Positions 1 to 44,808 of a DNA stretch of 44,808 nucleotides are shown piece by piece. The notes under the pieces were generated by a model. It was not told the origin of the DNA. It did not search any database and saw nothing but the letters and a program-made list of their open reading frames with translations. A program made the position numbers and the translations under genes. Position 1 is the first letter of the stretch. Every line of letters begins with the position of its first letter. Where the stretch lies: NCBI GenBank assembly GCA_902175065.1, contig CABIIJ010000019.1, forward strand, positions 1 through 44,808, in the 5' to 3' direction. This DNA comes from an uncultured Comamonas sp. GTDB lineage: Bacteria; Pseudomonadota; Gammaproteobacteria; Burkholderiales; Burkholderiaceae_C.

Positions 1-289
1 CCACCCGCCCGCCCGTGGGGATGTCGGCCAAACCAACGGCAGCCTCGGGCACCGATACCAAGCCCTTTGCCGCCCACACTCCCAAATCCCGCGCCGCGCC
101 AGAAAAGCCACGGGCAGAAGGCTCTTCGCCGCCGCGATCAGGCAGCACCGAAGGGGCAGGTTGCTCTTTGCTCCATGGATCGCGCCAGGAACCATTCTTG
201 GAATCGCCAGAAGCCGCAGATTGCCCAGAGGCTTTATTTGCCGCAATCTGTTGGTCGGCTTGGCGCAGGATTTCATCAGGGGTCATCAT
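1..289 (-). CDS. Large internal virion (ejection) protein, N-terminal part, cut by window edge
   Basis: The minus-strand frame is open from an ATG at 289 to the window edge, giving 96 codons with no stop. It begins MMTPDEILRQADQQIAA and continues through a Ser/Gly/Pro-rich linker to a segment ending VPEAAVGLADIPTGGRV. That linker followed by VPEAAVGLADI resembles the N-terminus of very large podophage internal virion or transglycosylase-type ejection proteins, as I remember them. The downstream enzymatic part is missing. A terminator and a copy of the late motif lie just upstream, so it probably starts its own late unit. A second in-frame ATG follows directly. The reading frame is clear; the function is inferred. 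Confidence 0.6.
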   Translation of the reverse strand, partial: MMTPDEILRQADQQIAANKASGQSAASGDSKNGSWRDPWSKEQPAPSVLPDRGGEEPSARGFSGAARDLGVWAAKGLVSVPEAAVGLADIPTGGRV

Positions 290-324
290 GGGCGCTACTC
301 TCGCGCCCGATGAAAAAGTCAACA

Positions 325-340
325 AACCCTATGCTGTGCA
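325..340 (-). promoter_or_regulatory. Late motif copy 1 (putative phage promoter)
   Basis: The minus strand reads TGCACAGCATAGGGTT. It lies directly after a minus-strand intrinsic terminator and about 36 bases before the start of the gene at the left edge. The same core occurs four more times (3258, 14222, 18511, 23278), each upstream of a minus-strand gene. Promoter function is inferred from position and conservation. Confidence 0.6.
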
Positions 341-344
341 GATG

Positions 345-374
345 AAAAAACCCGCTGCATTGCTGCAAGCGGGT
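345..374 (-). terminator. Intrinsic terminator after the 415-3221 late unit
   Basis: On the minus strand ACCCGC...GCGGGT forms a stem with an inner TGCA/TGCA pairing and is followed by six T. It ends the unit whose last gene stops at 415 and is followed at once by late motif copy 1. Confidence 0.8.
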
Positions 375-414
375 GGAGAGTGGTTTGCTGTATCACGCAG
401 CATTCATAGCGATT

Positions 415-669
415 TCAGATTTCGTTTTCGGCTTCTGCTTCCTGGCGGCAATGCTCAATCAGCGCGGCCAGTGTTTCGGTAGACACATGCGCCAGAACAT
501 CCGCAGGCAAAACATCTGCGGATGTAACTTTGTAAGCACAGCGATGAATCGTTGGGCCTGCAATTACTTGTCCGTCCTCAACGATATTTGTATGCCACGC
601 TGCCTGAACAGCCCCTGCGGATAAGAGGATTTCAACGGAATGGAGATGGGTTTGTTTTTCGATTGTCAT
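415..669 (-). CDS. Small phage protein downstream of tail fibre
   Basis: An 84-residue acidic protein starting MTIEKQTHLHSVEILL, last gene of the late unit before the terminator at 345-374. No family recognised. Its position directly after a fibre-like gene (gap 12 bases) would fit a fibre-associated or assembly protein, but this is context only. AAAGG lies 9-10 bases upstream of the ATG. The upstream bases are AT-rich compared with the rest of the phage. Confidence 0.6.
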   Translation of the reverse strand: MTIEKQTHLHSVEILLSAGAVQAAWHTNIVEDGQVIAGPTIHRCAYKVTSADVLPADVLAHVSTETLAALIEHCRQEAEAENEI

Positions 670-681
670 AATATATACCTT

Positions 682-1791
682 TTAATTTGTAAAATAAAAC
701 CCTGAAATAAATAATCTAAAAGTTGCAGTTACATTAGCTGCGTCAAATACACCAACACGCCCGTTTAACAGGTCGATTGAAGCTGCTGCTGAGTTATGAA
801 CGCCACTAATATATCCAGTATACCCAGCGACAACACCATCAAACCCGCCAACAACTACACCGCCCCTATTCAATTGCCCTACTTTATTTATGTAAGGCAA
901 ACCTGCTAAAGCTACTTGCCCGGCCATTCCTAATGTAGTTGTTAATCTGATAATAGCAGTGTAATAAACTACGTTTCCGATTCTTGTATAAGAACCTCCA
1001 TTTTCTGAATGATAAGTATTCGTTCCTGCGGTTGTCTTGCCGTATAAGATCGGAGTCCACGTTCCTTCTTCATAATAATCCAGCGTATTTATGTCAGCAC
1101 TCGCCACATTACCGAATTTCAGATTCGGCACAGAGGGAGTGCCTGTGAATGCTGGGCTACCCAAAAATGCAACCTCCGCCCAAGGTACAGTCTCAGCGGA
1201 CGCTTCTGGAAATGATCGAAACGCTAATCGTGAGCCATTCAGCGATAGAGCAAACTGCGATAAATACCCGGTTTGACGAGCTTGAGTGTAGATATACCCA
1301 ATATTGCCAAAAGGAGCATTGGCATAACCGTTAGTTGTCGTAATCCCAGTAAAAGTACCATTGACAAGCAATGGCGCACTTGGCATATTTGGCGCAAGTG
1401 CTACGCCAACCCCAAAATCCCCAACCTTCATAACTCGACCAGCGATCGTATCAGTGGAAGAAGTGGTGACATTAGCAGTTGCTGCAGTCCCGAGTTCTAA
1501 ACTATTTCTTGCCGCCGCTGCATTACTTGCCTGGACAAAATTGCGGCCAAAACCGCTGGCTACTATTTGCCACCACGCATTGATGGCCTGCCGCACTCTC
1601 TGCGCAGTCCACTTACGCGCAGTAGAGGATGTTCCTGCTTCGGCTTCGGCCTGGGGTACGACAGATGCCGTCCATTCACGGGCGTCGCTAAGGCGTTGGT
1701 CGTCGCTATTTACCAAGCCATTTAACGAGTCACCATCGGGCAACTCACGCACAGTCCCTTGGCTTAATATCAGAGGTTTATGCTGCGCCAT
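682..1791 (-). CDS. Tail fibre-like protein
   Basis: A 369-residue protein. The N-terminal third is a typical fibre attachment and repeat region: LVNSDDQRLSDAREWTA, then AEAGTSSTARKWTAQRVRQA and AAARNSLELGTAATA, motifs common in phage tail fibres. The middle has LNGSRLAFRSF. The C-terminal half, from about residue 235 (YYEEGTWTPIL), is a Gly/Thr-rich beta-type domain with GGSYTRIGNVVYY, as seen at the tips of fibre or receptor-binding proteins. Codons in the C-terminal half are more AT-rich than neighbouring genes, suggesting exchange of the receptor-binding tip. It probably contacts the host surface. Family-level call only; receptor unknown. Confidence 0.75.
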   Translation of the reverse strand: MAQHKPLILSQGTVRELPDGDSLNGLVNSDDQRLSDAREWTASVVPQAEAEAGTSSTARKWTAQRVRQAINAWWQIVASGFGRNFVQASNAAAARNSLELGTAATANVTTSSTDTIAGRVMKVGDFGVGVALAPNMPSAPLLVNGTFTGITTTNGYANAPFGNIGYIYTQARQTGYLSQFALSLNGSRLAFRSFPEASAETVPWAEVAFLGSPAFTGTPSVPNLKFGNVASADINTLDYYEEGTWTPILYGKTTAGTNTYHSENGGSYTRIGNVVYYTAIIRLTTTLGMAGQVALAGLPYINKVGQLNRGGVVVGGFDGVVAGYTGYISGVHNSAAASIDLLNGRVGVFDAANVTATFRLFISGFYFTN

Positions 1792-1802
1792 CAGTCTGCC
1801 AT

Positions 1803-2312
1803 TTACGCCAGCACCACGGGTGTGCCGCGCTCAAAATTCACCGTTGTGGCAGACGTGGCAATACCAATCTGCTGTACCACATTACCCGAGGCATTTGGCA
1901 CCACATTACCGCCAGAACCCGCCACAGTCTGCAAATACACAATACCTGCCACTTGGCCGGACACCTGCGTATTCGTCCCCTCGAAATACACCGTCGCCGG
2001 ATTGCCGACACTGGCTGCTTCCAGGACAAAGCCGTGAGCATCCTTGCCCGCGCTCGATGCGTCTGCCTTGCGCACCTTGGGCGTTCCGCCGTCGCTCCAC
2101 ACGTTCACAAAATCACCCGCCGCGATACTCTCGCTGGCCGCAATCTCTGCCGTATCTGCACCAATGCCCACCGGCATCATCGAGGTGTCAATGCGCCCGG
2201 TATCGTCCAGTGCCACGACATCCCCGGCATTGGCTGCACCGGCCGAGGACTGCACACCAAACACTTCACGAAACACACCGCCGACAAGGCGGATAAACGA
2301 TTTGGCTGCCAT
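1803..2312 (-). CDS. Phage virion-associated protein, unknown
   Basis: A 169-residue protein (MAAKSFIRLVGGVFREVF...). It contains VVALDDTGRIDTSMMPVGIGADT, a pattern seen in tail or fibre-associated proteins, followed by ESIAAGDFVNVW and a beta-rich tail with FVLEAASVGNPATVYFEG that resembles small capsid or tail decoration domains. It lies between the collagen-like protein and the fibre-like protein on the same strand. A structural role is inferred from this context; no firm family assignment. Confidence 0.6.
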   Translation of the reverse strand: MAAKSFIRLVGGVFREVFGVQSSAGAANAGDVVALDDTGRIDTSMMPVGIGADTAEIAASESIAAGDFVNVWSDGGTPKVRKADASSAGKDAHGFVLEAASVGNPATVYFEGTNTQVSGQVAGIVYLQTVAGSGGNVVPNASGNVVQQIGIATSATTVNFERGTPVVLA

Positions 2313-2325
2313 GATTCAATACCTC

Positions 2326-2805
2326 TCAAGTTAAAAAAATGGGCGGCTGAACATCCACCAGCAGCCGCGTCGGTGCCAGTGCCATGCCAACCATTTGGGA
2401 AAAAACCGCCTCTGCGGGTAACGTCTGCGTCAATGCGCCATGAGCGCCGACAAACACTGGCCCAGGGGAAAAACTCCAGCCAGCATGTTCAACAATGCCC
2501 AGCGGCTGCACTGCCGCCTCGGCATTGGCTTGATAGGCGTGCTCCGTGATGCCAAGGACGCAACCAAAAAACGTCGCGTCCGCACAGTCAGCCAGTACCA
2601 ACACCCCATCTGCATTCAAAGCTACTGCGCAGTGCCCGCTAATGGGGTCAGGGCCAACCGTATAAAGCACCGTCGCGCCGGGCGGCCCATGCGGTCCAGC
2701 CGGGCCAGGAATGCCGCGCACTACAACAACGTGCTGTGGCTCCTCAGTCACCACAACCGTTGTAGGTGTCGCTGGTGCTGTCACCAAGGTAGTGCCACGG
2801 CTCAC
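2326..2805 (-). CDS. Virion protein with short collagen-like segment
   Basis: A 159-residue protein. Residues about 31-44 hold Gly-X-Y triplets (GIPGPAGPHGPPG), a short collagen-like segment typical of trimerising phage fibre or tail proteins. The rest is Ala/Val-rich beta-type sequence (LYTVGPDPISGHCAVAL). The start overlaps the stop of the upstream gene by 4 bases (ATGA type), so the two are translationally coupled. Probably a trimeric tail-associated protein; function inferred. Confidence 0.65.
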   Translation of the reverse strand: MSRGTTLVTAPATPTTVVVTEEPQHVVVVRGIPGPAGPHGPPGATVLYTVGPDPISGHCAVALNADGVLVLADCADATFFGCVLGITEHAYQANAEAAVQPLGIVEHAGWSFSPGPVFVGAHGALTQTLPAEAVFSQMVGMALAPTRLLVDVQPPIFLT

Positions 2806-3221
2806 CGCGTGCCCTCCCGGCTGACCTTAAATTTGATCTCGTACTGGCGCTCCACATCGCCATTGGGGCGCGTCACTTCGACGTGGCCGATGGCAGAATC
2901 AAACGCAAACGAAGAAGAGTCAGCAGCATCAAACACCAGCGTCAGCGTGTTCCCGGCCAGCTCAATGCGCCCGTCATCCGTGGACATCTCCCACAGCACG
3001 GTGGCGCTGTCCACGTCCTCGCGCAGTTGCATCCGGGCCGTACAGCCGGTGTAGTCCTCATCGTGAAAATCTTCGGGCGGCACCGCCGCGCCGGTGCAGG
3101 CATCCACATACCCGCCGCAGTCGCTGCCCTTGACGGCATAGTCCACATACCGGCGCACAAAGGGCTCGCGCTGGGTCGTGCCTTGAATGATCGCGATGGA
3201 GTGTTTGACAGGGGAGGACAT
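2802..3221 (-). CDS. Phage tail-region protein, unknown
   Basis: A 139-residue acidic protein, first gene of the unit behind late motif copy 2. It has a short basic N-terminus (MSSPVKHSIAIIQGTTQREP) and a beta-strand-like remainder (CTARMQLREDVDSATVLWEM, TLVFDAADSS) that resembles short beta-sandwich phage proteins of tail-fibre operons. AGGG is not well placed upstream. No family named with confidence. Confidence 0.6.
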   Translation of the reverse strand: MSSPVKHSIAIIQGTTQREPFVRRYVDYAVKGSDCGGYVDACTGAAVPPEDFHDEDYTGCTARMQLREDVDSATVLWEMSTDDGRIELAGNTLTLVFDAADSSSFAFDSAIGHVEVTRPNGDVERQYEIKFKVSREGTR

Positions 3222-3257
3222 GGGGCATCAGTGTTCCCATTCACGCCCGAAATGCCC

Positions 3258-3273
3258 AACCCTATACTGTGCA
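3258..3273 (-). promoter_or_regulatory. Late motif copy 2 (putative phage promoter)
   Basis: The minus strand reads TGCACAGTATAGGGTT about 37 bases upstream of the gene starting at 3221. On the plus strand the same DNA reads CCCTATACTG, so TATACT could also serve as a -10 box for the divergent gene at 3297. Confidence 0.6.
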
Positions 3274-3296
3274 GAGGCATCTGCTACATTGCCCGG

Positions 3297-3650
3297 ATGC
3301 GCCGCACCATCCCTGCCCTGCTCCTGCTGGCCACCGTTCCAGCCTTCGCTGCCAACTACGCCACCTGTTTGCTCGATGCCCTACCGGGCACGCAGAACGA
3401 CGTGGCCGCGCACGCTGCCATGCAGGTGTGCCAAAGCAAGCACCCCGGTGGGCTGGAGGCCGTTCAGCAAGGTTCAGGCCGGGGGATCTTTGGCTACAAC
3501 AGCGGGGCCGAATGCACCGCCAAGAAAGCCGGGGACACTCGCAGTCAGCGGGCGGCGTACATCATCGGGGCGGCGTGTCGCCGACTCTACGATGAGCCAG
3601 TCCGCTATCTCACCGATGAAGAAGTCGGCTTTCCTCCTGCACGCCGTTAG
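3297..3650 (+). CDS. Small secreted protein, moron-like, opposite strand to late genes
   Basis: A 117-residue protein with a clear Sec signal peptide: MRRT, then a hydrophobic core (IPALLLLATVP) and an A-F-A-A cleavage region near residue 19. The mature part has four cysteines, which could form disulfides in the periplasm. It is the only plus-strand gene within the 23 kb minus-strand late block, and its end overlaps the convergent gene at 3647 by 4 bases. This arrangement is typical of a moron, a cargo gene with its own promoter. The function is unknown; lysogenic conversion or exclusion at the envelope are possibilities. No strong Shine-Dalgarno is seen. Confidence 0.6.
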   Translation: MRRTIPALLLLATVPAFAANYATCLLDALPGTQNDVAAHAAMQVCQSKHPGGLEAVQQGSGRGIFGYNSGAECTAKKAGDTRSQRAAYIIGAACRRLYDEPVRYLTDEEVGFPPARR

Positions 3651-5647
3651 TCTGCAAGCACCCAACCATTTGCCGTCCACGTACCGTTCTTGCCATTTGG
3701 CATGGTGTAGGTCTGCCCAATAACACGCTTGGACACTTCTTGCGGGGCAGCAGTTGGCACAGCCGCCTCCCCCCCGATCTGCATAGGCCGATACAGCCCA
3801 GTATTCGGGTCAAACACCACGGCGTAATCCCCGTCGCGCTTGCCTGTCGCGGGATCTACTGAACCGCGCACCACGTCCAGTTGGAACGGCTTGGCCTCCT
3901 TGCTACCAAACAAATCCGGGTACATCTCCCGCATCACCGAACGCTGCTCGGGCGTAGCCTTTTGCCATGCTTCCTGGGCATTCTCCCGGCGCTGTGCAGT
4001 GCGAACATCAAAGCCCCGCACCTGGGCATCCATGCCGGCGCGTTGCTGCTCAAGCGCAAGGCGGCCCGCATCCCGCTGATTCGCCCCTTGCTGCTGCATC
4101 TGCTCACGCTGCAAACCGGCGTTGGTGTCGTTGGTCTTGGCCTCCAGCGCCGCCTGCCCGCCGTAGCGTGCGGCCATGTCGCCCTGCAATGCCGCCTGGT
4201 AGGCCATCACTGCCGGATCTTGCATGGCGTACTTCTTGCGCGGGGCACGTTGCATCGCCCACTCGGCATCCATCTTCAACCCGCGCAGATTCTGCCGGGC
4301 CGTGAAATCGTTGCCGCTGTGGCTGATTTGCGGCGCGGCAAAACCGCGTGGCTGCTGGACGGCCTCCTGCTGCTGGGCCTGCTGTTGCGCGGCCACCCGT
4401 CCCAGGCTTTGCGCCTGCTGCTGGCCCGCCAGGGCATTGGCCGCCTGCATGTTCTGGGCGCTAGGCTGGCCGGTGAAGCCTGGGGCAAAACCCATGCCCT
4501 GGGCGTTGTCGCTGTATTGGCCAGGGCCATGCTGGTAGACACCGGGCAGGCCGCGCACCTGGGGCTGGGTGGGCACGGCCTGGGCTGCCGCGCGGCGCTG
4601 CATTTCCTCGGCATTGACCAGTGATTGTGTTTGCGGCGTAGCGCCCGGGGAGGTTTCTGGCCCTGCCACAGCGCCCTGCTGCAATGGGTTAATCGACGAT
4701 ACGTCACCCGTCAGAAAAGTCTTGCCCGCTTGCAATGCAGTATCAGCCACAGGGCGCACCACCTTTGCCGCACTGCTGTAAACATCATCGGCAAGGCCAA
4801 TCAACGGTGTTGCAGCCGACCGGGCAGATTGCCCCAAAGCGGCCCCTACCCCTCCCCGGCGATACGCCTCTTTTGCATCGTCCATCGAACCTTGAACGGC
4901 AGCAGTCGTGCCTGGGAAAGTGTCAGCAAGAAACCCGACAACCCCGCGAGATGGCTGCGCAGGCGCTGCGCCGGACGCAGCAGGCAGCACACTGGCCGCA
5001 CCACTCGCCCCCGGCAACCGATTGCCAGGAAAGGTATTGGTCGTGCTGTTCGGCGCAGGTCGATACCGGGCATTCATCTGCTGCGTGCGCTCGGCCAGCC
5101 CGGCATTGGCGGTGGCCAGCTTGGCATTTTGGTCAGCAACGAACTGCGCCCGTGGTGTCGGCGCGGCAGCCGGGGCCATGGCAGGCGTGGATGCAGGCGC
5201 GGCCCCACCAGACAATCCAACACTACCCGGCTTGCGCTGCTCATCATCCGGCGCCACCAGCCCACCATTGGCAAAAAACATCCTTGGCCCAAACCCCCTG
5301 GGCACAACAGCCTGTTCATTGCCCGGCGTATGGGTCTGCGCCACGGCTGCATCCAGCGCCCCAGGGCCACCCATGGCTGCCACGGTATCGGGCGGCAGCA
5401 CGTACTCGCCGGGCTTCATCATCGCCGGGATGCTGTCGGGCTGCTGGTTCAATGCCTGGGCCTGGGCCATCGCACCCGGGTTGAACCCCAGGCCAGCGGC
5501 CGGCTGTTGGGCGTCCTGCGCCATCGCGCCCGGGCGAAAACCCAAGCCAGGGCCGGGCTGCTGCCGCATAGGCATCACACCGGGGCCAAAGCCCCGTGCC
5601 AGCGGCTTTTGGATGGATTTGGCTTTGATGGCCTGTGAGGCTGCCAT
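3647..5647 (-). CDS. Large Ala/Gln/Pro-rich internal virion protein
   Basis: A 666-residue protein. The N-terminus carries imperfect tandem repeats of about 17-20 residues built on GFGPGVM, GFRPGAM and GFNPGAM (residues about 20-70). A PGEYVLPPDTV segment follows, then long Ala/Gln-rich low-complexity stretches (residues about 370-430 with runs of QQQAQ) and a likely alpha-helical region with LEQQRAGMDAQVRGFDVRTAQ. This composition and position fit a podophage internal head or ejection protein. The start was chosen at 5647 because CAGGAG lies 7 bases before it; an upstream in-frame ATG lacks this. The same 15-base start context, CAGGAGCGACCTATG, recurs at 15352. Confidence 0.7.
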   Translation of the reverse strand: MAASQAIKAKSIQKPLARGFGPGVMPMRQQPGPGLGFRPGAMAQDAQQPAAGLGFNPGAMAQAQALNQQPDSIPAMMKPGEYVLPPDTVAAMGGPGALDAAVAQTHTPGNEQAVVPRGFGPRMFFANGGLVAPDDEQRKPGSVGLSGGAAPASTPAMAPAAAPTPRAQFVADQNAKLATANAGLAERTQQMNARYRPAPNSTTNTFPGNRLPGASGAASVLPAASGAAPAQPSRGVVGFLADTFPGTTAAVQGSMDDAKEAYRRGGVGAALGQSARSAATPLIGLADDVYSSAAKVVRPVADTALQAGKTFLTGDVSSINPLQQGAVAGPETSPGATPQTQSLVNAEEMQRRAAAQAVPTQPQVRGLPGVYQHGPGQYSDNAQGMGFAPGFTGQPSAQNMQAANALAGQQQAQSLGRVAAQQQAQQQEAVQQPRGFAAPQISHSGNDFTARQNLRGLKMDAEWAMQRAPRKKYAMQDPAVMAYQAALQGDMAARYGGQAALEAKTNDTNAGLQREQMQQQGANQRDAGRLALEQQRAGMDAQVRGFDVRTAQRRENAQEAWQKATPEQRSVMREMYPDLFGSKEAKPFQLDVVRGSVDPATGKRDGDYAVVFDPNTGLYRPMQIGGEAAVPTAAPQEVSKRVIGQTYTMPNGKNGTWTANGWVLAD

Positions 5648-5747
5648 AGGTCGCTCCTGAAATTTCACTACATGCAGTGTTCAGGAAGCGCCACCTTCAA
5701 GCAAACCCCATGCTGGGCGGCGCACAAGTCGCCACCGATCAAACCAG

Positions 5748-6800
5748 CTAAGTCTGCGGCTCCACGTCCCGCGACACTTCGCCGCTGTAACTAAAGCCCA
5801 CGCCATAGCTCGAACTACCCGAAATACTGGCGCTGGTATGCAGAGCATTGAGCAATGCAGACACCTGCGTGCTCAATGCCTTCGCGGCCTCGATGGCCAC
5901 GTCCACCTGGTTACGAATGGTCTGCATCTGCGCATCCTGGTTTTTCACATTGGCCTGCTGCTGGTACTCCGCATTGGGCATCGCCGCTTTCAACTCCAGC
6001 TCCTTGGCCGTAATCCGGCTGCGGTAATAGTCCGACGCCGCAGAAATCAGGCGCGACTGGCTATCCGTCACGCTGGGCAGCAACTGCGCCGGGGTGCCGG
6101 CCGTTCCTGCCAGCGCAGCCATGTAGTTTCTGGCCGCATCCATCGCCACACCGTACAGGCCAATGGCCTGCTGCACGGCAAAGCGCACGTTCTCCACCTC
6201 CATCTCGGCTTGCTTGATGGCAACGTCCCGGCTCAGTTGCGCCGTCTTGTCGCGTACATCCTCCTGCACCCGGGCAATGCCGGCGTGCAGCGCCCCTGGT
6301 GGAATCGGAAAGCCCCGCGCCGCAAACTGGCGCACCAAGTCTTGCTCGGCCCTGGCCCCCTCACGCAGCAACCGGGCACGGTCACGCTCCCAAATCTGCG
6401 CCTCCACACCCGGCTTGATGCCCGTGCCGCCCTGGGTGATGGCATCGCAAATCCAGCGCTGTGCATGTTCGAGATACTGGCACTCGTTGGGAAAGTAGCG
6501 ATCAATGTACCCGGCGTACAGCGTCGCCAGCTTGTCCATCATCGCATCCCACCACTGGTTGAACATCTCGGTGGATGCGCCTTCGGCCAGAAACGGGATG
6601 TCCACCAGCGGGGCCTGCACCGACGCATTGAAGCCCAGGGTCGCCGGATTCATCCGCGCCGATGCCCCGCCCTGGCGCATCGCGTCGTCGAAGTTCTTCT
6701 TGATCTCCAGCTCGTACTTGTCCGACATCTGGCGGGCACGCTGCCAGGCATCGGTCACGATGACCGATGGATGTGTCGAATCACCGGGTATATATGCCAT
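5748..6800 (-). CDS. Virion-associated helical protein, probable ejection or tail protein
   Basis: A 350-residue, largely alpha-helical protein (for example TAQLSRDVAIKQAEMEVENV and LISAASDYYRSRITAKELEL), with a Ser/Gly-rich C-terminus (SASISGSSSYGVGFSYSG). It lies between the propeller protein (gap 2 bases) and the Gln-rich internal protein. Long helices plus a position in the tail/internal-protein cluster suggest an internal virion or tail-tube-like protein. I do not recognise a named family. Confidence 0.6.
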   Translation of the reverse strand: MAYIPGDSTHPSVIVTDAWQRARQMSDKYELEIKKNFDDAMRQGGASARMNPATLGFNASVQAPLVDIPFLAEGASTEMFNQWWDAMMDKLATLYAGYIDRYFPNECQYLEHAQRWICDAITQGGTGIKPGVEAQIWERDRARLLREGARAEQDLVRQFAARGFPIPPGALHAGIARVQEDVRDKTAQLSRDVAIKQAEMEVENVRFAVQQAIGLYGVAMDAARNYMAALAGTAGTPAQLLPSVTDSQSRLISAASDYYRSRITAKELELKAAMPNAEYQQQANVKNQDAQMQTIRNQVDVAIEAAKALSTQVSALLNALHTSASISGSSSYGVGFSYSGEVSRDVEPQT

Positions 6801-6802
6801 TT

Positions 6803-8629
6803 TCAGATCCTCTCGGGGCGTTTGTATTCAGGGTAGTAAATCCAGGGGCGAATCTGATCGCAAGGCACGCGCATCCCCCGAGGATCGCTCATGACGAATA
6901 CCTGCGACCCCCCGTGGACAAATGCGTTATCAGTACCAAAAGTACCGGGGGAATCACTTCCTGTCCTCACTGAATCCCAGTATGCGCTTGTAAACCACGG
7001 TGATAGGGCTTTAGTCTTCGCCCGCCCTGCCCGTGACCATGATTGCCCATTATCTAAAGAGTGGTAATAAACGATTTCATCGCCATTCAATGTGGGCAGC
7101 AATAGTGAATATACTCCATCACCGACTCTGTCCAATACACTGATACGCCCCACCGTATCATTCATTAACTCCGCATCAACACCATCCATCGAGAGTTCCT
7201 CAAAACTCCTTCCCTGGTCATGCGTTATAAAAAATTTGACAGGGTTATATGGCCTGATGGATGTATCGCGGATTGCCCGCACCCTAATAATCACTGCGCC
7301 GCCATTAACAGGTGTAAATTCTGACCATGAAGTGTTTACCGTCCTGAAAATACTGCCGCCAGCAGGCGGCTGCCATAGAACACCTGGATCCCAGAGGGCG
7401 TGATGGTGCAAAAATTCCCCGCTCTCAGAAATAACCCACGCATGTACGCCGCGCCGCATGTATGGAACACTGCTACTCCCGCCGCTGCGGTAAAAATTTG
7501 CCACCCATAGAAAACTTCCGTCGTCCAACGATACCCCGCTACCGTTCACCATATTCCACAGGGCCATATTTGTTATGGAGTAGTCGGTCGAATACTCAAA
7601 ATACCCTTCCGGGCGGTTGCCACGGATTGCAGCGCTGGCCATATACGCCGTATCGAACTCCATCAAGTCCAACATCTCTGGGGGCAATCCCACGTCGCGC
7701 ACCATCTCGACGGTTCCGCCGAAATCTTTAAATATGTAGAGCCACAGCCGCCCGCCAGGGCCGACCTCCGTAAAAGAAGGGTGTATGCGCTGACAAACCA
7801 GAACGGCGAAACGTCCAGGGGCTAGTGGTATGGGAGTACCGGCGATCATCGAGCAGCCCGATGCTCCAGGCGGGAGGGAAAATCCGCGCTGCGTGAACAC
7901 CCCCTCGCTATCGAGTACACACAACACGGGGGACATAACTGGTCTCCTCCAGTAATCCTCCCCGCCTTCTTCATGGATACAGACGGCCACGGCGCATTTA
8001 TCAGACAATCTCCCGCCTGTCGGGAAAAACCCCACCAACTGAGGGATGAACACTCCAGCCGAAGGGTAATCCGGCCTGGACGCCCTGGCTTCGGGTGGGG
8101 TAGCGTTCATCATCGCGGGGAGTTCGGCTGATTTTAAGCGCCCCCCGGACAGTACTCGGCGCTTCGGTACGGGGCACACTAGAACGGCGAGTGTGCGGCG
8201 ACTGATCGCGGCGACAGGTTGAAACGTCTCCCCCGGCTTTATTTCCATGGATGTCGTTATGTTCACATCCTGCGTCCGAATCGTGCCAGAGTTCAATGCC
8301 CCGTTCGCATCCGCATAGCTATAAATCCTATTATTATTTTTATGGCGATGTCTCATTTTCTTAGGAGACTCCCCGAAGACATTTGAGCGGCTTCTTCTGT
8401 CAGGATTAATCAAGACGGAATGTAGCCTGACCCGCTCTGGCGCACCGTCCTCCCCGCCAAGAAGCTCAATGGCATCATGCTCGCCTGCCTTTGATACTCG
8501 GTACGCACCATGAGCAGAGGCGCTGGCGAACGGTACGCTCGTCATCGTCGCCTTCAACGTGCGCAGCTTGCCTTTGGCCTCTCCCAGCCTGCCGTTGTCC
8601 TGTCCGTAAATCTTGGGGAATTTGGACAT
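6803..8629 (-). CDS. Sialidase-like (Asp-box) beta-propeller virion protein
   Basis: A 608-residue protein. Two Asp-box motifs (S/T-x-D-x-G-x-x-W/F) are visible near the C-terminus, THDQGRSF and SLDNGQSW, each in the hairpin context typical of six-bladed sialidase/BNR-type propellers. Aromatic beta repeats run through most of the protein. In phages such proteins often bind or cleave surface glycans, but no catalytic Arg triad can be assigned by eye, so enzyme activity is open. The start is ATG at 8629, two bases after the upstream stop, with GGAGG about 10 bases before it; a TTG two codons earlier overlaps that stop. GC content is lower than in the capsid genes, suggesting a swapped module. 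Confidence 0.65.
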   Translation of the reverse strand: MSKFPKIYGQDNGRLGEAKGKLRTLKATMTSVPFASASAHGAYRVSKAGEHDAIELLGGEDGAPERVRLHSVLINPDRRSRSNVFGESPKKMRHRHKNNNRIYSYADANGALNSGTIRTQDVNITTSMEIKPGETFQPVAAISRRTLAVLVCPVPKRRVLSGGRLKSAELPAMMNATPPEARASRPDYPSAGVFIPQLVGFFPTGGRLSDKCAVAVCIHEEGGEDYWRRPVMSPVLCVLDSEGVFTQRGFSLPPGASGCSMIAGTPIPLAPGRFAVLVCQRIHPSFTEVGPGGRLWLYIFKDFGGTVEMVRDVGLPPEMLDLMEFDTAYMASAAIRGNRPEGYFEYSTDYSITNMALWNMVNGSGVSLDDGSFLWVANFYRSGGSSSVPYMRRGVHAWVISESGEFLHHHALWDPGVLWQPPAGGSIFRTVNTSWSEFTPVNGGAVIIRVRAIRDTSIRPYNPVKFFITHDQGRSFEELSMDGVDAELMNDTVGRISVLDRVGDGVYSLLLPTLNGDEIVYYHSLDNGQSWSRAGRAKTKALSPWFTSAYWDSVRTGSDSPGTFGTDNAFVHGGSQVFVMSDPRGMRVPCDQIRPWIYYPEYKRPERI

Positions 8630-8631
8630 GC

Positions 8632-11298
8632 TCAAATCCTCCGTCCAGACTGAGCCACGTTGATGTCCACCGAATCGAGTTCAAACGGCTGTCGGTTCAC
8701 CAGTTCAAAGCCGTAGAGCGTTGCCCGCAGCCCCTTGCCGGTATCCACCCGCTGCTGTTGGCTGTGCCGGTCACTACGCCGCGCCTGGTAGGTGTATTGC
8801 TGTCCGTTGGCCTGCACCGTCACGCTCAGTACCCCATGGCTGGCCACCCCCAGGTACACATTGCTCACATGCTTGAGCTGCCTGCTGCCCAAATCCATCT
8901 GCCCGGTCTGGATGCGGGAGTGGATGGGCGCCTCTCCGTCCCGCTCGCCTTCCAGCAGATAAATGCCGCCTTCATCCGCACCGAAGTAGTGCCCACCGAT
9001 CAAGGCAAAGCTGTTGAAGCTGTAGTTCTGGTAGCGGCTCACTGCACCGGTGCGGGCATTGAGTACCCACACCTGATCGCCGGCGTCAAAATCCACCAGT
9101 CTGCCTGGATCGCCTGATACAGCCTGTCCTCGACCGCCCACACTGGCCGCGCCCTGCACCACCGAATCGATGAAAGCCAGCAGCGCAGCATCAAGCTGCC
9201 AGTGGGCCGCGCCCTGAGCCTTGGAATCAACCGCAACCCCTACCATCTGCTGCACGTCCAGCAGTGCCTTGAGCGCCCCCCGGCTGGAAATCACGGCCAC
9301 CAGATGGGTGTGCGCATACAGATCATTCCAGCCAACCGCCGCAGACCCTACGTAGCATGGAACACCGGGGGGATCGGCAAATGCGTAAGTGGTCAAAGCA
9401 GGCAGCAGGCCCACATCCTGAATCCCCGGCGCAATACCTGCGCCACCGATGGACTGCATCGAAGGTAAATCACCACCCTCGTCCTGGCGTGCATTCTGTC
9501 CCGCACGGGCGATGCCGACGCCGATCACCGGGGACAGCTCCGCGCCTACTTGGTAACCAGTGGGGTTGTTCGGGACATTCTCCTGGGCATCCATGACCCC
9601 CGTGGAGGTTACGGTTGGCAACTCCCCATAGCCATAGGCCGCACCCCTGGGCATCAGAATGCCGTACCCGTGCATAGCCGGCAGCACCCCCGCACTGCCC
9701 GAGAAAATCCCACCCCCACCGTCCACGGCTGGCAAATCAGCCATCTGCCACACAAGATCACCACTCCACGCTTCACCCACCACCATGGGCAAGTCTGCGT
9801 CGTACTGCACGCCATGCGCCGGGGTGTGATCGGCCGTCAGCACCTTGTCATTGCCAAGGTACATCACCGCTCCCAGGTGCAGGCTCCCAGTCACACCCAT
9901 GGGCAGCCAGCCCCAGCCACCAAGACCGCCTATCCGCAGGCCGTCCGTATACATCTCGATGGTGAACTTGTCGCCTTTGGTGATTTTCTGCACACCGCTC
10001 CACGGCGGGGCATCCTCCCAATCTGCACCATCGGGTATGACCACCCGTGCCATCCCGCTCTCCACTCGCACGCCCACCAGGATATGGTCTGGGTGGGCAG
10101 GGGATTCGACATTGGACAGTCCGACGACAACTCCGACTGCATCAGGGCTGACCGTGAACTGGAAGGCAGGGATGGCTGGCTCTGCCAGATCACTCCACCT
10201 GCTTTCTGGCACCGTAGGGTACGCACTGTCGATCGACCGCGCCCCCGCATTCCACCCAGGGTACATATCCCACTCGGTCGCGGGCAGCTTGCCGGGTTTG
10301 GCGGGGACACCGGGCACCCAGCGTTTAGTCCACCTCTGGTCGCAGACCACGCGAGTGACATAACCGTATTTGTTGGTAGTCCAGTATTCCCCTGTAACCA
10401 AGTCGCGCCCGCGCTCGATTTCCACAAGCTCCCATACGATCTCTGACCGGCATGTCTCGCCAAGCCAAATATCCGCCCAATAGCCAGGGACTTCAGGTGT
10501 CGGCGGGTATCCAGGATCGTAAGACACCATTTGGGATGTCTTCTCCAGCTCCCATTGATAGGATTCGGAAGAATCTCCCCCGCCTCCAAAGACAGGCTTG
10601 GGCAAAGTCCAGGAATTTGCACCGTTTGAAAATTCCTCCGGCTCCTCGGTAATACGGCGCACATCCCAACCACTGAGGTCTTGATTGAAGTACGGAGTAT
10701 CTTTGAACATGTAGTTCATATGCTCTACGGCGGATACATCCCACTGGCTTATGTCTTGGTTGAACGACGTACCTTGGAACATCCCGCTCATGGATTTGAC
10801 GCTGGAGACATCCCATCCCGAAATATCGACATTGAAGCCGTAAGAGTGTGTGAACATTCCACTCATGTCCTCGACATGAGAAACGTCCCATTGCGCAATA
10901 TTGTGGGGAACGTTCACCACGCCATTGAATAGATAGCTCAGGTTTTTGGTATTCGGTGGCGAGACGTCGGGCACTCGCGTCATCCCGAACGGCGTGGCGA
11001 GAGTGAAACGGGAGATTTCATATTCGCCCCACTGGATCACTTCTTCAATGTCCTGCCACTGCCCCTGGGAGTAGAACGAAAATCCTTCGGGGAAATCACC
11101 GTAAACTCTGACGACCAGGCGTGAATAATCGTCATACTCTCCACGGGGGATTTCTACGAAGTTGTTAGGGTAGAACGGTATAGGGGGGCCACCGTCAACC
11201 GTGACCCATCTGGACGTCTCGCTCACGTCACCTGAATAAAACTTGAGTACGTCTGGTCGACCAAATGCGACTTGTAGCGTCAAAGGCTGTTTGTCCAC
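8632..11298 (-). CDS. Large tail protein with N-terminal BspA-type (DUF285) repeats
   Basis: An 888-residue protein. Residues about 117-216 hold about four BspA-like leucine-rich repeats of the Mycoplasma-lipoprotein/DUF285 type, built on [20 protein letters not shown]. The C-terminal 250 residues (AGDQVWVLNARTGAVSRYQN, GSRQLKHVSNVYLGV, ending VDINVAQSGRRI) resemble the conserved C-terminus of short-tail phage proteins. It thus looks like a fusion of a tail protein and a binding module. BspA repeats in bacteria act in adhesion, so receptor or surface binding is likely. The start is GTG at 11298 with AGAGG 7 bases upstream. The next gene carries the same repeat type. Confidence 0.7.
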   Translation of the reverse strand: MDKQPLTLQVAFGRPDVLKFYSGDVSETSRWVTVDGGPPIPFYPNNFVEIPRGEYDDYSRLVVRVYGDFPEGFSFYSQGQWQDIEEVIQWGEYEISRFTLATPFGMTRVPDVSPPNTKNLSYLFNGVVNVPHNIAQWDVSHVEDMSGMFTHSYGFNVDISGWDVSSVKSMSGMFQGTSFNQDISQWDVSAVEHMNYMFKDTPYFNQDLSGWDVRRITEEPEEFSNGANSWTLPKPVFGGGGDSSESYQWELEKTSQMVSYDPGYPPTPEVPGYWADIWLGETCRSEIVWELVEIERGRDLVTGEYWTTNKYGYVTRVVCDQRWTKRWVPGVPAKPGKLPATEWDMYPGWNAGARSIDSAYPTVPESRWSDLAEPAIPAFQFTVSPDAVGVVVGLSNVESPAHPDHILVGVRVESGMARVVIPDGADWEDAPPWSGVQKITKGDKFTIEMYTDGLRIGGLGGWGWLPMGVTGSLHLGAVMYLGNDKVLTADHTPAHGVQYDADLPMVVGEAWSGDLVWQMADLPAVDGGGGIFSGSAGVLPAMHGYGILMPRGAAYGYGELPTVTSTGVMDAQENVPNNPTGYQVGAELSPVIGVGIARAGQNARQDEGGDLPSMQSIGGAGIAPGIQDVGLLPALTTYAFADPPGVPCYVGSAAVGWNDLYAHTHLVAVISSRGALKALLDVQQMVGVAVDSKAQGAAHWQLDAALLAFIDSVVQGAASVGGRGQAVSGDPGRLVDFDAGDQVWVLNARTGAVSRYQNYSFNSFALIGGHYFGADEGGIYLLEGERDGEAPIHSRIQTGQMDLGSRQLKHVSNVYLGVASHGVLSVTVQANGQQYTYQARRSDRHSQQQRVDTGKGLRATLYGFELVNRQPFELDSVDINVAQSGRRI

Positions 11299-11308
11299 GA
11301 CATCCTCT

Positions 11309-11983
11309 TTATGCTGCCACCTGACGCCACACTTCCCGCGTCAAAGTATGGTTTTTCCAGAAACGTTCCCTCGGCTTGACCGGCATGTCCCCAGGGCATG
11401 TCCCCCAATCCGGTCGAGGGAGTATCCATGAATCTGCAAGATAATCAAATCCCTCTGGCGCATTGGGAATATTACGAACACACCAACCAGATAAATCTTG
11501 GTTGAAGGATTCAGCACCGGAGAACATATGTGACATATCCGTCACATTCGACACATCCCATCCACTGATGTCCTGATTGAATAAATATGCATCTTCAAAC
11601 ATACGTGACATATCCGTCACATTCGGGGCATTATTTGGGACACTTGTTATACCAAAACCTTTTGTGACAGTCAGTCTGTCGTATTTAAAATCTCCCCATG
11701 ATTCAACTGCGTTGACATGTTCCGACCCCCACAACGACACGCCTATACTTTCCGCATTTCCATAAAACTCTAAAACAACATTAGTCCCAATAGGTTCATG
11801 AATAACTAATACTCCGAGCTGATCGCCATTTACATTAGGCTTTGTTGCTATTTCTATTTGGCTTCCTCCATTGTAAGTGTATGTTACTGTTGATGAAGGT
11901 TTAAGAATAGCTATATTAGTCTCGTTATAATCATTTACGAATATTAGCCTGATGCGCAAAGGATTCGACACATCACGCCCCAT
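11309..11983 (-). CDS. BspA-type (DUF285) repeat protein, AT-rich
   Basis: A 224-residue protein with an N-terminal beta domain (residues 1-105) and two or three BspA/DUF285 repeats at about 118-170 ([38 protein letters not shown]). It has the same two-part layout as the N-terminus of the following 888-residue protein, including the [23 protein letters not shown] junction, so the two are probably partial paralogues. The 5' half of the gene is clearly AT-rich compared with flanking genes, which points to recent acquisition. The start overlaps the upstream stop by 11 bases. Likely a virion-displayed binding module. Confidence 0.65.
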
Positions 11984-12422
11984 AAGCCAGCGGCAGGCGC
12001 AACTGGTAATAGTCGATGGACTGCGGGTTGGACGCCGTCAACGCGGTTGTGCCCAGCTTCAAATCACCGGCAACGCCCACCGTTCCCTGCACCCGGATGG
12101 CCGTCGCACTGGCACTGCCATCGTCGCTTTTGCTTTGCAAGCGGTAGAACGTTGGCGTGCCATCGACGGCCACCGTGCCCAGCCACTGCTGATTGCTGTC
12201 CTTGAGCAGCACGCCATTGACCGGGCCTTCAAAGCTCAGATCGTTGCCGGTGCCACCGCCAGAGATTTGCACCAGCAGCGCAGCACCAGCCAGTTCTGCA
12301 TCCGCGCTGGCCGGAGGCGTGCCAGCGTAGATATTGAGCACCATGCCCTCGTTCTCGAATGCACTGCGCATCCCTTGATCGCCAACCATGGCATCAGCCA
12401 GACCGGTAGAGAGTCGAATCAT
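11973..12422 (-). CDS. Phage structural protein, unknown
   Basis: A 149-residue protein ([20 protein letters not shown]...). It contains [18 protein letters not shown] and a beta-type remainder, a pattern I associate with small tail proteins of podophages that follow a partner of the kind encoded just upstream (12444-12944). It lies between two tail genes in the same orientation. Structural role from context. Confidence 0.6.
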
Positions 12423-12443
12423 TTTTCAGTCCTTTCAGAAAAT

Positions 12444-12944
12444 TCAGCCAATCAATTCCTGGCCGACGGAAATCCGCAGCACACCGCCCACGCCCGGCTG
12501 ACGCGGGGAGTTGAACCGCACCACGCTGGCACAAATGCCCGTCGTCGCGCCCTTGCCCTGGCCAGTCGTCAGAAATCCACCGCGCACGGCCACATCCTGG
12601 GTGAATGTCAACTCGATCAGGCTATCCTGGTTATCCAGCCGCCCGTTGACCACATTGCCAAACACCGCCTTGGGCCGCATCACACCGTCATAGCCGGAGA
12701 ACTCGTTGCAGGCCGAGGGCAGCGTGTCCATCGTCTCGTTGCCCGTGGGCGAGTAATTGCCCGAATACAGGCCCACATACCAATCCGTGAACTGCGTACC
12801 GCCCTTGTGTGCTGCATTGAGCATGTAGTCGAGGAACTCCACCGGCATCTTGTTATGGACGGTTTCCTTCTCGCCCACCGGGTTGCCGTGGCGATCGAAC
12901 GCCTCCACCGTGTAGATAAAACCTGCCTGTCCCTGGTCACGCAT
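12444..12944 (-). CDS. Phage structural protein, unknown
   Basis: A 166-residue protein starting MRDQGQAGFIYTVEAFD. It includes FTDWYVGLYSGNYSPTG and ends LRISVGQELIG; this looks like a compact beta-domain tail protein. Its start overlaps the stop of the stabilisation-like protein by 8 bases, so they are probably translationally coupled. No defined family. Confidence 0.6.
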   Translation of the reverse strand: MRDQGQAGFIYTVEAFDRHGNPVGEKETVHNKMPVEFLDYMLNAAHKGGTQFTDWYVGLYSGNYSPTGNETMDTLPSACNEFSGYDGVMRPKAVFGNVVNGRLDNQDSLIELTFTQDVAVRGGFLTTGQGKGATTGICASVVRFNSPRQPGVGGVLRISVGQELIG

Positions 12945-14187
12945 CGCGCTCTCCTTGTCTGATTACCTGGGCATCCATGAAACTGTGGGCACCGGCCAAG
13001 CTGCTGGAGCCGCCGCCCTCTCGCGGCGCGGCCAGCACCTGCTGCAAACCATCCTGCTCACGCACCAGCACCGCCGCTATCTGCGCCGGGCGCACGGCCA
13101 CCTTGCTGTCGTGCCGGGGTTGCACGCTGCCCTCGTCGTCGGCCTGCACAATCCCCCGGTCACTGAACCAGTACAAAGTGCCATCGGGTGCCTTGGCGCT
13201 GGAATCAAAAGCCGCGCCGTAGGGGGCCACCTCGCGCACCCCCTCAAAATCGCCGGGCATGAAATACGTCTTGTCGGCCACCACGTACACACCAGCGGCC
13301 ACCGGCTCCAGCACCTTGATTGCCGCCGCGAAGGGGAAATAGCCGCCCACAGGGTCGTACAACCCATGCGCAAACGGTTCGCTCACATGCAGCGTGTTCC
13401 CTAGCGCCACCAGCACGCGGCCATTGCGGTAGCGCACCAACTGCCCACCAGGCATGGGCCGCAAATGGCGTGTATGGCACTGCCCGCCACCATCAGGCGG
13501 CAAGCTGATGCTCTGGCTGCCCGCCCCCACGAAGTACGGCACATCCCCATTGCAGGCACTCACGTACACATTCACCTGTGCCACCGCATCGGGCAGACTG
13601 TCCGGCACCTGCACTTGCAGCAACCCATGCTCAGGCACATCCACCTGCACCGATTGCGTCGCACCAGATTCACTCCCGTCTGCCCCCTGGTACGTGGCCA
13701 CCACCTGGTACAAACCAGCAGGCAGCGAACCGCCAGCGGACGCAGAAACATCGGGAGAAAAATTCGGATGCGGCAGGCTGGCCGGGCGTACTTCGCCGCC
13801 CTGGCAGCGCCACAACGCGAAGCCATCCGACAGATACACCCCATCCGGCGCGTCTGCGTAACTGACCTTGGCACCAGGGTTGATACCGCTCAAAACCTCG
13901 GTACGTGTCAGCTCCTGCCCATCGAACGCCAAACGGTACAGCTTGTCGTAATCAGCCACCAGGGCCGTGCCGTCCGGCAGCCCGTACAGGCTGCGCGAAG
14001 CAATACCGCCCATCTTGCGCACCCAGCCCTGGCGCGTGCGAACCGTGCCCGCATCGGTCACATCCACGTTGTCCAGGGAGCGCATAAAGTCTCCCGACCG
14101 CCGCCCGCGCTCGAACTGCTCAAGCTGGGTCGGCGGCAGGATGGTGTTCATGCCCAGGAATGGGCCGATCTGGTAGGGTTTCGCCAT
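12937..14187 (-). CDS. Packaged-DNA stabilisation / tail hub-like beta-propeller protein
   Basis: A 416-residue beta-rich protein beginning MAKPYQIGPFLGMNTILPP. Repeated strand-turn units (GYLPDGTALVADYDKLYRLA-type, GNTLHVSEPFAHGLYDPVGG, VVADKTYFMPGD) match the layout of podophage proteins that cap the head-tail channel, of the P22 gp10-like stabilisation type. I base this on pattern, not alignment. ATG at 14187 was chosen over a TTG nine codons earlier. Late motif copy 3 lies 35 bases upstream, making this the first gene of a late unit running to 3647. Confidence 0.6.
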   Translation of the reverse strand: MAKPYQIGPFLGMNTILPPTQLEQFERGRRSGDFMRSLDNVDVTDAGTVRTRQGWVRKMGGIASRSLYGLPDGTALVADYDKLYRLAFDGQELTRTEVLSGINPGAKVSYADAPDGVYLSDGFALWRCQGGEVRPASLPHPNFSPDVSASAGGSLPAGLYQVVATYQGADGSESGATQSVQVDVPEHGLLQVQVPDSLPDAVAQVNVYVSACNGDVPYFVGAGSQSISLPPDGGGQCHTRHLRPMPGGQLVRYRNGRVLVALGNTLHVSEPFAHGLYDPVGGYFPFAAAIKVLEPVAAGVYVVADKTYFMPGDFEGVREVAPYGAAFDSSAKAPDGTLYWFSDRGIVQADDEGSVQPRHDSKVAVRPAQIAAVLVREQDGLQQVLAAPREGGGSSSLAGAHSFMDAQVIRQGERDA

Positions 14188-14221
14188 GCGTGCAGCATTC
14201 CGCGCAACACGCAAAACCTCA

Positions 14222-14236
14222 AACCCTATACTGTGC
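14222..14236 (-). promoter_or_regulatory. Late motif copy 3 (putative phage promoter)
   Basis: The minus strand reads GGCACAGTATAGGGTT, 35 bases before the start at 14187 and just after the stop of the adaptor gene at 14248. No terminator lies beside this copy. Confidence 0.6.
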
Positions 14237-14247
14237 CGCCGCGTCCG

Positions 14248-14922
14248 TTACGGCAGCACCGCCACGTTGTGATGTGGCACATCCTGGCGCGTGGCGCGGC
14301 GCAGATCGCTATCGGGCATCAGCCCGAAGTAGCGGGTAAACGCTTCCTCAGCCAGACTGGCCCGCGCCGGGTCAAACGCATCGCTATCTGGCACGCTGAA
14401 CGCCTGAAACAGCGCCCATTGCACCAGGGCGACATGGTGGGCCTCATGGATTTCCGGCGTATCACCGCCGTCCTCCAACGCCGCCAGGGGCAACCGGTAG
14501 CACTCCAGATGCAGCACATCCCCTGGCTCGATGCCGCCCACCAGGCGCAGACTGTTTTCGTCCTGAATCGCAAACCGGGCAGGCCGGTCGCAATCACGCC
14601 AGTGCGGCATCTCGGCATTCAGCCACTCGCGCGTCACCAGCGCCAAAGGGCGCGAACGCCCCCCTGTCGCGGGCCGGATGCGCAAATCCAGCAGCTCATA
14701 CACTGCCCGGTGCAGTTTGTAGACCTGCCGCCCCGGCTCCAGCGTAATCCGGCAGACGGCATCCCTGGTGTCCTCGCGCAGCAGCCGCCCGCGAATGCAC
14801 GCCTGCACCTGCCCATCGGACAGCCAGCGGGCCACATCCTCATTGCTCCAGAACGGCGGCTCCTCCTTGTCAGCGGCCAGCACGCGGAAGCGGGCAATCA
14901 AGTCTTCCAGCGTCATGGCCAT
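14248..14922 (-). CDS. Phage adaptor (head-tail connector) protein
   Basis: A 224-residue protein (MAMTLEDLIARFRVLAADKE..). The N-terminal pattern LIARFR, FWSNEDVARWLSDGQVQAC matches the phage adaptor family placed after the capsid genes in podophages (DUF6682-type, from memory). It would sit at the portal ring and join it to the tail. ATG 14922 was taken as start with AGGG 8 bases upstream; a second ATG two codons in is possible. It follows the previous gene by 4 bases and ends just before late motif copy 3. Confidence 0.65.
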   Translation of the reverse strand: MAMTLEDLIARFRVLAADKEEPPFWSNEDVARWLSDGQVQACIRGRLLREDTRDAVCRITLEPGRQVYKLHRAVYELLDLRIRPATGGRSRPLALVTREWLNAEMPHWRDCDRPARFAIQDENSLRLVGGIEPGDVLHLECYRLPLAALEDGGDTPEIHEAHHVALVQWALFQAFSVPDSDAFDPARASLAEEAFTRYFGLMPDSDLRRATRQDVPHHNVAVLP

Positions 14923-14926
14923 GGGT

Positions 14927-15352
14927 TCAGCCCTGCACCAGCGACGTGACCTGCGTGCGCAACGTGTCCAATGAACGGCGCTTGTCCAGATCCACGCCGT
15001 AGTTCGCGCGGGCAAAGGCTTCGATCTGTTCTTTGTCCATCTGCTCGATTTCCATCAAGGTGTTCTCGGTCAGCTTCTTGGCCTTTTCTTCCAGCGCCTG
15101 GGCCTCGGCCTGGGCCTGCTGCGCCTTGGCCAACTCGTCCGCGTCGGCGCCATCGGCCTTGCCCGGCTTCTCAGCCTTGGTTGGCTTCTCAGGTGCGGAT
15201 TTCACAACACGCTTGAACTCCAGGTAGCCCAAAAGGGTCTTGGCGTCACGCTCGGACACCAGCTTTTCCTCGCCAGGCTCCCACACGTTCTTGAGTGGCG
15301 TGCGGTCTTTGTAGGTGGTCTGGCCGTCGAATCGGATCTTCACGAACTTCAT
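14927..15352 (-). CDS. Small head-region protein with Lys/Ala/Glu-rich helix
   Basis: A 141-residue protein. A short beta N-terminal domain (MKFVKIRFDGQTTYKDRTPL, then WEPGEEKLVSERDAKTLLG) is followed by a charged helical linker (KPTKAEKPGKADGADADEL and AQAEAQALEEKAKKL), probably a coiled coil, and a C-terminal helix-rich end. Its place between the decoration-like protein and the adaptor suggests a head or head-completion role. The start at 15352 is fixed by CAGGAG, 7 bases before ATG. A strong hairpin (15368-15383) lies just upstream. Confidence 0.65.
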   Translation of the reverse strand: MKFVKIRFDGQTTYKDRTPLKNVWEPGEEKLVSERDAKTLLGYLEFKRVVKSAPEKPTKAEKPGKADGADADELAKAQQAQAEAQALEEKAKKLTENTLMEIEQMDKEQIEAFARANYGVDLDKRRSLDTLRTQVTSLVQG

Positions 15353-15367
15353 AGGTCGCTCCTGGCA

Positions 15368-15383
15368 GGCCGGTTTCCCGGCC
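15368..15383 (-). repeat. Intergenic hairpin GGCCGG-tttc-CCGGCC
   Basis: A perfect 6-bp GC stem with a 4-base loop lies between the gene stopping at 15392 and the ribosome-binding site for 15352. There is no T-tract, so it is more likely an mRNA stability or processing element than a terminator. Confidence 0.5.
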
Positions 15384-15391
15384 CGCACTGG

Positions 15392-15871
15392 TTACTTGAT
15401 GCCTTCGGCAATACCGAAGATCACCACCTCGATTTCCGATGCTTTGGCATTGGCAACGGTCTTCACGGTGAGCGTCAGATGAGCGTCCTTGGGCAGGACG
15501 ATGCCCGCGTTCGTCGTAGCATTGCGCAGGCGAGCGGCTGCGGCCAGGTTCAACCCGGCCCCGAAGTAGTCCGCGTCCTGCGGGGTCGCGGTCACGTCCA
15601 CGCCGTCCTTGTAAGCAAAGCCCAGGTCGCCGGTCAGCGTGGCGGTCATGCCGGTGATGACGTTCACCTGGCTGTCCACGAAGCGGAAACCAGCGGGCAG
15701 ATGGCCCAGGTTCACCACGTCGTTCACGGCAGGTGCTGTTGCCACGTCGCCATTGACCACGCCGCCCGTGGCGTTGGTCTTGAGCGTGTAGCGCAATGCG
15801 GTCAGGTTGCCCCAGGGCGTGTTGCCCAGTTGCACGCCGTTGTCCGCGTTCTTCTTATTGATGGTTGCCAT
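15392..15871 (-). CDS. Capsid decoration-like protein
   Basis: A 159-residue protein directly downstream of the major capsid gene. It begins MATINKKNADNGVQLGNTPWG and is beta-rich with ALRYTLKTNATGG and LTLTVKTVANAKASEIEVVI. Size and position fit a head decoration or cementing protein that stabilises the expanded capsid, as in BPP-1-like phages, but I cannot show homology by eye. AGGAGG-like sequence (GGAGGCCACC) lies 6-9 bases before ATG. Confidence 0.6.
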   Translation of the reverse strand: MATINKKNADNGVQLGNTPWGNLTALRYTLKTNATGGVVNGDVATAPAVNDVVNLGHLPAGFRFVDSQVNVITGMTATLTGDLGFAYKDGVDVTATPQDADYFGAGLNLAAAARLRNATTNAGIVLPKDAHLTLTVKTVANAKASEIEVVIFGIAEGIK

Positions 15872-15908
15872 GGTGGCCTCCGTACTTGAATGGATGAAGG
15901 TGATGAAG

Positions 15909-15930
15909 GCAGGGCCAGTTACGGCCCTGC
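15909..15930 (-). repeat. Hairpin between major capsid gene and decoration-like gene
   Basis: GCAGGGCC-agttac-GGCCCTGC is a perfect 8-bp stem just after the capsid gene stop. No T-run follows on either strand. It may be a partial terminator or an RNA-processing site that sets the capsid-to-downstream expression ratio. Confidence 0.5.
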
Positions 15931-15937
15931 TGTGCGC

Positions 15938-17233
15938 TTAACGCTCGCCGGGGATCAGCTTCACAGCCGTGTCGATGGCCATGGCGCCGATATCCGTCCA
16001 ATGCTTCGTGCCGTTGCCTTGATCCACCGCGAAGCGAATCTTCTGCAGGCCCTGGATCACGCCGATCATCAGTTCCTTCTTGTCCTTGTGGTCGAATTCC
16101 TCCATGTTCCAGAAGAACGGCATACCCGACAGGCCAGAAGCAGCGAACGCCTGCATCAGGGCCTGGCCGCCCAGCAGGATCGCGCGGTCAACCGCGTGGG
16201 TCGCGCCGTAGCTGGAAGGCACCACGCAGGTGGACTCGGCTTCGCTGGTGTTGCTCGCGCAGTAGCGGATGGTGTCGCCTGCGTAGAAGCGCACGGGCTT
16301 GGGCTGCTTGAGCAGCAGAATGCCGTTCCACAGCGCGGCCTCGCCCAGGAAAACCGGGTGCTTCTTCGCATTCGAGGCGCGGTTGAGTGCCGCCACCTGG
16401 AACTTGCGGAAGTCGTCATCCTGCGCGAAGGCGTGGTACTGAGCGGGCGACAGCAGCATCGCACGCAGTGGCTCATCTTCGGCGGCGATGTCGCCGGGGA
16501 TCTTCACCGCAGGGGGCGGCAGGGGCAGCGATTCCAGCAGCGTGCGGATGGCGTCCACTGTGGACATGTTCAGGTCATCCGTGGTCGCCAGCGCCACCTC
16601 GCCCGTGTTCACGGAAAACGCCTTGATGCCGTTGTTGCCATCGGCAAGGTAGTGGCGGTTCTTGGTGGGAGCCTTGACAGGGTTCACCATCATCTCGGCA
16701 AACTCAGGGTCGTCCTCCGTGGGCACGCGCCACTCGATGTTGTCGTGGAACCCGCGAGCGCCGCACAGGTGCGTCAAGATCGACTGATCCAGGTAGGCGT
16801 TGGCATGCGACTGGGCCACGGGGCGGGCCAGCTTGGTGAAGTCCACGGCAGAACGCAGGTTCGTCATGGTGTCGCCCAGCTTCACAGGGATACGGGCTTG
16901 ATCCACACGGGTGCGGGCCTTGTCGTAGGCCATGCCCTTGCCCTTGCCTTCAACCATGCGCGAACCCATGGTGGGGCGCATCTTGGTGGGTTGGACAAAA
17001 TGGAATTCAACCTCGTCGCCCATGCCGCGCGACAAGTCCATCGACTTGACGATGGGAAAGTCGGAGCTGGACTGCTTGCGGATCATCTCCGCAACCTTGC
17101 CCTCGCCCTTGGGCAGAGGGCCGGACAGTTGGCCAAGGCGAGAACCTCGGTTTTCGGCCAGGGCAAACATGCCTGCCGACTGCACATACATGGCCTTGTC
17201 GGAACCGGCCTGAACATGGCTGTTCATGGTCAT
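15938..17233 (-). CDS. Major capsid protein, N4 gp56 / DUF4043-like
   Basis: A 431-residue protein, the right size and position (after the scaffold) for the major head protein. The layout is typical of the N4 gp56/DUF4043 capsid family: an N-terminal arm, then GDEVEFHFVQPTKMRPTMGS, the ARTRVDQARIPVKLGDTMTN segment, an RPVAQSHANAYLDQSILTHL helix and a C-terminal TDIGAMAIDTAVKL. It would assemble the HK97-fold shell. ATG at 17233 has AAGGAGG 6 bases upstream, the strongest ribosome-binding site in the late block, fitting high expression. Confidence 0.8.
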   Translation of the reverse strand: MTMNSHVQAGSDKAMYVQSAGMFALAENRGSRLGQLSGPLPKGEGKVAEMIRKQSSSDFPIVKSMDLSRGMGDEVEFHFVQPTKMRPTMGSRMVEGKGKGMAYDKARTRVDQARIPVKLGDTMTNLRSAVDFTKLARPVAQSHANAYLDQSILTHLCGARGFHDNIEWRVPTEDDPEFAEMMVNPVKAPTKNRHYLADGNNGIKAFSVNTGEVALATTDDLNMSTVDAIRTLLESLPLPPPAVKIPGDIAAEDEPLRAMLLSPAQYHAFAQDDDFRKFQVAALNRASNAKKHPVFLGEAALWNGILLLKQPKPVRFYAGDTIRYCASNTSEAESTCVVPSSYGATHAVDRAILLGGQALMQAFAASGLSGMPFFWNMEEFDHKDKKELMIGVIQGLQKIRFAVDQGNGTKHWTDIGAMAIDTAVKLIPGER

Positions 17234-17288
17234 GATGACCTCCTTCAATGGGACTTGGGCGGCTCATCACGAGCGGCCCAATGGGTTG

Positions 17289-18317
17289 CTAAATACTGTT
17301 CAGCAGGCGATCCACCTGCTCAGGCGTCATGTCCTGCATGCGTTCAATGAGCGCATTCGGGTTGGTGCCTGCAGAAGCCATCACCTGCTGGGTTACGTCC
17401 TGGTGCTGCTCGCCCGCTGCCTCCGACAGCGAGTTGGGGACTCGGCGCTGCACCTCCGGTGCCCTCGCATCGCCCTTCGCACCTGGCGCTGCGGCTCTGC
17501 CCGTCTGCGCCTTGAACGTGTCAAAAACTTCAATCACCTGCGCAGCAGTACCCCCCGTCTCCGGGTTGAGCACCGCATCCACTGCACTGCGCGTGAAACT
17601 GGGCAGGGACTTGTGCCAGGCGTCAAACTCCGCCGACTGCACAATCTCGTATGCATCGGGATGCTTGCCGAGAATCGCGCCGGTATGGCTGTCGCTTGCC
17701 TCCTGCGCCTGCTTGGCCTTGAGCGGGGCGAATTCACGTTCCAGCTCGGCCTTCAACTCCGCTCGCATTGCCTCGCGGTTCTGCGCCACCAGGGCGCCAA
17801 TGCCCTTGGCCAGCGCTTCCTCTGAAAAGTCACCGAACAAAGACACGTCAGCACCTGCCCCGATGGCCGCCTTCGCCGCCTCCAGGTTCTGGTCTGCCGT
17901 GGTCTGCTTCTGACCGGCATCCGCGCGGTCCTGGGCTTTTTCCTCGGCACGTTCCAGGTTCGCTTGCTGCTTTGTGGTCAGATCCGCGATTTGGGCGCGG
18001 AGCGTCTCGTTCTCGCCTTCAAGCGTCTTGGCACGAATTCGCGCTTCTTCCAGCTTCTCGAATGGGATGGTGTATGCGCCTGACTTGCTGGCAATCGGTG
18101 CGCCGCCTGCGGGTTCATCACCCGTGGCCTGCTCCTGTGTTGCTGCACTGCCCTGCTCTTGGCCTGCTTCGCCGGTCTTCGCGGCATCCACCGCTTCACC
18201 GTCTGCGCCTGCCGCGCCATCGTTTCCACCGTTGGGTTGCTCTGTCGTGGCTTCCTCGCCATCCAGCGATTCGCCATTCAGGGCTTTTTCAAGAAGTTCT
18301 GCGGGCGTCAATGCCAT
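17289..18317 (-). CDS. Scaffolding protein
   Basis: A 342-residue, acidic, Ala/Glu/Gln-rich protein. An N-terminal low-complexity part (NGGNDGAAGADGEAV) is followed by a coiled-coil segment at about residues 85-135 (FEKLEEARIRAKTLEGENET, LRAQIADLTTKQQANLERAE) and a helical C-terminus (ALIERMQDMTPEQVDRLLNS). This composition between portal and major capsid genes is typical of internal scaffolds that shape the procapsid and leave or are degraded before packaging. ATG 18317 was preferred over 18332, though either is possible. Late motif copy 4 lies about 195 bases upstream. Confidence 0.75.
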   Translation of the reverse strand: MALTPAELLEKALNGESLDGEEATTEQPNGGNDGAAGADGEAVDAAKTGEAGQEQGSAATQEQATGDEPAGGAPIASKSGAYTIPFEKLEEARIRAKTLEGENETLRAQIADLTTKQQANLERAEEKAQDRADAGQKQTTADQNLEAAKAAIGAGADVSLFGDFSEEALAKGIGALVAQNREAMRAELKAELEREFAPLKAKQAQEASDSHTGAILGKHPDAYEIVQSAEFDAWHKSLPSFTRSAVDAVLNPETGGTAAQVIEVFDTFKAQTGRAAAPGAKGDARAPEVQRRVPNSLSEAAGEQHQDVTQQVMASAGTNPNALIERMQDMTPEQVDRLLNSI

Positions 18318-18510
18318 TTCTGCGTGCTCCATCCCAGCTATCCGGCTGGGCCTGTATGGGCATGCGGTTGAGTGGTTGGCCGGGGCCGAAGCCCCAGCCT
18401 TCCGCTCTCCTGCTGCGGGAGGTGCCGCCTCTCACGAGGGGGCTGTATCGCCCGGCGCTTCACAGCGTGGGGCTTGGGTCAAAGTTTCACCAGAAACGGT
18501 AAAAGTCCTG

Positions 18511-18525
18511 CGCCCTATGCTGTGC
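18511..18525 (-). promoter_or_regulatory. Late motif copy 4 (putative phage promoter)
   Basis: The minus strand reads CGCACAGCATAGGGCG. It directly follows the terminator after the portal gene and precedes the scaffold-capsid unit. This copy departs from the consensus in the last two positions (CG for TT). Confidence 0.6.
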
Positions 18526-18531
18526 GACATG

Positions 18532-18555
18532 AAAAAGCCGCCTCAGTGGGCGGCT
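18532..18555 (-). terminator. Intrinsic terminator after portal gene
   Basis: On the minus strand AGCCGCC-cactga-GGCGGCT is followed by TTTTT. It ends the terminase-portal unit 29 bases after the portal stop and is followed at once by late motif copy 4. Confidence 0.8.
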
Positions 18556-18583
18556 TGGTGTGACCTGTGGACTTGGGCGCTGC

Positions 18584-20848
18584 CTACGCCAAGTTGTCAG
18601 CAGTGGTCGGTGTCTCGATGCCGCTAATCCCCTGCTCTGCCTGCTGGGGCACGGGTGGGAATGCCGGGCTGGTGTTGGTCTGCACCTCGCACAGCTCCGC
18701 GCCTGCTGGTGCCGGGCCTGCGGGTACTGGCGGTGGCATGGGCACACCAGTAGGCACAGGGAAGTCTGGGTCATCTCCACCTGGGTTTGGCTTTTTATAG
18801 CCCGCGCCCTGCATGATCGCGTCCGCGATAGGCGCAATCATCGGCATCTGCGCCACCTGGGCGCCACTCTGCATAGCACTGAAAGCGGCCTGCACGCCAG
18901 TCTGCACGGCCTGGGCCATCAATTGCTTGATCCGCGCCTCGCTCTCGGCCTCCTTCATAACAATCTCGCGCTCTTTCAGGTCGTACATCAGCTCCTGCTT
19001 CACTTGTTCGCGGATGGCCTCGGGGTCTACCTGGCCCTGTGCTTGGCGTATGGCCTGCACCACCTCTTTCTTTCGCGGCAAGTCCATCAGATCGATCAGG
19101 AAGGGCATGATCACCTGCTGCACTTCGGGCGGAGACGCTTTGATGGACTCCGACAGCGCGTTAAGTTGCTGCGCACGGAAGCTGCTCGACGTGGGCACAT
19201 CCTCCAGTGCCACCTTCAGCCGCGTGCGCATCACGTCGTTGCTCAGGATGGTGATATTGGTGGCTGGATCGACCTCCGGCGCGTTCAGCACCACCGTGCG
19301 CGGCTCGTTGATGACATCGCCCTCGATCACGATGGTTTCTTGCTGCTTGCCAATATCCTCGATGATCAGCGCCAGCAGCAATTCGCCCACCATGGCGCGG
19401 GCGTCCTTGAAGTTGTCCATCATGTCGGCCAGCGACACCTGTGACTGCTCCACCTGGGTTTGCTCCTGCACACCGCTGCGGGCCGTGCCTTCCTGACCCT
19501 GGAATGATGGCGTGACACCCGACACTCGTGCTGCGGCGGCACGCGAATCCGCCATGAGCTGGAATTGCTGCGCGTTGAGTTGGAAATCGCGCTTGCGCTC
19601 GAATTTGGCGTTCGGATTCCGCGCGAAGTGCTCCGCGTCCAGCACAAAGTCCGCGTCCACGCGCGAAGCCATCTGCCGGAATTGCGCGTCCGACATGGCC
19701 ACAGCGCCCTTGGTGCGGATCGTCTCCACGGCCGACATGCCCCAGCGCAGCTTGGAAATCGTGCTGTTAAGGTTGTCCTGCGGAAAGATCATGTCCCGCA
19801 CCAACCCAAACGGAATGCCGGTCATGTCCTCTTGCATCGCCACCACACGCACGTATGGGAAATGGTGGTGCGGGTACGGCGTTGGGCCATCAAAAAGGCA
19901 ATGCGGCCCCATCCAGTAGGCGCGGCGGATGACGGGGATCAGTTCCTCGATCAGCTTGCCACGGCCCAGCGACAGGGCAGCTTGGTGCAGGCTGTTGGCC
20001 TCGTCGTACTTCACAGCCCGGCCATCATCCATCTTGAGGATCACCGTGTTCACCCAGCGCCGATACCACAGCTCCGTGATGCACACCGTCTTGTTCTCCT
20101 CGTTGTAGTAAGCATCCTCCTGCACCGTCCAGGCACGCTCCGCATTCGCTGCAGCCTTAAGCCCAGTGGATTGTCCGCCGTCCAGCTCTTGCACTGAGAA
20201 CTCAGAAATCCACTTGTCCACGCCCTTCATGATCAATTCCCGGTGCGCTGGGAACATGCCCGCAGCACGCGTTCGGCTGACCCAGCGGCGTCGGTACAGC
20301 CAGCGTGCATCCGACAGATCGGATTCGATGGCCTTCATGTCCCACCAGATTTCATTGCGGTGGATCGCCCGGCACTTGTAGGGAAAATCCATAGAATTAG
20401 CCGCGCGGGCCACCTCAACCCATCCAATGCCCACCGAGCACGCTGGCCGGAAAGCAGCCGACAGCGCTCGGTCGGCCTTGCTGTGCCGCTCCGCCAAGTT
20501 CAACCGGTAGTTCAGCGCATCCGCCACATCCTGCCCACCCACGTCACCGTCCGGCGTCACACGCCAGTCGGTACGAGTCTTTGCCTCGAATCCGCACACA
20601 GCCGCAATGGCCGGGCCAATGATGTTCTCCTTGGCCGGAGGAATGCCCATCTCTGCCATGCGGCGCAGCAAGTCGGTGGATAGCTGGTTACCGTCTGCGT
20701 AATCGGCCTCAATGTCCGCGTTGTGTCGCCATGGCGGCTGGTTCAGGGACTCGCGCACGATCGACGCGAATTCCTCGATGCTCATCGGCTGGTCTTTACC
20801 GTCCTGCATCTCGTCAACGCCTCGGGTGGATTGTTCTGGGTTAAGCAT
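18584..20848 (-). CDS. Portal protein
   Basis: A 754-residue protein directly after the large terminase gene. It is the length of the large podophage (P22-like) portal proteins. The N-terminus has FASIVRESLNQPPWRHNADI and ADYADGNQLS, the central stem region NIIGPAIAAVCGFEAKTRTDW, and the distal part a Gln/Glu-rich coiled coil (KEREIVMKEAESEARIKQLM) with a Pro/Gly-rich tail. It would form the dodecameric DNA entry ring at one capsid vertex and bind the packaging motor. ATG 20848 follows the terminase stop by 12 bases. Confidence 0.8.
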   Translation of the reverse strand: MLNPEQSTRGVDEMQDGKDQPMSIEEFASIVRESLNQPPWRHNADIEADYADGNQLSTDLLRRMAEMGIPPAKENIIGPAIAAVCGFEAKTRTDWRVTPDGDVGGQDVADALNYRLNLAERHSKADRALSAAFRPACSVGIGWVEVARAANSMDFPYKCRAIHRNEIWWDMKAIESDLSDARWLYRRRWVSRTRAAGMFPAHRELIMKGVDKWISEFSVQELDGGQSTGLKAAANAERAWTVQEDAYYNEENKTVCITELWYRRWVNTVILKMDDGRAVKYDEANSLHQAALSLGRGKLIEELIPVIRRAYWMGPHCLFDGPTPYPHHHFPYVRVVAMQEDMTGIPFGLVRDMIFPQDNLNSTISKLRWGMSAVETIRTKGAVAMSDAQFRQMASRVDADFVLDAEHFARNPNAKFERKRDFQLNAQQFQLMADSRAAAARVSGVTPSFQGQEGTARSGVQEQTQVEQSQVSLADMMDNFKDARAMVGELLLALIIEDIGKQQETIVIEGDVINEPRTVVLNAPEVDPATNITILSNDVMRTRLKVALEDVPTSSSFRAQQLNALSESIKASPPEVQQVIMPFLIDLMDLPRKKEVVQAIRQAQGQVDPEAIREQVKQELMYDLKEREIVMKEAESEARIKQLMAQAVQTGVQAAFSAMQSGAQVAQMPMIAPIADAIMQGAGYKKPNPGGDDPDFPVPTGVPMPPPVPAGPAPAGAELCEVQTNTSPAFPPVPQQAEQGISGIETPTTADNLA

Positions 20849-20860
20849 GGTGGTCTACCT

Positions 20861-22465
20861 TTATGTGCGCCAATCAGGTGGTGGCGGCATTTCAAAGTCT
20901 TGTTTCGCTCCGTAGGCGTCGTCGCTTGGTTGGTACAGTCCCGATTCCTTGGCCTGGGCCCACTGGCGCAGCGCATCCGCGCCCTCGGTGCATCCGTTGC
21001 TCTTGTCCGGCTCGTCCAGGAACTTGGTCATGGCCTGGCTGTACTTCTTCTTGTAGCCCCGCAGACGCTCCAACCCGAAGGCGCAGGCCTCCTTGTCGAA
21101 CCACGCGCCGCGCATGTGCTTGCGAAGCTGCTGCACGCCGGTCATGAGTTGGCTGATGACCGGCACGATCACGAAACGCTGCCCAGGCATGAGGTCTTGC
21201 AGCATCTGCCGGGTCGAGCGGTTGGTGTCGCTCAGGCGCTCCTGCTTCGCATCGTGCGGCAGGTAGTGGGTGCCGAAGACATAGCCCAGGCTCTGCAGGT
21301 GTCGCACGTAGTGGCGCAAGTCCTCGTCGTGTTCCTCGTAGTAGCCGATGAATCGGTCTTCCCCTCGTAGCTGCTGGGCGAACCAGATCGCGCATCCATC
21401 GCTCTTGCCGATGTCCCAGAACGTGTGCACCGGCAGATCCAGCACCGGCACTGTCGTGATGCCTCCGCGCTTGGTCAGCTCGGTGATGGCCTTGGTGAGG
21501 TAGTGTCCCTCTGTGGACTGCTGGAAGGCCTCGCGCGGTGTGGAGGGGTACTCCTGCCACATCCGTTCCTCGCGACCGGCAAAGTCGGCTTGCTGGGTCG
21601 CCACGTACCACGCACGCTGCTCCAGGTCGATGGTGCAGCCCATTTCCGCCTCGATGGCGTCGAAGAATTCGTGCTGCTCGCTCGTAATCTCCACCGCGTC
21701 GTACTGCATGCGGTAGTTCGGCTCCATACACCACGCATAGAAGTGGAAACGGTAGTCGCGCGGGGTCAGCTTCTGGTGGGAGTAGTGCAGCGCCTCTGCG
21801 CGTGTGCAAAGGTCGTAGAACTCCCCATTCGCGCCCTCTGCCGTGCTCTCAATTACCAGAACGCCAGTGGTTGGCACGGCCGGTATGGAGCCCGTCATCA
21901 CCTCCTTGGCCTTGTCCGGGAACTTGGCGCAAATCTTCCCGAACTCGCTGATGTGCAGCCGGTGAATGGTGCCTGAGCGCATGGACGTGGCCACACGCAC
22001 GCTGCTGTTGTTGTGCGCGAAAAGCAACTCGGTCGCGCTGTCGCGGGCCAACGGGAAGCGCTCGCGGATTTCCTCGGGCAGGTTCTGGTAGGCGTACTTC
22101 ACCTTGTCCCGGAAGATGGCCTCGGCGGCCTCGCGGTCCTGGGCGATGATCCCGCAACGCTGGTCGGCGTTGAACAGGGCATGGTCAAGCCAGAGAATTG
22201 CAATCAGGGTCGTGAACCCCAACTGCCGGGCCTTGAGAATCAGGTTCCGATGCCATAGGCGCTTGATGAAACGGCGCTGGGCGTGGTTTGGCTTGAATGG
22301 CAGGCTGAATGTGTCCGCCTCCTGGCCGTCCTTGCTGTCGCCCTTGACCATGATCTTGTAGAGGCAGCCAGAAAACAGGCGCCACTCAGGATCGGCAAGG
22401 CACCGCTCCAGTTCCTCTGCACTGGTCGGCATCTGGTTAAGGGGGACGCTCACACGCTGCGTCAT
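20861..22465 (-). CDS. Terminase large subunit
   Basis: A 534-residue DNA-packaging ATPase-nuclease. The ATPase half has a Walker A-like ILKARQLGFTTL at 76-87, a Walker B LHISEFG at 170-176 (acidic E174) and the coupling-type IESTAEG at 205-211. YPSTPREAF at 306-313 leads into the nuclease half, where FWDIGKSDG (D351) supplies a probable first metal-binding Asp and HYLPHDAK may hold another. It would cut concatemers and pump DNA into the procapsid through the portal. It follows the small subunit by one base. Confidence 0.88.
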   Translation of the reverse strand: MTQRVSVPLNQMPTSAEELERCLADPEWRLFSGCLYKIMVKGDSKDGQEADTFSLPFKPNHAQRRFIKRLWHRNLILKARQLGFTTLIAILWLDHALFNADQRCGIIAQDREAAEAIFRDKVKYAYQNLPEEIRERFPLARDSATELLFAHNNSSVRVATSMRSGTIHRLHISEFGKICAKFPDKAKEVMTGSIPAVPTTGVLVIESTAEGANGEFYDLCTRAEALHYSHQKLTPRDYRFHFYAWCMEPNYRMQYDAVEITSEQHEFFDAIEAEMGCTIDLEQRAWYVATQQADFAGREERMWQEYPSTPREAFQQSTEGHYLTKAITELTKRGGITTVPVLDLPVHTFWDIGKSDGCAIWFAQQLRGEDRFIGYYEEHDEDLRHYVRHLQSLGYVFGTHYLPHDAKQERLSDTNRSTRQMLQDLMPGQRFVIVPVISQLMTGVQQLRKHMRGAWFDKEACAFGLERLRGYKKKYSQAMTKFLDEPDKSNGCTEGADALRQWAQAKESGLYQPSDDAYGAKQDFEMPPPPDWRT

Positions 22466-22466
22466 A

Positions 22467-23243
22467 TCAGTCCTCGTCGCCTGGCTGGTCCTGGCGGATT
22501 GGCATGGCCGAAGGTCTGCGCTCCGGGTCGTCGGCTACAGGGGCGAAGCCACTGCTGTTCCCGGCCGAGATGCGTCCAAGCAGCGAAGCCAGCGCGTCGG
22601 ACTTCTGCTCAACATCCTTGTCCATGCCGAACGCGGTGCGCTCCATGTCCACCAGCTTTTGCAGGCTCTCAGCCAGCGTCTTCATGGTCTTGCTGCGCTC
22701 GGACAGGCTGATGACCTTGTGGTACAGGTCGTTCAGCTTGTCCTGGCCGTTGTCGTCCGGCCGGCGCATGAAATCGCCCAGCTCGCGCAGGGCCTCCAGC
22801 GTCTCGGGGTCGGTCTGCTGCTCCAGCTCGTCCAGCAGGGCGTTCGTCAACTTCCTGGCGCGATGGATGTCCTTGCGGTGGGCAAGCCGGACATCAGCTA
22901 CAGCACGGGCATTGGCATCGATCACCTCGCGTTCGGCGATCCGTGTTTCCGTGGTTACAGGCTTGTAAACGGCCTCCTTGGAAACAAGCTCATCTGCCTT
23001 GGCGTGAATCTTTGCGGACAGGTCGCGCGTCCATCCGAACTGCTTGGCCTTGCGTGCCACCAGCGTGTGGCTGATCCCGTTCTCGTCGGCGATCTGGCGC
23101 AACGTCTTGATGCCAGCGCGGTAATCCAGCTCAATGCGCTCCCAATCAGGCGCAGCTTTGCCCGCCAACTTAGTGGTGGCAGGCTTCTTCGTAGTAGTGA
23201 TCTTGCGGGGTTCAGGCTTCTTGCCTGCGGGTGATGTGGCCAT
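22467..23243 (-). CDS. Terminase small subunit
   Basis: A 258-residue protein immediately before the large terminase. After a Lys/Thr/Pro-rich N-terminus there is a helix-turn-helix at about residues 38-68 (YRAGIKTLRQIADENGISHT, LVARKAKQFGWTRDL), the pattern of small terminases that recognise phage DNA. Long helices follow (LTNALLDELEQQTDPETLEA). ATG 23243 was chosen because the longer frame would begin inside late motif copy 5. It opens the first late unit. Confidence 0.78.
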   Translation of the reverse strand: MATSPAGKKPEPRKITTTKKPATTKLAGKAAPDWERIELDYRAGIKTLRQIADENGISHTLVARKAKQFGWTRDLSAKIHAKADELVSKEAVYKPVTTETRIAEREVIDANARAVADVRLAHRKDIHRARKLTNALLDELEQQTDPETLEALRELGDFMRRPDDNGQDKLNDLYHKVISLSERSKTMKTLAESLQKLVDMERTAFGMDKDVEQKSDALASLLGRISAGNSSGFAPVADDPERRPSAMPIRQDQPGDED

Positions 23244-23277
23244 GTGCGCAGTCTTGCTGCGCTGGAGGTATTTGCCT

Positions 23278-23292
23278 AACCCTATGCTGGGC
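23278..23292 (-). promoter_or_regulatory. Late motif copy 5 (putative phage promoter)
   Basis: The minus strand reads TGCCCAGCATAGGGTT, 35 bases upstream of the small terminase start and immediately after the terminator that ends the early leftward operon. It marks the early/late border. Confidence 0.65.
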
Positions 23293-23294
23293 AC

Positions 23295-23316
23295 AAAAAA
23301 ACCGCCCGTAGGCGGT
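23295..23316 (-). terminator. Intrinsic terminator at end of early leftward operon
   Basis: On the minus strand ACCGCC-tacg-GGCGGT is followed by six T. It lies 15 bases after the stop of the HTH gene at 23331. Confidence 0.8.
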
Positions 23317-23330
23317 GTCTTGCGCTGGCT

Positions 23331-23852
23331 CTAAACCATATCCAGCAAGCTCCCCTGCGCGGGATTGGGTTTATGCGCCTTGTGCGCTTTCATTTCGCGC
23401 TCCAGCTTTTCCACCTTCGCGGCCAGCTCGGTGGCCAGGTAGAGGTGCTGGTTTGTGCTGTTGATAAGCACCGCAGTGCCTGCCGCACCCATGGATAGCT
23501 CGGCCAGGACACGCGCCTCTTGCGGACTCAGTGTCCAAACGTCGTCCCCGATGTCATAGACGACAGCCCCGTTGGGCAGCACGGTCTTGCTGATGGCACG
23601 CGGCTCCGGGAAGCTCTCCACCAACTCATACACGCCGCGCAGCAGGCGTTTTAGCTTGCCATCGTCCACCAGGTTGCGCAGGCGGTCATCCACCACGGAC
23701 AGCTTAAGGCCGGTCAGCTCGGCCACAGTATCCCGCGTTGCGATTTGATCCATCGCGCGAAGCTCGCGCACGGCCTGAAAGATTCTTTCCGTGCTTGGGA
23801 TTGGCTTGGTAGTGGTGGATTCGATTTTCTCCATGTTGTCGCTTTGCTGCAT
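23331..23852 (-). CDS. Putative HTH regulator
   Basis: A 173-residue protein. Residues about 20-80 resemble a winged helix-turn-helix (IFQAVRELRAMDQIATRDTV, AELTGLKLSVVDDRLRNLVD, then a DGKLKRLLRGVYEL wing). The C-terminal part has VWTLSPQEARVLAELSMGAA and a Lys/Glu helix (LAAKVEKLEREMKAHKAHKP). The domain is consistent with DNA binding. As last gene of the early operon, just before the late terminase unit, it is a candidate activator of late transcription. The start is fixed by AGGGAG 5 bases upstream of ATG 23852. Confidence 0.65.
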   Translation of the reverse strand: MQQSDNMEKIESTTTKPIPSTERIFQAVRELRAMDQIATRDTVAELTGLKLSVVDDRLRNLVDDGKLKRLLRGVYELVESFPEPRAISKTVLPNGAVVYDIGDDVWTLSPQEARVLAELSMGAAGTAVLINSTNQHLYLATELAAKVEKLEREMKAHKAHKPNPAQGSLLDMV

Positions 23853-23866
23853 AGGCTCCCTTTCTC

Positions 23867-24421
23867 TCATTCGCGCCACAGGGGAAGATTCTTTGGCCAG
23901 CGGCCTGATTCGTGGATTTGATTGCGGGTTTGCTTCGCCCAGGCGCGGCCCTGGGCGTGGTGGGCTTCGCGGCCGCCGGGCAGAAGGCGGTACTGGTCAA
24001 AAGCCCCGTGGCAGCCCTCGATGCCTGGTCGGGTGCAGCACAGGGGCATGGCGCAGCGGTCGTCCACCTTCATGCCCTTGCCTTTGCCATCGTTCTCGTG
24101 CGCGTGCTGGCTGTAGCCCTCGATGCCGCAGTGGATGCACGGCAGGCCGGCCACGGCGCGGCGGTATGCTTCGCTGCGCAGGGGGCTTTCCTTCTCCACT
24201 GGTGCGGTGGGGGCGGAAATCGAAACCAGCGCCACATTTGCGGGCTTTTCAAGCGCGTTTGCTATAGCAGACTTTGCAATATCCGCAAGGCGTTTCTCGC
24301 GTTCTGCCTCGCGCTTTTCAATCAACGTCATGCTGGGGCCCAACGCTGCGGTTTTGTAGATGCTGACGGGTTGTTTGCGCTTGAATCCTGAGCGCTTCAT
24401 GGGCTTGCGGGTGGTCAGCAT
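23867..24421 (-). CDS. Ref-like / HNH-type zinc nuclease
   Basis: A 184-residue protein. The C-terminal domain has LPCIHCG near residue 94, then SQHAHEND, MKVDDRCAMPLCC, and GCHGAFDQYRLLPGG, a zinc-binding His/Cys layout like the P1 Ref family of RecA-dependent HNH-type nucleases found in many phages. The N-terminal 80 residues are basic and poorly structured, as in Ref. It would cut DNA during recombination. Family placement is by motif only. ATG 24421 overlaps the upstream stop; a GTG at 24427 is an alternative. Confidence 0.6.
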   Translation of the reverse strand: MLTTRKPMKRSGFKRKQPVSIYKTAALGPSMTLIEKREAEREKRLADIAKSAIANALEKPANVALVSISAPTAPVEKESPLRSEAYRRAVAGLPCIHCGIEGYSQHAHENDGKGKGMKVDDRCAMPLCCTRPGIEGCHGAFDQYRLLPGGREAHHAQGRAWAKQTRNQIHESGRWPKNLPLWRE

Positions 24422-24657
24422 GTCCACACCCCCATGCGCTGGCGCGCGGAAATTTCTTCCATTGCCAAGTCCAGCAGCTCCTGCACGTCATAGCTACAGC
24501 TCTCCGACGCAGCATTTACCCACCAGAGATAGCGCAGGAACTCGTTGCACTCGTTGCGGAAAATAAATAATCGACCGCTGGCTTTCTTCCAGGTAACGCG
24601 AATCCACGCCGGCATCCAGTACAGCGCCAGCAGATTGCTTTTGAGTTTTTCGATCAC
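24415..24657 (-). CDS. Small phage early protein, unknown
   Basis: An 80-residue protein rich in Trp and Arg/Lys (LLALYWMPAWIRVTWKKASG, FRNECNEFLRYLWWVNAASE). No family recognised. It overlaps the neighbours at both ends by a few bases, so it is embedded in a tightly coupled early operon. Confidence 0.6.
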   Translation of the reverse strand: MIEKLKSNLLALYWMPAWIRVTWKKASGRLFIFRNECNEFLRYLWWVNAASESCSYDVQELLDLAMEEISARQRMGVWTC

Positions 24658-24995
24658 TGCGTAGCCCTCCCCTCGGCACGGTTGCTGGCTTCCTTGGAAC
24701 GCCAGATCTCGACGTGCAGCTCTGCTGCTTTCAACTTGAATCGGAAAGTTTCTTCCGCCTCGATGGCCACGCGCAGACCGTCCAGCAGTTCGATGTAGTC
24801 CGGATGCGAGTAGGCGTAGGCTTCGCGGTCGGCCACGGCTTTGCCGTCCGATTCACGCATCAGCAGCGCCTTCTTGGTCTTGCGGTATTCCTCCAGGTAC
24901 AGGCGCTGGGCCTTGGCCTTGGCAAAGCGCGGCGCGGTCTTGAGCATGTATTCGACTGCTGCCTGGGGATCGTGTGGTACGGCTTCAACGCTCAT
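24654..24995 (-). CDS. Phage early protein, helical, unknown
   Basis: A 113-residue, mostly helical and charged protein (FAKAKAQRLYLEEYRKTKKA, IELLDGLRVAIEAEETFRFK). ATGA overlaps link it to both neighbours. It is flanked by a DUF1064 nuclease and a Ref-like nuclease, so a role in DNA metabolism is possible but not shown. Confidence 0.6.
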   Translation of the reverse strand: MSVEAVPHDPQAAVEYMLKTAPRFAKAKAQRLYLEEYRKTKKALLMRESDGKAVADREAYAYSHPDYIELLDGLRVAIEAEETFRFKLKAAELHVEIWRSKEASNRAEGRATQ

Positions 24996-25339
24996 TCGAA
25001 CGACTCCATAGCCCAGCCGCCGCCATCCTTTTTGGTCTTCGCGCGAACGGCCAGGAAGCGAAATGGGTACAGGTCAGCGGCCACTTTGATCTTGGCGCGG
25101 GCATCGTCCTGCCAATAGCCCTTGACCTCATGGCATTCGATCACGCCATCGGCGGCCATCACGGCGAAGTCAGGCGTGTAGAACGTGTTGTCGGCCAGGC
25201 GCAGCTTGAGGCCTTCAAACTTACGCCACTGAATTTGGCCAGCGTGCTGCATCGCGGCCAGATGTGCATCGTAGGCGGCCTCTGTCTTGTTCATGACGCC
25301 GGTTTTCAGGCGACCCAGTGCGTACATGGCTTTGCTCAT
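24992..25339 (-). CDS. DUF1064-type nuclease (Holliday-junction-like fold)
   Basis: A 115-residue protein with the restriction-endonuclease-like signature of DUF1064: an N-terminal helix containing E20, YTPDFAV (D57), and IECHEVKGYW (E71-x-K73), then DDARAKIKVAADLYPFRFL. This set fits a metal-dependent nuclease of the type that resolves or trims replication and recombination intermediates in phages. It is coupled by ATGA overlaps to both neighbours. Confidence 0.7.
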   Translation of the reverse strand: MSKAMYALGRLKTGVMNKTEAAYDAHLAAMQHAGQIQWRKFEGLKLRLADNTFYTPDFAVMAADGVIECHEVKGYWQDDARAKIKVAADLYPFRFLAVRAKTKKDGGGWAMESFE

Positions 25340-25875
25340 GTCGCAATCCCCAACGCATCACGGGCAAAGCGCAACACCGTTGGCGCTTTCTTCTGCCCAG
25401 CCTGAGCCTGGGCCAGAATCGACCGTGCCCAGTCCTTGCCATCGCCCCTGCGCGTGAAATCGACGGGCTGGGGAACAACAATTTCTGGCGGCGGCAGTGC
25501 TGGCAGCCGGTTTTCCTGCGCCCAGGTCTGACGCGGGGCCAACGCCTCGCAAAGACGCTCAAATTGCGGCAAATTGGGTGCGAAATCCGGGCTGTCGCGC
25601 TGAATGCGTTGTGCAGCCGCCTCGACAACATCGTCGGCATGCCTTGCAAGGGTGCTATCCCACACCAGCAGCGCGGCCCGCATCCCTTTGTCGCTGCCGT
25701 CCTCATTCAGATCGCCATTGCTGAACTTGGCCGAAAACAAGTTGCCGTATGCCCCTTGCAGCACCATGAACAGCTTGCGGGTGCGTAACGACACCTGTGC
25801 CTTGTGCTGCGGCTGTTGGGGTTGCGCCTGTTCAACCATCTGCTGCACATCCAGGCCGGAAAGGTCGTAGCTCAT
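25336..25875 (-). CDS. Putative replication protein (lambda P-like role)
   Basis: A 179-residue protein following the probable replication initiator in the same operon. Residues 28-100 (SLRTRKLFMVLQGAYGNLFS, AALLVWDSTLARHADDVVEA) and the proline-rich linker PALPPPEIVVPQP resemble phage helicase-loader proteins of the lambda P family in position and general layout. Homology is not certain. It starts by ATGA overlap with the initiator and ends in ATGA overlap with the nuclease gene. Confidence 0.55.
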   Translation of the reverse strand: MSYDLSGLDVQQMVEQAQPQQPQHKAQVSLRTRKLFMVLQGAYGNLFSAKFSNGDLNEDGSDKGMRAALLVWDSTLARHADDVVEAAAQRIQRDSPDFAPNLPQFERLCEALAPRQTWAQENRLPALPPPEIVVPQPVDFTRRGDGKDWARSILAQAQAGQKKAPTVLRFARDALGIAT

Positions 25876-26765
25876 ACCTCGATCCCCTCAAAAATCGCCC
25901 TCGCCGCCCCTGCGTATTTGTTCGGGTTAGCCGGCCCACCACGCCCACCGCGCAGCGATGGAGCTGCGCCGTCAGAGCGCCGAATCCAGTTGCGCCAAGT
26001 GCCCAGCCAATCGGCCTTGCGCCCCTTAGCACCGGGCACGGCGTGCCAGTAATCCGCGAAGCAATCAGCCTCGCGCCGAACGTCGGCTGGGGTCATGTCC
26101 GGCCTCTGTTCCAACGCCCAATCCCCCCAACTCTTGGGCAACTGCCAGCCATCAGGCAGCCGGGTCCCTGTGCCCGCGCTGCTTGTGGTTTTACGCTTCG
26201 GGGTTGCACAAGCCGATCCAGCAGTGAGTGCTGGCGCAGCCGCAGGCGGCGCTTGCTGCGTTACCGCGTTCCCAACAAAAGGTAGTTCGTTAACTACTCT
26301 TTCTTTTTCTGTATCTGTATCTGTATCTAGCCGCGTGACATTTTCGTGACGCGCCCGTGACGTAACGCGTGACGCTTCCGTGACATCCCCGTCAGGCCAT
26401 TCATTGCAAGTTTCGTCAGCTACCTTTTTAGAAGCGCGATAGCGGCGCTGTCGCTCTGCGGCGGTGTTGTCCTTATCGCTTTTCATCTGGCGCTTGTCCC
26501 AGGCCAGCGGCTGCCAGCTCTCGCAAATCAGGCCAGCGGCAACCAAGCGCCTTTTCACCTCGCGGATCACCGCATGATCAATCCACAGGCGCTGCGCCAC
26601 GATTCGATCCAGCAGCACCGGGTCAATATCACCATCAAGGGCACCGTCAGATTTCAGGGCCAGCAGGCCGATGAAATGACGCTGATCCTCAAAAGCCAAA
26701 GCGATCATCTTCGGGTCGTTCAGAAAGTCCACATACATGCGGAACCAAGGCATTGCTGCGCTCAT
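25872..26765 (-). CDS. Phage replication initiator-like protein
   Basis: A 297-residue protein. The N-terminal domain (WFRMYVDFLNDPKMIALAFE, ALKSDGALDGDIDPVL, REVKRRLVAAGLICE) is a winged-helix domain of the kind seen in phage replisome organisers. A low-complexity linker with a poly-DT stretch (RLDTDTDTEKE) follows. The C-terminal part ends with WALEQRPDMTPADVRREADC and WLGTWRNWIRR, as in DnaT/replication proteins with a C-terminal ssDNA-binding domain. It would open the origin and recruit the helicase. ATG 26765 was chosen over the longer frame for its G-rich Shine-Dalgarno and ATGA overlap with the gene before it. Confidence 0.65.
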   Translation of the reverse strand: MSAAMPWFRMYVDFLNDPKMIALAFEDQRHFIGLLALKSDGALDGDIDPVLLDRIVAQRLWIDHAVIREVKRRLVAAGLICESWQPLAWDKRQMKSDKDNTAAERQRRYRASKKVADETCNEWPDGDVTEASRVTSRARHENVTRLDTDTDTEKERVVNELPFVGNAVTQQAPPAAAPALTAGSACATPKRKTTSSAGTGTRLPDGWQLPKSWGDWALEQRPDMTPADVRREADCFADYWHAVPGAKGRKADWLGTWRNWIRRSDGAAPSLRGGRGGPANPNKYAGAARAIFEGIEV

Positions 26766-27454
26766 ACTGCCCCCCGCGCCTGAGCCTTGGCCCACTCACC
26801 CGCGATCCACAAAATTCCCTTGGGCGTGAATTTGGCCTGGTTGTAAGCATGACTGGTATCACCATGCTCGGCCACGCCCGCCTTGGTTTCAAACCGGCCT
26901 GCGTCAATGTGCGGGGCATGGGGCACCCATTCACCACCCAGCCGGTACATCACCCCGGTGTCATGCAAAAACTGGCGGAATACCGGCTCCTTCACGCCCA
27001 GCAGCTTGCACACTTGCCGGAATCCCTTGCTGCCCGTGCTTGCCTGGGTGTAGCGCTCCACAAACTCGACCTTCGGCGCGGCCAGGGCCAATTGCTTCTC
27101 TGCCTCGATGCGGGCCTGTTCCGCCTGCATTGCCAGTTGTAGGATGTCCATCCGCGACAGCTCTGCGGGCTTGGATTGCCGAGTCTCCAGTTCTTGCCAG
27201 CGATCAATGACACGGGCGCGGTGCTCATCGCTGTAACCGGATACCACTAGATGTGTGTCGCGCTCAATCAGGTCGTAAACCTCGATGGGGCGGCCTCCAG
27301 TGTCCTCGCGGCGGGTTTTACGACTTGATCGTAAAAGCCCCTTGCTGAATAAACGCTCAATGGTGGCCACCACATCGTTGTGACGGGCTTCGACCAGATC
27401 CGCAATCTCGCGGCTGGTCATTGTCATGACAGCCGGAATGTGCATAATCGTCAT
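26762..27454 (-). CDS. Rha/KilAC-type phage antirepressor
   Basis: A 230-residue protein. The N-terminal half (MTSREIADLVEARHNDVVAT, GRPIEVYDLIERDTHLVVSG) is the Rha-type phage regulatory domain; the C-terminal half, from about residue 115 (FVERYTQASTGSKGFRQVCK, LLGVKEPVFRQFL, MYRLGGEWVPHAPHID), is the KilAC/ANT antirepressor domain. Such proteins bind DNA or repressors and alter the lysis-lysogeny choice. GGAGG lies 9 bases before ATG. A palindrome at 27512-27527 upstream may be its operator. Confidence 0.75.
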   Translation of the reverse strand: MTIMHIPAVMTMTSREIADLVEARHNDVVATIERLFSKGLLRSSRKTRREDTGGRPIEVYDLIERDTHLVVSGYSDEHRARVIDRWQELETRQSKPAELSRMDILQLAMQAEQARIEAEKQLALAAPKVEFVERYTQASTGSKGFRQVCKLLGVKEPVFRQFLHDTGVMYRLGGEWVPHAPHIDAGRFETKAGVAEHGDTSHAYNQAKFTPKGILWIAGEWAKAQARGAV

Positions 27455-27485
27455 CGCTTTCTACCTCCTATCCTTGAAAGCCATT

Positions 27486-27512
27486 GCCCGGCCCGCCTGC
27501 CGGGCTTTTTTT
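27486..27512 (+). terminator. Plus-strand intrinsic terminator
   Basis: GCCCGGC-ccgcct-GCCGGGC is followed by seven T on the plus strand, just upstream of the minus-strand antirepressor gene. No plus-strand gene to its left needs it, so it may block antisense transcription into the leftward early operon. Confidence 0.6.
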
Positions 27513-27527
27513 GCCGTAAATACGGCA
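27512..27527. promoter_or_regulatory. Palindrome, possible operator upstream of antirepressor gene
   Basis: TGCCGTA-aa-TACGGCA is a perfect 7-bp inverted repeat 58 bases upstream of the antirepressor start. Its symmetry and position suggest a protein-binding site. The binding protein is unknown. Confidence 0.4.
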
Positions 27528-27696
27528 GAACCACAGCGCGATGGATGACCCAATCGCGCTGCGAATGAAATTCAAAAATGCCGGGTCAAAGTACGCTGCG
27601 TTCAAAGGCGGTTGCAGTGGCGTAGGGCAATGGGTGTCCGCCCCGCCCTGGGCTACGATGGAAGTTCCTACACAACCATCCCCAGGAGGGGCAGAC

Positions 27697-27879
27697 ATGA
27701 ACAAAGAAATCAACGATTCCGACTTGCAAGCGGCTGTACAAATCATTGCGGCCCTCGCACATCACGACCCCAGAGCAGCAAACTTGAGCCAGTTGCCGCA
27801 GGCGCTGGCGCAGACTTACGCCGCAATCCAAGCCGCGCGACTTCTAATTCAGGAAGATCAGGCAAACGATCGCCGGTAA
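27697..27879 (+). CDS. Small plus-strand protein, unknown
   Basis: A 60-residue protein (MNKEINDSDLQAAVQIIAAL...) with an excellent ribosome-binding site, AGGAGG 8 bases before ATG. The sequence is helical and Ala/Gln-rich (QLPQALAQTYAAIQAARLL). It lies opposite to the early operon and overlaps the minus-strand frame 27743-27979 by 137 bases, so one of the two may be spurious, or the genes truly converge and overlap. TACGAT 44 bases upstream could be a -10 box. No family known. Confidence 0.5.
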   Translation: MNKEINDSDLQAAVQIIAALAHHDPRAANLSQLPQALAQTYAAIQAARLLIQEDQANDRR

Positions 27880-27979
27880 GGCAGAAGTACTCCTGCGCCT
27901 GCGCACGGCGCTTGCGCAAGCTGCGCATGTGCAGAACGGCCGCAGGCGGGGAATTGCCCCAACGGTAGGGATTAGTCAT
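27743..27979 (-). CDS. Small early protein, coupled to RHH gene
   Basis: A 78-residue protein starting MTNPYRWGNSPPAAVLHMRS, with an Arg/Leu-rich middle (LRKRRAQAQEYFCLTGDRLP). The ATG overlaps the end of the preceding RHH gene (GGCAATGACTAA), which indicates translational coupling. The C-terminal third overlaps the plus-strand gene 27697-27879 and looks less protein-like. The function is unknown. Confidence 0.45.
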   Translation of the reverse strand: MTNPYRWGNSPPAAVLHMRSLRKRRAQAQEYFCLTGDRLPDLPELEVARLGLRRKSAPAPAATGSSLLLWGRDVRGPQ

Positions 27980-28226
27980 TGCCCACCCCCATGTTTTCCG
28001 AGATTCCACGGTTTCCCAGGTTTCCCTGGGCAAACGCGCCAGCCTGGTCAAAGATGGCTGCAAGCGCTTGGTAGTCGGCCAGGGCCGCCTGCAAGTCGCT
28101 ATCGAGGAGGCTTCGTATGTATTCGCCCACCCCATCAAAATGCAGTTGTTCAGCACGCAAGCGCACCACACGCAGCAGCTCTGGTGCCACCTTGACAGTG
28201 ATGGATTCGGTCAGTTTTTCACCCAT
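27972..28226 (-). CDS. Ribbon-helix-helix-type small regulator
   Basis: An 84-residue protein. Residues 5-45 (TESITVKVAPELLRVVRLRA, HFDGVGEYIRSLLDSDL) follow the strand-helix-helix pattern of Arc/MetJ-type DNA-binding proteins. It would be a small repressor made early after the Cro-like gene. MGEKLTESI at 28226 is preferred because GGGG precedes it at a good distance and the family usually starts just before the strand. Longer starts at 28238 (ATG) and 28253 (GTG) exist. Confidence 0.6.
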   Translation of the reverse strand: MGEKLTESITVKVAPELLRVVRLRAEQLHFDGVGEYIRSLLDSDLQAALADYQALAAIFDQAGAFAQGNLGNRGISENMGVGND

Positions 28227-28282
28227 ATGCAACCCCATTGCGCCCCAGTTCACTTCCTGTAAAGAAAAGGAAAAATGCCCCC

Positions 28283-28633
28283 GTGCCCGAAAAAATCAGC
28301 CTGCAAATAGCCGACACCAGCGACCGCGAAGTCGCAATGACCGCGTTCAAAATCACCATGCGTCTCTTTCTGTTCGTGGACAGGCTGCTGTTTTGGCTAC
28401 TGCACCTGCTCCTTGGGTTTGCACTGTTGCTTGCTGTGTGGTGGTTTCAGATAACCCCAGCTCACGCAAAAGCTGTGGTGTCAAGCCTTGTGGGGTCAAA
28501 CGCTGCTCAAGCGCTGCAAGCAGCCGGTCTGACGGTTCCGGTTCTGTTGATGGCATACCTTGCTGCAGCACGTTGGGTATGGAACCGAACAGCTTGGCCT
28601 TGGCTAAAGCGCAGAGTGCTACGAGGCTGCTAA
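28283..28633 (+). CDS. Possible small membrane protein (antisense to 28353-28655)
   Basis: A 116-residue frame from GTG 28283 with GGAAAA upstream. It has two hydrophobic segments, residues about 30-55 (LFLFVDRLLFWLLHLLLGFA and on) and about 80-97 (LTVPVLLMAYLAAARWVW), followed by a basic Trp-rich end. It looks like a credible two-helix inner-membrane protein but lies fully opposite to a minus-strand gene with a strong ribosome-binding site, and it is on the opposite strand to the early operon. Only one of the two may be real. Confidence 0.35.
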   Translation: MPEKISLQIADTSDREVAMTAFKITMRLFLFVDRLLFWLLHLLLGFALLLAVWWFQITPAHAKAVVSSLVGSNAAQALQAAGLTVPVLLMAYLAAARWVWNRTAWPWLKRRVLRGC

Positions 28634-28655
28634 ACACTTGTGGCTTTTCAGCCAT
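28353..28655 (-). CDS. Early regulator-position protein after Cro, unknown
   Basis: A 100-residue protein beginning MAEKPQVFSSLVALCALAKA. The start has a very strong ribosome-binding site (AGGAGG, 7 bases before ATG) and overlaps the Cro-like stop by 8 bases, which argues for a coupled gene in the cII-like slot. The middle part (SDRLLAALEQRLTPQGLTPQ, LLRELGLSE) is helical. The last 25 residues look poorly conserved in type. I do not recognise a family. A hydrophobic plus-strand frame lies opposite. Confidence 0.55.
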   Translation of the reverse strand: MAEKPQVFSSLVALCALAKAKLFGSIPNVLQQGMPSTEPEPSDRLLAALEQRLTPQGLTPQLLRELGLSETTTQQATVQTQGAGAVAKTAACPRTERDAW

Positions 28656-28902
28656 GGCTCACCTCCTGGGAGGAAGTGGCGCCTCCTTTATTAGGAGCAG
28701 AGGGAAGAATCGTCTTTGGAAACTTGATGCCATGACGCTTCCCAATACGCATCAATGCCATGCCAAGAGAACTTCGTGGCTCCTTTGTGTTACCCGACGC
28801 AAGATCGGAAATCGTGGACTGGCCACAGCCGGCCTCTTTGGCAAGTTGGCTCTGGGTTACACCCTTAGAGACAAGAGTGGAGATGTAGTCTTTCCATTGC
28901 AT
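28648..28902 (-). CDS. Cro-like XRE repressor
   Basis: An 84-residue protein with an XRE/Cro helix-turn-helix: VTQSQLAKEAGCGQSTISDL lies at about residues 15-34. It is divergent from the CI-like gene, and the two share the operator region 28903-28976, the classic switch layout. ATG 28902 was chosen over 28938 because the promoter (-35 TTGTTA 933-938, -10 TATAGT 910-915) predicts a transcript start near 28903, one base before this ATG. The mRNA would then be leaderless. Binding would shut off repressor synthesis and early transcription. Confidence 0.8.
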   Translation of the reverse strand: MQWKDYISTLVSKGVTQSQLAKEAGCGQSTISDLASGNTKEPRSSLGMALMRIGKRHGIKFPKTILPSAPNKGGATSSQEVSHG

Positions 28903-28909
28903 GGCCCTA

Positions 28910-28938
28910 ACTATATCGGTTTGCCGATGTTTTAACAA
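28910..28938 (-). promoter_or_regulatory. Promoter of the Cro-like gene / leftward early operon
   Basis: On the minus strand a -35 TTGTTA (938-933), a 17-base spacer and a -10 TATAGT (915-910) are well placed. The spacer contains operator 28915-28928. Predicted start near 28903, at the gene's ATG. Confidence 0.7.
28915..28928. promoter_or_regulatory. Repressor operator O1 (ATCGG-N4-CCGAT)
   Basis: ATCGGTTTGCCGAT has perfect 5-bp half-sites spaced by four bases. It lies in the spacer of the cro promoter, so binding would block transcription. The same half-sites and spacing recur at 31101. Confidence 0.7.
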
Positions 28939-28951
28939 GTGAAAAACCGAT

Positions 28952-28965
28952 ATCGGAATTCCGTA
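28952..28965. promoter_or_regulatory. Repressor operator O2 (degenerate)
   Basis: ATCGGAATTCCGTA matches ATCGG-N4-CCGAT except the last two bases, and is followed by the -10-like TATGCT (28964-28969) of the repressor's own promoter. An overlapping perfect palindrome, CCGATATCGG (28947-28956), adds a further half-site. Confidence 0.55.
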
Positions 28966-28976
28966 TGCTCTTGGCT

Positions 28977-29636
28977 ATGAACACAGAATTTGGACAGCGC
29001 TTGAAACAGGCAAGAAAAGCTGCCGCATTGACGCAAGCCGAATTGGCAAAAAAGGTGGGAATCGGTCAATCCACCATTGCTGAACTGGAAAAAATCGGCA
29101 ATGGCTCCAGCCATGTTCCCGCCATGGCTTCCATACTGAAGGTGTCGGCTCTATGGCTTGCCACCGGCGAAGGCGCGATGAAGGATGGCTTTGATGTCAA
29201 TGCAAGGAGCATTGATCCAGACATGCGCCGCTACCCGGTGATCTCAAAAATCCAGGCCGGCGCTTTGTGCGAGATCGCCGCTCCATACGCCCCAGGCGAT
29301 GGCTTTGATGTGGAGTATGGCGACGATGATGCGTCTCAGTGGTCGTTCTTTTTGGAGATCGAGGGCGATTCCATGCTTCCGGACTTCCGCCCTGGCGATC
29401 GCGTTCTCATCGATCCGGATGTTCAGCCGCGCCCAGGAGACTTCGTTGCGGCCAGGAACACCAAGCAAGAGGCAACGTTCAAGAAATACCGCGTCCGAGG
29501 CATTGATGAGGCAGGCCAAGAAGTGTTTGAGCTGGTGCCGCTAAACGACAACTACCCCATCCTGCGCAGCGATGAGCACCACCTTGTGGTCATCGGCACT
29601 ATGACTGAGCACAGACGCAAGTTCAGGCGAAGCTGA
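28977..29636 (+). CDS. CI/LexA-type phage repressor with S24 peptidase
   Basis: A 219-residue repressor. The N-terminus is an XRE helix-turn-helix (LTQAELAKKVGIGQSTIAEL, residues 18-37). The C-terminus is a LexA-like S24 peptidase: a cleavage-type Ala-Gly at 94-95, catalytic Ser132 in EGDSM, and Lys169 in ATFKKYR. RecA-stimulated self-cleavage would induce the prophage. It is divergent from the Cro-like gene and should bind the ATCGG-N4-CCGAT operators. The -10-like TATGCT at 28964 puts the transcript start near 28976, so this mRNA may also be leaderless; no -35 is visible, as for a self-activated maintenance promoter. An earlier ATG (28965) would overlap O2. Confidence 0.88.
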   Translation: MNTEFGQRLKQARKAAALTQAELAKKVGIGQSTIAELEKIGNGSSHVPAMASILKVSALWLATGEGAMKDGFDVNARSIDPDMRRYPVISKIQAGALCEIAAPYAPGDGFDVEYGDDDASQWSFFLEIEGDSMLPDFRPGDRVLIDPDVQPRPGDFVAARNTKQEATFKKYRVRGIDEAGQEVFELVPLNDNYPILRSDEHHLVVIGTMTEHRRKFRRS

Positions 29637-29727
29637 ACATCAGCCACATAGTCGGCTCAGTGGGGCCGGGATTGATGGTTTTTCAGGGCCTGCAGACGAA
29701 AAAAAGAGTTTCAAAAAGGAGATGTCT

Positions 29728-30660
29728 ATGCGAATTGAGAGCGTAGAGGACGCAATTGAACTATTGCGGGTGATTCATGAGGACGGGGTTCAGTTTTCGG
29801 AAGAGGATGTCGAGGCATTTGACATCGGAGGGGAGCTCGCAAAAATATTCATAAAAATAACTGGGGAAAACTATCACGGAACAGTACCTGGGGAATTGGC
29901 TCGCGGACTATGGGAGTACCAGCAAGAGCTTTATAGAGCAGGTGCTTTTGTACTAACAGGTGCACTAGACTACAGAAGGCTGTCACCAGAACAACGACAA
30001 TCGCTAGAGCTGGTTTTTAAGATTGCAGAAGGATCAACCAATGCAGAAGCCGAAACGCAAGGCTACTGGGCTGTATTGAAACATGCGCTACAAGGTATGA
30101 CTGGAACACAAAAAGTCGTAACCATGACTCTGGTTGGCCTCATCTTGGCCGGAGCTCTTACTGTTTACGGTGTGCACGGGCAGATGACCCAAGTAGCACT
30201 GGCCAAGGAAAACACGGCGCAGATGGATGTCGTACGGAAAGCTGCCGAAGGAAACAAAATTGCGAAGACAGTCGAAGAATCAAATGACCGTGGCATCACC
30301 TCTGTCATCAAAGGTGCAGCTGATGCAGAAAGCGTGACCGTGAACCGAGCCCACTATGACCGGGAGGCGATTGAAGAGATAACCCGTAGAACGGAGCGAA
30401 CGCAATCCTCGGCAGAGGTCTTGTCCGAGCCATTCCGTGTTTTTTCCATCGAAGCCAAAGATCATGCCCGTACAAAATGCGTACTGGCTGCACCAGATGG
30501 CAGGGAATTTTCCGTGACGATAGACCACGATGACTTCCTGCCAGATGATGTCGCAAAGATATGGGCCGCAGCCAGAGACCGCGCCACTATCACCTTAGAG
30601 GTTCATATAAAAACTCTCAAAGGCAACATCCGCAGGGCGCAGATCCTTTCAGTTGAATAA
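29728..30660 (+). CDS. Membrane-anchored protein downstream of the repressor, unknown
   Basis: A 310-residue protein. A helical N-terminal domain (VEDAIELLRVIHEDGVQFSE, EDVEAFDIGGELAKIFIKIT, and YHGTVPGELARGLWEYQQEL) is followed by one clear membrane segment at about 132-153 (VVTMTLVGLILAGALTVYGV) and a C-terminal soluble part. It shares the repressor's strand, 91 bases downstream, and ends at an intrinsic terminator, so it should be made in lysogens. Such genes often give exclusion or defence against other phages; that role is inferred from position only. ATG 29728 is fixed by AAGGAG 6 bases upstream; the ATG at 29722 is too close. Codons are more AT-rich than the phage core, a sign of transfer. 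Confidence 0.7.
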   Translation: MRIESVEDAIELLRVIHEDGVQFSEEDVEAFDIGGELAKIFIKITGENYHGTVPGELARGLWEYQQELYRAGAFVLTGALDYRRLSPEQRQSLELVFKIAEGSTNAEAETQGYWAVLKHALQGMTGTQKVVTMTLVGLILAGALTVYGVHGQMTQVALAKENTAQMDVVRKAAEGNKIAKTVEESNDRGITSVIKGAADAESVTVNRAHYDREAIEEITRRTERTQSSAEVLSEPFRVFSIEAKDHARTKCVLAAPDGREFSVTIDHDDFLPDDVAKIWAAARDRATITLEVHIKTLKGNIRRAQILSVE

Positions 30661-30667
30661 CCACCAT

Positions 30668-30693
30668 GCCTGCACCCCACGCGGGCTTTTTTT
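30668..30693 (+). terminator. Intrinsic terminator of the lysogenic transcript
   Basis: GCCTGC-accccac-GCGGGC (one G-T pair) is followed by seven T, 8 bases after the stop of the membrane-protein gene. Confidence 0.75.
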
Positions 30694-30698
30694 ACATC

Positions 30699-30878
30699 CT
30701 ACCCATGCCGCTCCAGCCACCGGCCAAGCCACATCAGGTACAGCCCTGACACACAGCCAAACGCCAGCGCTACAAGGCCCCACCCTGTCGTAGCCAGCGG
30801 CAGCGCGTCCAGCACCTGGTCTGACAGCGCCACGCCAAAACGCCCCTCTACGCGATCCAGCCTGCGCATCAAGCTCAT
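30699..30878 (-). CDS. Small membrane protein, minus strand
   Basis: A 59-residue protein (MSLMRRLDRVEGRFGVALSD...) with one hydrophobic segment at about 33-51 (GWGLVALAFGCVSGLYLMWL) and a basic end. It is convergent with the lysogenic unit and isolated on its strand. The frame runs further upstream without a good start. No ribosome-binding site is clear, so the gene is uncertain. A holin-like or leader role cannot be decided. Confidence 0.4.
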   Translation of the reverse strand: MSLMRRLDRVEGRFGVALSDQVLDALPLATTGWGLVALAFGCVSGLYLMWLGRWLERHG

Positions 30879-30997
30879 AGAAGCCAAAAACCAACTAGCA
30901 CAGACACTCGATAAGAGTTGGCCAGCAACACGCCAACACTTAGGGCACGCAAACAAAATTTGAAGCAGTAAGTCCATCCAACAATGATGCCCCAACC

Positions 30998-31022
30998 AAC
31001 CGCCCACCGAGGCGGTTTTTTT
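30998..31022 (+). terminator. Plus-strand intrinsic terminator before the rightward promoter
   Basis: AACCGCC-caccga-GGCGGTT is followed by a T-run. It lies 66 bases upstream of the rightward operator-promoter and insulates it from read-through from the repressor unit. Confidence 0.75.
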
Positions 31023-31075
31023 GCGGCTGTGTGGTGTGTGGTCATACATGTATCGGATCAGTGCAAAAATTAAAT

Positions 31076-31089
31076 ATCGGAAAACCGCT
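31076..31089. promoter_or_regulatory. Possible degenerate operator upstream of rightward promoter
   Basis: ATCGGAAAACCGCT keeps the left half-site and CCG of the right one, 25 bases before O3. A further lone ATCGG half-site is at 31052. These could support cooperative repressor binding. Confidence 0.4.
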
Positions 31090-31117
31090 TGACTTTATTT
31101 ATCGGATTGCCGATACT
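31089..31117 (+). promoter_or_regulatory. Rightward early promoter
   Basis: -35 TTGACT (31089-31094), a 17-base spacer and -10 GATACT (31112-31117) form the best sigma70-type promoter in the window. Operator O3 (31101-31114) overlaps spacer and -10, so the repressor should switch it off in lysogens. It starts the structured leader and, probably, the whole rightward operon. Confidence 0.75.
31101..31114. promoter_or_regulatory. Repressor operator O3 (ATCGG-N4-CCGAT)
   Basis: ATCGGATTGCCGAT has the same perfect half-sites and four-base spacing as O1, about 2.2 kb away, and overlaps the -10 of the rightward promoter. It forms a longer palindrome with the flanking T and A. Confidence 0.7.
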
Positions 31118-31885
31118 TCATCCCATCGCAGCACAAAACCGCGAAACACCCCAGGCCCAGCGATACGGGGCCGAAGCCAACAGGAAGCAAAGGCGGGGTT
31201 AGCTCCAAAGGGGGCGAAGCAGATGTGCAGCGAAGTAGTCAGGTGAGCGTGTGTGAGCAACAGCGAAAGCAGGCCGAGGCATCGGTTCTGTGAGGTCATT
31301 CAAGCGGGAATCGGCCCGTACCAAATAGCTGCCAAGTCACGTACCTCTAACCGAGTCCGGGTCGGCGAAATGGGGGCGAATGAGAGAGGCGCCCCAACAC
31401 GCTCACCTGACTACTTCGCAGGCGATGGGTGCCAAGTGATCGAGCCGACACCCTGCGGTCTTTAACAAGAGAGTGGTGAAGGCGGCTACCTGCGAGGGGT
31501 GACATCCCGACGCAATGCGATGGCTGCCGTAGGGGTTCGTTGTGGAGCAGCGAGCAGATGAAGAAAGCCCTTAGGCCGACTGGAAGTCAACCAGTTGGCC
31601 GCCTTGACCACTCTCGCTTGCACCGCCGATGTTGCTCCCCAGCCAAGGTTTGGGGTTCGTCCGGCTCAATAGCACCCTCGGGCATGGCCGAGGCAATGCG
31701 CGGCGTCCCTGCCGTTCACAGTCCGCCAAAGCGCGGTACACGGACAAACGGGTAAGGCGAAGACGGCCAAGAGCAAGAACGGTCATGCAAGTTGGAATCC
31801 TTGCAAACGCTTCCCGGAGCGGCCAATCCGGGATAAATCCTCAGTCTTGCGTGCAGGGCTGAGGATTTATTTCAAGGAGCGAAAT
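31118..31885 (+). ncRNA. Structured RNA leader, about 770 nt, no convincing coding frame
   Basis: This is the stretch between the rightward promoter and the gene at 31886. It holds long perfect or near-perfect inverted repeats: a 23-bp stem of 31230-31252 with 31397-31419 (no mismatch); an 18-bp stem of 31469-31486 with 31598-31615 (one mismatch); inside the latter a 10-bp hairpin (31574-31583 with 31591-31600); TCCCGG/CCGGGA hairpin 31812-31833; and a perfect 12-bp hairpin (31833-31844 with 31859-31870) ending just before the ribosome-binding site of 31886. The stems are too long and orderly for chance and the frames here are short shadows. It may be a cis-acting antiterminator leader or a large phage RNA of the GOLLD/ROOL kind; I cannot match it to a known family. 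Confidence 0.6.
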
Positions 31886-32188
31886 ATGGACAAAAACGCG
31901 AAGGTTGGCGACCTGCGGGTATGGCACGTCCCGCAGGTGCCCGGGAAGCCGTTTCATGTTCTGGTGGACACGCCGCAAGAGGCGCAGCGGGTTATTCAGT
32001 TGCTCGCGGCCTACGACATCTTCCAGTACGAAAACAAGATAAAGCCGGACTACTGCAACGTATCCGGCCTGGAGGTTTTCGATGCTGATGGCGTAAATAA
32101 AGACGATCCAGGATGGTGTGAATGGCACGACCCGGACACCTTCGACGACATCAATGAGTGGGTCGATACCGATGCCGTCAGCGCCTGA
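31886..32188 (+). CDS. Conserved-type small acidic phage protein
   Basis: A 100-residue acidic protein (MDKNAKVGDLRVWHVPQVPG...). It contains FHVLVDTPQEAQRVIQLLAA, YDIFQYENKIKPDYCNVSGL and the acidic, Trp-containing DDPGWCEWHDPDTFDDINEW. I recall similar early phage proteins, sometimes labelled superinfection-exclusion-like, but the label is not proven. AAGGAG lies 7 bases before ATG, after the 12-bp hairpin. It is followed by two coupled small genes and sits between two structured RNA blocks. Confidence 0.65.
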   Translation: MDKNAKVGDLRVWHVPQVPGKPFHVLVDTPQEAQRVIQLLAAYDIFQYENKIKPDYCNVSGLEVFDADGVNKDDPGWCEWHDPDTFDDINEWVDTDAVSA

Positions 32189-32270
32189 CCAGATGCGCCC
32201 GCTCTTTGTGGGGCGCGGTGAGGCCGCGCAGTACGACGCAATCATGATGTCACGCCTCTCAAAACAATGA
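32172..32270 (+). CDS. Very small coupled protein, 32 residues
   Basis: MPSAPDQMRPLFVGRGEAAQ then YDAIMMSRLSKQ, 32 residues. Its start lies inside the 3' end of the previous gene and its TGA overlaps the next ATG (ATGA), so all three are probably translated in a chain. A shorter start at Met8 is possible. Too small for family assignment; the double overlap is the main support. Confidence 0.45.
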   Translation: MPSAPDQMRPLFVGRGEAAQYDAIMMSRLSKQ

Positions 32271-32467
32271 GCAAGCGCGAAGACACCCTAGCCGCGATGC
32301 GCATCGCGGGTTATCACAATGACAAGGCCGCTTTCACCCGGCTGCTTGTTGAGAACCGAATCCGGCTAACAGTCGCCGATGAGGCCTGGCTTACAGGTCG
32401 AAAGCAGCGTGCCAATGGCATGAAATGCGCCTGCTACGAGTGCTCCAGAGGAGATTCAAAAATGTAG
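32267..32467 (+). CDS. Small basic phage protein with C-terminal Cys pair
   Basis: A 66-residue basic protein (MSKREDTLAAMRIAGYHNDK...) with a helical N-terminus and a C-terminal MKCACYECSRG holding three Cys, perhaps a small metal site. It starts at an ATGA overlap with the 32-residue gene. The second structured RNA block begins right after its stop. Confidence 0.6.
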   Translation: MSKREDTLAAMRIAGYHNDKAAFTRLLVENRIRLTVADEAWLTGRKQRANGMKCACYECSRGDSKM

Positions 32468-33353
32468 AAAACGCCCGGCGCGGCCAGCGCTGCCCGTACC
32501 CCTCCAGGGCTTTTGGAGGGCCATCAAGAAGGTGGGTTGCAGGGTTCGACTCCCGACAATGACCATAAACCGTACTGCGGCGGCTGGTAGTGAGGGTTCC
32601 AGCCCACCCTCTTGATGGCGCGTGACAGGCAGTTGCCCGCCTGCAAAGCGTTGAGAGTACGCATCCTCCTTGCGGAAGGCTCCAGGCAAGCCGGGGCGAA
32701 CACGGCAAGCGCCATCAACCAATCCGCCGCGCCTGCGCGGCTACGGGCAAAGGGACAACGCCTCCCGGCCCCTATGGATTGCTACGGCGTGACTCCCAGG
32801 AGAGACTGGGGCCATCATTGAAGCGGCGGAGTGGAAGGACACACCCAACTGCGCATGTTGCGATCTGTGCCACCAAGAGCGTGCGGCCAAACACGGGTTG
32901 GACTCCCGAAAAAGGTGGATGCGTCACAGATAAGCCGGTATCAAGCCCGGCCCGCTTCAATGATGGTGAGTGAGTAGCAAATAAGCCGGGTGCCGTAGGC
33001 AGGCTGAAAGCGAATAACTAGAGGGTATCGCCGTTCGATTCGGCCACCATCACCCTATGGATGCGCCGTAGCTGTGCGCAGAGCGGCGGGGCGTAAGCCT
33101 CGTGATTTCTGGATAGCGACCAGACTCCGCGCAGCAGGTGGAAGCCCTGCACAAATAACACCACGTGCCAATTTTCACCCCGTAACCACCCGATTGCAGC
33201 GGGCCCAGGCAGGGGTAAATGCCTGGCGACACCGCCCCGGCTCGGTGCCGAGGTCTGCAAGAGCACCGATAACGGCAGCAGATATTGATCTGCAACGCGC
33301 TGGCCAGCAGCGCACCCCTATTCACAACAGCCCGCACAGCGCGGGCTTTTTTT
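32468..33353 (+). ncRNA. Second structured non-coding block with tRNA-like T-loops
   Basis: About 890 nt with no credible gene, ending in an intrinsic terminator. Stems seen: CCCTCCA/TGGAGGG hairpin (32500-32520); 16 bp (one mismatch) between 32521-32536 and 32603-32618; a perfect 10-bp alternative partner, 32612-32621 with 32710-32719; a perfect 15-bp stem of 32812-32826 with 32952-32966; TGATGGT/ACCATCA (32961-32967 with 33046-33052), a 7-bp acceptor-like stem closing on a T-arm-like GCCG-TTCGATT-CGGC. Further hairpins: CCAGGCA/TGCCTGG (33206-33227) and GCAGAT/ATCTGC (33279-33294). Another T-loop-like GGGTTCGACTCCC is at 32542. No complete canonical tRNA can be folded by eye. The function is unknown. 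Confidence 0.55.
33329..33353 (+). terminator. Intrinsic terminator after second structured block
   Basis: AGCCCGC-acagc-GCGGGCT is followed by seven T, 19 bases before the gene at 33372. It would end the RNA-rich first part of the rightward transcript unless antiterminated. Confidence 0.8.
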
Positions 33354-33371
33354 CGCCCAAAGGAAACCGCC

Positions 33372-33746
33372 ATGTTTGCCCCTTTGCACCATCCCACGCC
33401 GTGCCCGGTCGATCTGGATTTGGCCCGGCACATCGCCATGCTGGACGCCGAAGACGCCCGCGAAGCGGCAATTGAAGCCCTGGTCAAGTCCGACTACATC
33501 GACACCGATCTGCTGGCTGAAGGCGGTTTTGTGGAGGATTTCATCTTTGAGCGGCTCCCGGCAATGCCCATCGCGCTGGCGAAGAAACTGGCCGATGCAA
33601 GCCTGGGCTACAAGTGCCAGCACAGCTATGGCCGTTCCACCTCAACGGACGCCGCCTGCTTGGCCGTGGGCCGCGTTCTGCTGGACTGGCTGTATGACCA
33701 GGCGTATGAAGTTGCCGGCCAGCGCGTGGACGCGGGGGGTTGCTGA
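33372..33746 (+). CDS. Phage protein, unknown
   Basis: A 124-residue acidic, helical protein (MFAPLHHPTPCPVDLDLARH...) with HIAMLDAEDAREAAIEALVK and PIALAKKLADASLGYKCQHS. ATG 33372 follows AAAGGAAACC. It opens the recombination part of the rightward operon. No family recognised; small genes of this kind precede RecT-type genes in several temperate phages. Confidence 0.6.
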   Translation: MFAPLHHPTPCPVDLDLARHIAMLDAEDAREAAIEALVKSDYIDTDLLAEGGFVEDFIFERLPAMPIALAKKLADASLGYKCQHSYGRSTSTDAACLAVGRVLLDWLYDQAYEVAGQRVDAGGC

Positions 33747-33747
33747 C

Positions 33748-34068
33748 ATGGCCCGCATCCCAACCCCCCCGGACTACAACGACACCGGCAAGGAGTTTGC
33801 ACGCAGGCTGCACGACTGCCGCCGCGAGGACTTCACAACGCCCGGGCCTGCTGCTCATGCGCCCTGGTACGGCCTGCTGCTGGCAATGCTGCTGGGCCTG
33901 TGCCTGTCTGTGCTGACCAGTTGCGGCACAGATGCCGATGCCGCACCGGCAACGCCGGTTTCCTCCCCCACCCCACTCAAAACCATCCCCCAGGGCGTAT
34001 GCCCGCCCGGACATGTCGGCATGTGGATTGAACACAGTGTCGTGGAGTGCTTCAAGGAGCTTCCATGA
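33748..34068 (+). CDS. Small single-pass membrane protein
   Basis: A 106-residue protein with a soluble N-terminus (MARIPTPPDYNDTGKEFARR), one membrane segment at about 41-58 (WYGLLLAMLLGLCLSVLTSC) and a Pro-rich end. LTSCG resembles a lipobox but lies far from the N-terminus, so a lipoprotein is unlikely unless an internal start is used. It follows the previous stop by one base. Confidence 0.55.
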   Translation: MARIPTPPDYNDTGKEFARRLHDCRREDFTTPGPAAHAPWYGLLLAMLLGLCLSVLTSCGTDADAAPATPVSSPTPLKTIPQGVCPPGHVGMWIEHSVVECFKELP

Positions 34069-34157
34069 ACGCCCTGCATATCTGGCTGTCCGTCTGCGCC
34101 ATCTCTGGCGCCATGGCGGTATTTCTCGCCTTGAACCCGCCCTACCCGATCTTCTAA
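34065..34157 (+). CDS. Very small membrane protein, 30 residues
   Basis: MNALHIWLSVCAISGAMAVF then LALNPPYPIF, 30 residues and almost entirely hydrophobic. The start overlaps the preceding stop (ATGA) and AAGGAG lies 6 bases before it. Probably a one-helix membrane peptide. It is followed by the RecT-type gene 21 bases later. Confidence 0.5.
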   Translation: MNALHIWLSVCAISGAMAVFLALNPPYPIF

Positions 34158-34178
34158 AACACCGGAGCCACCACCGTG

Positions 34179-35315
34179 ATGCAAACCGAAACCCAATCCG
34201 CCGCCCTGCAAGTGATGCCGGGCACTGCTGCAGCAGGCTCGTTGCTGATGAACGATGCAAGCATGGACAAGCTGGAGCGCTTGGCTGACCTAATGGCCAG
34301 CGGCAAAGCCACCGTGCCCGCGCACTTGAAAGGCAGCAAGGGCGATTGCTTCGCCATTGCCCTGCAGTCAATGCAGTGGGGCATGAACCCCTTTGCCGTG
34401 GCTCAGAAGACCCACCTTATCAACGGCACCTTGGGTTATGAGGCCCAGCTTGTCGCCGCCGTAATCAATAACAGCGGCCTGCTCAAAGAGCGCTTGCAGT
34501 TTGAATGGTCAGGCCAGTGGGAAAAGATTATTGGCAAGTTCAAGCAAGTCGAATCGCGCACCAAGAAGGACGACAACGGATACCCTAAAAAGTACATCGT
34601 CCCCGACTGGAACATTGCCGACGAACAAGGCCTGAAAGTCAAGGTATGGGCAACGCTCAAGGGCGAAAGCCAGCCGCGCATGCTGGAGCTGCTGATGACG
34701 CAGGCCCGCACCCGCAACAGTACGCTGTGGACTGAAGACCCCAAACAGCAGCTGGCCTACCTTGCTGAAAAGCGCTGGGCACGCCTTCACACGCCTGACG
34801 TGATCTTGGGTGTTTACACCCCCGACGAGCTGCAGCAGCCCAGTGAAATTTTCATGGGCGCGGCCGATGTCGTTGGCGCCGGCGAGAACGCACCCGAACG
34901 CACTGAAACGGCTTCGCGTGCCCAGGGATCCGCAACAGAGAGCTTCTACCCCCAGGCCGACTTTGAAAAGAACTTGCCGCAGTGGGTAAAGGTGGTCACT
35001 TCGGGCCGCAAGACGCTTGACGCGATGCTGACCTTCGTGCAATCCAAGGCCAAGCTTTCGCCCGAGCAGATCCAGACCTTCACCGACGCAGTGGCCAAGG
35101 CCCAGGCCAACACCGTGGACGTGGAAGCCAAGACCGTGCCGGGGGCGCCCGTGGTCAACGTCGAGACGCTTCTGGCCGACATGCAGGCCGCCAGCACCTG
35201 CGACCAGCTCTATGAACGCGCCGCGCTGATTGATGCCGTTACCGATGCCGGCCAGCGCAAGCGGCTTGTCGATGCCTTTGACGCCCGCAACAACGAACTG
35301 AAAGAACAGCAATGA
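34179..35315 (+). CDS. RecT-family single-strand annealing protein
   Basis: A 378-residue protein. Residues about 30-235 match the RecT family layout: LERLADLMASGKATVPAHLK, GSKGDCFAIALQSMQWGMNP, AQKTHLINGTLGYEAQLVAA, MLELLMTQARTRNSTLWTED and AEKRWARLHTPDVILGVYTP. The C-terminal part is variable, as usual. It anneals complementary single strands during phage recombination and works with the exonuclease encoded next (ATGA overlap). ATG 34179 was taken; GTG 34176 is equally near the GGAG at 34164. Confidence 0.82.
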   Translation: MQTETQSAALQVMPGTAAAGSLLMNDASMDKLERLADLMASGKATVPAHLKGSKGDCFAIALQSMQWGMNPFAVAQKTHLINGTLGYEAQLVAAVINNSGLLKERLQFEWSGQWEKIIGKFKQVESRTKKDDNGYPKKYIVPDWNIADEQGLKVKVWATLKGESQPRMLELLMTQARTRNSTLWTEDPKQQLAYLAEKRWARLHTPDVILGVYTPDELQQPSEIFMGAADVVGAGENAPERTETASRAQGSATESFYPQADFEKNLPQWVKVVTSGRKTLDAMLTFVQSKAKLSPEQIQTFTDAVAKAQANTVDVEAKTVPGAPVVNVETLLADMQAASTCDQLYERAALIDAVTDAGQRKRLVDAFDARNNELKEQQ

Positions 35316-37096
35316 CCTTTGAAGTCCTCAACCTCGTCCAAGGCACGACCGAATGGAAATCCCATCGCGCTGCGCACTTCAACGCCTCTGACGCACCGGC
35401 CATGATGGGCAGAAGCCCGCACAAGGGCCGCCACGAGCTGGTCAAGGAACTGGCCAGCGGCATCGAACGCGACTTTTCCGACTATGTGCAAGAGCGCGTG
35501 CTGGACAAGGGCCATACCTTTGAAGCCTACGCCCGCCCCCTGGCCGAAAGCATCATTGGCGAAGACCTGTTCCCCGTGGTCGGCAAGAATGGCATCTACA
35601 GCGCAAGCTATGACGGCCTGACGATGATGGAAGACATCGGCTTTGAGCACAAAATGCTCAATGCCGCGCTGCGCGAAGCCATGCACGAAGGCTGCACGGG
35701 CGAAAGCCTGCCCATGGACTACCAAGTGCAGATGGAGCACCAGTGCATGGTGTGCCCCACCATCGGAAAGGTGCTGTTCATGGCCAGCGAGTGGGACCGT
35801 CACGGCAACCTGATCGAAGAACGCCACTGCTGGTATTACCCCAACCTGCAGTTGCGTGCCCAGATCGTCACCGGCTGGGGCCTGATTGAGAAGGAAGTCG
35901 CAGCCTACGACCCCAGCGCCGAAGCCGCGCCCGAAGTCGTTGGACAAGCGCCCGACCAGCTTCCAGCACTGCGCATTGATGTTACGGGCATGGTCACCGC
36001 CTCCAACCTGGAAGGCTTCAAGGCCGTGGCCCTGCGCACCATTGGCGCCATCAAAACCACCCTGACCACCGATCAGGACTTTGCTGACGCTGAAAAGACC
36101 GTGAAGTGGTGCGAAGGCGTGGAAAGCAGCCTTGCAGCGGCGAAACAGCACGCCCTGAGCCAAACGGAAAGCATCGACCGCCTGTTTCGCACGATTGACG
36201 AAATCAGCGAACAGACCCGCGCCGTGCGCCTCAAGCTGGCAAAGCTGGTGGAATCGGAGAAGAAGGCACGCAAGGAACAGATCGTGATGCAGGCCCAGCG
36301 CTCCCTGGATGAACACATTGCCGAGCTGAACCGCGAGCTGGGCGCGAACTACATACCGATGATGGCCGGCATGTTCGCGCCGCTCATCAAGGGCTTGAGA
36401 TCGCTGGACAGCATGCACGAGAAAATTCAGGCCGAGCTGGCCTGCCAGATGGCCGAAGCCAATGGAAAGCGCGACCGCCTCAAGGCCAACCGCGAGCACC
36501 TGCAGCGCGAGGAAGGCGACTGGATCACCCTGTTCCCCGACTTCGCCACCGTGGGCACCAAGTCCGCCGAAGACTTCCAGGCCCTGGCCGCGCTGCGTAT
36601 CAACACGCACAAGCAAGCAGAGGCCGCCCGCCTGGAAGCCCAGCGCGAGCAGATCCGCGCCGAGGAAGCCGCCAAGCTGCAGCGCGAAGTCCAGACCCGG
36701 CAGGCCGAAGCATTCGGCTTCGGCCAACTTGCCTCCAACCCTGCCATTGACGACGCGGCCAACGCCACGCCCATGACCGACGCGCTGCCACTGGAAGAAC
36801 CGGAAAAACCGGCCAAACCCTTTGCAGAACAATCGCCAGAAGCTACTAAAACAGCAGCAGAAAAGGCGCCGATAGAGCAGCGTATCGAGTCTGGCCAGAC
36901 CATGACGCTGGGCGCAATCAACGGCCTGCTTGGCATCTTCGCCATCAGTGCCAACACGATAGCTGCGCTGGGCATTGCCACGGAAAAGCATCGCGGCGCT
37001 GTCCACATGGACGCCAGCGACTTCGACGCGATGTGCGTGGCGCTTGTGGCGCACATCGAGGGCGTGCGTGCTCACGTTGCAGAGCACGTCGTCTAA
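35312..37096 (+). CDS. YqaJ-type phage exonuclease with long C-terminal extension
   Basis: A 594-residue protein. The N-terminal 200 residues are a YqaJ/lambda-exo-like nuclease: GTTEWKSHRAAHFNASDAPA, MMGRSPHK, ASYDGL (D101) and FEHKM (E112-x-K114). It would resect dsDNA ends for the RecT partner. The remaining 390 residues add a helical, coiled-coil-prone part (EQTRAVRLKLAKLVESEKKA), a Gln/Ala-rich stretch and an unassigned C-terminal domain from about 520. Simple phage exonucleases are about 200-330 residues, so this is a fusion or extended form. A terminator follows at 37118. Confidence 0.8.
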   Translation: MTFEVLNLVQGTTEWKSHRAAHFNASDAPAMMGRSPHKGRHELVKELASGIERDFSDYVQERVLDKGHTFEAYARPLAESIIGEDLFPVVGKNGIYSASYDGLTMMEDIGFEHKMLNAALREAMHEGCTGESLPMDYQVQMEHQCMVCPTIGKVLFMASEWDRHGNLIEERHCWYYPNLQLRAQIVTGWGLIEKEVAAYDPSAEAAPEVVGQAPDQLPALRIDVTGMVTASNLEGFKAVALRTIGAIKTTLTTDQDFADAEKTVKWCEGVESSLAAAKQHALSQTESIDRLFRTIDEISEQTRAVRLKLAKLVESEKKARKEQIVMQAQRSLDEHIAELNRELGANYIPMMAGMFAPLIKGLRSLDSMHEKIQAELACQMAEANGKRDRLKANREHLQREEGDWITLFPDFATVGTKSAEDFQALAALRINTHKQAEAARLEAQREQIRAEEAAKLQREVQTRQAEAFGFGQLASNPAIDDAANATPMTDALPLEEPEKPAKPFAEQSPEATKTAAEKAPIEQRIESGQTMTLGAINGLLGIFAISANTIAALGIATEKHRGAVHMDASDFDAMCVALVAHIEGVRAHVAEHVV

Positions 37097-37117
37097 GCCA
37101 CCCTTTCACCCACCCCG

Positions 37118-37141
37118 GCCCGCCAGTGAGCGGGCTTTTTT
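37118..37141 (+). terminator. Intrinsic terminator after exonuclease gene
   Basis: GCCCGC-cagtga-GCGGGC is followed by six T, 21 bases after the exonuclease stop. Confidence 0.8.
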
Positions 37142-37164
37142 GTTTCCCTGACCCACAGCAATCC

Positions 37165-37698
37165 ATGACCATGCAAAACCATTCCCCTCTTTCTGACCTG
37201 ATCGCCATCGCTATCTTGAAATCGCTTGTCGGCATGTCTCCACCGTCCAAAGCGAACAAGGCAGCAAAGCCCGAGCAACCCGACCCGGCGCCAGCAACCG
37301 AACCCAAGGCCGACACCCGGGCACCCAGCACCGCGAAGTTCTTTGACCTGCTCGGTCCCGTGGAATTTCTGGACTTGCTTCTCGACGCCGCGCCTGCGCC
37401 GGCAGTGCCGCACAACACCTCCGACCAGGAACCCATCACCCATATTCACAAAGTCGGCGTTATCCCCCATGACATTGCAGAACGCTGCGGCATGAACGCG
37501 CCGGACTATGACCACAACAGCTTGGTGGGCAGCACGGTTGCGATGCTGGCTTGTGCCCTGACCAGCCTGCGCGAGCTGCAGAGCCAGCAAGCCACACGCA
37601 TCGGCGCATCCAAATGCCAGATGGCAGACCAGAACATCGGCGCGGCCATCGCGGCGCTGGGCCTGCTGGAACCCGCGACCCCCACAACCACCGCATAA
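37165..37698 (+). CDS. Phage protein, unknown
   Basis: A 177-residue protein (MTMQNHSPLSDLIAIAILKS...) with a proline/alanine-rich linker (PEQPDPAPATEPKADTRAPS), a FFDLLGPVEFLDLLLDAAP helix and a helical C-terminus. Nothing upstream forms a good ribosome-binding site, and ATG 37171 is an alternative. Family unknown. Confidence 0.55.
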   Translation: MTMQNHSPLSDLIAIAILKSLVGMSPPSKANKAAKPEQPDPAPATEPKADTRAPSTAKFFDLLGPVEFLDLLLDAAPAPAVPHNTSDQEPITHIHKVGVIPHDIAERCGMNAPDYDHNSLVGSTVAMLACALTSLRELQSQQATRIGASKCQMADQNIGAAIAALGLLEPATPTTTA

Positions 37699-37711
37699 GG
37701 AGCCCATCACC

Positions 37712-37999
37712 ATGGCAATCAAACGCATCGCCCCCGCCGCCTTCTCCGACAAGGAATACAAGGCTATTCCCATGACCGCCGTGCAATCCAACCAAGTTGC
37801 CGCCGTGGGCTACGACGCGGCCAGCAAGACGCTGGCGCTGACATTCACGCGCGGCCCTGGCCACATCTATCACTACCCGGATGTTGCGCAGAAGACCTAC
37901 GACGACATGATGGCCGCCGAATCCAAGGGCATTTTCTTCGGCCAGCACATCAAGCCGCTGGCCTTCGACAAGTTCAAGGCACCGGAGAAGAAAGCATGA
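37712..37999 (+). CDS. KTSC-domain protein
   Basis: A 95-residue protein whose pattern SNQVAAVGYDAASKTLALTF, then YHYPDVAQKTYDDMMAAE matches the KTSC domain (a small beta domain first noted at the C-terminus of some lysyl-tRNA synthetases and common in phages). Its role is not defined. AAGGAG lies 10 bases before ATG; the stop overlaps the next start by 4 bases. Confidence 0.72.
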   Translation: MAIKRIAPAAFSDKEYKAIPMTAVQSNQVAAVGYDAASKTLALTFTRGPGHIYHYPDVAQKTYDDMMAAESKGIFFGQHIKPLAFDKFKAPEKKA

Positions 38000-38508
38000 G
38001 CCAGGCCAACGTCTGCAACTTCAACACGCCCCAGGCCATCGCGAAAGCACTGAACGGCATGGAGTACCCGCTGACCATCCCAAAAACGATTGCCGATGCC
38101 GCACGCATCAGTGGCGTGGTGATCGTTTATGGCGCGAGCGATGACCTGATTGAGCTGGATGGCGCGATCCGCGACGAGTTCGGCTGCTATGACGGCGGCG
38201 CGATCAAGGTAGACGCCAAGGGCGTGCTGCGTGACTGGGGCAGCGTCAAGGATGACGGCGACAAGGCCGAGATTGCCGAATGGCTGGAGCGCGACAAGAC
38301 GGCCAAGGAAATCAAGGCCATCTGGGAGCCTGCCGAGCCAACCGGCGCGAGCTGGGCCTATGAAACCAGCATCCCGCACACGACATTTGATGTGATGGAG
38401 GACGGCCAGATTTACTGCCGCGCCATCGCATTCAACCTCTCCGACCTGAGCGTGCTCCAGGTACAGCACGCCATGCAGCGTGCCCAGCAGCCGGTAACTT
38501 CTGCGTAG
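37996..38508 (+). CDS. Phage protein, unknown
   Basis: A 170-residue protein (MSQANVCNFNTPQAIAKALN...) with VVIVYGASDDLIELDGAIRD, EFGCYDGGAIKVDAKGV and a C-terminal Cys/Thr segment. I have seen this arrangement in proteins annotated only as hypothetical phage proteins. Coupled to the KTSC gene by ATGA overlap. It ends just before the terminator at 38531 that isolates the DGR. Confidence 0.6.
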   Translation: MSQANVCNFNTPQAIAKALNGMEYPLTIPKTIADAARISGVVIVYGASDDLIELDGAIRDEFGCYDGGAIKVDAKGVLRDWGSVKDDGDKAEIAEWLERDKTAKEIKAIWEPAEPTGASWAYETSIPHTTFDVMEDGQIYCRAIAFNLSDLSVLQVQHAMQRAQQPVTSA

Positions 38509-38530
38509 CTGGTTAATCCTTCCCCACCAC

Positions 38531-38564
38531 CCCGCCCTGAGCAATCACGGCGGGTTTTCTTTTT
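38531..38564 (+). terminator. Intrinsic terminator before the DGR
   Basis: CCCGCC-ctgagcaatcac-GGCGGG is followed by a T-rich stretch (TTTTCTTTTT). It separates the recombination unit from the first DGR target. Its T-run is interrupted, so efficiency may be partial. Confidence 0.65.
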
Positions 38565-38584
38565 CCCCACCACCAAAGGACACC

Positions 38585-39184
38585 ATGACCAATCTCATCA
38601 CATTACCAACAGACATCCAGCCCGGCCATGCGTTCGAGGGCGGCTTCTACGGCGGCCAAGTCCGTCTCGCCTCGGGCATATTCGCAATCGCGTGGGCGCC
38701 CAAGTCCAGCCAGATCGTCGGCGCCATCGGCGTGCATGAAGCCAATGCGTACGACTATGCCGACAGCCGCGCCAACACACTGGCCCTGGCCGACGCTGGC
38801 AGCCCCCTGGCCCAATCTGCGCTGGCAGCCAACATCAACGGCCACACCGACTGGGTGCTCCCGGCCCGCGATGTGCTGGAGCTGGGCTACCGCCTGCTCA
38901 AGCCGAAGAAACAAGAGAACTATGCCTCGTGGCGCGACGGCGAAAACCCCAACAGCGTGCCTCCGGGCCATCACTACACCGAGCAGTCTCCGGTGCAAAC
39001 GACTGCCGATCTGTTCCGCGCTGGAGAGGCAGAAGCGTTCGATCCGCACTGGTACTTAAGCAGCACTCTCTACTCCGCTGGCCGGGCGTTCGGTCAGTAC
39101 TTCCTCAGCGGCGGCCAGTACGGCAACGGCGTCTCGTTTGAGGCCCGCGCCCGGTTCGTCCGCTTGATTCAACTCAACGCTTAA
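38585..39184 (+). CDS. DGR target (variable) protein 1, DUF1566/Lcl-type C-lectin fold
   Basis: A 199-residue protein with the hallmark of DUF1566/Lcl-type DGR targets: an N-terminal beta part, HTDWVLPARDVLELGYRLLK in the middle, and a C-terminal ligand face WYLSSTLYSAGRAFGQYF carrying the variable repeat. VR1 (39071-39163) codes for residues 163-193, with diversified codons at 170, 172, 174, 175, 177, 179, 180 and 181. All 11 base differences from the TR fall at TR adenines. AAAGGA 6 bases before ATG fixes the start. The binding target is unknown. It is on the early strand, away from the tail genes, so where it is displayed is unclear. Confidence 0.85.
   Translation: MTNLITLPTDIQPGHAFEGGFYGGQVRLASGIFAIAWAPKSSQIVGAIGVHEANAYDYADSRANTLALADAGSPLAQSALAANINGHTDWVLPARDVLELGYRLLKPKKQENYASWRDGENPNSVPPGHHYTEQSPVQTTADLFRAGEAEAFDPHWYLSSTLYSAGRAFGQYFLSGGQYGNGVSFEARARFVRLIQLNA
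39071..39163 (+). repeat. DGR variable repeat 1 (VR1)
   Basis: 93 bases aligned without gaps to the TR at 40321-40413. There are 11 mismatches, and every one is at a TR adenine (A to G seven times, A to T three times, A to C once). The final 33 bases (gtctcg...ccgc), which should include the homing initiation site, are identical in TR and both VRs. Confidence 0.9.
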
Positions 39185-39213
39185 TCCTTCAATTCTTTAT
39201 CTCAGGAGCCAAC

Positions 39214-39768
39214 ATGACAACTATCGTCATCGAGGGTGCTGCCCGCATCACGATCACCCCTCCCACAACCTCCAGCGAGGCCATGGCCGCATTCGAACGC
39301 GTTATGCAAAAAATTGGCCGGGCTGATACGCAAGAGACTCAGGCCGGAGTGCGCGAAGGTACTGCCGTGGAAATCTTCAGCACCACGCCGCCCCGTATCG
39401 GGCAGTACTGGCGCGGTCAAGGCGGCATTTATGCCGGCATTGCCCGTGGCCAGGCAGTCGAACCAGACTACCACTTGATCCTCGCCGTAGAAGCCCCGGA
39501 AACCGGCTTCACCTGGGAGGCCGCAAAAACCCATGCAAAAACGATCGTAGCGGATGGGCACAACGATTTCGCGCTTCCGATGCGCTTTGAGAGCGCTCTT
39601 CTGTATGCCAATCTGCGCGACATGATCAACGCCGACCATTGGCATTGGACGGGCACAGAACACTCCGCTGGCCGGGCGTTCAATCAGAGCTTCGACGACG
39701 GCTACCAGAACGGCTACGGCGTCTCGTTTGAGGCCCGCGCCCGGTTCGTCCGCAGATTGGTTCTTTAA
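39214..39768 (+). CDS. DGR target (variable) protein 2, DUF1566-like
   Basis: A 184-residue protein. The N-terminal domain (MTTIVIEGAARITITPPTTS...) differs from target 1 and is followed by the core GFTWEAAKTHAKTIVADGHN, LPMRFESALLYANLRDMINA and WHWTGTEHSAGRAFNQSF typical of DUF1566/C-type-lectin DGR targets. VR2 (39662-39755) gives residues 150-181, with diversified codons at 157, 159, 161, 162, 164, 166, 167 and 168. AGGAG lies 6 bases before ATG. It is the last gene before the Avd-like gene. The ligand is unknown. Confidence 0.85.
   Translation: MTTIVIEGAARITITPPTTSSEAMAAFERVMQKIGRADTQETQAGVREGTAVEIFSTTPPRIGQYWRGQGGIYAGIARGQAVEPDYHLILAVEAPETGFTWEAAKTHAKTIVADGHNDFALPMRFESALLYANLRDMINADHWHWTGTEHSAGRAFNQSFDDGYQNGYGVSFEARARFVRRLVL
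39662..39755 (+). repeat. DGR variable repeat 2 (VR2)
   Basis: 94 bases aligned without gaps to TR 40322-40415. Seven mismatches, all at TR adenines. Identity continues two bases further 3' than in VR1. VR2 is nearer to the TR than VR1 (7 against 11 changes), which fits either a more recent overwrite or less mutagenesis. Confidence 0.9.
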
Positions 39769-39782
39769 TTCTTTGATGCTTT

Positions 39783-40151
39783 ATGGCTTTGCACACCCAC
39801 CTGCCGATCTATCGCAAGGGCTGCGATCTTGTGTCGCTGGCCTATGAGGTTCAGAAGGAAATGCCTCGGCATTTCAAGCGGACACTTGGAGAAAAGATCG
39901 TAGCTCTCTGCATGGACATGCTCGACCTGATGGCCGAAGCAAATGCCTCCAAAGGCCATGAGCGGGCGGACTGCATCCGCCTCCTGCTCAAATGCCAGCA
40001 CAGGGCCACGGTATTGCTTCGGGTCAGCCACGAGAAGCGCTGCATATCCAACAAGGTGTGGGCGCAGTCCGTGCAACTGCTGGACAACATCGGCAAGCAG
40101 GGCGGTGGCTGGCTCAAAAAATCCGTGAACGCAAAGGCACCCGCAGCATGA
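39783..40151 (+). CDS. avd: Avd-like DGR accessory protein
   Basis: A 122-residue, helical, basic protein between the second target gene and the TR, the usual place of the accessory variability determinant. It has four helices: RKGCDLVSLAYEVQKEMPRH, FKRTLGEKIVALCMDMLDLM, ERADCIRLLLKCQHRATVLL and ISNKVWAQSVQLLDNIGKQG. This is the four-helix-bundle Avd family, known to form a pentamer that binds the DGR reverse transcriptase and RNA. The upstream ribosome-binding site is weak. The stop overlaps the RT frame's ATG (ATGA). Confidence 0.85.
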   Translation: MALHTHLPIYRKGCDLVSLAYEVQKEMPRHFKRTLGEKIVALCMDMLDLMAEANASKGHERADCIRLLLKCQHRATVLLRVSHEKRCISNKVWAQSVQLLDNIGKQGGGWLKKSVNAKAPAA

Positions 40152-41557
40152 CAGTTACGGCTCTCATGCCTGTGTGCAACTTGAATCTGGTCGCGCCGCT
40201 GGGTGACCTACCCACCGCAAGGCACATCGCAGATACCGCCGCCCCTGGGCTGGCCCGGTCTGGTGCAGTTTCCCCGCTGATCGGCGCAAGCCTTCGGCGG
40301 GGTGACGTGGAAAGCGCGAATACTCCGCTGGCCGGGCGTTCAATCAGAACTTCAACAACGGCAACCAGAACAACAACGGCGTCTCGTTTGAGGCCCGCGC
40401 CCGGTTCGTCCGCAGCATCAAGCTCGTTCACATTCAGCCAGCTCGTGCAAGCCTATCTGGACTGCCGCCGCCACAAGCGCAGCAGTTCAAGCTGCCAGGC
40501 TTTTGAGGCACACCTGGAGCGCAATCTATGCGCTCTGTTTGAAGAAATCGCATCTGGGCAATACCGCCCCGGGCGATCCATCTGCTTTGTCGTCACACGG
40601 CCCAAGCCCCGCGAGGTTTGGGCCGCTGATTTCCGTGACCGGGTTGTCCATCATCTGCTCTACAACCACATTGCGCCGCGTTTTCTGGCCTCCTTCGTGG
40701 CCGGAAGCAGCGCCTGCATTCCTGGTCGGGGCACTCTCTACGCGGCCCGGCATGTGGAAGCAGGCATGCGCAGCATCACGCAGAACTGGAGCCGAAAGGC
40801 TTTCTACTTGAAAGCCGACCTCTCCAACTTCTTCGTCTCCATCGACAAGCATGTGCTGTGGGAACAAATCACTGTCAAGGTGCATGAGCCGTTTTGGCAG
40901 TGGCTGGCCCACACCATCTTGTTCCATGACCCGCGTGAGAACGTCATCGTTCAAAGCGGGCCACGCCTACTGGCCCAGGTACCGCCTCACAAAAGCCTGT
41001 TCTCGGCGCCGGCTGATACGGGACTGCCCATCGGCAACCTGTCCTCGCAGTTCTTCGCCAACGTCCACCTGGATGCACTCGACCAGTTCTGCAAGCATCG
41101 ACTCAAAGCACGGCACTACACCCGGTACGTGGATGATTTTGTCCTGCTGGCCGAATCAACACAATGGCTATCGCAAGCGCTCCAGCGCATTGAACACTTC
41201 CTCGGCTCCCGACTGCACGCACAGCTCAACCCGAAGAAAACCATCCTCCAGCCGGTATCGCGTGGCATTGATTTCGCCGGGCAAGTCATCCTTCCCTGGC
41301 GGCGCATCACCCGCCCGCGCACCCTGCGTCAGGCCCTGCACAGGCTGGAACACATGCCAGACGCCGATGTGTACGCCAGCGGCAATAGCTACCTGGGGCT
41401 GGCCCGACAAGCCAGCGCCAGCCACCACGCCCAAGCCCAACTCTGCCGCGCCCTACTCAAACGCGGGCACGCGGTCGATGGGATGCACTTGACCAAGGCG
41501 TTTCGCAAAGCGCCGACCACAAGCAGAAAGGACACGCATGAAACCCCTGCCCTTTGA
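40148..41557 (+). CDS. DGR reverse transcriptase
   Basis: A 469-residue frame from ATG 40148, coupled to Avd by an ATGA overlap. The RT domain has KADLSNFFVSID with Asp224, the DGR-specific IGNLSSQ at 295-301 (most other RTs have QGxxxSP) and the YVDD catalytic box at 327-330. It copies TR RNA into cDNA with errors at adenines, which replaces VR sequence. The conserved domain begins near residue 95 (FSQLVQAYL), so the first 90 residues, coded across the TR, are an unusual extension. A GTG at 40445 would give a family-sized 370-residue protein but has no ribosome-binding site. The true start is unsettled. Confidence 0.9.
   Translation: MTVTALMPVCNLNLVAPLGDLPTARHIADTAAPGLARSGAVSPLIGASLRRGDVESANTPLAGRSIRTSTTATRTTTASRLRPAPGSSAASSSFTFSQLVQAYLDCRRHKRSSSSCQAFEAHLERNLCALFEEIASGQYRPGRSICFVVTRPKPREVWAADFRDRVVHHLLYNHIAPRFLASFVAGSSACIPGRGTLYAARHVEAGMRSITQNWSRKAFYLKADLSNFFVSIDKHVLWEQITVKVHEPFWQWLAHTILFHDPRENVIVQSGPRLLAQVPPHKSLFSAPADTGLPIGNLSSQFFANVHLDALDQFCKHRLKARHYTRYVDDFVLLAESTQWLSQALQRIEHFLGSRLHAQLNPKKTILQPVSRGIDFAGQVILPWRRITRPRTLRQALHRLEHMPDADVYASGNSYLGLARQASASHHAQAQLCRALLKRGHAVDGMHLTKAFRKAPTTSRKDTHETPAL
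40321..40413 (+). repeat. DGR template repeat (TR)
   Basis: 93 bases with 20 adenines, grouped as AAC/AAT codons in the VR reading frame (one AAT and seven AAC are the varied positions). Compared with both VRs every difference is at an adenine. The CAG codons stay unchanged in both VRs. The TR lies between the Avd gene and the conserved RT domain, within the open frame that runs on into the RT, but in a frame different from that of the VRs. Confidence 0.92.
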
Positions 41558-41666
41558 AATCACCGGCCCCTACCGGCGCAGCCTGCGCCACGTCCGACGC
41601 TGGTGCGTTGTGCTGCTGGCCCTGGCAGCTCCTGTCTTTTGGGCGCTGCTGACCAGCAGCTCCTAA
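41538..41666 (+). CDS. Small membrane protein, 42 residues
   Basis: MKPLPFEITGPYRRSLRHVR then RWCVVLLALAAPVFWALLTS and a short end; one basic N-terminal part and one membrane helix. AAAGGA lies 6 bases before ATG. It overlaps the RT 3' end by 20 bases in another frame. Function unknown. Confidence 0.5.
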   Translation: MKPLPFEITGPYRRSLRHVRRWCVVLLALAAPVFWALLTSSS

Positions 41667-41685
41667 GTTTTGCTCCTCATTTTTC

Positions 41686-41713
41686 GCCCGCTAACACACC
41701 AGCGGGCTTTTTT
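41686..41713 (+). terminator. Intrinsic terminator after the DGR unit
   Basis: GCCCGCT-aacacacc-AGCGGGC is followed by six T. It closes the DGR transcript. Confidence 0.8.
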
Positions 41714-41730
41714 ATCCTTCGCCGACCGCC

Positions 41731-41991
41731 ATGACCAACCACCCCGCTTTGAACATCATTGACCCCCGAACCCGCTTCCGCCGAACTCAGGCGCAGATCT
41801 GCGCTCAGGTGCGCGAAATGGGCCATGCCGGGCGCACCCGCATCACCAATGCCACCACAGATCGAACTGAGCCGTGGCAACTTTTTGCGGCACCGGCACG
41901 AATCGAGGGCGAGCAGCACCGGCAGTACCCCAGCCGAATCGGCGAGCGCCGCGTTTGGCTGGACGGATGGCAAAAGGAAACCGGCGCATGA
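41731..41991 (+). CDS. Small basic phage protein, unknown
   Basis: An 86-residue Arg-rich protein (MTNHPALNIIDPRTRFRRTQ...). It starts 18 bases after the terminator's T-run and overlaps the next gene by ATGA. No family recognised. Confidence 0.5.
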   Translation: MTNHPALNIIDPRTRFRRTQAQICAQVREMGHAGRTRITNATTDRTEPWQLFAAPARIEGEQHRQYPSRIGERRVWLDGWQKETGA

Positions 41992-42293
41992 CTTACTACA
42001 AGCGCCACCGATGGACGCCGGAGCAGGATCGGTACATCCTGGAGCACCACAAAGTAGAGAACGTGGCCGAAATGGCCAAAGCCCTGGGGCTGCCGTACTA
42101 CAAAGTGCGCACCCGTACCAGGGCAATTGCAAGACGAGCCCTGCCACAGATCGCAGGGGTACAAGCCATCGAATGGGCCGGAGGCAGTTACTACCGTCTG
42201 CCGCCCAAACAAACAATGCACCGTGGCATCACCGGGCGCCTGATACACCACAGCGCCACAGCGCTGGACGATGCGCCGGAGGATGGGCAATGA
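41988..42293 (+). CDS. Myb/SANT-like small DNA-binding protein
   Basis: A 101-residue protein. Residues about 8-48 (RWTPEQDRYILEHHKVENVA, EMAKALGLPYYKVRTRTRAI) have the three-helix pattern with spaced aromatic residues of Myb/SANT-like domains found in phage regulators. A basic C-terminus follows. Coupled by ATGA overlaps to both neighbours. Regulatory role inferred. Confidence 0.62.
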   Translation: MTYYKRHRWTPEQDRYILEHHKVENVAEMAKALGLPYYKVRTRTRAIARRALPQIAGVQAIEWAGGSYYRLPPKQTMHRGITGRLIHHSATALDDAPEDGQ

Positions 42294-42793
42294 AAAAGCG
42301 CACCCCCCGCCGCGCCAGCAGCCACTACGGACCGTGGCACGTCATGCTGGCCAACCCCGACAAGCCCATGCCACCCAGCCGCTACCGGCACCAGCTCACG
42401 CGGATGCACCTTGCCCTGGCCAACATCACCAACGGCCAAAACCCCACGGACGAAGACTGGCGATTGATTGCAGATGCAATCAACCTGGTCGAAACCCTGG
42501 TGCTGCAAGGCATCGCCCAGGACGAAAGCGGCCTGCTGCACGACGCAATCACCGCCGTGGCCGAAGCCTTTGACCGCGCCGACCAGGACAGCGCACGAAT
42601 GCGCTTGACAGGCCCAGGTATTACCGCTTGCCGCGCCGTGCTGGCCGACTGGGGCGCGTGCCTTGAGCAGCTACCGGAGCGCACGGTTATCGAGGCCCAC
42701 ATTGCCACCGACCGGCGCATTGCCGAAAAACTGCGTCGCTACAGCCTGGGCAACCGGGCAGCGGTCGTGACGCGGTTTGAAACGGAGACTTGA
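42290..42793 (+). CDS. Phage protein, helical, unknown
   Basis: A 167-residue helical protein (MKKRTPRRASSHYGPWHVML...), with WRLIADAINLVETLVLQGIA, ESGLLHDAITAVAEAFDRAD and IEAHIATDRRIAEKLRRYSL. Typical of small accessory proteins in phage right arms. Coupled by ATGA to the Myb-like gene. Confidence 0.6.
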   Translation: MKKRTPRRASSHYGPWHVMLANPDKPMPPSRYRHQLTRMHLALANITNGQNPTDEDWRLIADAINLVETLVLQGIAQDESGLLHDAITAVAEAFDRADQDSARMRLTGPGITACRAVLADWGACLEQLPERTVIEAHIATDRRIAEKLRRYSLGNRAAVVTRFETET

Positions 42794-43018
42794 ATGCCGC
42801 TACCGCATGACATTGCCCGCTGTCCAGGCGTAGGCAGCGATGACGAGAACGAAGGCTGGCGCGAAGGCTGTGAAACCTGTCTTCGCCGAACAAAACCGGG
42901 CGATGAGCGCTATCAATCCTGGATGCAGCCACCGCCCATCATCGCGTTTTTTTGCGAGTACCTGATAGAGCCAGGGGAGCACGAAACTCTGCGCCCTGAA
43001 CCTATTGCCCGCCGTTGA
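42794..43018 (+). CDS. Small phage protein with Cys pairs, unknown
   Basis: A 74-residue acidic protein (MPLPHDIARCPGVGSDDENE...). Three Cys near residues 10, 26 and 29 (GCETCLRR) may bind a metal. GGAG lies 9 bases before ATG. The 3' end runs into the terminator stem at 43008. Confidence 0.55.
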   Translation: MPLPHDIARCPGVGSDDENEGWREGCETCLRRTKPGDERYQSWMQPPPIIAFFCEYLIEPGEHETLRPEPIARR

Positions 43019-43032
43019 GCGGGATTTTTTTT
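43008..43032 (+). terminator. Intrinsic terminator before the C5 methyltransferase
   Basis: CCCGC-cgttga-GCGGG-a is followed by eight T; the stem overlaps the last codons of the preceding gene. Confidence 0.78.
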
Positions 43033-43041
43033 GGAGGCTGC

Positions 43042-44358
43042 GTGCTTACACCGCAATTTGTCCTTGCCCTATCGGCCAAGCTGGTAGTTGATTTGTTCGC
43101 CGGCGGCGGCGGCGCGTCCACAGGCATCGAGCAGGCCATTGGCCGGCATGTAGACATCGCAATCAATCACAGCCCCGATGCCATCGGGATGCACGAGATC
43201 AATCACCCGCAGACCCAGCACTATTGCGCTGACGTTTTCGAGGTAGATCCCCGCGCCGCTACTGCTGGTCAACCGGTGGGCCTGCTGCACGCCAGCCCGG
43301 ACTGCACACATTTCAGCCAGGCAAAAGGTGGCCAGCCGCGCAGCAAGGAAATCCGTTCCCTGGCCTGGGTCGTGATTCGCTGGGCCGGGACTGTGCGCCC
43401 GGACGTCATCACGCTGGAGAACGTCGAGCAGATGCTGCAATGGTCACCTTTAGTGGCAAAGCGCTGTCCGGCCACAGGCCGCGTTGTCACGCTGGACGAA
43501 GTGACCGACCCCGCAACCGGCAAAACCACCTGGCGCGTGGCCGCCCCGGGCGAAGTCGTGCCGCGCGGCAATCAATTCCTGGTACCCAGCAAAAAGCACC
43601 TGGGCCGCAACTGGAATCACTTTGTGCAGGCCCTGCGTGACCTGGGCTATGCCGTGCAGTGGCGCGTGATCTGCAATGCAGACCTGGGTGCCCACAGCAC
43701 CCGCACGCGGCTCTACATGATCGCTCGGTGCGACGGCTTGCCGATTGTCTGGCCTGAGCAGACCCACGCCAAAAAGCCCAAGCCCGGCCAGGCGCGGCAC
43801 CGCCCCGCTGCCGATTGCATTGACTGGAGCATCCCCGGAAAAAGCATCTTTGGCCGCGATAAGCCTTTGGTAGAAGCCACGATGCGCCGCATCGCCTACG
43901 GTATGGAGCGCTTTGTGCTCAAAAACCCGCAGCCTTTTATCGTCAAAAACATGGCCGCGACACTGGTGCAATACGAATTGAGTCAAGACGATGAAGCAGG
44001 GGCCATGCGCTGCGCCGCCTTCCTGATGCGCTATCACGGCAATGGGGGACAGTGGAGCGATCTGCGCGAGCCGATGACGACCGTCACCACCCGCGACCGC
44101 CTGGCACTTGTGACCGTGTGGCTCAAAGGCGAACCCTGGGTAATCGTGGACATCACCCTACGGATGCTTGTTCCGCGCGAGCTTTACAACGCCCAGGACT
44201 TCCCGCCCGGGTACGTCATCGACCGGACGGCGGCAGGGAAGCCCCTGACAAAAACGGCCCAAGTTCGCATGGCCGGCAACAGCGTCAGCCCCTTGCCGAT
44301 GCGGCTCATCGTCGCCGCGAACTACACCGAGGCCCAGGCCCAGCGCTTGGCCGCTTGA
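43042..44358 (+). CDS. C5-cytosine DNA methyltransferase
   Basis: A 438-residue enzyme with the ordered motifs of the family: VVDLFAGGGGASTGIEQA (motif I, SAM binding, near residue 17), motif IV with catalytic Cys88 in SPDCTHFSQAKG, ENVEQ at 126-130 (motif VI), a QWRVICNADLGAHSTRTRLY motif VIII and GNSVSPLPM near the C-terminus (motif X). Motif IV is PDC rather than the usual PPC, as seen in several phage methylases. The start is GTG 43042 with GGAGG 6 bases upstream. Phages use such enzymes to protect DNA from host restriction. The target recognition region lies at about 150-250, so the recognised sequence cannot be read. Confidence 0.85.
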   Translation: MLTPQFVLALSAKLVVDLFAGGGGASTGIEQAIGRHVDIAINHSPDAIGMHEINHPQTQHYCADVFEVDPRAATAGQPVGLLHASPDCTHFSQAKGGQPRSKEIRSLAWVVIRWAGTVRPDVITLENVEQMLQWSPLVAKRCPATGRVVTLDEVTDPATGKTTWRVAAPGEVVPRGNQFLVPSKKHLGRNWNHFVQALRDLGYAVQWRVICNADLGAHSTRTRLYMIARCDGLPIVWPEQTHAKKPKPGQARHRPAADCIDWSIPGKSIFGRDKPLVEATMRRIAYGMERFVLKNPQPFIVKNMAATLVQYELSQDDEAGAMRCAAFLMRYHGNGGQWSDLREPMTTVTTRDRLALVTVWLKGEPWVIVDITLRMLVPRELYNAQDFPPGYVIDRTAAGKPLTKTAQVRMAGNSVSPLPMRLIVAANYTEAQAQRLAA

Positions 44359-44363
44359 TACCC

Positions 44364-44389
44364 GCCCACCACCACGGTGGGCTTTTTTT
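44364..44389 (+). terminator. Intrinsic terminator after C5 methyltransferase
   Basis: GCCCACC-accac-GGTGGGC is followed by seven T, 5 bases after the methyltransferase stop. Confidence 0.8.
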
Positions 44390-44398
44390 GGAAGCCTC

Positions 44399-44808
44399 AT
44401 GAACACTCCCCGCGTACTCGACCCCTGCTGCGGCAGCCGAATGATGTGGTTTGACCGCCAGCACCCAGATGCTGTTTTTGGAGACAAGCGCCGTGAAAGC
44501 CATGTTCTGTGCGACGGACGACAACTGCACATTCAACCCGACACCGTGATGGACTTCCTGGCGCTGCCATTTGCTGATGGGTCTTTCCACTTGGTCGTTT
44601 TTGACCCGCCGCACCTCAAGCACGCTGGCCCACGCTCCTGGTTGCGTGCCAAGTATGGCGTGCTGGGCGAGAGCTGGCGCGACGACCTGCGCCAAGGCTT
44701 TGCTGAGTGCTTTCGCGTCCTGGCCAGCAACGGAACGCTGATTTTCAAGTGGGCGGAAGACCAGGTGAAAGTGCGCGAAGTGCTTGAGCTTGCTCCCCAC
44801 CCCCCCCC
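44399..44808 (+). CDS. Class I SAM-dependent methyltransferase, cut at window end
   Basis: An open frame of 136 codons with no stop before the edge. It has LDPCCGSRMMWFD (SAM-binding Gly-type loop near residue 7), then LPFADGSFHLVVFDPPHLKH with DPPH, the catalytic motif of amino-type DNA/RNA methyltransferases. A FAECFRVLASNGTLIFKWAE segment follows. It is probably a phage DNA adenine or N4-cytosine methylase and a second DNA-modification gene next to the C5 enzyme. The last bases are a run of C that gives Pro repeats; the real C-terminus is missing. Confidence 0.7.
   Translation, partial: MNTPRVLDPCCGSRMMWFDRQHPDAVFGDKRRESHVLCDGRQLHIQPDTVMDFLALPFADGSFHLVVFDPPHLKHAGPRSWLRAKYGVLGESWRDDLRQGFAECFRVLASNGTLIFKWAEDQVKVREVLELAPHPP

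Follow-up and report, generated by a model that had tools for sequence, protein, structure and literature searches.

Among the described systems closest to the locus reported here is the diversity-generating retroelement (DGR) of Bordetella phage BPP-1, with the order mtd-avd-TR-brt. In the stretch of BPP-1 taken for comparison, one variable repeat (VR) is located at the 3' end of the target, and the differences between the template repeat (TR) and VR concern adenines only (17/17). TR begins at the end of avd and is separated from the conserved core of the reverse transcriptase (RT) by about 198 nt (a script estimate), and the Phage_DGR RNA (RF03022), which matches BPP-1 at 104.7 bits, lies 3' of TR. 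According to one account, the 3' spacer is what recruits the BPP-1 enzyme and primes its reaction (PMC12875486).

DGRs with more than one VR are already in print, and the portions of two reports available to us place the share of two-target or multi-VR elements at about 13-14% (PMC3521204, PMC10743442). The DiGReF paper also lists two-VR DGRs, one of them in Pseudomonas fluorescens WH6, and reported in 2012 a structural group 3 in which TR overlaps the 5' or 3' end of the annotated RT ORF; in the available part of that source, the overlap is based on annotation, with no translation test and no RNA element (PMC3521204). In the gut phages nd4 and nd12, which carry tentaclins, one TR serves two different C-lec targets, as in our locus, but the VR of one target is near its 5' end according to the part of the report seen, whereas both VRs are at 3' ends here (PMC10743442). 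Burkholderia phage Magia, Pseudomonas phages Cruim01, SC_8_H2H8_2017, Haboob, phPA-G and LPPA56, and Shewanella phage vB_Sb_QDWS possess an RT 58-62% identical to the one studied here, a TR, two upstream VRs and avd. Unlike in our locus, their avd stop is not part of an ATGA, and the RT start would be inside TR for most of them and just after TR in Haboob and phPA-G. In the Magia record, the depositors name one target a potential DGR target, and the Cruim01 record carries an RT-15 annotation.

The window, that is the whole stretch of 44,808 nucleotides analysed, contains a complete DGR at positions 38585-41557, with two lectin-fold-like targets, Avd, TR and a DGR-type RT, as the preliminary description had stated. 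Its features are the following.

38585..39184, forward strand: target 1, 199 aa, Lcl_C/C-type-lectin-like, VR at its 3' end
39071..39163, forward strand: VR1, 11 mismatches against TR, every one at a TR adenine
39214..39768, forward strand: target 2, 184 aa, Lcl_C/C-type-lectin-like, VR at its 3' end
39662..39755, forward strand: VR2, 7 mismatches against TR, every one at a TR adenine
39783..40151, forward strand: avd, accessory protein, 122 aa (bAvd PF22296, 3.6e-10; PHROG 3206, 1.9e-23)
40135..40326, forward strand: RT-15 structured RNA (RF03018), 170.5 bits, E 2e-41 (gathering score 82)
40148..40150, forward strand: proposed RT start codon, within the first RT-15 hairpin, the ATG of an ATGA that overlaps the avd stop
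40148..41557, forward strand: proposed full RT coding sequence, 469 aa, a stop-free frame with most of RT-15 and TR inside
40321..40413 (to 40415 against VR2), forward strand: TR, template of both VRs, its second frame proposed to code for the RT N-terminus
40378..40413, forward strand: invariant 3' block of 36 nt common to TR, VR1 and VR2
40430..41557, forward strand: conserved RT core, 375 aa, its start being the analysts' choice (PHROG reverse transcriptase, 4.8e-107; PDB 8ub7, a reverse transcriptase, 1.5e-40)

All DGR genes in the window are open, and the order target 1, target 2, avd, TR, RT was borne out by the open frames and the positions of the repeats; it is the order target-avd-TR-RT of BPP-1. 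PHROG 3206 bears the label 'Avd protein of DGR'. The RT also matches RVT_1 (1.6e-13) and is homologous to BPP-1 brt (33% identity). The motifs IGNLSSQ (41030-41050) and YVDD (41126-41137) are in frame, which we take to be the signature of a DGR-type RT, and the enzyme is of this type. The cassette is the DGR of a temperate, podovirus-like phage. The preliminary description has to be amended here: the linear succession Avd-TR-RT stands as an order, but TR is not a free-standing element, since it lies inside the RT open frame (39992-41557).

The repeats were compared over TR 40322-40413 (92 nt, 20 of them A), VR1 39072-39163 and VR2 39662-39753. All 18 mismatches, 11 for VR1 and 7 for VR2, fall on TR adenines and none elsewhere, the probability of such a placement by chance being 3.1e-9 and 8.8e-6, respectively. 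This supports the earlier proposal that one TR has been copied into two genes. Between the two VRs there are differences at 12 of the 92 bases and, in translation, at seven of the eight codons varied in either. Just outside this span, at position 40321, VR2 shows a non-A change, and the VR2 repeat therefore begins one base after that of VR1. The 36-nt invariant block is presumably an IMH-like region. When it was searched in the host genome with up to three mismatches, it was found in three places, all in the window, and a DNA search of the same genome also returned three places and no extra VR.

Homologous loci were sought, as the preliminary description had suggested, and 58 close loci were obtained, exclusive of L001 (a copy of the window) and L012 (a short contig where no TR was found) and inclusive of duplicates of the same contig (e.g. 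L029/L055). Removal of identical RT cores and of cores shorter than 900 nt left 49 distinct loci. For each locus, the VR frame was taken as the one richest in Asn codons. Two VRs were counted in 52 of the 58 loci, three in one and a single one in five; at least one of these five is an undercount (the second VR of L048 is split by an indel), and another, L014, is cut by the contig end. As multi-VR DGRs are also published, the presence of two targets is ordinary and not the distinctive form it had first been taken for. Between phages L098 and L099, the VRs differ at 13/32 and 12/34 TR-A sites and at 0/137 other VR sites, with identical TRs; the VR2 row of L018/L042, which was out of register, was left out of the TR-A site counts. 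In some relatives, recent change is concentrated in the VRs, at TR-A sites.

Both targets match PHROG 4245 (2.5e-17 for target 1, 3.5e-14 for target 2), and their Pfam Lcl_C (PF07603) scores, 17.5 and 16.4 bits, are below the cut-off of 34.9 bits. In the structural models (pLDDT 75.5 for target 1; 77.8 for target 2, with about 50 in the VR part), the best solved fold for both was the C-terminal domain (CTD) of Legionella Lcl, PDB 8q4e (E 2.1e-3 and 2.2e-3, respectively, prob 1.00 in each case). As modelled, the targets are Lcl-like by fold and not members of PF07603. The VR is at the C-terminus of a target with a predicted C-type-lectin fold; the support for the fold is moderate because of E values near 2e-3 and low-confidence stretches in both models. 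The claim that the targets have different N-terminal domains holds to the extent that the BLASTP alignment between them covers only 43 C-terminal residues, VR included; it is weakened by the PHROG and best solved fold that they share.

The preliminary description did not include the structured RNA RT-15 present between avd and TR; in BPP-1, TR directly follows avd. RT-15 fills the whole interval, extends over the final 17 bases of avd on one side and the initial 6 bases of TR on the other, and was found in the window and in 11 of the 12 related loci scanned. Both the stop codon of avd and the proposed start of RT fall in its first hairpin, in the Rfam consensus as well as in the MFE fold; the MFE z-score is -1.35, and 13 of 200 shuffled sequences were equally stable. 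Phage_DGR was not matched in the window at the gathering threshold, nor at E<=5 in 40000-41000. In a sample of 299 genomes of the family, 13 matches to RT-15 were recorded at E<=0.001, 7 of them above the cut-off: the window, five genomes with a close RT, and G141, which has kept avd and three target-like matches and in which no RT core was found in the 13 kb searched. In a class-wide sample with stricter filters, it was found in 1 of 369 genomes, the window's own. The possibility that RT-15 exists apart from DGRs was discarded, the above-cut-off matches being close-RT genomes or the decayed relative G141. The idea of a general DGR RNA was equally rejected, no match being obtained at E<=0.5 in BPP-1 and six DGR loci with RTs 39-46% identical. 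No paper that connects RT-15 with DGRs turned up in a literature search thin in subscription journals.

Concerning the start of the RT, only 14 nt separate the TR end from the RT core in the window. In 16 far DGRs, this distance is 155-287 nt and all three phases are represented. The TR-RT phase is identical in 58/58 close loci, even though 11 changes in the length of the TR-to-RT-core stretch are counted on the RT tree of the 49 distinct loci. From the TR end to position +45 of the RT core, 29 of the 58 close loci have no in-frame ATG, GTG or TTG; in-frame start codons occur there in all 16 far DGRs, BPP-1 included.

The RT-core tree was divided into two clades at its midpoint root (support 0.982/0.999), a split chosen after the data had been seen. 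The avd stop is an ATGA in 18/18 distinct loci of the window clade versus 0/31 in the sister clade. In the former, this ATGA is in the RT phase in all 18, and the frame is open through RT-15 and TR in 17; the exception, a Curvibacter sequence (L029/L055, one distinct sequence), has a stop within RT-15. Where the distance from the avd stop to TR changes, it does so by a multiple of three in 7/7 cases in the window clade versus 1/14 in the sister clade (Fisher 6.9e-5). Conversely, an ATG in frame inside TR is found in 2/18 window-clade loci versus 29/31 sister-clade loci, the remaining two having an ATG directly after TR. These counts are not independent, because the loci are related. RT-15 is open in the RT frame in 15/31 sister-clade loci and in neither of the other two frames; since a later start is inferred for these loci, its openness alone proves little. 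Because of the constant phase and the clade-wise distribution of ATGA and of the ATG in TR, we consider that TR most likely encodes the N-terminus of RT.

Selection on a peptide encoded by RT-15 was examined and rejected: variability by codon position was near flat (0.212/0.230/0.243 in RT-15, 0.234/0.257/0.259 in TR), and therefore does not point to selection for any one peptide. The idea that the RT gene conceals a conserved 3' spacer was likewise rejected by a synonymous-change test along the RT alignment. After TR, the values were 0.48, 0.44, 0.41 and 0.41 in the window clade (18 loci; gene range 0.33-0.61) and 0.24, 0.26, 0.31 and 0.38 in the Pseudomonas set (26 loci; gene range 0.23-0.59), where these values at the low end may reflect a weak constraint 3' of TR. 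Within TR, synonymous change was lower (0.13-0.25 and 0.05-0.08, respectively).

Taken as a whole, the locus is a DGR with RT-15 5' of TR, in which TR is probably translated as the RT N-terminus and one RNA would be both mRNA and template. An ordinary layout, with the RT starting just after TR at GTG 40445, TR and RT-15 non-coding, and the open frame a by-product of a GC-rich, conserved RNA sequence, is improbable. It can invoke this GTG, which lies in the RT frame at core position +15 and might serve in the window as the start of a shorter RT, as well as the flat codon-position variability, the open RT-15 of nearly half of the sister loci and the start codons that all far DGRs have after TR. 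However, half of the close loci have no such codon there, the GTG would truncate a conserved RT N-terminus, and this layout gives no reason for a constant phase and triplet-only changes of length. Still less credible is a decayed, inactive cassette: a decayed relative, G141, does exist, but the genes of the window are open, the mismatches of both VRs, compared over 92 nt each, are confined to TR A, and some relatives display the recent, VR-concentrated change noted above.

As for RT-15, it is most likely the 5' element of the template RNA, a part that would be recognised by RT-Avd. That it acts as a regulatory leader of the RT gene, controlling translation and not belonging to the template ribonucleoprotein, seems unlikely. 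The avd stop and proposed RT start in its first hairpin would suit such a leader, and its Rfam name is RT-15 only; on the other hand, it is retained by Pseudomonas-type loci, whose RT would start downstream, in TR, it ends on the first bases of TR, and the 3' element Phage_DGR is unmatched here even at the permissive threshold. The leader and template roles are compatible with each other. The opinion on the targets is evenly divided between tail receptor-binding proteins, as in BPP-1, and small non-virion lectins from the early region. Among its viral model matches, target 1 has a tail fibre protein and DUF1566 proteins, in favour of a tail role, whereas both targets are short and lie beside RecT, YqaJ and a C5 methylase, away from the opposite strand's portal, terminase and tail-fibre-like genes.

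In the proposed mechanism, by analogy with BPP-1, RT and Avd would reverse-transcribe the TR RNA with errors at adenines, and the resulting cDNA would replace the 3' ends of the two lectin-fold genes, so that one template would diversify both. Instead of being a separate non-coding element, TR would supply, in a second frame, the N-terminal part of RT. In the window clade, the RT would most likely start from the ATG at the avd stop (40148), translation running through RT-15 and TR; the mostly Pseudomonas-type sister clade would most likely use the ATG inside TR instead. A single transcript would be both RT mRNA and template, and ribosomes finishing avd could open the first RT-15 hairpin, in which the start codon lies. 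More tentatively, this lineage may have turned the template RNA round: an RNP-recruiting RT-15 would stand 5' of a translated TR, the RT start would have shifted between two places, the avd stop and the interior of TR, the RNA would alternate between mRNA and template, translation and reverse transcription being mutually exclusive, and the cDNA would be primed without a BPP-1-type spacer. Such a sequence of events is possible rather than probable.

If this interpretation is true, the RNA family RT-15 would gain a setting, as part of a DGR, and there would be a DGR lineage without the 3' spacer known from BPP-1. The same DNA, read in two frames, would both serve two hypervariable proteins as template and encode the beginning of the enzyme by which it is copied. 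It would then become testable where the cDNA is primed without a spacer, and how one RNA is shared in the cell between the ribosome and the reverse transcriptase.

The 44.8-kb window constitutes the entire contig C19 of a 3.2-Mb genome in 103 contigs and is a phage or prophage of temperate, podovirus-like type. Its portal and terminase genes show 68-69% identity to Pseudomonas phages 8P and F116, and genes for RecT, YqaJ and a C5 methylase are present. The identified structural genes lie on the minus strand; the diversity-generating retroelement (DGR) cassette lies on the plus strand, amid early-type genes. The features are as follows:

26762-27454, anti-repressor
28965-29636, S24-type repressor
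38585-39184, plus strand, target 1
39214-39768, plus strand, target 2
39783-40151, plus strand, avd, with clear family matches
40321-40413, plus strand, template repeat (TR)
Reverse transcriptase (RT), with clear family matches; nearest solved relative by sequence, the reverse transcriptase 8ub7

An Rfam Burkholderiales-2 RNA (RF02917) was detected at 31625-31699 (minus strand, 84.4 bits) as a second known structured RNA of the phage. A 610-aa ORF of the late region (6803-8635, minus strand) had no PHROG match at E<=0.001.

The preliminary description had counted 11 and 7 mismatches between TR and the two variable repeats, VR1 and VR2, all at TR adenines. A recount over 92 nt, including 20 A, gave the same result, and the chance of such a pattern under random placement is 3.1e-9 for VR1 and 8.8e-6 for VR2. 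No further VR copies were found in the host genome. AlphaFold models of targets 1 and 2 (pLDDT 75.5 and 77.8, with low confidence within the VR of target 2) both had the C-terminal domain of Legionella Lcl (8q4e) as best solved match (E 2.1e-3 and 2.2e-3, probability 1.00). A sequence-profile search hit this structure too (E 0.0049 for target 1 and 4.2e-8 for target 2); the Pfam Lcl_C match of the targets was under the family cut-off. Target 1 is also similar to viral DUF1566 proteins.

Relatives were gathered with the conserved part of the RT (RT core), the start of which we chose, giving 38 viral and 24 genome loci. The core matched 111 phage records, including nine whose RT is 58-62% identical (seven of these nine were taken as loci, plus BPP-1). 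In the host's family, 46 of 299 genomes matched, mostly weakly. In the close set (n=58; RT at least 57% identical, TR detectable; the window and duplicates of one contig included), 52 loci carry two VRs, one carries three and five carry one. The two-target arrangement, initially regarded as a notable form, is thus ordinary here. Two papers put DGRs with several VRs at about 13-14% (PMC3521204; PMC10743442). A single VR is present in each of the 16 far loci that have a TR (RT 27-34% identical). At E<=1e-15, relatives of target 1 occupy the first target position in 11 loci and the last position in 20; those of target 2 are first in 10, last in 14 and the sole one found in 4. Two target families persist, and their order has changed between lineages. 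In Pseudomonas palmensis BBB001, one cassette (L041) has three VRs on one TR (925-1029, 4521-4611 and 5193-5293), one of them about 3.5 kb away from the next; the same strain has a second such cassette (L042).

By sequence comparison, the VRs of some relatives change far more than the remaining sequence. Between Pseudomonas phages Haboob and phPA-G (L098 and L099), 13/32 and 12/34 TR-adenine sites differ in the two VRs, against 0/137 other VR sites and 71/2533 remaining sites. Their TR is identical. By this pattern, both targets are diversified from one template. Loci L014 and L015 differ at 19/39 TR-adenine sites, 1/65 other VR sites, 0/104 TR sites and 5/1493 sites elsewhere. Twelve pairs have an identical RT region, the other 11 being without change at TR-adenine sites: five, each joining a viral and a genome contig, have zero differences over the whole stretch, and the remaining six are among L006, L007, L008 and L010, three of them showing one non-A VR difference in L007. 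A decayed relative was observed on the reverse strand near an RT-15 match (L117, G141:C1), where avd is 59% identical, three matches resemble targets and RT-15 is shortened; no RT core was found in this stretch, and its BLASTN match to the window stops before the TR.

The Rfam RNA RT-15 (RF03018) was found at 40135-40326 (170.5 bits), sharing 17 bases with the end of avd and 6 with the start of TR. It is present in 11 of 12 related loci scanned, the exception being L057 (RT 42%), and is annotated in the phage Cruim01 record; the papers that could be searched contained no link of RT-15 to DGRs. Its MFE is only 1.35 s.d. below that of shuffled sequences. RT-15 lies 5' of TR, whereas in BPP-1 the Phage_DGR RNA (RF03022; L100 3822-3954) lies between TR and RT. 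For BPP-1, PMC12875486 describes this spacer as a folded RNA by which RT-Avd is recruited and cDNA is primed; a motif located at the 3' end of avd stops the cDNA. Phage_DGR had no match in the window, where the gap from TR to RT core, 14 nt, is too short for it. The first RT codons gave no clear indication of a concealed RNA element; a weak constraint may act on these codons in the Pseudomonas set.

The TR phase relative to the RT core is identical in 58/58 close loci and was kept through 11 length changes of the intervening stretch on the RT tree, most counts being drawn from related, non-independent sequences; all three phases occur among the 16 far loci. In 29/58 close loci, the interval from the end of TR to position +45 of the core lacks an in-frame ATG, GTG or TTG, so that with these start codons the RT must be initiated within the TR or upstream of it. 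A TR that overlaps an annotated RT ORF was described in 2012 (PMC3521204); the papers that could be searched contained no test of translation of such an overlap.

The midpoint root of an RT-core tree of 49 distinct loci separates 18 loci on the window side from the other 31, with support of 0.982 and 0.999. Among the window-side loci, avd ends in ATGA in 18/18, with its ATG in RT phase in 18/18, and the RT frame is open across RT-15, TR and link in 17/18; the other two RT-15 frames are open in 0 and 2 loci. On the other side, ATGA occurs at 0/31 avd stops, which are in all three phases to TR (13, 10 and 8); the whole stretch is open in 7/31 and RT-15 alone, in the RT frame, in 15/31. Between the avd stop and the TR anchor, 7/7 length changes on the window side and 1/14 on the other are by a multiple of three (Fisher 6.9e-5). 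TR itself contains an in-frame ATG in 2/18 and 29/31 loci, respectively, and the remaining two of the other side, L098 and L099, have an ATG directly after TR. Curvibacter L029, the sole window-side locus whose RT-15 is interrupted by a stop, carries an ATG within its own TR, which looks like a separate start switch. In the more distant L070 and L071 (RT 40%), the start overlaps the avd stop (GTGA and ATGA), TR is open in the RT frame and its phase is as in close loci; RT-15 had no match there at E<=0.5. The picture is mixed in the other mid-distance loci: the phase differs in L057, L031 and L068, and the frame is only partly open in L068 and L072.

From these sequence patterns, the window RT is most likely a protein of 469 aa (40148-41557), whose 94 residues before the core would come from RT-15, TR and a short linking stretch. 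The proposed start lies within the first RT-15 hairpin, both in the Rfam consensus and in the MFE fold, and ribosomes ending avd could open this hairpin. Because codon positions vary almost equally, selection is not visible on the peptide and seems to act on keeping the frame and the start.
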